Shown here: positions 1 to 33,738 of the stretch, one piece after another
Layout of the letters: each line of letters starts with the position of its first letter
How positions within the stretch are numbered: position 1 is the stretch's first letter
NCBI GenBank assembly: GCA_013152435.1
Contig: JAADGJ010000075.1
Location: 1-33,738 of the forward strand
Origin: Chloroflexota bacterium
GTDB taxonomy: Bacteria; Chloroflexota; Anaerolineae; DUEN01
Reading direction: 5' to 3'
DNA: 33,738 bases
The notes under the pieces: model-generated
Told to the model about the DNA's origin: nothing
Databases searched by the model: none
The model's input: the letters and a program-made list of their open reading frames with translations, nothing else
Position numbers and translations under genes: made by a program

Positions 1-359
1 TGGCGGCGGCGCAGCGGAGCTGCGCAGCCGCCACCACCCACTTCCAGGTCCCCCCTCCCAGCGAAGCGGATTGGGGAGGGGGGACGACAGGGGGGTGGGG
101 TACGTCTGGCCACGTCGTGTGCTGAGGGAAACCAAGAAGATGCGTATACAGACACGAGACCTTGCCTCGTCCCTGCAGGCGCCATGTATGCCAATATGGA
201 CGTTGGACTTTGAAATGGCCCTAGGAGAAGGGGGCTGTGCCTTGAAGAACTTCTCGCGCCCTTGTATAATGCCCATGCAACGGGACATCGCCCGCGGCGA
301 GGCTGACATCGTGATCGCTCGTTCAGCTCTTCTCCCTACACGCTCCAAAGGTCGGGTTC
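1..359. other. Non-coding region upstream of the MFS gene, with two hairpins
   Basis: I see no convincing gene here; a 112-aa reading frame at 71-409 overlaps the MFS start and has no family resemblance. Two inverted repeats lie at the left edge: arms at 2-15 and 19-32 (one mismatch) and arms at about 48-60 and 72-85, the second made of C-runs and G-runs. They may belong to a structured repeat cut by the window edge. The right part carries the promoter of the MFS gene. Confidence 0.5.
242..270 (+). promoter_or_regulatory. sigma70-like promoter of the MFS gene
   Basis: TTGAAG (242-247), a 17-bp spacer, then a perfect TATAAT (265-270). Transcription would start near 277, about 83 nt before the MFS start codon. 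Confidence 0.7.
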
Positions 360-1658
360 ATGTCAAAATCCTCCTCCCTCCGCGAGGGATCCAAATTCCT
401 GTCCGGTAACATCCTGATCTTCTCGTTGGTCGACCTGTTGGGGAACTTCTCCCGCGGCATGGTCTTCCCTTACGTCTCCCTCTACGTGCTCGCCCTGGGC
501 GGGGACGCCACGCGTATCGGCTTCGTGAGCTCGTTGCGGCCGCTCGCCGGCCTCATCATGTTCCCCATCGCCGGGTACATCGCCGACCGAGCGAATCGGG
601 TCAGATTGATCGTGTTGGGGAGCTGCTATTCCGCCTCGATCGTCCTGCTCTACATGCTCGCTCCGAGCTGGCAGGTGGTCGCCGTGGCCGCGCTGTTGCA
701 GGGCTTCGCCGTGTTCCTCTTTCCCGCTCGATCGGCCCTGATCGCGGATTCTCTGGCGCCGGGGGATCGGGGGCGGGGCATCGCGGCGATGAACACCATC
801 TCCAGCATCCTGGCCATCTTCGCCCCCTACATCGCGGGCGTGGTCATCGAGGCATACGGGGCGGACATGGGGATGCGGATCCTCTACGCCGTGATGTTCA
901 CCCTATACGCGGTGAACATCTCCGTGCAGGCGCGCTTCCTCAAGGAGACGCGCCCCAGCGATGGCGATTCGCTGAGGCTATCGAATCTGCCGAGGGTGCT
1001 CAAGGATGCCTATCGGGGGATTCCTGCTCTGCTCAGACGGTTCCCTCGCCCGCTGAAGGCGCTTACGGGGGTCATCATATTGAGCTTCATGATCAATGGG
1101 GTGGCGAGCCCCTACTGGGTGGTGTACGCGCTGGAGCACATCGGGCTCTCCTCTTCCCAATGGGGGCTGATCCTGCTCATCGAGATGCTGCTGAAGCTCA
1201 TCATCTTCATGCCGGCCGGCGTGTTGGTCGACCGTTGGGGGCGGTCCGCATCCCTGCTGACGGCGCTGCTGATCTCGCTGATCTCGATCCCGGCCTTCAT
1301 CCTCGTCGAGGGTTTCCTGGCCGTGTTGGCGGTGCGGGCGGCCATCGCGGTCGCCTTCGCGATCGCCATACCGGCGTGCACGGCGTTGATGGCGGATCTC
1401 GTCCCTCGGGATATCCGGGGGCAGGTGATGGCCGCGGTCGGACAGGGCGGCATCATGATCGGGGTGGCGGGGGGAGGCACTGGCGGGCCGGCGATGGGGT
1501 ACCTCGTCACCGTGCCTCTGATGGCCGCCTCCCTGGCGGGCGGGTACCTCTATACGTGGCACCCCACCTATCCCTGGCTCTTCGCCCTGGCGGCTACGGT
1601 GGTCTCCATCGTCTTGACGGCCCTCTTCATCCGGGATCCGGAGAACGCGGAGGTTTGA
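360..1658 (+). CDS. MFS transporter
   Basis: The 432-aa product is a multi-pass membrane protein with the hydrophobic pattern of a major facilitator superfamily carrier of about 12 helices. A typical GYIADRANR loop lies between helices 2 and 3, and a matching GVLVDRWGR loop lies in the second half, as expected for two six-helix bundles. It should exchange or export a small molecule across the cytoplasmic membrane; the substrate cannot be read from the sequence. The ATG at 360 follows AAAGG (347-351) by 8 nt, and a strong promoter lies upstream. The gene appears to be monocistronic. Its last 58 bases (1603-1660, including the stop) are repeated perfectly at 2740-2797, so the 3' end was probably involved in a recombination or insertion event. 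Confidence 0.9.
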   Translation: MSKSSSLREGSKFLSGNILIFSLVDLLGNFSRGMVFPYVSLYVLALGGDATRIGFVSSLRPLAGLIMFPIAGYIADRANRVRLIVLGSCYSASIVLLYMLAPSWQVVAVAALLQGFAVFLFPARSALIADSLAPGDRGRGIAAMNTISSILAIFAPYIAGVVIEAYGADMGMRILYAVMFTLYAVNISVQARFLKETRPSDGDSLRLSNLPRVLKDAYRGIPALLRRFPRPLKALTGVIILSFMINGVASPYWVVYALEHIGLSSSQWGLILLIEMLLKLIIFMPAGVLVDRWGRSASLLTALLISLISIPAFILVEGFLAVLAVRAAIAVAFAIAIPACTALMADLVPRDIRGQVMAAVGQGGIMIGVAGGGTGGPAMGYLVTVPLMAASLAGGYLYTWHPTYPWLFALAATVVSIVLTALFIRDPENAEV

Positions 1659-1660
1659 GG
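1603..1660 (+). repeat. 58-bp direct repeat, copy 1 (3' end of MFS gene)
   Basis: Identical, base for base, to 2740-2797. This copy is the functional end of the MFS gene and encodes the tail ALFIRDPENAEV and the stop codon. The two copies bracket 1,079 bp holding the DUF433/DUF5615 pair and one MITE-like element. Confidence 0.95.
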
Positions 1661-1725
1661 ATGGCTTTCTCCTGGCAGCTACAGGAGGAAGCCCTGCTTC
1701 CGAGGTTGTGAGCAGCGGATTCGAT

Positions 1726-2079
1726 TTATCGCAGGGGCAGATAGCGTACCTGGCCTTCCCATTCGCCTTCAAAACTGCATTCGGCCAGCAAAAGGATGTC
1801 CTCTATGGCAGCCCTGACTGGCATCGCACGGCTGACCTCAAAGACGCCAGGCATGGGTTTCCCATCCCGAACGCGCTCATAGGCATAGCGAGTGATCGTC
1901 GTAACATCATGGGTGAGCAGGATCCTTCTTTCTTGTGCTGCCCACTCAAGCACCGTGGGGTCGTCTGCCCCGGAAAGCCCAACGTCCTGGATACAGACGA
2001 TGTCTAGATCGGGCTTGCGACGCAAAAGGCCGCGTATAATATCATGGTTGAAGTTCTCATCAGCGGCCAGCCGGAGCAT
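1726..2079 (-). CDS. DUF5615 family PIN-like protein (probable toxin of a toxin-antitoxin pair)
   Basis: The product is 117 aa. It opens with LRLAADENFNHDIIRGLLRR, the conserved start of DUF5615 (Mut7-C-like, PIN-fold) proteins, whose early Asp-Glu-Asn belongs to an acidic, nuclease-like site. A second family motif, RRILLTHDVTT, follows near residue 52. Such proteins are usually encoded directly after a DUF433 protein and are regarded as toxin-antitoxin-like modules; RNase activity is an inference from the PIN fold. The ATG lies 3 bases after the DUF433 stop, with AAGGGG upstream, so the two genes are translationally close and share the promoter at 2466-2495. The pair sits inside the 58-bp direct repeats. 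Confidence 0.85.
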   Translation of the reverse strand: MLRLAADENFNHDIIRGLLRRKPDLDIVCIQDVGLSGADDPTVLEWAAQERRILLTHDVTTITRYAYERVRDGKPMPGVFEVSRAMPVRAAIEDILLLAECSFEGEWEGQVRYLPLR

Positions 2080-2082
2080 GGC

Positions 2083-2418
2083 TCACGACCCCTTGCCAGC
2101 ACGCCGAGCCAATAAGCGCTCGCGCACACCGCTAGGGTCGAATCGCGCCTCGTTCTGCTTTCGCACCGCATCTGCCTGTCGTTGCCGTTGTCGCAGATAG
2201 GCCTCGACGTCCGAGCGCCGGCGCAGGTAGTAGCCGATCACGGCATAGATATCCGCCAGGTCGAGAGACGGATATTGCTGGACGATCTCCTCAGCCGTCG
2301 CTCCCTCCAGGAAGGCCGCGACTACCGTGTCCAGCGTCACCCGGGTCTTACCGACGCGAACGACGCCGTCGGCGTCCACCTCCAAAGGGATAGGCTCAGT
2401 AGTGATAGCGAGGACCAC
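2083..2418 (-). CDS. DUF433 family protein (probable antitoxin)
   Basis: This is a 111-aa protein with the DUF433 core: VRVGKTRVTLDTVVAAFLEG, then EIVQQYPSLDLADIYAVIGYY. The fold is helix-turn-helix-like and is typical of the antitoxin partner of DUF5615 proteins. I chose the GTG at 2418 because a perfect GGAGGT (2426-2431) lies 7 nt before it and the resulting N-terminus (MVLAITTEPIPLEVDADG) matches the family. A longer reading frame reaches 2559, but it begins upstream of the predicted promoter and runs into the neighbouring repeat, so the extension is unlikely. The C-terminus is rich in Arg and Gln, as in many antitoxins. The gene lies 3 bp before the DUF5615 gene. Confidence 0.85.
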   Translation of the reverse strand: MVLAITTEPIPLEVDADGVVRVGKTRVTLDTVVAAFLEGATAEEIVQQYPSLDLADIYAVIGYYLRRRSDVEAYLRQRQRQADAVRKQNEARFDPSGVRERLLARRAGKGS

Positions 2419-2465
2419 TCGGCTTACCTCCATCGCTGCCATTTCGGGCGGGCATCTCGCCTCCA

Positions 2466-2495
2466 AATATATCACGCCTTCCCACTCGGTGTCAA
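2466..2495 (-). promoter_or_regulatory. Promoter of the DUF433/DUF5615 pair
   Basis: On the minus strand, TTGACA (2490-2495), an 18-bp spacer and TATATT (2466-2471). The start of transcription near 2459 agrees with the GTG start at 2418. Confidence 0.7.
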
Positions 2496-2526
2496 CAGAG
2501 GTTGCGATCCGCCCGGAGCTATCCTT

Positions 2527-2720
2527 AGGGGGATGCGTAGGGGGGAGGTCCCCCTCCACGGAAATCCTGCTTTTCCGGTCTGCACCTGCCTTTCTCGGCT
2601 CTTTCCGAAGGACTCAGGCCGAGGCCGGACAGGTCGAAGGCGGAAGAGGGGCTTTTTCTAGAGGGCTCCGCCCTCCAGGCCTCCCTATAGCAGAAGCAAT
2701 GGCATTTCTCAAACACGCGC
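2527..2720 (+). mobile_element. MITE-like repeat, copy 1 (left end missing)
   Basis: About 194 bp closely related to the intact copy at 7205-7458: a G/C-rich palindromic start, the CCACGGAAATCC core, GGCCGAGGCCGG, then GGGCTTTTTC and a hairpin GGGCTCCGCCC. It ends with CTCAAACACGCGC, the right terminal inverted repeat. The left inverted repeat is absent. It encodes nothing convincing. Confidence 0.85.
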
Positions 2721-2739
2721 TTGGTGGCCGTGAGGGTGA

Positions 2740-2797
2740 TCTCCATCGTCTTGACGGCCCTCTTCATCCGGGATCCGGAGAACGCGGAGGTTTGAGG
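2740..2797 (+). pseudogene. 58-bp direct repeat, copy 2 (orphan 3' end of an MFS gene)
   Basis: Perfect copy of 1603-1660. Read in the same frame it gives the MFS C-terminus and stop, but no MFS gene precedes it. The bases just upstream (2721-2739) still read as hydrophobic residues in that frame (LVAVRVI) but differ from the MFS gene. The stop lies only about 15 bp from the convergent stop of the yifB-like gene, so this may be the ancestral junction before the cassette arrived. Confidence 0.85.
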
Positions 2798-2809
2798 CCC
2801 GGCGCGCGG

Positions 2810-4333
2810 TTACGTCTGCCGGCGCGGCCGATACTGGATCGCTTCGGCGATGTGGGACGTCTCGATGCGCTCGCTGCCCTCCAGATCGGCGATGGTGCGC
2901 GCCAGCTTGAGGATGCGATGGTACGCGCGGGCGCTCATGTGTAGCTGCCGCATGGCCGCGCCCAGCAGGCTACGCCCCGACTCGTCGATCCGGCAATACT
3001 CCCGGATCTCCGCCGGCCCCATGTCCGCGTTGCATTGCAGCGCGGTGCCCGCGAACCGGCGTCGTTGCCGCTCTCGCGCCGCCTCCACCCGCTCCCGGAT
3101 GATCGCCGACCGTTCACCACGCCGATCGTCGGAGAGCTTCTCAAACTCCACCCGCGGCACCTCGATGTGGATGTCGATGCGGTCCAGCAGCGGCCCCGAG
3201 ATGCGCTTCTGGTAGCGGCTGATCATCGCCATGGAACAGGTGCACTCCCGCACTGGGTCTCCGTAGTAACCGCAGGGGCATGGGTTCATGGCCGCGACCA
3301 GGACGAAGCTGGCCGGGAAGCTGAGGGTCCCCGTGGAGCGTGCGATGGTCACCACCCGGTCCTCCAGCGGCTGGCGCAGCACTTCCAGCACGCGCTGACC
3401 GAATTCGGGCAGCTCGTCCAGGAAGAGGACGCCGCGATGGGCCAAGCTGATCTCGCCTGGCCGCGGCCAGTGGCCGCCGCCGACCAGCCCGGCGTGGCTG
3501 ATGGTGTGGTGTGGCGCCCGAAACGGGCGATGCCGGATCATGGGCTGATCGGGCGGCAGCAGCCCGGCCACGCTGTAGATCTTCGTCACCTCCAGCGCCT
3601 CATCGATTGTCATGCGCGGCAGGATGGAGGGCATCGATCGGGCCAGCAGGGTCTTTCCCGATCCGGGCGGGCCGCTCATAAGCACGTTGTGCCCGCCGGC
3701 GGCCGCCACCTCCAGCGCCCGCTTCACGTGCTCCTGTCCCTTGATGTCGGCCATGTCCGCCGCGTGGGGGGGCAGGTCGTCGGCATCCCACTCGACTCGG
3801 CCCTCGTAGGGCTCGATGCGTTGCAACCCCTGCAGGTGGGCCGCCAGCGTGGGCAGGCTCTCCACCGGGATCACCTCGACCTCCTCGATCAGGGCGGCCT
3901 CCGGCGCGTCCTGCATGGGCACGAACATCCGGCTCAGGCCCCGCTCTCGCGCCAGGGCGGCCATGGGCAGGATGCCGTTCACATGACGCACGGAGCCGTC
4001 CAGGGAGAGCTCGCCCACCACCAGGGCGTCGTCCGTCGCATCCGGCCATGCCTGCTCGGTCGCGATCAGGATGCCCACGGCGATGGGCAGATCGTAAGCG
4101 GGGCCCTCCTTGCGCAGATCGGCGGGCGCTAGGTTGACCGTGATGCGCCGATTGGGCCATTGGAAGCCGCTGTTGCGGATGGCCGCACGTACCCGCTCGC
4201 TGGACTCCTTGATGGCCGCATCCGGCAGGCCGACGATGGTCAGCCCCGGCAGCCCAGGCGAGATATCGACCTCCACCTCCACCAGCGCGCCTTCCAGGCC
4301 GACGACGGCGCAACTGCTCACGCGGGCCAGCAT
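2810..4333 (-). CDS. YifB/ComM family magnesium chelatase-like AAA ATPase
   Basis: The 507-aa product has the full-length architecture of the YifB/ComM family. The N-terminal chelatase-I-like domain is marked by [18 protein letters not shown] (about residues 28-45) and [19 protein letters not shown]. The AAA domain has Walker [12 protein letters not shown] and Walker [12 protein letters not shown] cysteine cluster (CPCGYYGD followed by CTC) and a C-terminal helical domain complete it. ComM is a hexameric helicase that promotes branch migration during natural transformation in Vibrio; the role in this organism is inferred. The ATG follows a clear AGGAGG. The gene is convergent with the MFS gene and downstream of its own promoter at 4391-4419. 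Confidence 0.93.
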
Positions 4334-4390
4334 GCGAGAGTGCCTCCTGAGGGTTGTGATGAGGGTGAGGCTCGCGTTGGAGCCTGCAAC

Positions 4391-4419
4391 ATCGTATGGA
4401 CGCGAGGACTCACCAACAA
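4391..4419 (-). promoter_or_regulatory. Probable promoter of the yifB-like gene
   Basis: Minus strand: TTGTTG (4414-4419), 17-bp spacer, TACGAT (4391-4396). The leader would be about 50 nt. Confidence 0.5.
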
Positions 4420-4433
4420 CGCACGAGGGTTCC

Positions 4434-4520
4434 TGGGAGGGGAGATTCCCTTCGTAGAAACCCTGCTTTCCCGATCCTTCCCGCAGGGATCTGGACCGAG
4501 GTCGGGCGGGTCAGAAGAGG
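4434..4520 (+). mobile_element. MITE-like repeat, degenerate fragment (copy 2)
   Basis: Resembles the middle of the repeat family: GGGAGGGG, GTAGAAACCCTGCTTTCCCG, then GGACCGAGGTCGGGCGGGTC and AGAAG. Both ends have decayed and no inverted repeats remain. It fills the gap between the yifB-like promoter and the 3' end of the glycosidase gene. Confidence 0.6.
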
Positions 4521-4552
4521 GTGAGGGGGTATCGGCTCTTGCAGGGGGAATC

Positions 4553-6220
4553 TCAGTCCAGGGCGACGCTCATGACTAGGTCGATGAAGAGCGCGGCGCT
4601 CCAGCCGTAATCCTGGATCACGCCGAACCCGGCCCCGCCGGCCGCGCCCACGGCCCCCTTGCGCAGCAACGTGGTCGGCAGCTTCTCGCCCCGGCAGTCG
4701 TAGTATTCGTAGATGCAGCCGGTCGCCTCGTACCAGCGGGCGATCTCGGCCAGAGTCCGCTGCCGCAGCGTCTCGGCCAGCTCAGCATAGCCGTATCGCC
4801 GCAGCCCCTGGATGATGAAGTAGTTCATGTTGATCCAGGTGGAGCCGCGCCACATGTCCTCGCTGTGGGTGGGGTCGTCCAGGGCGACGCTGGGCACCGG
4901 GAACGGCGACCAGAACTCTGATGGGGCGCGCAGATGGGCCACCAGCCGCTTCGCCTGCTCGGCCGAGGCCACGCCGGCCCACATGGGGAGGAAGCCGGAG
5001 ACGGCCTTGACGGGACACAGGTCGCCGCCTACCCGGCGGTCGAAGTAGAAACCCTGGGCGTCGTCCCACAGCCGGGCGTTGATGGCCTCCGCCAGCCGCC
5101 GTCGTCGCTCCGCCCAGCGGCTGGCCTCTTCCTCCCGTCCCAGGGTTTGCGCCATGCAGGAGAGGTAGCGCATCTCCGCGACGGCATAGGCGCTGAAGTC
5201 TACCGCCGCCCATGGGCCGTCGCCGTCGAAGCGGGGGGAGTTATCCATGCCGCTCTCGCCGCTTCGGGAGAGGGGGTTCCCCTCGATGTGCCAGGCCAGC
5301 AGCCCGTCCTCGTCCGTGGCCCGATGTGCCAGATCCCACTCCAGGTAGCGGCACAGGGCGGGATAGGCGCGCCCCAGCCGATCGAGATCGTGGCGCATCT
5401 GGTAGATTTCCCACACGGCCCACGCCAGGATGGGCGGCTGGGTGATGTGGGATGTGTACACCGGGTTCAGCATGTGGGCGATGAATCCGTCCTCCCGCTG
5501 GCGGGAGAGGACGGCCTCGATCGCCTCCCAGGCCATGTCCAGGTCGCCGTGTCGCCATCCCAGCGCGTGAAAGGCGGAGTCCCACAGCCACATGTGGCGA
5601 TGGGGCCAGCGGTCTGGCGTGGTCCATCGTACCGGGATCGGGCCTTCCGGGCTGTACACGTTGACCTTCAGAACCGACCACGCCTTGGCCAGCGTGGCGC
5701 ACCACCGATCCTCCAGATCGCCCGGCGGGGGCGGGCAGCGATCGAGGAATGCCAGCCGATCCGCCGTGATCTGCTCCACGTCGTGTCCCAGCGCGTCCTG
5801 TGCCCGGCGGGTGGCGGCCCCTTCCCCGTCCGCATGGCAGGCGAGGGCGAAATGCAGGCAGCCATCCCGCTCCACCTGTGCCATCGCCATCCCCCAGCCG
5901 GCGTTCGGATCGGCGGCGAGATGGGGGGGCAGGGAGATGGGAGCATAGCCCACGATCGTGTGCTGGTCGGCCATGGCCAGGCAGATCGGCCCCGCCGGGG
6001 CCTCCAGCTTCAGCACGTCTCCCGTTACGATCTGGGGCGTCACGTGAGCCCCGGAGACGTCGAACCAGAGGCGAGCGGCGGCCGGGTGGCGGATGCGCAG
6101 TCCCACCGGATCCGCCTGGGTGCTGGCCACCAGACCGCTCGCCCAGGAGGCGGGGCCATCATATCCGGAGAAGGCGAAGAGCTGGCCCTCGCCCCATATG
6201 GCGGGGTACGGGCAGGACAT
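4553..6220 (-). CDS. GH63/MGH1-like glycoside hydrolase
   Basis: A 555-aa protein without a signal peptide, so probably cytoplasmic. The C-terminal two thirds form an (alpha/alpha)6-barrel of the GH63/GH37 type. Motifs are HMWLWDSAFHALGW (209-222), GNPLSRSGESGMDNSPRF (315-331), HSEDMWRGSTWINMNYF (452-468) and CIYEYYD (502-508). By analogy with mannosylglycerate and glucosylglycerate hydrolases, D326 or D214 and E505 are candidate catalytic acids; the assignment is tentative. The N-terminal ~170 residues look like a beta-sandwich. The substrate is unknown. Glucosylglycerate or mannosylglycerate is a reasonable guess because a probable glucosylglycerate synthase is encoded at 24351-25589, but these genes are 18 kb apart. 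The ATG follows CGGAGGTCCCCTG. Confidence 0.8.
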   Translation of the reverse strand: MSCPYPAIWGEGQLFAFSGYDGPASWASGLVASTQADPVGLRIRHPAAARLWFDVSGAHVTPQIVTGDVLKLEAPAGPICLAMADQHTIVGYAPISLPPHLAADPNAGWGMAMAQVERDGCLHFALACHADGEGAATRRAQDALGHDVEQITADRLAFLDRCPPPPGDLEDRWCATLAKAWSVLKVNVYSPEGPIPVRWTTPDRWPHRHMWLWDSAFHALGWRHGDLDMAWEAIEAVLSRQREDGFIAHMLNPVYTSHITQPPILAWAVWEIYQMRHDLDRLGRAYPALCRYLEWDLAHRATDEDGLLAWHIEGNPLSRSGESGMDNSPRFDGDGPWAAVDFSAYAVAEMRYLSCMAQTLGREEEASRWAERRRRLAEAINARLWDDAQGFYFDRRVGGDLCPVKAVSGFLPMWAGVASAEQAKRLVAHLRAPSEFWSPFPVPSVALDDPTHSEDMWRGSTWINMNYFIIQGLRRYGYAELAETLRQRTLAEIARWYEATGCIYEYYDCRGEKLPTTLLRKGAVGAAGGAGFGVIQDYGWSAALFIDLVMSVALD

Positions 6221-6291
6221 CAGGGGACCTCCGCTTCACGGGGAAGTTGGATGCGATGGTCGTTTCCCATCGGCGTGAGGATACGTCATTT

Positions 6292-6319
6292 GCAGCGCCG
6301 GCTCTCACGCCGGCGCTGC
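6292..6319. other. Perfect 11-bp-arm hairpin
   Basis: Inverted repeat GCAGCGCCGGC (6292-6302), a 6-nt loop, then GCCGGCGCTGC (6309-6319), between the YtxH-like and glycosidase genes. No U-tract follows on either strand, so it is not a typical intrinsic terminator; it could be an RNA processing or attenuation structure. Confidence 0.6.
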
Positions 6320-6413
6320 GTCGTGCGTCTGCAGCCGGGCGCCAGGGCCCAGCCGGTCAGTGGGCGTTCTCGTGGACGGTGCTGGTCCTCATGGGAGGGC
6401 ATCCGGCCTGCGC

Positions 6414-6632
6414 TCACGCGGAAGATCGCTTACGCGCCCCTTCGAATTCCGCCAACAGCTCGGCTTCGCGCTGCGCGGCGGCGCGCTTCCCCGCCTCGAT
6501 GGCCTCCTCGATGCGGCGTCGGATCTCCCCTTTGGCTTCAGGCCCGGGCGCGGGGGCCAGCAGCAGTCCAGCTACCGCCCCGGCTGCGGCGCCCATTGTG
6601 ACTCCGACGATGAACTTGAGCAGCTTGGCCAT
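6414..6632 (-). CDS. YtxH domain-containing small membrane protein
   Basis: A 72-aa protein. One N-terminal transmembrane helix is rich in Gly and Ala (FIVGVTMGAAAGAVAGLLLA, about residues 7-26). It is followed by an APxxGxEAKGEIRRRIEEAIEAG charged helix, which is the layout of YtxH/GvpP-like proteins. These are small, stress-associated membrane proteins of unclear function. The ATG follows GGGAGGAAACGT. It starts 25 nt after the LiaF-like gene and is probably the last gene of the pspC-like cluster. Confidence 0.75.
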   Translation of the reverse strand: MAKLLKFIVGVTMGAAAGAVAGLLLAPAPGPEAKGEIRRRIEEAIEAGKRAAAQREAELLAEFEGARKRSSA

Positions 6633-6657
6633 ACGTTTCCTCCCACTCTCCCTCGTA

Positions 6658-7188
6658 TCACAGCGTGCGACGGTAGCTCTCCAGGATGGATTGCACGACC
6701 AGGGCGATCCCTGCCAGGACCAGCAGCAACGGCCAGAGCCGAGACAGAAGGACCACCGTCCAGCCTGGGATGATCTCGAAAGTATAGGCGAACCCCACCA
6801 GCGCGACTGCCCATCCCATCAGGCTCCATAGCAGGGCGCTCCATCGGCGGGGATGGAGCAGCCATTGCACGCTGGCGCTGATCCCGACGATGGCCGGGAA
6901 GATCGGCCAGAGGAGCGCCCAGTCCAGCGTGGCCGGGCCGAGCCAGGCGTTCTCCCGCAGGAGGAACAGGAACCCGATCAGCAGGAGGGCCGTTCCCCAG
7001 AACGCATCATCCGGCCGGCGCGAGGCGCCAGCGGCCAGGTAGCGGTGCCACGCCCCGAATCCCGCCAGGATGACGAACAGCGGCCAGAACGATCGGAACC
7101 CGGTGAGCCCCAGCTCTCGGAACAGGAGCCATATCCCCAGCACGATCAGGAACAAGCCGGGCAGGATCGTCTTCTCCCGGGTGGACAT
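6658..7188 (-). CDS. LiaF-like/DUF5668 multi-pass membrane protein
   Basis: A protein of 176 aa from the ATG at 7188, made mostly of six or so hydrophobic helices. Paired segments of the form PGLFLIVLGIWLLFRELGL and FWPLFVILAGFGAW are the hallmark of LiaI/LiaF-like transmembrane regions (DUF5668). In Firmicutes such proteins sense or respond to cell-envelope stress; here the function is inferred. A reading frame 14 codons longer exists, but AAAGGGGG (7196-7203) lies 7 nt before the ATG at 7188, which decides the start. A MITE-like element ends at 7205, so it separates this gene from the pspC-like gene just upstream in the same direction. Confidence 0.8.
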   Translation of the reverse strand: MSTREKTILPGLFLIVLGIWLLFRELGLTGFRSFWPLFVILAGFGAWHRYLAAGASRRPDDAFWGTALLLIGFLFLLRENAWLGPATLDWALLWPIFPAIVGISASVQWLLHPRRWSALLWSLMGWAVALVGFAYTFEIIPGWTVVLLSRLWPLLLVLAGIALVVQSILESYRRTL

Positions 7189-7204
7189 CGTTTCGCCCCC
7201 TTTA

Positions 7205-7458
7205 AAGCGTGTCTGAAAATTTACCGGCAAGATGTCTGAGAGTCCCCCTCAACTCCAGCTCACAGGGGGAGGTGTGGAGGGGGACCCCCCTCCACGGAAA
7301 TCCCACTTTTCTGGCCTGTGCCTGCCTTCCTCGGCCCTTCCCGAAGGGCCCAGGCCGAGGCCAGGCAGGTCGAAGGCAGAAGAAGGACTTTTTCCGGAGG
7401 GGCTCCGCCCCTCCGAGCCTCCCCACAGCAGAGGCAACAGCATTTCTCAGACACGCTC
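7205..7458 (+). mobile_element. Intact MITE-like element, 254 bp (copy 3)
   Basis: Left end AAGCGTGTCTGA and right end TCAGACACGCTC are near-perfect inverted repeats. The flanking TTA at 7202-7204 and 7459-7461 is a plausible 3-bp target duplication. Inside are several palindromes, among them GGAGGGGCTCCGCCCCTCC and CCTCGGCC paired with GGCCGAGG. There is no transposase. The right-hand TTA is also the stop codon (TAA, minus strand) of the pspC-like gene, so the element lies exactly between that stop and the Shine-Dalgarno site of the next gene. Confidence 0.88.
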
Positions 7459-8175
7459 TTAGAGACCTCCGCCAGGACGGGTAATGGAGCCGTTGGGCTC
7501 CGGCATGACAATCATGAGGGCCAGGTAGACGAGCACGCCCAGCCCAAAGCTGACCAGCGTGGCGAACACCCATAACACCCGGATCAGCGTGGGATCCACG
7601 CCCAGGTACTCGCCCAGGCCGCCGCACACCCCAGCGATGATCCGATCCCGGGAGCGGCGCAATGACCGGCCGGACCTCTGGCGCCATGTCTGCCCGGACA
7701 GGCCGATCACCAGCACGATGCCCAGTGAGATGAGCAGCAGCGGCCAGAACAGACGCCAGAACAGGCGCCACATGTCATACAGGAAGCCGGGGATCAGCCC
7801 CAGGTTGTCCAACAGGAGGATCCCGCCGAACAGGATCAACGCCAGCCCAATCAGCAGTCCCGCGTTCGTGCTGTAGATCCCTCGTTGCCAGCCGGCGCCC
7901 CAGCCCGGCGAGACCTGTTTCCTGCGCGCGTGCTCGATCGGCTCCTCCGGGATCACCAGCGCCAGCACGATGTAGGCCAGGATGCCCGCCCCGCCCATGA
8001 GCGTGGCGAGCAGCCATAGCAGCCGGACCAGGGCCGGATCGATGCCCAGGAACTCGCCCAGGCCGCCGCATACCCCGGCGATGATGCTGTTGGTTCGGGA
8101 TCGGTATAGTCGCTTGGGCTCCGGCTTCTCCTCGATCACCACGACTCTTTCGTCTGCACTCTCGTTGATCGACAT
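7459..8175 (-). CDS. Double PspC-domain membrane protein
   Basis: A 238-aa membrane protein with two PspC domains. The first spans about 22-77 (LYRSRTNSIIAGVCGGLGEF then LAYIVLALVIPEE). The second spans about 171-226 (LRRSRDRIIAGVCGGLGEYL then VYLALMIVMPE). Between them is a LiaF-like double helix region (about 104-160). Phage-shock protein C domains sense membrane stress in proteobacteria; in Gram-positive relatives they appear in regulators and envelope-stress proteins. Two full PspC copies flanking a LiaF-like core is uncommon and suggests an internal duplication or fusion. Likely first gene of a cluster with the LiaF-like and YtxH-like genes. The ATG has GGAGAG upstream. Confidence 0.85.
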   Translation of the reverse strand: MSINESADERVVVIEEKPEPKRLYRSRTNSIIAGVCGGLGEFLGIDPALVRLLWLLATLMGGAGILAYIVLALVIPEEPIEHARRKQVSPGWGAGWQRGIYSTNAGLLIGLALILFGGILLLDNLGLIPGFLYDMWRLFWRLFWPLLLISLGIVLVIGLSGQTWRQRSGRSLRRSRDRIIAGVCGGLGEYLGVDPTLIRVLWVFATLVSFGLGVLVYLALMIVMPEPNGSITRPGGGL

Positions 8176-8268
8176 CGCCTCTCTCCTTCACCTACCCTGT
8201 CAAGCGTGTGAGCGGATTGCTCGCGCATCCTTCTCAGTCTCCGACGGCGTGTGATCCCTCACATGTAT

Positions 8269-8459
8269 GAGCGTATCTGAACACTCATCGGCCAGATGCC
8301 TGAGGACATCCCTTCGCGGCATGCTCCATGAGGGAGGTGTAGAAAGACTCCCGCCACGGAAACCCTGCTTTCCCGGCCTGTGTCTGCCTCGCTCGGCCCC
8401 TGGCGAAGCCCTTCCGAGCCTCCCCATGACAGGAGCAACGGGATTCCTCAGACATGCTC
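8269..8459 (+). mobile_element. MITE-like element, 191 bp with internal deletion (copy 4)
   Basis: Ends GAGCGTATCTGA and TCAGACATGCTC form inverted repeats, flanked by TAT at 8266-8268 and 8460-8462 (probable 3-bp target duplication). Compared with the 254-bp copy it lacks about 60 bp of the centre. It lies upstream of the pspC-like gene and of the divergent gene at 8576. Confidence 0.85.
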
Positions 8460-8501
8460 TATGAGCATTCAACTCTCAATACGCACGACGGCGCTCCAGG
8501 G

Positions 8502-8530
8502 TTGCACGGAGAGTCGGCTGCCGGTATGAT
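8502..8530 (+). promoter_or_regulatory. Promoter of the 217-aa protein gene
   Basis: TTGCAC (8502-8507), 17-bp spacer, TATGAT (8525-8530); transcription would start about 40 nt before the ATG. Confidence 0.65.
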
Positions 8531-8575
8531 AACACGGAAGACAGGGGAGTTCAAAGCGCCGAAGGAGGTGCCCCT

Positions 8576-9229
8576 ATGACGACGGCCGGTGCCCATGCAG
8601 CCGCGCGCCGCGCGCTGTTGCGCGACAAGATCCATCTGGAGCCGGGGGGACGAGCGGCTCTGTCCGGAGCCCTCGAGGGGACACGTCTGGGGCGCAGCGC
8701 CTGGGCGCCCGCCCGCGCGCTGGCCGACCTCCTGAAGCCATTGCCGGCCGAGATGCTGCGGTGGTGGGCCTCGCAGCCCACCGGTCACGTCGTCATCGGC
8801 GGGCGCTCCAGCTATTATCAGCCCGGTCCCTTTCCACTCAAACGGCGTACCTTGATGAACGTCGCCCACATCTCCCCGCTGCACGTGGCGCGGGATCAGG
8901 CCGCCGTGTGGTCGGCGCTGGCGGGGCTGTTCGATCATCTGCTGGGGTGTCAGGGGGACGCGAGGGGCCTGTGGCTGTCCGAAGGAGGTGGCCTTTCCCC
9001 TCCGTGGCAGGACGTGGGGCGACGGATCCAGGAGTCGTTTCAGCTCGGCTATGCGCTCGAGGAGGCGGCGCGGTCCCCCCGCGCTTACTTCGCCTGGGGC
9101 TTCGCCATGTACTGCACGCGGCGCCGTGAGCTCAACGTGATCGATCCGCTGTTGGAGCGCCTGTTTCGCACGACGATCCTGGACGCCCGATTCTGGCGTC
9201 GGGTGAGCCCCCGCGATGGGGTGGAGTAG
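8576..9229 (+). CDS. Hypothetical protein, possibly a degenerate zincin-like fold
   Basis: A soluble 217-aa protein without signal peptide or membrane helix. I do not recognise the family with certainty. It clearly is a gene: GGAGGTG precedes the ATG at good spacing and there is a strong promoter. The stretch VWSALAGLFDHLLG (111-124) followed by ...WLSE... and then RSPRAYFAWGFAMYCTRR (167-184) resembles the layout of zinc peptidases with HExGHxxDxxLG and a later FAxxFxxY segment. The expected His-Glu-His residues are replaced (S, A, G), so if related it would be inactive. That relation is my inference. The gene is convergent with the two-component system. Confidence 0.7.
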   Translation: MTTAGAHAAARRALLRDKIHLEPGGRAALSGALEGTRLGRSAWAPARALADLLKPLPAEMLRWWASQPTGHVVIGGRSSYYQPGPFPLKRRTLMNVAHISPLHVARDQAAVWSALAGLFDHLLGCQGDARGLWLSEGGGLSPPWQDVGRRIQESFQLGYALEEAARSPRAYFAWGFAMYCTRRRELNVIDPLLERLFRTTILDARFWRRVSPRDGVE

Positions 9230-9256
9230 CCCGGCGGCGTTCTCATGTGATGTCCC

Positions 9257-10675
9257 TCAGGCGGAGGAGGCCTCTGCTGGCAGCCATACGGTGAAGCGCG
9301 TGCCCAGCCCGACGACGCTCTCGGCGCGAACTCGGCCGTGGTGGGCCTCCACCAGCTCCTTGACGATGGCCAGCCCCAGCCCGGCCCCCCCGCCCCGTCG
9401 ACGCGCCTTGTCCATCCGGTAGAAACGTTCGAACAGGCGTGGCAGCTCCTCGGGTGGGATGCCCGGTCCGTTGTCCGTCACCGAGACGACGGCCCAGGTT
9501 CCCTCCTCTCCCGTGACCATCTCGGCGGAGACCTCCACCCGACCCTCGGCCGGCGTGTAGGTGAGCGCGTTGTCCAGCAGGTTGGTGAAGACCTGGAAGA
9601 GCCGATCGGGGTCCCCGACGATCGGGAGGCTGTCAGGGACGTCCAGATCCAGGGAGATCCCGCGCTCCTGGGCCCTCAATCGCTGACGATCCACGCACGC
9701 GGACAGGAGCTCGCTCAAGTCCACCGGCACGCGCGCCATCTGGATCTGCCCGGCGTCCAGACGCGCCAGTTCCAGGAGTTGTTCCACCAGCCGATGCATC
9801 CGGGTCGCTTCCTCGTAGATGACGGACGCGGCCCGACGCTGCGTCTCCGGCGTGCTCGCCGTGCCGTCGAGCAGGGCCTGCGCGTATCCCTGGATGGATG
9901 TCAGTGGGGTCTTGAGGTCATGGGAGACGTTCGCCACGAAGTCTCGCTGGGCCTGTCGGGCCGCCTTCACCTCCCGGGTCATGGCGTTGAAGCTGTCCAC
10001 CAGGCGACGCATCTCGGCGGGCTGTCGGATCTCCAACTGCAGATCCAGGTTCCCCCGGGCGACCTCCTCGGCGGCCTGGGCGACGATCCCCAGAGGGCGG
10101 GCGAAGGATCGGGCGATCAGCGCGGCGGATATGGCAGCGAGGAGGAGCGCGGCCGCCCCCGCGTAGAGGAGCTGAGGACTGAGATTGAGCAGGACCTGGG
10201 TGCCGCGTTCGGGGGCCACCAGCGCCAGGATCAGCGGCCGTCGGGAGGGTTGCGAGCGCGTCCAGGCGGCCACGAAATAGAAGCTCTCCCCCTGCGCCTC
10301 CAGTTGCCCCGTGAACGGGATCCTGGGGGGCCTGCGGCGATCGGACAGCCGGGGAAAGCGCTGCCCGACCAATCCCTCCTCCGTGTCCGCGATCACCCTG
10401 CCCTGGGTGTCGCACAGCAGCACCCGGGTGCGGGTGCCCAGCTTGCTGCGGCCCTCCCGCAGGGCTTGCACGATCTCCTCCGGCGTCATGCCCGCGTTCC
10501 ACAGGCGCTCGACCAGGGGGATGACGAGGCCGAGGTTCGTGCGCAACTGGGTGGTGGCCAGGCGTCTTTCATAGGGACGCAGCGCAATGAAGAAGGTGAT
10601 CGCCGCGGCGAACAGGGTGACCAGGATCACCGCCAGATAGGAGGCGAGCAGACGGGAGCGCAGGGAGGAGAACAT
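9257..10675 (-). CDS. Membrane sensor histidine kinase
   Basis: A 472-aa kinase. Order of parts: transmembrane helix at about 9-33, an extracytoplasmic sensor region to about 165, a second helix at about 168-190, HAMP (to about 242), and HisKA with the phosphorylated His in FVANVSHDLKTPLTS (H252). The HATPase domain has N box NLLDNALTYTP, G1 VTDNGPGIP, F box LFERFYRMD and G2 GGAGLGLAIVKELVEAH. It should autophosphorylate and pass the phosphate to the response regulator encoded just upstream. The ATG at 10675 follows GGAG by 5 nt; a GTG at 10681, overlapping the regulator stop, is a less likely start. The signal sensed is unknown. Confidence 0.95.
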   Translation of the reverse strand: MFSSLRSRLLASYLAVILVTLFAAAITFFIALRPYERRLATTQLRTNLGLVIPLVERLWNAGMTPEEIVQALREGRSKLGTRTRVLLCDTQGRVIADTEEGLVGQRFPRLSDRRRPPRIPFTGQLEAQGESFYFVAAWTRSQPSRRPLILALVAPERGTQVLLNLSPQLLYAGAAALLLAAISAALIARSFARPLGIVAQAAEEVARGNLDLQLEIRQPAEMRRLVDSFNAMTREVKAARQAQRDFVANVSHDLKTPLTSIQGYAQALLDGTASTPETQRRAASVIYEEATRMHRLVEQLLELARLDAGQIQMARVPVDLSELLSACVDRQRLRAQERGISLDLDVPDSLPIVGDPDRLFQVFTNLLDNALTYTPAEGRVEVSAEMVTGEEGTWAVVSVTDNGPGIPPEELPRLFERFYRMDKARRRGGGAGLGLAIVKELVEAHHGRVRAESVVGLGTRFTVWLPAEASSA

Positions 10676-10677
10676 CG

Positions 10678-11370
10678 TCACTCCGCCTGATCAGGGACCA
10701 CCAACTTGTATCCGACCCCCCACACGGTCTCGATCACGACGGGGCTGTCGCGCAGCTTCTCCCTCAGGTGGGCGATGTGCACGTCGACCGTTCGCGTGCC
10801 GCCGGCGAACTCGTATCCCCACACCAGATCCAGGAGCTGATCCCGGCTGAGGACCCGCCCCTGGTGTTCCGCCAGCGTGTAGAGGAGGTCGAACTCCTTC
10901 GTCCGCAGGGCGAGCGGGCGTCCGTCCAGCGTGGCCTCCCGCCGTTCGGGGTCGATGCGCAGAGGGCCCGCCACGACGGAGGTCGTCTCGGCTTGGGCCT
11001 CTCGCTGGATGCGCCGCAGGATGGCGCGCACCCGTGCCACCAGCTCGCGCGGATTGAAGGGCTTGGTGACGTAATCGTCGGCCCCCAGCTCCAGGCCGAC
11101 GATCTTGTCGATGTCGTCGGATCGGGCCGTCAGCATGATGATAGCCACGTCCGATTCGGCCCGTACGCGTCGGCACACGTCCCAGCCGTCGATCTCCGGC
11201 AGCATGAGGTCCAGGACGATGAGGTCGGGGTGTTCCTCCCTCCAGCGCCGCAGGGCCTCCTCGCCGTCCTCTGCCGTGATGACGCGATAGCCTTCGGTCT
11301 CCAGGTACATCCGGGCGAGGTCCACGATATGTTGCTCATCATCCACGACCAGGATGGTTTCACCTGCCAT
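10678..11370 (-). CDS. OmpR/PhoB-type response regulator
   Basis: A 230-aa regulator. The receiver domain (about 5-118) has the acidic pair D10-D11, phospho-acceptor D54 in LIVLDLMLPEIDG, T81 and K103. The C-terminal winged-helix domain (about 135-226) has the usual LTKEFDLL-like and YxFxxGTRTVDVHIAHLREKL elements. It should be phosphorylated by the histidine kinase encoded immediately downstream and then bind DNA. The ATG at 11370 has AGGAGG 6 nt before it; the longer frame upstream crosses the promoter and is not used. Target genes are not evident from the sequence. Confidence 0.95.
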   Translation of the reverse strand: MAGETILVVDDEQHIVDLARMYLETEGYRVITAEDGEEALRRWREEHPDLIVLDLMLPEIDGWDVCRRVRAESDVAIIMLTARSDDIDKIVGLELGADDYVTKPFNPRELVARVRAILRRIQREAQAETTSVVAGPLRIDPERREATLDGRPLALRTKEFDLLYTLAEHQGRVLSRDQLLDLVWGYEFAGGTRTVDVHIAHLREKLRDSPVVIETVWGVGYKLVVPDQAE

Positions 11371-11394
11371 GTCGTACCTCCTGAGCCCGGGCAT

Positions 11395-11423
11395 ATTGTA
11401 GCCGACGCTCATGGATCGGACAA
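11395..11423 (-). promoter_or_regulatory. Promoter of the two-component operon
   Basis: Minus strand TTGTCC (11418-11423), 17-bp spacer, TACAAT (11395-11400), about 20-25 nt before the response regulator start. Confidence 0.65.
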
Positions 11424-11515
11424 GGGGTGGGTCTTGGCGGATGTGTGTCGGAGAGGCAGCCCTTATCCAAAGCGCCACATCGCACACCCGTTCGCCCCAC
11501 GGGGCGTTTGGGGGA

Positions 11516-13192
11516 TCAGTCGCCCGGCGGTGGGGGAGGTGGGGGCTCGGCGGCGCTCGGTTGGGCGAGCTGCGCCTGTAGCGTCTCCAGATCGGGCAGC
11601 GGCCCGAAGAGGTCGGGCGGGTATCTCCCGCTGGCGCTCCAGAACATCCAGCCGATGCCGCCGCCGTCCTTGGCCGCGTGGCGCTGGATCTGCATCTCCG
11701 CCAGCGAATATCCGTACGCCTGCAACCAGGGACGGACGCGCACGCCGGAGGGCACCCGGGTGATCGCCTGCTCCGTGCTGCGCTGCACCACCTCATAGGG
11801 GTGTTTTTTCGGATCGTCCAGGCCGAGATTGCCGGGGATAAAGGTGGATGGGTAAACCATGGGGCTCAGGTAGTCCACGAGGGGGGCGATATCGGCGACC
11901 CGCTGTCCGATCCCCATGTCGTTCTCCGGCGCCACCCAGACGGTCAGCCCGAATACATCGGCCGAGAGGAAGGCCCCTAGCGGGCGGACATTGGCGGCGA
12001 ATTGCTCCATGAATTGGCGGATGGCCTCCGTGCGCGTCTCGATCGTGCTCTCCTGGCCGTAGCGGATCTCACCCAGATCCCCGTCGGAGGGGAAGCGGAC
12101 ATAATCTACCTGGATCTCGTCTACGCCCATCTGGGCGATCTCCCGCGCCAGCGCGGTGTGGTAGTCCCAGACCTCCCTCAGGAAGGGGTTGGCCCAGGGA
12201 GTGCCCTTGCTATCGGTCCATATGGAGCCATCCGGCCGTTGGATCGCCCATTCCGGCTTCGCCGCGGTCAGCTGCGCATCCTTGAAGAGCACCATGCGGG
12301 CGATGACGTACAGCTTGCGCTGTCGGCACATCCGCAGGAATGACTCCAGTGAGAGCCAGTCCTTCCCGTTGTGATAGGCCTTCGCTGCGATGGCGGTGGG
12401 CTCTTGGCTGTCCCAGGCCAGCCTGCCCTTGTCTCCCTTGACATCGACCACGACGCCGTTGATCGCGGGGCTCTGCTGGGCCATGTCCAGCAGCTTCTCG
12501 ACGAGGGCCGGGCGGCTGAGCAGGCCCAGGGGGATGTAGAACGCGTGCACGGGGTAGGGAGCCAGGGCGATCTCCACGCAGCCAGGGTTCGGGCAGGAGC
12601 CCGGCTGCAGCCGGGCCTTCTCGGCCTCGGTGGGGAGCGGGTGGATGGCGTCCCAGGGGGGAGCCGAGGCGAGCTCGGGAGGGCCCAGCAGCCAGCGGCC
12701 GCGGGCGTATCCCGCGGCGCGCACCATGAGATGCGCGGCGGGCCCGCGCACCTCCAGGGTGAATCGCCCCTCCGGATCCGTGCGGGTCCACTGCTCGTCC
12801 AGGTGGACCCAGGCGCCGGCCAGCGGCTGCTGAGTGGTCGCATCGATGACGCGGCCGGATAGCTGGCGAGGCCACAGCCGGACGATCACCACGGGCTGTT
12901 CGGTGTAGGGCAGGGCGATGGGTGCATATCCGATGTGGGTCACCATCAACCCGTCTCCCTTATCGGGCGTGGGGAGCACGGCCAGGCCGTTGGCGCGGGT
13001 GCGCGTGTTCTCTCCGTGGAACAGATGGCTCACGGTGGCGTTGGGCAGGGGCTGTCCCGTCCAGGCGTCCACCACGAAGACGGCCACGGAGCCGGCAGGC
13101 CCCCGCTGCGCCAGGGCCTGGGTTGCCGGGGTGCATGCGCCGGCCAGGATGAGCAGGATCACGACGAGGGCGATGGCTGACGATCGGCGTAT
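11516..13192 (-). CDS. DUF4015-type putative glycoside hydrolase, lipoprotein
   Basis: A long secreted protein. The N-terminus is a lipoprotein signal ending in LILAGAC. Then come two carboxypeptidase-like beta-domains (VFVVDAWTGQPLPNATV and GRVIDATTQQPLAGAWVHLD with DPEGRFTLEV). The DUF4015 TIM-barrel domain follows (VVVDVKGDKGRLAWDS, YVIARMVLFKDAQL, DEIQVDYVRFPSDG, SADVFGL, LSPMVYPSTF, RPWLQAYGY), and the tail is proline-rich. DUF4015 belongs to the GH13/GH66-like barrels and may act on cell-envelope polysaccharide. The first ordinary start codon is GTG 13162, but it has no Shine-Dalgarno and removes the Arg-rich part of the signal. A perfect AGGAGG (13201-13206) lies 5 nt before ATC (13195) and 8 nt before ATA (13192), both in frame, so I extend to 13192. 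Confidence 0.8.
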   Translation of the reverse strand: MRRSSAIALVVILLILAGACTPATQALAQRGPAGSVAVFVVDAWTGQPLPNATVSHLFHGENTRTRANGLAVLPTPDKGDGLMVTHIGYAPIALPYTEQPVVIVRLWPRQLSGRVIDATTQQPLAGAWVHLDEQWTRTDPEGRFTLEVRGPAAHLMVRAAGYARGRWLLGPPELASAPPWDAIHPLPTEAEKARLQPGSCPNPGCVEIALAPYPVHAFYIPLGLLSRPALVEKLLDMAQQSPAINGVVVDVKGDKGRLAWDSQEPTAIAAKAYHNGKDWLSLESFLRMCRQRKLYVIARMVLFKDAQLTAAKPEWAIQRPDGSIWTDSKGTPWANPFLREVWDYHTALAREIAQMGVDEIQVDYVRFPSDGDLGEIRYGQESTIETRTEAIRQFMEQFAANVRPLGAFLSADVFGLTVWVAPENDMGIGQRVADIAPLVDYLSPMVYPSTFIPGNLGLDDPKKHPYEVVQRSTEQAITRVPSGVRVRPWLQAYGYSLAEMQIQRHAAKDGGGIGWMFWSASGRYPPDLFGPLPDLETLQAQLAQPSAAEPPPPPPPGD

Positions 13193-13220
13193 GATGGTCT
13201 CCTCCTTGGCGAAAGTCTAC

Positions 13221-13250
13221 CTTAAAGTTTCGCGGCGGTAAGACTTTAAG
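13221..13250. promoter_or_regulatory. Inverted repeat, possible operator
   Basis: CTTAAAGT (13221-13228) and ACTTTAAG (13243-13250) form perfect 8-bp arms with a 14-bp spacer, just upstream of the DUF4015 gene. It could be an operator or part of its promoter; no confident -10/-35 pair was found for that gene. Confidence 0.45.
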
Positions 13251-13764
13251 ATTTTTAAGTGCTATTTTCTAGACGGTCCACAATATACAGTAGAAAATGT
13301 TTGTGCGACCTCGATAGCTAGTGGTCGGAGGATAAGGCCCTTGGATGGGGGTTGCCCCAGGTTTCACATAAGAAAGCGGGAAAATGGGGATGAAGGCGAT
13401 TGCCTCCTCGCCAATTGTTTGGTAGAATCCTCCGCCACTGCAAGGAGAGTTAAGAGGCTTCACCTCGAAGGTTATTCTACCACAGGTTGGTCAAAAGGAA
13501 AGAGGAGGCGTGTCTTCTGGCGGGGCATGGGCAGTCCCTCTTGTCTGTGCCGGGCAGCCGCCTTGCTTCTGTCACCCTACGGTGATCGGTTTTGGAGGAC
13601 CTCTTCCTCTGGCTCGATGGGCTCTTCAGTAGGTAAGCGCTGGAAGCTTCTGCCGACGTGGTATGCATGGGTGTGCAGGTTTTCACCGGATGAGGGCTCG
13701 CCGACCTGGTGGGGAGGCCGGTGCGACACGTCGCTTACCATCGCAGGTGGCGGGGGAGGACATC
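13251..13764. other. Intergenic region and dnaA leader
   Basis: About 510 bp without a convincing gene. The left end has an AT-rich 19-mer at 13259-13277 (GCTATTTTCTAGACG) resembling the origin repeats downstream of dnaA, followed by a CCACAA half-box. The dnaA promoter lies at 13400-13428. The remaining 336 nt would be an unusually long dnaA 5' leader; a 151-aa frame there overlaps the leader and resembles nothing. Confidence 0.45.
13400..13428 (+). promoter_or_regulatory. Probable dnaA promoter
   Basis: TTGCCT (13400-13405), 17-bp spacer, TAGAAT (13423-13428). It is the best promoter match upstream of dnaA but lies about 335 bp before the start codon. Confidence 0.5.
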
Positions 13765-15141
13765 ATGAACGACACGGCAAGTTCTCTAAGCGCTGAGGAA
13801 CTCTGGCAGGCCGCCAAAGGCGAGCTCCAGTTGCGCGTGGCTCGCGCCACCTATGACACGTGGTTAAGGGACAGTCGCCTCGTCGCCTATGAGGACGGGA
13901 TGTTCGTGATCGGTGTCCCCAACGCGTACGCCAAGGATTGGCTGGAGCACCGCCTGTACGGGGTCATCCGGCGGGTGTTGGAGAGCATTGCCGGACGTTC
14001 AGTGGAGCTGCGCTTCACGGTGTATGCGCCCGCGGAGCGGCCTAATGCCACCGAGAAGGAGACGCCTTTGCTGCGTGCGGTGCCCCAATGGGAAGATGTG
14101 ATGGAGCCCGTGTCGGATAACGGGCGGTACTATTTGAACCCCCGATACACCTTTGACACCTTCATCGTGGGGGATAGCAACTGCCTGGCTCATGCCGCCG
14201 CCCTCTCGGTGGCGGACCATCCCGGGCAGGAGTACAATCCGTTGTTCATCTACGGCGGCGTCGGTTTGGGGAAGACCCACCTGCTGCACGCCATCGGCCA
14301 TCGTACCCTGGAGCGGGGGGCCGATATCCTGTACGTCACCTCGGAGGAGTTCACCAACGATTTGATCGCGGCCATTCGCATGCATGATACGGAGTCCTTC
14401 CGCAACAAATATCGCACGGCCGATGTGTTGCTCATCGATGATATCCAGTTCATCGCTGGGAAGGAGAGCACTCAGGAGGAGTTCTTCCACACCTTCAACG
14501 CGCTGCACGCCGCGAATAAGCAGATCGTGTTGACCAGCGATCGCCCGCCGAAGGCCATGACCACGTTGGAGGAGCGGTTGCGGTCCCGTTTTGACGGCGG
14601 GCTGTGTGTGGATATCAAACCTCCCGGCCTGGAAGTGCGGGCGGCGATCCTTGAGGCTAAGGTGGCCATGATGAACATGCGGTTGTCCAGCGAGATCATC
14701 ATGGCGATCGCGCAGCATGTGCGCACGAATATTCGGGACCTCGAGGGGGTGCTGAACCGGGTCGTCGCCGAGGCGCGGGTCCGAAACGTCCCCATCTCCT
14801 CGGAGCTGGTGTACGCGGTCCTGGAGGACTTGACGCCTCCGCAGGCGAACCTGCCGCCCGAGCAGATCATCTCCCTGGTCGCCCGGTTTTTCGGGTTGAC
14901 CGCGGAGCAGCTCACCGGGCGAGGCCGTAGCAAGGAAGTATCTCTGGCCCGGCAGGTGCTGATGTATCTCCTCCGGACGGACTTCGATTTCTCCTACCCT
15001 CAGATCGGCAATTTGCTCAATCGCGATCACACGACGATCATCCACGGCGTCGAGAAGATGAAGGAGATGATCGAGACCGACGACGCGCTTCACCGTCGTG
15101 TGATGGCGTTGCGAGAGCAATTGCTGACGACGGGGGGGTGA
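13765..15141 (+). CDS. dnaA: Chromosomal replication initiator protein DnaA
   Basis: A 458-aa protein with all four DnaA domains. Domain I (about 10-88) is DnaB/partner binding and begins LWQAAKGELQLRVARATYDTWL. Domain II is a very short linker. Domain III AAA+ (about 122-335) has the NPRYTFDTFIVG start, Walker A GGVGLGKTHLL (164-174), Walker B LLIDDIQF and sensor TSDRPP. Domain IV has RGRSKEVSLARQVLMYLLR and the DnaA-box-reading helix NRDHTTIIHGVEKM. It binds the TGTGGATAA boxes directly downstream and opens the origin. The ATG at 13765 follows GGGGGAGG. The gene is not followed by dnaN as in many bacteria; instead the origin-like repeats begin within 240 bp. Confidence 0.97.
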   Translation: MNDTASSLSAEELWQAAKGELQLRVARATYDTWLRDSRLVAYEDGMFVIGVPNAYAKDWLEHRLYGVIRRVLESIAGRSVELRFTVYAPAERPNATEKETPLLRAVPQWEDVMEPVSDNGRYYLNPRYTFDTFIVGDSNCLAHAAALSVADHPGQEYNPLFIYGGVGLGKTHLLHAIGHRTLERGADILYVTSEEFTNDLIAAIRMHDTESFRNKYRTADVLLIDDIQFIAGKESTQEEFFHTFNALHAANKQIVLTSDRPPKAMTTLEERLRSRFDGGLCVDIKPPGLEVRAAILEAKVAMMNMRLSSEIIMAIAQHVRTNIRDLEGVLNRVVAEARVRNVPISSELVYAVLEDLTPPQANLPPEQIISLVARFFGLTAEQLTGRGRSKEVSLARQVLMYLLRTDFDFSYPQIGNLLNRDHTTIIHGVEKMKEMIETDDALHRRVMALREQLLTTGG

Positions 15142-16260
15142 AGATCGATCGTTCCGAGCCGGTGATCCCCGTTTCAACTCCTGTGATGTGACCTCGTAGA
15201 TGTCACATACCGTCTCCTCGCGGCCTGTTTTCGCGAGCCGTCGGGCTTGTGGAAAACAGGCGGTGAGGGTGGTGATATGTGGATAAGTGGGCTAGTTCTG
15301 GGGAAAACCCACTGCAATTGTGGATAACTCCCATTGGGATATCCGCGCTACACCCCACTCCTCGTGTGGCCACAGAAGTGTAGTACTATATATTGGACGC
15401 AAGGCGGCGGCAGCCGGGAAGATTTCCACAGGTCTCGGGTGGGGGACATAGAGGGGACACCGAGAGTGTAGTGGTATTTATTGGATGATATACGTGTTGA
15501 GACGGGATGTCGCCGCGTAGGCCCGGGAGGGCCTTTTTTCATCTCTAAAATGCAAGTATTATTTATTGGATATTTTGGGTTGGCGTGTGGATAATTTCCC
15601 TTGGATCGTCTGTACGGTTAAGAGATTTGCGAGAAACGTAATATGATTTATTAGACGTATTGTGGATAACTGTAGTAGAGTTTTCTGGTGGAAATGTGGT
15701 CTCCCCCCGGCCGGGGGGAAGTCCTGCTAGGGCGGGGAGACCGAAAAGCGGAGCCCTAAAAATATAGTATTATTTATTGGATGCACTGTGGATAACTGTA
15801 GCAGGGTTTTCTGGTGGAAACGCGGTCCTCCATCCGTCATCAGGGAGTTGATTGGGACAGGAAGGGGGCGGGGGCGGGCCGTGGAGCCATGTGAAGCGCG
15901 ACTGGATAGGGCAGCGGGATGAGCGTCCAAAAATGTAGTATTATTTACTAGACGAGCTGTGGATAACTGTAGCAGGGTTTTCTGGAAGAAGTGCGTTCTG
16001 CTCGTTCTCGTGGAGGGGAGCGGGGGGTGCGATCACGCGGACGTCCAAAATGTAGTATTATTTAATGGATGGGTTGTGGATAACTTTCGGGCGGGGTGGT
16101 TAGGGGTTCCCAGGTTCCCTGTCTTGATCGCATGCACACAGGATGGCTGGCGGTATACGTGGGGGGCACCCCGCATGGGTTTATGCGGTGCGGCGGGGGG
16201 ATGGCCGAAATATAGCATTATTTATTGGATGGATTGTGGATAATTCACACCGGGGGTCCG
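15142..16260. other. oriC: Probable chromosomal origin of replication (oriC)
   Basis: This 1.1-kb non-coding region follows dnaA. It contains eight exact DnaA boxes (TGTGGATAA), all in the same orientation: 15278-15286, 15319-15327, 15586-15594, 15661-15669, 15787-15795, 15958-15966, 16075-16083 and 16235-16243, plus a near match at 15248-15256. AT-rich islands alternate with GC-rich stretches, among them a perfect 16-bp palindrome CCCCCCGGCCGGGGGG (15703-15718). Two inverted repeats mark the left side: ATGTGAC/GTCACAT (15186-15208) and CCTGTTTT/AAAACAGG (15224-15260). Position next to dnaA, clustered boxes and AT-rich elements together make an origin very likely. Confidence 0.88.
15381..16243 (+). 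repeat. Array of eight AT-rich 19-mers coupled to DnaA boxes
   Basis: The consensus is TAGTATTATTTATTGGATG. Copies start at 15381, 15469, 15554, 15639, 15765, 15936, 16053 and 16213. In the last five, the DnaA box TGTGGATAA starts exactly 22 bp after the start of the 19-mer; at 15554 the distance is 32 bp, about one helical turn more. The first two have no box. The first four copies are spaced 88, 85 and 85 bp. Boxes at 15661, 15787 and 15958 are followed by a further conserved tail (ACTGTAGCAGGGTTTTCTGG). The 5' part reads TAG-TAT-TAT and, with the box to its right, resembles the DnaA-trio plus box arrangement of the Bacillus unwinding element. Confidence 0.9.
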
Positions 16261-16409
16261 GGAGCTGATTATGGCCTTTGTCCCGCTCCCGTGGCAGGTC
16301 GGGCCCGGCCCAGGCGGGTGAAGGGAAGGGGGGCCGGAGGTGATCCCCCAGCCCCCGGGAACAGCAGGACGGGGCTTTCCTCGCGTGCGCGCTTGGAGGC
16401 GTCCGGCGC

Positions 16410-17798
16410 TCACACGAGGGCGCCGTCGGATCGGAGCATCCGTCGGAGCTCCTCCACGTTGACCTCGCGTGGGGAGAGGTCTCCCCGCACGGCCAGTGCG
16501 GCCGCGGTCCCTGCCGCCTGCCCGATCGCCATGCACGTGCCCATCACGCGTGCGCCGGCCATGCCCTCGTGCGTGGCCGAGATGCAGCGCCCGGAGACGA
16601 GCAGGCCGTCCACGCCCTTTGGGACCAGGCATCGATACGGGATGTCATACCAGTCGTCGTCGGGCGGGTATAGGTCCTTCTTTGCGAGCATGGACGTGTC
16701 ATGCTCCGCGGCCCAGAAGGGACATCGCTCCTCTCGCGGGCACTCGATGACGCACAGGTGCACGGGGTACGTGTGCCCCATGGGGCAGTGGATGTCGATC
16801 CACCACGAGCCGCGTGCGATGGCGTCGTCGAATTTGCGTCCCTGCCGCACGTCCTGTCCCGTCAACGTATAGTCGCCCACGATCTGGCGGCTTTCCCGAA
16901 CCCCCACCTGTGGCGCGATGAGCCGCAGATAGGCCCCCTCGAACCCGGGCACCTCCTCCCGTAGGAACTGGAGGAGCTCCCAGCTCTCGCGGCGGATCCC
17001 CTGCTCGGCCCGGGTCAGATCGCGCACGTTCGTCGGGTCGCCTGCCCATCGGGTCATATTCGGCGAGAAGAAGTCATCCTGCATGGTGTTGCGGTTGGCG
17101 AAGTTCGGATTGTAGAAGCGGAATCGCCCGGCTTCCATGGCCTGGCGGACCTTCTCCACGGCTGCTGTTCGCTCCTCCTGGCTCAGCCTGGGGACGCCGC
17201 CCAGGTGGATAAAAGAGCCCATCGATTGCACGCGGCCGTCGAAGGCGCGCCCTTGCTTCGTCGGGGCCCCGGCCCGGAAGGCGACGTCGGCATCCCCCGT
17301 CGCGTCGATCACGACCCTGCCCAGGACGGCTTGGCGCCCGGATTTGCTCTCGACGATGACCCCCCGGATCCGGCCATCCTCCAGAATGGCGTCGGTGACG
17401 AGCGCGTGGAGCAGGAGGTTCACCCCCGTCTCCTGGACCATCTCGTCGGCCACATATTTGAAGGCCTCCGCGTCGAATCGGATGCCCCACTCCTGGCAGG
17501 CCTCCTCCCAGGTGGGCGCGCCGCCCAGGGCGTGCATGCGCTCGGTGACCTCCTTCAGCAGCCCTTCCACGATGGGGGTTGTGCTGTGTGAGGCGGTGTG
17601 ACCGAGGATGGGCGCGACCAGGCCGGCGGTGGCCAACCCCCCCAGGAACCCGTAGCGCTCGATCAGGACGACGCGAGCCCCATGGCGCGCCGCCGCGATG
17701 GCCGCGGGTAGCCCGCCCGGCCCCCCGCCGGCGACCACGACGTCGGCCTCCTCGACAACAGGCAGCTCTCGTGCGGGTTCGGTGATCCTTTGTGGCAT
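16410..17798 (-). CDS. FAD-dependent oxidoreductase
   Basis: A 462-aa protein. The N-terminal dinucleotide-binding motif is VVVAGGGPGGLPAAIAAARHGARVVLIERYGFLGG (residues 19-53), followed by GRVVIDATGDADVAFRAGAP and a C-terminal FAD-contact segment VDGLLVSGRCISATHEGMAGARVMGTCMAIGQAAGTAAALA. This is the FAD_oxidored family (PF12831), often found with carbohydrate-use genes in environmental bacteria. The substrate is unknown. No signal peptide is seen. AGGAGGATACC precedes the ATG. It lies downstream of the ABC transporter genes in the same direction, but a bidirectional terminator separates them, and a possible own promoter lies at 17830-17858. Confidence 0.85.
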   Translation of the reverse strand: MPQRITEPARELPVVEEADVVVAGGGPGGLPAAIAAARHGARVVLIERYGFLGGLATAGLVAPILGHTASHSTTPIVEGLLKEVTERMHALGGAPTWEEACQEWGIRFDAEAFKYVADEMVQETGVNLLLHALVTDAILEDGRIRGVIVESKSGRQAVLGRVVIDATGDADVAFRAGAPTKQGRAFDGRVQSMGSFIHLGGVPRLSQEERTAAVEKVRQAMEAGRFRFYNPNFANRNTMQDDFFSPNMTRWAGDPTNVRDLTRAEQGIRRESWELLQFLREEVPGFEGAYLRLIAPQVGVRESRQIVGDYTLTGQDVRQGRKFDDAIARGSWWIDIHCPMGHTYPVHLCVIECPREERCPFWAAEHDTSMLAKKDLYPPDDDWYDIPYRCLVPKGVDGLLVSGRCISATHEGMAGARVMGTCMAIGQAAGTAAALAVRGDLSPREVNVEELRRMLRSDGALV

Positions 17799-17829
17799 GG
17801 TATCCTCCTGACTTTCCCTTTCTCAGCCT

Positions 17830-17858
17830 ATTCTACACCGAGGGTTGACGGATGGCAC
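17830..17858 (-). promoter_or_regulatory. Possible promoter of the FAD oxidoreductase gene
   Basis: Minus strand GTGCCA (17853-17858), 17-bp spacer, TAGAAT (17830-17835). The -35 matches only 4 of 6 bases. Confidence 0.4.
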
Positions 17859-18001
17859 TTTCCTGCGCTTCCGTTGGCTCGCGTCGCTGATCTCCGTCGT
17901 CTCTCACCGCCGGGCCGTGAGTGGCCCCCGCGGGGTGGTCGGGGGGCGACATCCTCCCGGCGTCGCATTCCCGTATGGTGTTGCCCCGTGCGGGCCGGCA
18001 T

Positions 18002-18034
18002 CAGAAAAGGCAGCGCATCGGCTGCCCTTTTTCT
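18002..18034. terminator. Bidirectional intrinsic terminator
   Basis: GGCAGC (18009-18014), a 6-nt loop, GCTGCC (18021-18026), flanked by an A-run on the left and CTTTTTCT on the right. On the minus strand it ends the ABC transporter transcript about 70 bp after the permease stop. The rest of the 306-bp gap at 17799-18104 shows no gene. Confidence 0.75.
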
Positions 18035-18104
18035 GTATCGTCGCAGATCTCGGGGGCTGTACACGCCTGGTGGGTCTCGTCTCCCTGGAGGGCCACGTTC
18101 GAAG

Positions 18105-18956
18105 TTATCCCTTCAACCCGGAGAAGGTGATGCCTCGTATGAAGTACTTCTGGCCGAAGGCGAAGATGATCACCATGGGGATGATCATCAATACCGAGAA
18201 CGCCATCTGATAGTGCGTCGTCACATCCCCTTCCATGCCTTTCAGGCTGTTCAGCCCCAGGGCCAGCGTCCACAGATCCTTGTTGCCCCCCAGGTAGACC
18301 AGCGGGTAGAGGAAGTCGTTCCAGATCCACTGGAAGGTGAAGATCGCCACGGCTGCCAGCACCGGCTTGGAGACCGGCATCACGATGCGCCACCAGATGC
18401 CGAACTCGGAGCAGCCATCGATCCGCGCGGCGTCGGACAGGTCCTGTGGCACGCCCCGGAAGAATTGGCGCATCAGGAAGATGTAAAAGGGATTGTGGGC
18501 CAGGAACCGCGGCACGATGAGCGGGAGGAACGTGTTGATCCAGCCCAGGCGGTCGAATATGATGAAGAAGGGGATCAGCGTGACCACGCCGGGCAGCATC
18601 ATGCTGCTCAGCAGCAGCACGAACATGAGGTTCCGGCCTGGGAAGGGGATGCGGGCGAAGGCGTAGGCCACCAGGGAGCACACCACCAGGGATCCGAACT
18701 CCGCGCAGAGGACGATGATCATGGTGTTGCGGAAGTACCGGAGCACCGGGGCGATTTCGAATACCTTGATGTAATTCTCCCAGGCGATGGGATCGGGGAT
18801 CAGCTCAATGCGGGTGTACACCAGTTGATCGGGCGTCTTCAGCGAGGTGGAGACGGTCCACAGCAGCGGGAAAAGCATGACGATGGCCCCCGCTGTAACG
18901 ATAAGATAGATGAGACCATGATGGATGACGCGCTCCTGGCGGATGGAAATGGTCAT
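18105..18956 (-). CDS. Carbohydrate ABC transporter permease (MalG type)
   Basis: A 283-aa inner-membrane protein with six predicted helices. The EAA motif that docks the ATPase is DLSDAARIDGCSEFGIWWRIVMPVSKP (about 184-210). The protein starts with a short cytosolic segment and a helix YLIVTAGAIVMLFPLLWTVS, typical of CUT1-family MalG-like permeases. It should pair with the permease encoded upstream to form the channel for a sugar or oligosaccharide. GGGGGA lies just before the ATG. The gap to the upstream permease is 121 nt. No ATPase gene is visible in the window, so a shared MsmK-like ATPase encoded elsewhere is likely. Confidence 0.92.
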   Translation of the reverse strand: MTISIRQERVIHHGLIYLIVTAGAIVMLFPLLWTVSTSLKTPDQLVYTRIELIPDPIAWENYIKVFEIAPVLRYFRNTMIIVLCAEFGSLVVCSLVAYAFARIPFPGRNLMFVLLLSSMMLPGVVTLIPFFIIFDRLGWINTFLPLIVPRFLAHNPFYIFLMRQFFRGVPQDLSDAARIDGCSEFGIWWRIVMPVSKPVLAAVAIFTFQWIWNDFLYPLVYLGGNKDLWTLALGLNSLKGMEGDVTTHYQMAFSVLMIIPMVIIFAFGQKYFIRGITFSGLKG

Positions 18957-19077
18957 CGATCCCCCCTATGCCTCTTCACAAGCCTGTACCCTCGATACGG
19001 TTCGCCGATCGACCTCGAGCGAAGGTGCCAGCAGGATGGGGCTTCCTGCTCTCGCAGCGGAGTGGCCGGTGACGCGC

Positions 19078-20016
19078 TCAGCCGGTGTCATAGTACACCC
19101 ATCGCTCGGACGTCCAGTTCACGATCAACGTGAGCGTCAGGATAATGAAAAACAGCACCACGGCCATGGCCGACGCGTAGCCCATCTTGAAGTAGTTGAA
19201 GGCGTTGTTGTAGAGGTGGAGCATGTAGAAGAGCGTCGAGTTGAGCGGGCCTCCACCCGTCATGATGAACGCGGCGGTGAACACCTGGAAGGAGCCGATG
19301 ATCCCCATGATCAGGTTGAAGAAGATGGTGGGGGTCATCAGGGGGACGGTGATGTGGATCAGCTTCTGCCGGCCGCTGGCGCCGTCGATCTCGGCCGCTT
19401 CGTAGAGCTCCTGTGAGATGCCCTGCAGCCCGGCGAGGTAGATGACCATTTGTCCGCCGAATCCCCACAGGCTCATCAGGATCAGCGCCGGCTTGGCCCA
19501 CTCCGGTCTGCTCAGCCACGGCACGGGCCCGAGGCCGACCAGCCCCAGGGCCAGGTTGACGAGCCCTCCTCGGGTCCGCAGCATGAACAGCCAGATGATC
19601 GAGGCGGCGACGACGGGCACCAGGGAGGGTAAATAGTAGATGGTGCGATAGATCCCCCGGCCGCGGATGTTGGCGTTGAGGAGGAGGGCTAGCGAGAAGG
19701 CGAAGATGATCAGTAGCGGCACGCTGAACCCCATGTAGTAGACGGTGTTCTTAAAGCTGATGCCGATGAGATGGTCGCCTCCCGCCATCTCCTTGTAATT
19801 GGCCAGGCCGACCCAATTGGGGAGTCGGGCTCCCACCGAGAAGTCCGTGAAGCTCAGATAGAGGTTGAGGAAGAAGGGCAACACGTCGAAGCACAAGAAG
19901 CCGATGAACCACGGCAGGATGAAGAGCCATCCGATCCAGTGGCGATGGCGATTCCGCCATCGCGGGGTAAGCACCCGGCTCTCGCTCGTACGGGCCAAGT
20001 CGCTTGTGGCCGTCAT
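19078..20016 (-). CDS. Carbohydrate ABC transporter permease (MalF type)
   Basis: A 312-aa inner-membrane protein with about six helices. The first helix is WIGWLFILPWFIGFLCFDVLP, and the EAA motif is GISQELYEAAEIDGASGRQKLIHITVP, as in CUT1 MalF-like permeases. The ATG at 20016 overlaps the stop of the solute-binding protein gene by 4 bases (ATGA) and has GGAG 6 nt before it. A longer upstream frame runs antisense-like through the binding-protein gene and is rejected. Together with the gene at 18105-18956 it forms the membrane part of a sugar importer. Confidence 0.93.
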   Translation of the reverse strand: MTATSDLARTSESRVLTPRWRNRHRHWIGWLFILPWFIGFLCFDVLPFFLNLYLSFTDFSVGARLPNWVGLANYKEMAGGDHLIGISFKNTVYYMGFSVPLLIIFAFSLALLLNANIRGRGIYRTIYYLPSLVPVVAASIIWLFMLRTRGGLVNLALGLVGLGPVPWLSRPEWAKPALILMSLWGFGGQMVIYLAGLQGISQELYEAAEIDGASGRQKLIHITVPLMTPTIFFNLIMGIIGSFQVFTAAFIMTGGGPLNSTLFYMLHLYNNAFNYFKMGYASAMAVVLFFIILTLTLIVNWTSERWVYYDTG

Positions 20017-21422
20017 GTCTCGCTCCAGAACTTGTCCAGGATCGGCTGGGCCTTGTCGTACGCCCAGTTGAGGGCCTCCTTGGGCTCCTTCATGCCGAAC
20101 CACACCTCGTCCAGCGCCTCGTTCACCAGGGCCGCGATCTCGCTCTGAACCGGGGTGACCGGCACGCTGACGTCGATCTCCAGCCCTTTGAGCACCGTGT
20201 CCCAGTAGGGGTTGCCCTCGTAGTACGCCGGATTCTCGTTGCAGGCCTTTACGGGGGAGGGACGGTGCTGCTCGAAGAGGAACCAGCAGCCGCCCTCCTT
20301 TCTCACGGTGAAGAACTCCAGCCACTTGTAGGCCGCATCCTGGACCTTCTTGTCCAGCCCCTTGGGGATGACCTGGTTCCAGGCGAAGTGGAAGCCCGAG
20401 ATGCCGGTGGATTTCGCCTCGGGGTTGTTGCCGTTGTAGGGCACGAGGAGCACCCCCCACTGGTTCGGATCCGCGTACATCTCGGGGTCAAAGGTCTCGA
20501 AGTGGAAGAAGTTCCAGACGGCGGAGGGCAGGAGGGCGAGCGTGTCCGTGTAGAAGGGGTAGTCGGCGCTCTGCATGTTCACGCCCTCGAAGAAGGCGTT
20601 AAAGGCCTCGATGCCGCCGTAGTACTCGTGGATGATGCGCGCCATCCACTCCAGGGTCTCCACGCCCTCGGGCTGGTTGAAAAGGAGCTGCTTGGAGTCG
20701 TCGCTGTAGTACTTGCCGTTGTTGCAGTAGAGCCAGGCGGGGAAGTGGTAGTTGTTCACCGCGGCGAGGCCGATCTTCTGGATCACCCCGTCCTCGATCA
20801 CGGTCGTGGCCTTGATGACCTCTTCCACCTCCTGCCAGGTCTGAGGCGGCTTTTCGGGATCCAGCCCTGCGTCACGGAACACGTTCTTGTTGTAGAACCA
20901 GATGCAGGTCGCCCCGCCGCCGGTGGGGAGGGGGTAACTCCAGAATTGATCCGCCCATTTGCAATTGTTGATCTCGCTGGGATAGAAGATCTCGTAGACG
21001 TCGATGTCGTTGGCTTCGATGTACGGATCGATGGGGACGATCAGCCCCTCGTGGGCGAACTTTTGGGCCTCTATGCGAGTGACCATGATCAACGAGGGGG
21101 GATTTCTGCTGGCGATCGCCGTGGCTGCCCGCTGCGCCCGATTGTCCCATGGCTGAAGCTGGTTTTCCACGTGGATGTCGGGGTTCTCCTCCTCGAAGCG
21201 GGAGATGATCTCGAGCATGAGCGGCTCACGGGCCCCTCCCCACCAGTTCATCCAGTAGACGGTGACCTTTTCCTCCTTGGCGGGCTTCGGTGCTTCCTCG
21301 GCCTCCTTGGCCGCTTCCTCGGGCGGCTGCTCAGCCGGGGGCGCACAGGCTGCCAGCGCCGCTCCCACGGCCAGTCCGGTGGACAGGCGCAGGAACTCCC
21401 GTCGGCTTATGGGGGTTTTCAT
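20013..21422 (-). CDS. Extracellular sugar-binding lipoprotein of the ABC transporter
   Basis: A 469-aa protein with a combined Tat and lipoprotein signal: SRREFLRLSTGLAVGAALAAC (residues 6-26), the twin arginines being R7-R8 and the lipidated Cys C26. A Pro/Glu/Ala/Lys linker follows, then a family-1 solute-binding domain. The many Trp, Tyr and Asn residues are usual for sugar pockets (for example YWMNWWGGA and DQFWSYPLPTGGGA). It should capture a carbohydrate outside the cell and deliver it to the two permeases encoded next. GGGAGGAGG precedes the ATG. The lacI-type gene ends 74 bp upstream in the same direction, so all four genes may be one transcript. Confidence 0.93.
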   Translation of the reverse strand: MKTPISRREFLRLSTGLAVGAALAACAPPAEQPPEEAAKEAEEAPKPAKEEKVTVYWMNWWGGAREPLMLEIISRFEEENPDIHVENQLQPWDNRAQRAATAIASRNPPSLIMVTRIEAQKFAHEGLIVPIDPYIEANDIDVYEIFYPSEINNCKWADQFWSYPLPTGGGATCIWFYNKNVFRDAGLDPEKPPQTWQEVEEVIKATTVIEDGVIQKIGLAAVNNYHFPAWLYCNNGKYYSDDSKQLLFNQPEGVETLEWMARIIHEYYGGIEAFNAFFEGVNMQSADYPFYTDTLALLPSAVWNFFHFETFDPEMYADPNQWGVLLVPYNGNNPEAKSTGISGFHFAWNQVIPKGLDKKVQDAAYKWLEFFTVRKEGGCWFLFEQHRPSPVKACNENPAYYEGNPYWDTVLKGLEIDVSVPVTPVQSEIAALVNEALDEVWFGMKEPKEALNWAYDKAQPILDKFWSET

Positions 21423-21496
21423 CTTTCCTCCTCCCTTACTGTGTGGGGGCTGCTGAGTGGGGGCTGTTCATGCAGCCCGATGAAGGATGCCCGACA

Positions 21497-22564
21497 TTAC
21501 GAGTCGGATAGTGTGCGGACCGTCGCTCCCTCCACCACCCGACAGTGCAAACATCGAGACTGAGGGCCGTCAACCTTTCCCTCAAGGCGATCTACCAGCA
21601 TCTGGACTGCGACGCGTCCCATCTCACGGCGGGGAACGGAAAGATGTGTCAGCGGAGGATATCGACGAAAGGCGGGGTCCAGGGGATCGCTGAGCGCCAC
21701 CAGGGAGAGGTCTTCTGGGATACGTATGCCGGCCTTCTCCGCTGCCTCCAGGCAGCACAGCGCCTTATCGGCGCTGCTCGCGATGATCGCGGTCACGCCC
21801 TGAGCGTATAGCTCGGCGACCGGAGTGGGCGAACGCTTGCCCTCTTCCCCGTCATCAGGCGTCGGGGATTCGGCCCCCATTTCGGCGCTGATCACCCATT
21901 CGGCCGGCAGTCCAAGCGTCTCCATCCCTTCCAGAAACCCCTCGAGTCGATCGATGCTGGGCTCTCGCATCACTTCCGAGCGCCAATACGCGATGCGCCG
22001 GTGTCCCCTCTCGAAGAGCTCCTGGACGATCCGCTTGGTCGTCGCCGCGTAGTCGGCGGTCACGTAGTCCATCTCGCATCCGGGGACATCCCGGCGCCCG
22101 ATGTACACGAAGGGATACTCCTCCTCGCACAGCCGGCGCAGGTCCTCGTGGTTCGTCTGCACGCCCAAGAGCACGCTGCCATCGGCGATCTGCAGCGTGT
22201 TCACGCCTTCCATGTAGACGCTTCTGGGCTGCCCGGAGTCGAGATGGCGCGTGTACAGCAACACGTTGTAGTCACGTGCCTGGGCCTCGGCCTGAATGCC
22301 CAGGAGGAATCGGTAGTAGAAGTCGGGAGGCTCCAGGGGAAAGCTCGACTCGTATACGAAGACCCCCAGGATCCGGTTCTTGCCACCGGCCAGGCTGCGG
22401 GCGATGATGTCGGGCTGGTAGTTGAGCCGGCGAATGGAGGCGAGCACGCGCTCTCGTGTGGTTTTGCTGACGAGTGGGGAGTTGTTAAGCACGCGGGAGA
22501 CGGTTCGTTTGGAGACGCCGGCATCCCGGCTGATGTCAGAAATGGTGACTTTACGCCGAGGCAT
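21497..22564 (-). CDS. LacI-family transcriptional regulator
   Basis: A 355-aa repressor-type protein. The N-terminal helix-turn-helix and hinge are VTISDISRDAGVSKRTVSRV...NYQPDIIARSLAGG (about 6-63), followed by a periplasmic-binding-protein-like effector domain (about 66-350) ending LSVPRREMGRVAVQMLVDRLEG. An acidic insert near residues 232-248 (ESPTPDDGEEGKR) is unusual for the family. It probably controls the sugar transport genes downstream and its own promoter through the 20-bp palindrome at 22591-22610, with a sugar as effector. Start at the ATG 22564. Confidence 0.93.
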   Translation of the reverse strand: MPRRKVTISDISRDAGVSKRTVSRVLNNSPLVSKTTRERVLASIRRLNYQPDIIARSLAGGKNRILGVFVYESSFPLEPPDFYYRFLLGIQAEAQARDYNVLLYTRHLDSGQPRSVYMEGVNTLQIADGSVLLGVQTNHEDLRRLCEEEYPFVYIGRRDVPGCEMDYVTADYAATTKRIVQELFERGHRRIAYWRSEVMREPSIDRLEGFLEGMETLGLPAEWVISAEMGAESPTPDDGEEGKRSPTPVAELYAQGVTAIIASSADKALCCLEAAEKAGIRIPEDLSLVALSDPLDPAFRRYPPLTHLSVPRREMGRVAVQMLVDRLEGKVDGPQSRCLHCRVVEGATVRTLSDS

Positions 22565-22590
22565 GGTGCACTCTCTTGCTCTCTGCGAGG

Positions 22591-22610
22591 AATTGCCACC
22601 GGTGGCAATT
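22591..22610. promoter_or_regulatory. LacI-type operator
   Basis: AATTGCCACCGGTGGCAATT is a perfect 20-bp palindrome with the central CCGG typical of LacI-family sites. It overlaps the predicted transcription start of the lacI-type gene, 27 bp before its start codon. Confidence 0.85.
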
Positions 22611-22613
22611 TAT

Positions 22614-22642
22614 ACTTTATCATAAATACGGAGGCGTGTCAA
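22614..22642 (-). promoter_or_regulatory. Promoter of the lacI-type gene and sugar operon
   Basis: Minus strand TTGACA (22637-22642), 17-bp spacer, TAAAGT (22614-22619). The operator lies just downstream of the -10, a position where bound repressor would block initiation. Confidence 0.75.
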
Positions 22643-22846
22643 TAGGGTGCCTCGCGATGATCCCCCATTGTATCGAGTTAAGCGATGCGGAAGCGTGGCC
22701 CCGCATCTCTGGGGTAGCTCGGAGGGGCGTCCCTCCGCACATCCCCTTTCAGGTGCGGCCGCCCGTGGAGGGAAAAGGCGACAGGCGAGGGCCTCGCCCA
22801 TGCTGTTGAGTTGATGCGAATAGGGTACCTCGCGATGATCCCCCAT
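22641..22846. repeat. 28-bp direct repeats bracketing a degenerate repeat fragment
   Basis: 22641-22668 and 22819-22846 match at 27 of 28 bases (core CTCGCGATGATCCCCCAT). The 150 bp between them contains a stretch at about 22708-22735 (TGGGGTAGCTCGGAGGGGCG and CCCTCCG) resembling the right part of the MITE-like family in reverse orientation. No gene is seen in the 514-bp gap 22565-23078. Confidence 0.65.
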
Positions 22847-22976
22847 AAGCGCTGCGCGCATGCTTGATGTGCCCTGGGGATGCCGGGGACGCGGAGATCC
22901 TCCCTCCCTCGTTTCTTCCCCCCAGCGCCCTCTACGATTTCGCGGCGGGATGCGAGGAATCGCGCTGGATGGGGGC

Positions 22977-23005
22977 TTGACAGCGTGCTCGTTGCCGGCG
23001 ACAAT
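22977..23005 (+). promoter_or_regulatory. Promoter of the glycosyltransferase pair
   Basis: TTGACA (22977-22982), 17-bp spacer, GACAAT (23000-23005). The leader to the ATG at 23079 would be about 67 nt. Confidence 0.55.
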
Positions 23006-23078
23006 ACCTCTGATCCGGGGGCGGTGAGTGATCATCTTCTGAGCGGGGCAGTGCCGCTCTTGATCGATCGAGGTGGGT

Positions 23079-24320
23079 ATGCGGATAGGCTTCGTCAGTA
23101 AACGCTTGGCGGGCACCGACGGCGTCTCCCTGGAGACGGAGAAGTGGGCTCGCGTGCTGCGGCGTATGGGCCATACGTGCGTTTTCCTGGCCGGGGAGCT
23201 GGGACCGGAGTTCCGGCCCGGGCGGGAGGTGCCGGAGATGCATCTCCTCCACCCGATCGCTCGGGAGACGGCCCGCCGGGCGTTCGACGGGGACGCGCCT
23301 GATCCGGCCCTGGACGCTCGGATCGCCGAACATGCCCGGCCGCTGCGGGACGCGCTTCGGCGGTTCCTGCGCGACTTTCGGGTGGAGCTCATCATCGTGG
23401 AGAACGCGCTGGCCATCCCCATGAACCTGCCGCTGGGGGTGGCCCTGACGAGTGTGTTGGAGGAGACAGGCCTTCCGACCATCGCTCATCATCATGATTT
23501 CTACTGGGAGCGGCCGCGCTATCAGCACACTCGCGTACAGGCGTTGTTGGATCGCTGCTTCCCGCCGGACCTGCCGAACGTGCACCACGTGGTCATCAAC
23601 TCCCTGGCACAGGCGGCGTTAAGGCGGCGCCGAGGGCTGGAGAGCGTCGTCGTTCCCAACGTGTTCGACTTCGCTACGCCGCCGGAAGCGGACGCGTATG
23701 GCGCTGATTTTCGCCGGGCCATCGGGTTGGCCCCGGACGATGCCCTGATCCTGCAGCCGACGCGCATCATCCCTCGCAAGGGGATCGAGCTGGCGATGGA
23801 ATTGGTCGCCCGGTTGGACCTTCCGGGCTGTGAATTGGTGGTGACCCATCCGCCCGGCGATGAGGGCATGGAGTATTTTCGGCGCCTGCAGGCGGAGGCG
23901 AAGCGCCTCCACGTCGACGTGTGTTGGGCTTTCGATCGGGTGGAGGAGCAGCGGGGGTATCGGGATGGTCATAAGGTGTATTCGCTTTGGGACGTCTATC
24001 CCCATGCCAACTTCGTCACGTACCCCAGCCGCATCGAAGGGTTCGGCAACGCGCTGTTGGAGGCGGTATACTTCCGACGACCGCTCTTGGTGAATCGTTA
24101 CCCGGTGTATGTGGCCGATATCGCCCCCAAGGGATTCCAGTTCGTGGAGATCGATGGCGCTATCACGGATGCCGCCGTGTCCCAGGTTCGGGGCCTGTTG
24201 GCGGATCCGGCGCGGTGCGAGGCGATGGTAGCCCACAACTACGAGGTCGCCCGCCGCCATTTCTCTTTCGAGACGCTGCAATCGTTGCTGTCCGGGATAT
24301 TGGCCGGGCTGGGCGCTTGA
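23079..24320 (+). CDS. GT4-type glycosyltransferase, possibly mannosylglucosylglycerate synthase
   Basis: A 413-aa GT-B fold enzyme. The N-terminus RIGFVSKRLAGTDGVSLETEKW is the acceptor-side GT4 start. The C-terminal nucleotide-sugar domain has LQPTRIIPRKGIELAMEL and the EX7E motif in SRIEGFGNALLEAVYF. It probably transfers a sugar from an NDP-sugar. Because the next gene looks like a glucosylglycerate synthase, a role in extending glucosylglycerate to mannosylglucosylglycerate, as described in Petrotoga-type pathways, is a reasonable inference. The ATG at 23079 has GAGG 5 nt upstream; GTG at 23073 is an alternative. Downstream spacing to the GT81 gene is 30 nt, so they form an operon. Confidence 0.8.
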   Translation: MRIGFVSKRLAGTDGVSLETEKWARVLRRMGHTCVFLAGELGPEFRPGREVPEMHLLHPIARETARRAFDGDAPDPALDARIAEHARPLRDALRRFLRDFRVELIIVENALAIPMNLPLGVALTSVLEETGLPTIAHHHDFYWERPRYQHTRVQALLDRCFPPDLPNVHHVVINSLAQAALRRRRGLESVVVPNVFDFATPPEADAYGADFRRAIGLAPDDALILQPTRIIPRKGIELAMELVARLDLPGCELVVTHPPGDEGMEYFRRLQAEAKRLHVDVCWAFDRVEEQRGYRDGHKVYSLWDVYPHANFVTYPSRIEGFGNALLEAVYFRRPLLVNRYPVYVADIAPKGFQFVEIDGAITDAAVSQVRGLLADPARCEAMVAHNYEVARRHFSFETLQSLLSGILAGLGA

Positions 24321-24350
24321 GCCCGTTCACAACCTGTTAGGAGGAAGCTC

Positions 24351-25589
24351 ATGGCGTATGCAACTGCTCTGCGCGAGGATGCCCGCCGTCAGTTGGAGGA
24401 GATCGGCCGTGCCGACATCGTGGTCGGCATCCCCAGCTACAACAACGCGGGGACGATCGCGCACGTCGTCCGGATGGCGGCTGAGGGCATGGTGAAGCAT
24501 TTCCCCGACCTGAAGCCCGTCCTCATCAACTCCGATGGCGGCTCGACCGATGGCACGACGGACGTGGTGCGTCGCACGCCGGTGCCCGACGGCGTGCAGG
24601 TCATCGCCACGGTATATCAGGGGGTGCCGGGCAAGGGGAGCGCCTTCCGAGCCATCTTTGAGGCGGCGCGCAGGCTGGGCGCTCAGGCCTGTGTTGTGGT
24701 GGACAGCGACCTGCGCTCCATCACGCCGGAGTGGATCGAGCTGCTGGCGGGCCCGGTGATCCGGCAGGGCTTCGGCTATGTCACGCCGTTCTATGCGCGC
24801 CACAAGTATGATGGCACCATCACCAACAACATCTGCTATCCCATGACCCGCATGTTGTATGGCGTGGACGTGCGCCAGCCCATCGGCGGGGACTTCGGGT
24901 TCTCGGGCTCGCTCCTGGACGTGTATCTGGGTCAGGACGTCTGGGAGACGGACGTGGCGCGCTTCGGGATCGATATCTGGATGACCACGACGGCGATCAA
25001 CCAGGATGTGCGGGTGTGCCAGGCGCATCTGGGGGCCAAGATCCATGATCCCAAAGATCCCGCCGCCGCGCTGGGGCCGATGTTCCGTCAGGTGGTGGGC
25101 ACGCTGTTGGGGATGATGGCGACTTACGAGCGGCGATGGCAGGCGGTGGATCGCGTGCAGCCCACCGCGATGTATGGCCAGCCCAAGGACATCGAGCCGG
25201 AGCCGGTCTCGGTGACGTTGCCCACGATGATCGAGCGGTTCCGCTCCGGCGTGGCCGAGCACGCGGACATCCTGCGTCAGGCGCTGCTGCCGGACACGTG
25301 GCGGCGGGTTGAGGAGGCAGCGCGTCGTTCTCCGGAGGCGTTTGACTTCCCCGCCGAGCTTTGGGTGGACGTGTTGTTCGACTGCGCGGTGGCGTTCAAC
25401 AAGCGCGGGCTGGATCGCACGGCGCTGCTCGACGCCATGACGCCGCTCTACTACGGCCGCACGGCCGGCACCGTGGTCGTCGGGGCGGATATGGACACGG
25501 CCACGTTCGAACGAGAGGTCGTGCAGACGCAGGCGGAGCTGTTTATGCAGGCCAAGCCGGAACTGATCCGCCGGTGGCGCTCCGTTTGA
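24351..25589 (+). CDS. GT81-type glucosylglycerate synthase-like glycosyltransferase
   Basis: A 412-aa GT-A fold enzyme. ADIVVGIPSYNNAGTIAHVV (21-40) is the nucleotide-binding start, INSDGGSTDGT follows, DSD at 118-120 is the metal-binding DXD motif in VVVDSDLRSITPEWI, and KYDGTITNNICYPMTRMLYG with QPIGGDFGFS (177-186) are typical of glucosylglycerate and glucosyl-3-phosphoglycerate synthases. Such enzymes join NDP-glucose to glycerate or 3-phosphoglycerate to make glucosylglycerate, a compatible solute in thermophiles and salt-stressed bacteria. AGGAGG precedes the ATG. A strong terminator follows, so the operon ends here. Whether the acceptor is phosphorylated cannot be decided; no dedicated phosphatase gene is adjacent. 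Confidence 0.83.
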   Translation: MAYATALREDARRQLEEIGRADIVVGIPSYNNAGTIAHVVRMAAEGMVKHFPDLKPVLINSDGGSTDGTTDVVRRTPVPDGVQVIATVYQGVPGKGSAFRAIFEAARRLGAQACVVVDSDLRSITPEWIELLAGPVIRQGFGYVTPFYARHKYDGTITNNICYPMTRMLYGVDVRQPIGGDFGFSGSLLDVYLGQDVWETDVARFGIDIWMTTTAINQDVRVCQAHLGAKIHDPKDPAAALGPMFRQVVGTLLGMMATYERRWQAVDRVQPTAMYGQPKDIEPEPVSVTLPTMIERFRSGVAEHADILRQALLPDTWRRVEEAARRSPEAFDFPAELWVDVLFDCAVAFNKRGLDRTALLDAMTPLYYGRTAGTVVVGADMDTATFEREVVQTQAELFMQAKPELIRRWRSV

Positions 25590-25626
25590 GGGCGGGTGGG
25601 GATACCCGCCATGGAGGGGATACGCG

Positions 25627-25660
25627 AACAGGCCCGGGTGCGCACCCGGGCCTGTTTTAT
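25627..25660. terminator. Intrinsic terminator between convergent genes
   Basis: A perfect 30-bp palindrome (25627-25656, arms AACAGGCCCGGGTGC and its complement) followed by TTTTAT. It should stop the glycosyltransferase transcript and, in reverse, may serve the peptidase gene. Confidence 0.88.
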
Positions 25661-25686
25661 TCCTCTCGCTGTGTTATTCCGACCGA

Positions 25687-26814
25687 CTACGGCAGGAATC
25701 CCAACGGGTTCCTGTGCACGTTGCGGTATCGAATCTCGAAGTGCAGGTGTGGACCGGTGACGTTGCCGGTGCTCCCCACCGACCCGATCCGCTGCCCTTG
25801 TGCCACCGACTCCCCGCGCTTGACGAAGATCTTGCTCAAGTGCGCATAATAGGTGACATAACCGTTGCCGTGGTTGATGATCACCAGGTTCCCGTATCCG
25901 GTTCGGTCCCATCCTGCGAAGGCGACATATCCCGAATCGCTGGCCACCACGGGGGCGCCCGTCCAGGCGCCGATGTCCAGGCCGCGATGCGGCTTTCCCT
26001 GGACCAGCTGGCCGAAGAGGGCCGTGATGCGACCGGTGACGGGCCATACGAACCGGCCGGTGCCCTTGCGGGAGGCCTGTGGGATCGGGCCGCTGTAAGC
26101 CGACACGTAGGGAGGCACCCACGGCTTGATACCGCCGGGGATGATGAGCACTTTGTCCCTGGGCAGCGGGTCGTCGATGCTCTTGAGCCCGTTGGGCTTA
26201 TAGTTGACGATGGTCTCCGGCGTCACCTTGTATTTGCGGGCGATCTCCGTCAGCGTGTCGCCCTCCTCAACGACGTGGTAAACGCCTGAGACGGGCAGGA
26301 TGACCAGCTCCTGCCCCACCCGCAGCAGATCCGGGTTCAATTCCAGGTCGTTGGCCCACTTCACGGTGTCCACACTGATGTCGAACTTCTTGGCGATCCC
26401 GGTGAGGGTGTCGCCGGGGACGACTACATAGCGGATAATCCCCTCGCGCGGTCGGTCGGGGATCTCCGTGATGGGGATCGCCGCGCGCATGAGGCTGCCA
26501 CCGACGCCGCTTCTGGGGCCGCCGCGCGCCGTCCGTGGGAAGGCGTCCGCGGTCGTCGTGGGCTGGGGAGCGGGGGTAGGCAGCCATTGGGAGATCTCCC
26601 AGTCAGGCCACTGGATCTGCGTGAGGCCTAAGACCAGAATGCCCACCAGCAACAGCGCGAGGTGAGAGGCCAGGCGGATAGGAGGGGCATCATTGGGAAG
26701 AAGGGCGGGACGCCGGATCCTCCGTAGAAAGGATGTCGCCGGTGTCGGAGTGGGGGTCCCGGAAGCATGAACCTTAGATATGTGAAACGAACTATCCGTA
26801 GGTGAGGGTTCCAT
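25687..26814 (-). CDS. LysM-containing M23 family peptidase
   Basis: A 375-aa membrane-anchored cell-wall enzyme. A cytoplasmic N-terminus is followed by one transmembrane helix (about 47-66) and a Pro/Thr-rich linker. LysM repeat 1 spans about 128-175 (YVVVPGDTLTGIAKKFDIS) and LysM 2 about 178-227 (YHVVEEGDTLTEIARKYKVT). The LytM/M23 domain has zinc ligands H276 and D280 (HRGLD) and H356/H358 (GPHLHFE), with H325 in YYAHLS. It should cut peptidoglycan cross-bridges or act in division or sporulation-like processes. The ATG at 26814 has AGGGA upstream; longer frames begin before the promoter at 26879-26907 and are excluded, while ATG 26847 remains possible. Confidence 0.9.
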   Translation of the reverse strand: MEPSPTDSSFHISKVHASGTPTPTPATSFLRRIRRPALLPNDAPPIRLASHLALLLVGILVLGLTQIQWPDWEISQWLPTPAPQPTTTADAFPRTARGGPRSGVGGSLMRAAIPITEIPDRPREGIIRYVVVPGDTLTGIAKKFDISVDTVKWANDLELNPDLLRVGQELVILPVSGVYHVVEEGDTLTEIARKYKVTPETIVNYKPNGLKSIDDPLPRDKVLIIPGGIKPWVPPYVSAYSGPIPQASRKGTGRFVWPVTGRITALFGQLVQGKPHRGLDIGAWTGAPVVASDSGYVAFAGWDRTGYGNLVIINHGNGYVTYYAHLSKIFVKRGESVAQGQRIGSVGSTGNVTGPHLHFEIRYRNVHRNPLGFLP

Positions 26815-26852
26815 ACGATCCCTGTTCGGGAGATCTGCTAGAAGCATACGGA

Positions 26853-26872
26853 TGCCCGGGCCTTCCCGGGCA
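26853..26872 (-). other. 5'-end hairpin of the M23 transcript
   Basis: TGCCCGGG, a 4-nt loop, CCCGGGCA. It begins at the predicted first nucleotide of the mRNA, so the transcript would start with a stable stem. Confidence 0.55.
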
Positions 26873-26878
26873 CGAACG

Positions 26879-26907
26879 ATTATAGCATGAGAGCGGGCGT
26901 TTGGGAA
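26879..26907 (-). promoter_or_regulatory. Promoter of the M23 peptidase gene
   Basis: Minus strand TTCCCA (26902-26907), 17-bp spacer, perfect TATAAT (26879-26884). Confidence 0.7.
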
Positions 26908-26988
26908 GGCTTGCAAGCTGACAAAAATCTAACGGAGCGGCTGTAGAGGAAAGGTGCAGGACGGGATGAGGGGCCATCATGGGGATTT

Positions 26989-27864
26989 TTAGCGCTCTTT
27001 GCGGAAGATCAGCGCGAATTGGTGCATCTGATTGGCGACAAAGGTGTAGGGGTAGCCGAACGGGTAGAGGCGCTGCACCTGGTCAGCCCAGATCTTGTAC
27101 CCTCGAAAACGCAGGCCGGGGATCGTCATCAGATTCTCGGTGATGTAGACGTGGAGCATGTTGTGCTCGCCCTCGGTGGGCTGCAGGTCTTTGCAGAAGA
27201 CCACCAGATGCCCCTTGGGGCGTAGCCGCGTCAAGGCCTGTTCCAGGATGTCCCGCAGGGTGGCCAGGAAGCTCTCCCGATCCAGGTTCCCCAGATCGGC
27301 CTCCAGGTCGCTGAACGGGCGCGGCGTCGCCTGGCCGGTTCGCTTGCGCTGCTCTCCCGACCTGGGTCGGGCCATCATGTCCGCATAGGGCGGGTCGGTC
27401 AGGATGAGGTCGAAGGTGCGCTCGGCCACGGCGGGGAAGCGCAGCAGGTCACGGGCGTCCCCGCAGATCATGGTCTGTGCGGGCAGTCCCTCCTGTCGGC
27501 AGACCTCATGGTAAACGTCGACGTACTGGGGGGATAGCTCGATGCCGACGGCGTGTCGCTCCCGGCCCTGCCGGGTCAGCAGGCCGCATCCCAGCAGCGT
27601 GCCCCCCACGCCGGCGAAGGGGTCCAGTACCCATCCCCCGCGTTGGGTGAAGAATTCGATGTAGCGCGCCATTAGCTGGGGCGGTTTCGGCGAGGGGTGG
27701 ATCTTCCTCAGGTCGTGTCCGTAAGACTCGGGGCCCCGTGTGGGGTAGTGGGTGACGTCCACGGAGTTCAGGAAGTAGACCCATTCCGCTCCGCTGAGGT
27801 CGTTCAATCGGTTTCGGGGATCTCGGCCCTGGGGCGCGTCGCGCTGCGAGGGGCGTTGCGCCAT
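26989..27864 (-). CDS. Site-specific DNA methyltransferase (N4/N6 amino type)
   Basis: A 291-aa enzyme. The AdoMet site is GGWVLDPFAGVGGTLLG (76-92) and the catalytic motif is DLILTDPPYADMM (152-164), with motif I before DPPY. The N-terminus has a KIHPSPKPPQLM element, as in many methyltransferases of the N6_N4_Mtase family (PF01555), where it helps form the AdoMet pocket. It should methylate adenine or cytosine amino groups at a DNA site. The start ATG overlaps the rdgB stop (TGATG, 1 base) and has AAGGAGG 6 nt upstream. No restriction gene is in the window, so it may be an orphan methylase with a regulatory role. The recognition site is unknown. Confidence 0.88.
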   Translation of the reverse strand: MAQRPSQRDAPQGRDPRNRLNDLSGAEWVYFLNSVDVTHYPTRGPESYGHDLRKIHPSPKPPQLMARYIEFFTQRGGWVLDPFAGVGGTLLGCGLLTRQGRERHAVGIELSPQYVDVYHEVCRQEGLPAQTMICGDARDLLRFPAVAERTFDLILTDPPYADMMARPRSGEQRKRTGQATPRPFSDLEADLGNLDRESFLATLRDILEQALTRLRPKGHLVVFCKDLQPTEGEHNMLHVYITENLMTIPGLRFRGYKIWADQVQRLYPFGYPYTFVANQMHQFALIFRKER

Positions 27865-28508
27865 CACGCCTCCTTGGGGTCGGGAGAGGGCGTGTCCTCG
27901 AGTTCTGTCAGCATACGTTCCAGGATGGCCCGGGCCGCCTGCGCGGCGCGGGCGCGATGGCTGATGCGGTTCTTCTCCTCGGGCGGGAGCTCCGCCATCG
28001 TCATCCCGCGCTCCGGCAGGTAGAAGACGGGGTCGTAGCCGAACCCGTGCGTGCCGCGCGGCGTCGAGGTGATCTCCCCCTCGCAGCGGCCTTCGGCCGT
28101 CTCGACGCGGCCGTCCGGGGTGGCGATGGCGATGACACATCGGAAGCGGGCGGATCGCCGGTCAGGGGGGACATTGGCCAGGCGTTGCAGGAGCAGGCGA
28201 TAGCGCTCCTCGTCGCTGGCGTCGGGGCCGGCGTAGCGGGCGGAGTGAACGCCCGGCTGGCCATCCAGCGCGTCCACCTCCAGGCCGGAGTCATCGGCCC
28301 AGGTCCAGAGCCCACTCAGCCGTGCGTAGGCGGTCGCCTTGCGGATCGCGTTCTCGGCGAAGGTGTGTCCGGTCTCCTCCACCTCCTCGTGGATTCCCTC
28401 CGTCTCCAAATCGGTGATCTGCATGGGGAGATCGGCCAGGATCTGGCGGTACTCCCGCAGCTTCCCCTTGTTGCGCGTGGCGATCAGCAATTTCTGTGGA
28501 CGTGGCAC
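27864..28508 (-). CDS. rdgB: XTP/dITP diphosphatase (RdgB/HAM1)
   Basis: A 214-aa housecleaning nucleotidase that removes XTP, dITP and ITP from the nucleotide pool. Motifs: [15 protein letters not shown] near the N-terminus, [10 protein letters not shown], the metal site [37 protein letters not shown] and [11 protein letters not shown] chose GTG 28508 because GGAGG lies 4-8 nt before it and the product then begins at the usual place; a 64-codon longer frame runs into the divergent promoter region. The stop overlaps the methyltransferase start, so the two are translationally coupled. Confidence 0.94.
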
Positions 28509-28543
28509 GGGCCCTCCAGCGGGTGGATTGTTTTGCCGGGAAA

Positions 28544-28572
28544 TTGACCCGCTTGTTATCCTAGCATATAAT
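28544..28572 (+). promoter_or_regulatory. Promoter of the prs-like gene
   Basis: TTGACC (28544-28549), 17-bp spacer, TATAAT (28567-28572). It overlaps the rdgB promoter on the other strand. Confidence 0.8.
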
Positions 28573-28586
28573 CCCGGGTGCGGCAA
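28558..28586 (-). promoter_or_regulatory. Promoter of the rdgB/methyltransferase operon
   Basis: Minus strand TTGCCG (28581-28586), 17-bp spacer, TAGGAT (28558-28563). Its -10 falls inside the spacer of the prs promoter, so both polymerases cannot bind at once. Confidence 0.6.
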
Positions 28587-28679
28587 CCAAAGCCACTCTC
28601 TCGCCCGCTTCGTCGTGCGGGGCGGGCGCTCTCGATGCGTCGGGAGGAGAGCTGCGCGGCCGAAGGACAAGGAGAGCTG

Positions 28680-29627
28680 ATGGGTGAACATCCGCTGCAC
28701 CTGTTCTCCGGCACCGCCAATCGCCCTCTAGCTGAGGAGGTGGCGCGGTGCCTTGGGCACACCTTGGGGAGCTGTACGACGACCCGCCTGCCGGATACGG
28801 AGATCCACGTTCAGGTCAACCAGGCGGTACGTGGCGAGGACATCTTCTTTATCCAGCCGTGCTCGGCGCCCGTGAACGAGCATCTCATGGAGCTGCTGCT
28901 GTATGTGGATGCCTTCCGCCGGGCGTCCGCGCACAGCATCACCACGGTGATCCCCTATTTCCCGTATGCCCGTCAGGAGCGTATGACCCGGGGGCGAGAG
29001 GCCATCAGCGCGAAGGTGGTGGCCACCATGCTGGAGGCCCTGGGGGTCAGCCGGGTTCTCTTCGTGGACGTGCATGCGCCGGCCATTCAGGGCTTCTTCA
29101 ACATCCCGGTCGATCCTCTGTCGGCCGTGCCTATCCTGGCCGAGCAATTCCAGAGCGATGAGTTCCGCAACGCCGCCATCGTGGCGCCCGATGTGGGGCG
29201 GGCCAAGCTGGCGGGGAAGTATGCGGAGATCCTGGGCCTGCCGCTGGTGGTGATGCATAAGCGGCGGGATAGCTTTGAGTCGGCCCAGGCCACCCATGTC
29301 GTAGGGGATATCAAGGGCAAGGTGCCCATCGTGATCGACGATTTGATCGCCAGCGGGAGCGTATTGACCCAGCTGCCCGCCTTGGTGGAGGCGGGGGCGG
29401 AGCCACGGATCTACCTGGCGATCACGCATCCGGTGCTGCTGCCGACGGCCCTGAAGCGGCTGGACGATCCCCTCATCGCGAAGCTGATCGTGACGGACAC
29501 GATCTACGTGCCGCCTGAGAAGCGGCATCCCAAGCTACAGGTCGTGTCCATCGCGCCCTTGCTGGCCGACGTGATCGAGCGGATCTATCACGGGCGCTCG
29601 ATCAGCGCCTTGCTGCGATTGACCTAG
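28680..29627 (+). CDS. prs: Ribose-phosphate pyrophosphokinase
   Basis: A 315-aa enzyme, normal length, that makes PRPP from ribose 5-phosphate and ATP for nucleotide, His and Trp synthesis. Motifs: [17 protein letters not shown] start, [29 protein letters not shown], the catalytic flexible loop region [40 protein letters not shown], and the PRPP-binding loop [15 protein letters not shown]. The loop differs from the common VVDDxIxTGGT form, and DVHAPAIQ replaces DLHAGQIQ, so it belongs to a divergent subgroup. The ATG follows AAGGAGAGCTG. The DUF4446 gene follows by 63 nt. Confidence 0.93.
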
Positions 29628-29690
29628 CGGGTCACCGGGATACGGCCCGGCGGGCGTCGAGGCGGCGATTTCGAAGCATTTGAGGAGAGG

Positions 29691-30200
29691 TTGGATACGT
29701 TTCGTTCCGCTTACATACTGCCTTTTGAGCTGATCATACTGCTGGTTCTGATCGCGCTGGGCTTCGTCGTCTACATCCTGTGGCGGCGCGTTCGTGTTAT
29801 GGAGGAGCGGTACGACGCGCTGGTGGAGGGCACCGAGGGAGGAAGCCTGGAGGAGGTGCTGAACCAGCATCTGGAGAGCGTGCGAAGTGCCGTCGCCTCC
29901 GCGGCCGAGGCGGAGGCCATGGTGCGTCGGCTGGCCGAGGAGGGGCGGACGCATCTGCAATATTGCGGCATCGTGCGCTTTAACCCGTTCTCCAACACCG
30001 GCGGTGACCAGAGTTTCTGTATCGCCCTGGCGGACGCGATGGGGCGCGGCGTGGTGATCACCAGCCTGCATGCCCGGGAGGGCACGCGGGTGTACGCCAA
30101 GCCGCTGACCGGCTGGGAGTCGCCGTACCCGCTGACCGACGAGGAGCGGGCGGCGATCCAGCAGGCGTTCAACCGCCAGGAGCCGGTGGCATCGGCCTGA
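29691..30200 (+). CDS. DUF4446 family membrane protein
   Basis: A 169-aa protein. One N-terminal transmembrane helix (about 12-31, FELIILLVLIALGFVVYIL), a charged coiled-coil-like stretch (about 32-88), then the conserved DUF4446 domain with YCGIVRFNPFSNTGGDQSFCIALADAMGRGVVITSLHAREGTRVYAKPL. Function unknown; the family is common in Firmicutes and Chloroflexota, often near chromosome-partition or cytoskeletal genes, in line with the bactofilin gene downstream. The start is TTG 29691 with GAGGAG only 3-4 nt before it, so initiation may be weak. Its stop codon TGA directly touches the end of a MITE-like element. Confidence 0.85.
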   Translation: MDTFRSAYILPFELIILLVLIALGFVVYILWRRVRVMEERYDALVEGTEGGSLEEVLNQHLESVRSAVASAAEAEAMVRRLAEEGRTHLQYCGIVRFNPFSNTGGDQSFCIALADAMGRGVVITSLHAREGTRVYAKPLTGWESPYPLTDEERAAIQQAFNRQEPVASA

Positions 30201-30347
30201 GAGCGTGCCTGAGAGGGCTTGTTGCTCCGGCTATGGGGAGGAGCTTCGCCCCTCCGGAAGACGCCTCTCGTCCGCCTCTGACCCGCCCGGCCTCGGCCCA
30301 GATCCTTCGAAGAGGGTCGAAGTTGGGAAAGCGGAGTTCCCGTGGTA
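30201..30347 (-). mobile_element. MITE-like element in reverse orientation (copy 5)
   Basis: Begins with GAGCGTGCCTGAG, the terminal inverted repeat, immediately after the DUF4446 stop codon. Then GGCTTGTTGCTCC, TATGGGGAGG, a GGAGGAGCTTCGCCCCTCC hairpin, CCGGCCTCGGCCCAG and GGGAAAGC follow, all the reverse complement of the intact copies. The far inverted repeat is missing. Confidence 0.8.
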
Positions 30348-30376
30348 TGGTGCGGCGATCACCGCGAAAATGTGGG

Positions 30377-30405
30377 TTGACAGAACGGGCTTAAAGAGCT
30401 ATAGT
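30377..30405 (+). promoter_or_regulatory. Promoter of the bactofilin gene
   Basis: TTGACA (30377-30382), 17-bp spacer, TATAGT (30400-30405). The leader is about 115 nt. The rest of the gap 30348-30524 shows no gene. Confidence 0.75.
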
Positions 30406-30524
30406 ATTTATTGGAATATGGATGCAGATGGGCTCCTGAGATTCTCGGGAGTGGCTCATACGATCCCAGGATAAAGTCGCCACGTGTACGTGGTGTGGCT
30501 GGGGGTGGGGAAAGGACGCTGCCT

Positions 30525-30953
30525 ATGTTCAGTCGAAATCACCAAGGGCCTGAACCGGATGCCATTGAGGTCGTGATCGGGCCGAGGGCCACCTTGAATG
30601 GACATCTGCGCTGCGAGGGCAGTGTGCGGATCGACGGCGTGGTGGAGGGAGGGACGATCGAAACGCCCGCGAATGTGATCATCACCGCCAGTGGTCGGGT
30701 GATGGCGGATATTTATGCTCGCACCGTCTCGGTCTCCGGGGCGTTCAAGGGGATGATCACCGCAGACCGGGTGGAGTTGCTGGAGGGAGGACGCATCTGG
30801 GGGACGGTGCGCGTGGCTTCCTTCCTGCTCGACGATGGTGGATTCATCAGCGGCGAACTCATCATGCAGGGACAGGTTCCCGAGGAGCCCTTCATCATCC
30901 CCCAGCCTGAGGGGGCTGCGATCCCGGTTTTGGAGGGGGAGCACTCCCTCTAG
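30525..30953 (+). CDS. Bactofilin (polymer-forming cytoskeletal protein)
   Basis: A 142-aa protein. Its core (about 14-118) consists of short glycine-punctuated beta repeats such as [28 protein letters not shown] and [44 protein letters not shown], which build the right-handed beta-helix of bactofilins (DUF583). These proteins polymerise without nucleotides into membrane-linked filaments involved in cell shape, wall enzymes or chromosome placement. Unlike many relatives, the N-terminal tail is short, and the C-terminal tail is acidic and proline-containing. GAAAGGA lies 8 nt before the ATG. The gene is monocistronic, with its own promoter and terminator. Confidence 0.93.
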
Positions 30954-30985
30954 TCCGTTTCAGCTGGCAAAGGTCGATCGCGATG

Positions 30986-31010
30986 GGCCCGTCCATGGAC
31001 GGGCCTTTTT
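30986..31010. terminator. Intrinsic terminator after the bactofilin gene
   Basis: GGCCCGTCCATGGACGGGCC, a perfect 20-bp palindrome, followed by TTTTT. It lies between the convergent bactofilin and glycosyltransferase genes. Confidence 0.88.
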
Positions 31011-31023
31011 GCGTTTGGAGGGA

Positions 31024-32535
31024 TCAGCGGGTGGAGGTGGCCCCCGGCGATGGGGCCCAGGCTCTGGGACGCCTGGCCGAGAGCTGAACGCGTCGTTGGC
31101 GATTTTGCCACAGGCTCACGGCGGAGACCAGGATGAATCCGCACGCGTACAGGCTGAGGAACGGAAGCCCCCAGGTGAGGCCACGTGCCCAGGCGGCCGC
31201 CATGGTGGCCACCGCATAGAGGGCCCAGAAGATCTCAAGCGCGACGTCCGCCGAGAGGCTCAGGGCGTAACGCTTGTCGGCCCAATGATCCTGCCGCTGC
31301 TCCACGCGGAACTTGGGAGTGCGGCGAAACTCGCTGGAGCGGTCCAGTAGCGCCTCCATCACCGCCCGCGTGTTGTTGGAGGCCAGCCCGGCCCCCAGCA
31401 GGAGCACCAGGGGGACGTACAGGGCACGGCGCCACCAGGGCATCCTCTGTGGGCCACGCCGATAAAGCACGTACTGAGAGGCGGTGAAGACCAGTGGAGG
31501 CCCCAGGCTGGCCAGGCTGAGGGGGGCCAGGGGCAGCCGGGCGGGCCAGCCCCACCAGATCAGCGGCAGGCTCAGCACCAGGACGACGAGCATCAGAGGG
31601 TGGGCCAGGTAGCCGCTCAGGTGGATAAGCCCCTGTAGGCGCACGTGCAGAGGGGCCCGGCTTCGCCAGATGGGGAGGGCCAGCCGCCGCAGACACTGGA
31701 CCGATCCCTTGGCCCAGCGGAACTGCTGTCGTTTGAAGGCGGCCATCTGCGGCGGGATCTCCGCCGGCGCCACCACGTCGGGCAGGTAGAGCGCACGCCA
31801 GCCGGCCAGCTGTGCCCGGTAGCTCAGGTCCAGGTCCTCCGTCAGCGTGTCTCCCTGCCATCCGCCGGCTTCCTCAATGCACGCTCGCCGCCACAGGCCG
31901 GCGGTCCCGTTGAAGTTCATGAAGTAGCCCGATCTGTGTCGCGCCGTGTGCTCGATGGCGAAGTGACCGTCCAGGATGATGGCCTGGGCCATGGTGAGGG
32001 GCGAGTAGGTGTCGTTGATATGGCCCCAGCGGGTCTGGATGAACCCCGCGTCCGGGTGGGCGGCCAGGTGGGCGACGGTCCGTTTCAGCCAATCACGTGG
32101 GGGCACGAAGTCGGCGTCGAATACGGCGATGAACTCCCCCTTGGCGGCGGCCAGCCCCTGGGCCAGCGCGCCCGCCTTGTAGCCCTCCCGGCGATCTCGA
32201 TGGATCAGATCGATGTCCACCCCTTGCTGTCGATAGCGGTTGACCAGCGTCTGTAGCAGCGTGACGGTCTCGTCGGTAGAGTCGTCCAGCACCTGGATCT
32301 GAAGGCGATCGCGCGGGTAGTCCAATCTCACGACGGCGTCGAGCAGCCGTTCGACGACGTGGAGCTCATTGAAGATCGGCAGCTGGATCGTGACGGTGGG
32401 AGGATCCGATAGAGGGGGGGCTGTAGGCCGAAAGTGCCGGGTTCGCCAGTAGCGAAACGTCAGCCACAGGCCGTTGCTCCCGTATATGGTTAGCCAGATG
32501 ACCGCAACCAGATAGATCGCAGCGATGATCCACAC
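31024..32535 (-). CDS. Processive GT2 family glycosyltransferase (cellulose synthase-like)
   Basis: A 503-aa membrane enzyme. One helix at the N-terminus (about 3-19), then a cytoplasmic GT2 catalytic domain with DDSTDE (84-89), the DAD metal motif (140-142), TEDLD (232-236, catalytic base) and QQFRW (270-274, the QxxRW motif of processive synthases). About five C-terminal helices follow. This layout is that of CslA-like mannan/glucan synthases and hydrophobic-channel polysaccharide synthases. The sugar donor and product are unknown, but an exported beta-linked polymer is likely. The GTG at 32535 has GGAGG 10 nt upstream. Confidence 0.92.
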   Translation of the reverse strand: MWIIAAIYLVAVIWLTIYGSNGLWLTFRYWRTRHFRPTAPPLSDPPTVTIQLPIFNELHVVERLLDAVVRLDYPRDRLQIQVLDDSTDETVTLLQTLVNRYRQQGVDIDLIHRDRREGYKAGALAQGLAAAKGEFIAVFDADFVPPRDWLKRTVAHLAAHPDAGFIQTRWGHINDTYSPLTMAQAIILDGHFAIEHTARHRSGYFMNFNGTAGLWRRACIEEAGGWQGDTLTEDLDLSYRAQLAGWRALYLPDVVAPAEIPPQMAAFKRQQFRWAKGSVQCLRRLALPIWRSRAPLHVRLQGLIHLSGYLAHPLMLVVLVLSLPLIWWGWPARLPLAPLSLASLGPPLVFTASQYVLYRRGPQRMPWWRRALYVPLVLLLGAGLASNNTRAVMEALLDRSSEFRRTPKFRVEQRQDHWADKRYALSLSADVALEIFWALYAVATMAAAWARGLTWGLPFLSLYACGFILVSAVSLWQNRQRRVQLSARRPRAWAPSPGATSTR

Positions 32536-32567
32536 GGCTTCAGTGCCTCCTTAGCGCACAAGAAACA

Positions 32568-32596
32568 AGTATAGCGGCAATCCGAGGAACGTACAA
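32568..32596 (-). promoter_or_regulatory. Promoter of the GT2 gene
   Basis: Minus strand TTGTAC (32591-32596), 17-bp spacer, TATACT (32568-32573). Confidence 0.65.
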
Positions 32597-32724
32597 ATTT
32601 CTGGCGAAGGGAGGGGTGCGCGTCCCTTTGGCGCGCATGCCGATGTGGGCTGCAGGCGAGTGCTGGATCAGGTGACGCTTTTGCGGATAGGCCAAAAGAA
32701 TATACGATCAGGTGGATGTTTGGC

Positions 32725-32753
32725 TTGACAGGCTGTTCGGGCGTGATTATGAT
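32725..32753 (+). promoter_or_regulatory. Promoter of the nuclease-like/Tudor-like gene
   Basis: TTGACA (32725-32730), 17-bp spacer, TATGAT (32748-32753). A short leader of about 25 nt precedes the GTG. Confidence 0.78.
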
Positions 32754-32785
32754 CGTGTCCAGCTTGTGGATCGAGGAGGATAAAG

Positions 32786-33526
32786 GTGTCCGTCGCGTTG
32801 AATGTGATGGCCTGGCGGGAGATCCTGGCTCGCGTGTTCGAGGGATTTGAGCGGGAGGAGGACGTGAGCCCGCCGTGGCTGGTGAACCCGAGCACCCGTC
32901 GTCGCCTGAAGCTCGATGTGCTTTATCCCGAGATCGGGATCGCGATCCGGTTCGTCGGGCTGCGGGGGAAGGGCCGCAAGTTCTTGAGCGATTGGGAGCT
33001 GCTGGAGGAGGAGCAGCGGGATCAGACCCGGGCGGAGTTGTGTCGCCTGAACGGCGTGGCGTTGGTTCGCATCCCGGTGATCAGCGAGCAGCCGGGGCGA
33101 TCGTTGCGGGAGCTGAGCGCGGAGCTGGGGCGGGCATCCCGGCGGATTGCACAGGAGAAGCGCTCGCGGGGTGAGCGTCGACGGCTGCTCGCCCAGCTGG
33201 ACGAGGCGCGTCGCCGATGTGAGACGATCATCCGGCGAGTGCGCACCCCGGAGGATCTCGCTCTCTACGCCGAGCTGTGGCGTGATCGGGAGGCGGCGAT
33301 CGTGGCCTCGCTGCAGGCCGCGCCCCCGCCGTCTCGCCCGCGCAGGAGGCGGAAGCAGCCTCGATACGCGGCCGGGATGGCCGTGACTCACACGGCCTTT
33401 GGCCCGGGCGAGGTGGTCTCCGTCATCCCCGAAGGGGACGATGCCCGGGTCGTCGTGCGGTTCGTCACGGCTGGGGAGCGCACGTTCCTGGCCAGCCTGG
33501 TGGCGGATAAGTTGTTGCCGGCGTGA
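32786..33526 (+). CDS. Degenerate nuclease-like protein with UvrD/PcrA-type C-terminal domain
   Basis: A soluble 246-aa protein. N-terminal residues 36-96 follow the beta-strand plan of Vsr/PD-(D/E)XK-type nucleases: RRLKLDVLYPEIGIAIRFVG, then ...EEEQRDQTRAELCRLNGVALVRIPV. In active members the strand reads like IAIEFDG; here the Glu is Arg (R55), so catalysis is doubtful. A charged helical region follows (about 105-195). The end, AGMAVTHTAFGPGEVVSVIPEGDDARVVVRF (196-226), matches the Tudor-like C-terminal domain of UvrD/PcrA helicases, which binds RNA polymerase. A DNA-repair or transcription-coupled role is an inference. GAGGAGG precedes the GTG start; a strong promoter and terminator flank it. 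Confidence 0.78.
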   Translation: MSVALNVMAWREILARVFEGFEREEDVSPPWLVNPSTRRRLKLDVLYPEIGIAIRFVGLRGKGRKFLSDWELLEEEQRDQTRAELCRLNGVALVRIPVISEQPGRSLRELSAELGRASRRIAQEKRSRGERRRLLAQLDEARRRCETIIRRVRTPEDLALYAELWRDREAAIVASLQAAPPPSRPRRRRKQPRYAAGMAVTHTAFGPGEVVSVIPEGDDARVVVRFVTAGERTFLASLVADKLLPA

Positions 33527-33545
33527 GCCGGGGTTCCGGAACGAG

Positions 33546-33575
33546 AGAGGCCGGGAATTCCCCCGGCCTCTTTTC
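33546..33575. terminator. Intrinsic terminator
   Basis: AGAGGCCGGG (33546-33555), 6-nt loop, CCCGGCCTCT (33562-33571), then TTT. It ends the transcript of the preceding gene. Confidence 0.82.
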
Positions 33576-33596
33576 TGTGTCCGTTGGGTCACTCTC

Positions 33597-33738
33597 CACA
33601 GGGGGAGGTGTGGAGGGGGCCTCCCCTCCACGGAAATCTCACTTTTCCGGCCTGCGCCAGCCTTTCTCGGCCCTTCCCGAAGGACCCGGGCCGAGGCCGG
33701 GCAGGTCGAAGGCAGAAGAAGGGCTTTTTCCGGAGGGG
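33597..33738 (+). mobile_element. MITE-like repeat, cut by the window end (copy 6)
   Basis: Closely follows the 254-bp copy from CACAGGGGGAGGTGTGGAGG through GGCCGAGGCCGGGCAGGTCG to GGGCTTTTTCCGGAGGGG. The right end lies beyond the window; no left inverted repeat is visible. Confidence 0.82.

Follow-up and report, generated by a model that had tools for sequence, protein, structure and literature searches.

The replication origin (oriC) of this Chloroflexota bacterium contains eight related AT-rich 19-mers 3' of dnaA, spanning positions 15381-16231 of the window, by which we mean the whole analyzed stretch of 33,738 nucleotides, taken from a draft assembly of 149 contigs. We consider it slightly better than an even bet, with a probability of roughly 0.55, that the 19-mer is primarily the recognition site of a putative DNA-binding protein, here called X, at oriC and at the mraZ promoter. 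The same site would double as a weak duplex that DnaA opens, and in this genome it would have been multiplied into DnaA-coupled modules. We infer X, its binding, its cooperation with DnaA and the sign of the regulation; the conserved places and spacings of the sites, their low stability, their amplification and their exclusivity are direct observations.

The region downstream of dnaA is the chromosomal origin

The array lies in a region (15142-16409) flanked by dnaA and by an FAD-dependent oxidoreductase gene of opposite orientation. This dnaA, whose best protein matches place the genome in Chloroflexota, is the only full-length copy in the genome, and a plasmid-iteron reading of the array was rejected because the adjoining gene is the single chromosomal dnaA. 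Eight perfect TGTGGATAA DnaA boxes fall within the region (Table 1), compared with about 2.5 one-mismatch sites expected per window; the box cluster next to dnaA is joined by an AT-rich weak region, the combination by which an oriC is recognized. We identify the region downstream of dnaA as oriC by its dnaA linkage, its boxes and its conservation, since the change in GC skew is modest or absent.

An earlier note on this DNA, made from the sequence alone, had also taken the locus for an origin and expected the skew to switch sign here. The origin assignment holds: the locus is linked to dnaA, it carries a box cluster, and the 19-mers are its weakest duplex stretches. The skew does change across dnaA in this contig (0.001 to the left, +0.079 to the right) and in a relative, G001 (0.002 and 0.057), a modest change in draft genomes, but shows no clear switch at dnaA over 257 kb in the draft genome of another relative, G003.

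The hairpin between copies 2 and 3 is intrinsic-terminator-like and probably ends dnaA transcripts; it would keep dnaA read-through off copies 3-8. An inverted repeat at 15216-15268 (17 nt, 88%) overlaps the extra TGTGGAAAA box. Two further readings of the 19-mer were rejected, namely an RNA element, as Rfam held no match for it, and a promoter or UP element, as a search for sigma-70 -35/-10 pairs at the 19-mers returned only scattered 9/12 matches, with no position common to the copies.

Table 1. Features of the dnaA-oriC region in window coordinates
Feature	Position	Strand	Remarks
dnaA	13765..15141	+	open frame from 13663, likely start ATG at 13765; TIGR00362, 497 bits
Extra upstream box	15248..15256	+	TGTGGAAAA
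DnaA box R1, conserved core	15278..15286	+	TGTGGATAA
Degenerate middle box R2	15299..15307	+	TGGGGAAAA here; TGTGGAAAA in relatives
DnaA box R3, conserved core	15319..15327	+	perfect TGTGGATAA
19-mer copy 1	15381..15399	+	ancestral copy; 19/19 identical to G001 oriC copy
Inverted DnaA box	15422..15430	-	ATTTCCACA, +41 of copy 1
19-mer copy 2	15469..15487	+	no box
Terminator-like hairpin and T run	15519..15540	+	between copies 2 and 3
19-mer copy 3	15554..15572	+	box 32 bp downstream
DnaA box of copy 3	15586..15594	+	perfect TGTGGATAA
Module 4	15639..15669	+	19-mer 15639-15657, 3 nt, box 15661-15669
Module 5	15765..15795	+	19-mer 15765-15783, box 15787-15795
Module 6	15936..15966	+	19-mer 15936-15954, box 15958-15966
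Module 7	16053..16083	+	19-mer 16053-16071, box 16075-16083
Module 8	16213..16243	+	19-mer 16213-16231, box 16235-16243

19-mers and DnaA boxes keep a fixed distance

All eight 19-mers were found where the earlier note had placed them, and its distances proved exact: the last five copies each start 22 bp before a perfect TGTGGATAA and the copy at 15554 starts 32 bp before one, a difference of about one helical turn. Start-to-start spacings are 88, 85, 85, 126, 171, 117 and 160 bp, in agreement with the 85-88 bp claimed for the first four copies. In 100 shuffles there were no 19-mers, that is, none are expected by chance; the copy at 15639, with four mismatches from the consensus, was recovered as a family member. 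Four features had been overlooked: the degenerate box TGGGGAAAA at 15299, the inverted box at 15422-15430, a copy upstream of mraZ and a weak degenerate relative of the 19-mer (AAGTGCTATTTTCTAGACG) at 13257-13275. The last of these lies beside TTTTTAAG, some 500 bp ahead of the likely start of dnaA, and scores 15, compared with at least 25 for the true copies.

Five equal 19-mer-to-box distances never arose in 200,000 random placements, under a null model that ignores duplication. A recent, functionless tandem duplication, in which the fixed spacing reflects shared descent only, would suit modules 4-6, which are alike over about 70 bp at 81-84% identity, including their boxes and a downstream CTGTAGYAGRGTTTTCTGG. 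Across the five modules, however, identity drops to about 30% in the 3-nt spacer (30%) and the outer flanks (28% at -25..-11), while the 19-mer (84%) and the box (100%) are kept, and the likeness among copies 1-3 is confined to the 19-mer. Because spacer and outer flanks have diverged around a retained 19-mer and box, duplication alone does not explain the fixed distance. The single copy is, moreover, conserved across the order, and we regard neutral duplication as the least probable of the readings weighed here. Two conserved islands at a fixed distance, separated by a free spacer, have the sequence pattern of two binding sites in register.

The boxes could also matter chiefly by their number. 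If the array served DnaA titration or timing, its six extra perfect boxes would mainly buffer DnaA in a datA-like manner, with the 19-mers being architectural or simply carried along. The origin does have eight perfect boxes, as opposed to two in each relative's core, yet titration would leave the conserved 19-mer, the fixed 22 bp and the boxless copies 1 and 2 unexplained, and we consider it very improbable.

A single copy is shared across the order

The order was sampled by four genomes, this one (G000) and three relatives (G001-G003), of which one belongs to the same genus and two to other genera of the family. Downstream of dnaA, each of the three relatives has boxes TGTGGATAA, TGTGGAAAA and TGTGGATAA at -101, -80 and -60 and then one 19-mer at position 0; an inverted box stands at +41/42 of the 19-mer in G001 and G003, and none was seen near the oriC 19-mer of G002. 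In the frame of copy 1 of the window, the boxes lie at -103, -82 (degenerate) and -62 and the inverted box at +41, and R3 sits at -59 to -62 from the oriC 19-mer across the four genomes. We take copy 1 to be the ancestral copy.

Copies 2-8 occur in this genome only, and the composite 19-mer/box module was present in one of 298 class genomes, namely this one, which has it five times. With one copy in the relatives and the module confined to a single class genome, the 19-mer reads as an order-level feature and the array as an expansion in this lineage. The earlier note had named loss of the 19-mer from close relatives as evidence against its proposal, and this loss did not occur, as all three relatives keep the 19-mer; the 22-bp box modules, for which conservation had also been sought, were seen in this genome only.

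The three-box core R1-R2-R3, with spacings of 21 and 20 bp, is common to many class members, and three forward boxes after dnaA form, judging by sequence, a class-wide origin core. For example, loci L016, L017, L020, L015, L032 and L036 have three forward DnaA boxes, 21 and 20 bp apart, directly after dnaA. The third box of this core is often TGGGGATAA, and an inverted box occurs further on in many members. A class-wide reading of the 19-mer itself was rejected: in about 26 other families of the class, neither the dnaA nor the mraZ neighbourhood contained it, and 3-mismatch matches across the class stayed at control level.

A second conserved place lies upstream of mraZ

When three mismatches to the earlier note's consensus were allowed, one further copy was found in the genome, upstream of mraZ. 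The orthologous place carries GTACTRTAGTACTATTTATTKGAYG in all four genomes, diverged in G002 to TAGTACTGATTAATTGACG, and a distance of 73-74 bp separates it from the downstream mraZ -10 box in each of them; there is no DnaA box there, and MraZ operators and the promoter stand between the 19-mer and the gene. Between G001 and G003, members of different genera, the mraZ sites are identical at 19/19 bp and over most of the 5' flank. Overall, oriC and a cell-cycle promoter share a site that is conserved in place in 4/4 genomes, as would be expected of the target of an origin regulator. The fixed place and spacing relative to the promoter argue for a protein that reads double-stranded DNA at mraZ.

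A genome-wide sequence-model search returned oriC and mraZ as the only places common to more than one genome. The lowest E-values belonged to the oriC sites, to three of the four mraZ sites and to one further site in G002 (C419), which has an E-value of 0.001, neighbours a HAD hydrolase/endonuclease III pair and is not conserved. The diverged mraZ site of G002 (E 0.06) ranked just below an intergenic site in G001 (E 0.05), and the weak intergenic matches in G000 and G001 (E 0.05-0.26) are not conserved either.

Two other elements were noticed around these promoters. Only G000 and G003 have a weak second 19-mer-like match over the mraZ promoter, at a distance of 76 bp from the mraZ site (L148:2044-2064, L150:1995-2015). 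In addition, the element CTTAAAATT precedes the -10 boxes of both mraZ and nrdR by 50-60 bp, at orthologous places in G001-G003, and the pattern MYCTTAAAATTYNNG occurs genome-wide in G000 only at L148 and L200 (C81:24589-24603, 6363-6377). CTTAAAATT is a possible second shared cell-cycle element.

Duplex stability and possible DnaA-only unwinding

By nearest-neighbour energies, each 19-mer falls within the least stable 0.2% of 21-bp windows of the 52-kb contig. Similarly, the lowest stability around oriC in G001, G002 and G003 falls at the single 19-mer (within 0.4 kcal and 1-2 bases of register). Being among the weakest duplex stretches of the contig and the weakest spot of each relative's origin, the 19-mer is a good candidate DNA-unwinding element (DUE). 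On these predicted energies it is a natural place for duplex opening, whatever its other roles.

The earlier note had proposed repeated unwinding modules, oriented like the DnaA-trios of Bacillus subtilis. As a repeated basal unwinding system (BUS), DnaA on each forward box would nucleate a filament on three trios (3'-TAT TAT GAT-5') of the adjacent 19-mer and open it, giving at least five unwinding units that need no other protein. Our scan required a DnaA box to have three or more NAN trios on the correct strand no further than 16 bp away, in line with the published limits of at least three trios within 16 bp; the commonest published spacer is 13 bp (PMC8287927). The orientation was as proposed: each of the five boxes of modules 4-8 is preceded, at spacer 13, by exactly three correctly oriented NAN trios, an arrangement met by chance at 0.9% of positions, and the other boxes of the window lack such trios. 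Bacillaceae origin controls yielded GATGATCATGAAGAT in the same orientation at spacer 12, which validates the scan. Geometry, weak duplex and modular repetition all speak for this part of the proposal.

As a full account of the 19-mer, DnaA-only unwinding falls short. Neither copies 1-3 nor the element of G001-G003 has the trio arrangement, and these single-copy relatives keep the 19-mer all the same. In them no forward DnaA box stands on the right side of the 19-mer at up to 16 bp, so the 19-mer's conserved role is something other than that of a trio element. Before mraZ, too, it occupies a fixed place in 4/4 genomes, there without a box. Invariant bases lie both within and outside the trio frame, those outside being equally conserved, and the supposed spacer positions (TTATTGGA) match the trios in conservation. 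Next to the box, the trio is TAT or TAG, not GAT, and the boxes are single, not tandem (GAT and tandem boxes being usual rather than obligatory features). Furthermore, the five modules inherit one geometry and count as one observation, not as five independent tests. We consider it rather unlikely that the modules work by DnaA alone, and the DnaA-only and X-site readings are not mutually exclusive.

A putative protein acting at two places

The X-site reading, which we prefer, takes the 19-mer, or about 21-25 bp with its flanks, as an order-specific site read by the putative X at two places: at oriC, between DnaA boxes, and in the division/cell-wall cluster, where the site precedes the start of mraZ transcription by about 95 bp. 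On its oriC site, with its helical register fixed relative to DnaA on the neighbouring box, X would most likely help or gate DnaA-driven opening; via mraZ, it would tie division-gene expression to initiation. The oriC site would then have been multiplied to eight copies, most of them paired with a new DnaA box two, and in one case three, helical turns away, yielding five X-site/DnaA-box modules at 22 bp and one a helical turn further. Such modules should let DnaA load cooperatively at multiple sites and offer several places at which the duplex could open.

Around the junction of TAGT and ACTA, the oriC site is dyad-symmetric at up to 20/24; in the mraZ sites the best dyad is shifted by 4 bp relative to that of the oriC sites. 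With the dyads 4 bp apart, one protein need not bind the two sites alike. The points against X are the diverged mraZ copy of G002, a sample of four genomes only, and a module geometry that fits DnaA-only unwinding without X. In its fullest form, the proposal has an order-specific putative protein recognize a single 19-25-bp site at oriC and the mraZ promoter and nowhere else, thereby coupling initiation with the division cluster; one species' origin would be a modular array of phase-locked site/DnaA-box units, any of which could open the duplex from within the box cluster. This we hold tentatively, at odds that fall somewhat short of even.

Comparison with known systems

No study of a Chloroflexota origin was found in the open-access literature searched. 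The modules resemble the BUS of B. subtilis and other bacteria in having a trio-like AT sequence 5' of TGTGGATAA, in the same orientation and at spacer 13. They differ from it in occurring as five to eight repeats instead of one, in having only three weak trios with a single, distal GAT, and in their conserved bases outside the trios; the ancestral single copy, moreover, lies outside BUS geometry, and there is a copy at mraZ. Likewise, the E. coli oriC DUE, with three AT-rich 13-mers by box R1, shares the repeated weak AT-rich elements 5' of TGTGGATAA, but its 13-mers lie next to each other at the edge of the box cluster, whereas the elements described here are interleaved with boxes over 860 bp.

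The AT-rich CTATATATTGG core also resembles the NrdR box ACACWATATATWGTGT, at up to 13/16 (G002 oriC). Typical NrdR-like pairs stand about 31-32 bp apart before nrdR in three of the four genomes (G001-G003), and the 19-mer is absent there, whereas the oriC and mraZ elements are unpaired; the NrdR-box reading was rejected.

CtrA, Spo0A, AdpA, IciA, ArcA and HP1021 bind oriC, several of them at AT-rich repeats (PMC4285127), and CtrA controls oriC as well as cell-cycle genes (PMC8959179). The 19-mers share with the sites of origin-binding regulators (CtrA at Caulobacter Cori; MtrA, Spo0A, IciA, HP1021) both the repetition of a specific site among DnaA boxes and the presence of the same site at a cell-cycle promoter, here mraZ. 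Unlike those systems, the 19-mer differs from the listed motifs, has one or two chromosomal targets only, and is assigned to a protein that is putative. The oriC/mraZ pairing provides a concrete, testable handle on the tie between replication and division in these bacteria, and comparing the one-copy relatives with the eight-copy species amounts to a natural experiment on how an origin acquires modules. According to a 2015 review, DUEs never lie amid a box cluster (PMC4285127). An AT-rich element inside the cluster, repeated with boxes at a fixed phase, would differ from the origins described so far, in which the unwinding element flanks the cluster.
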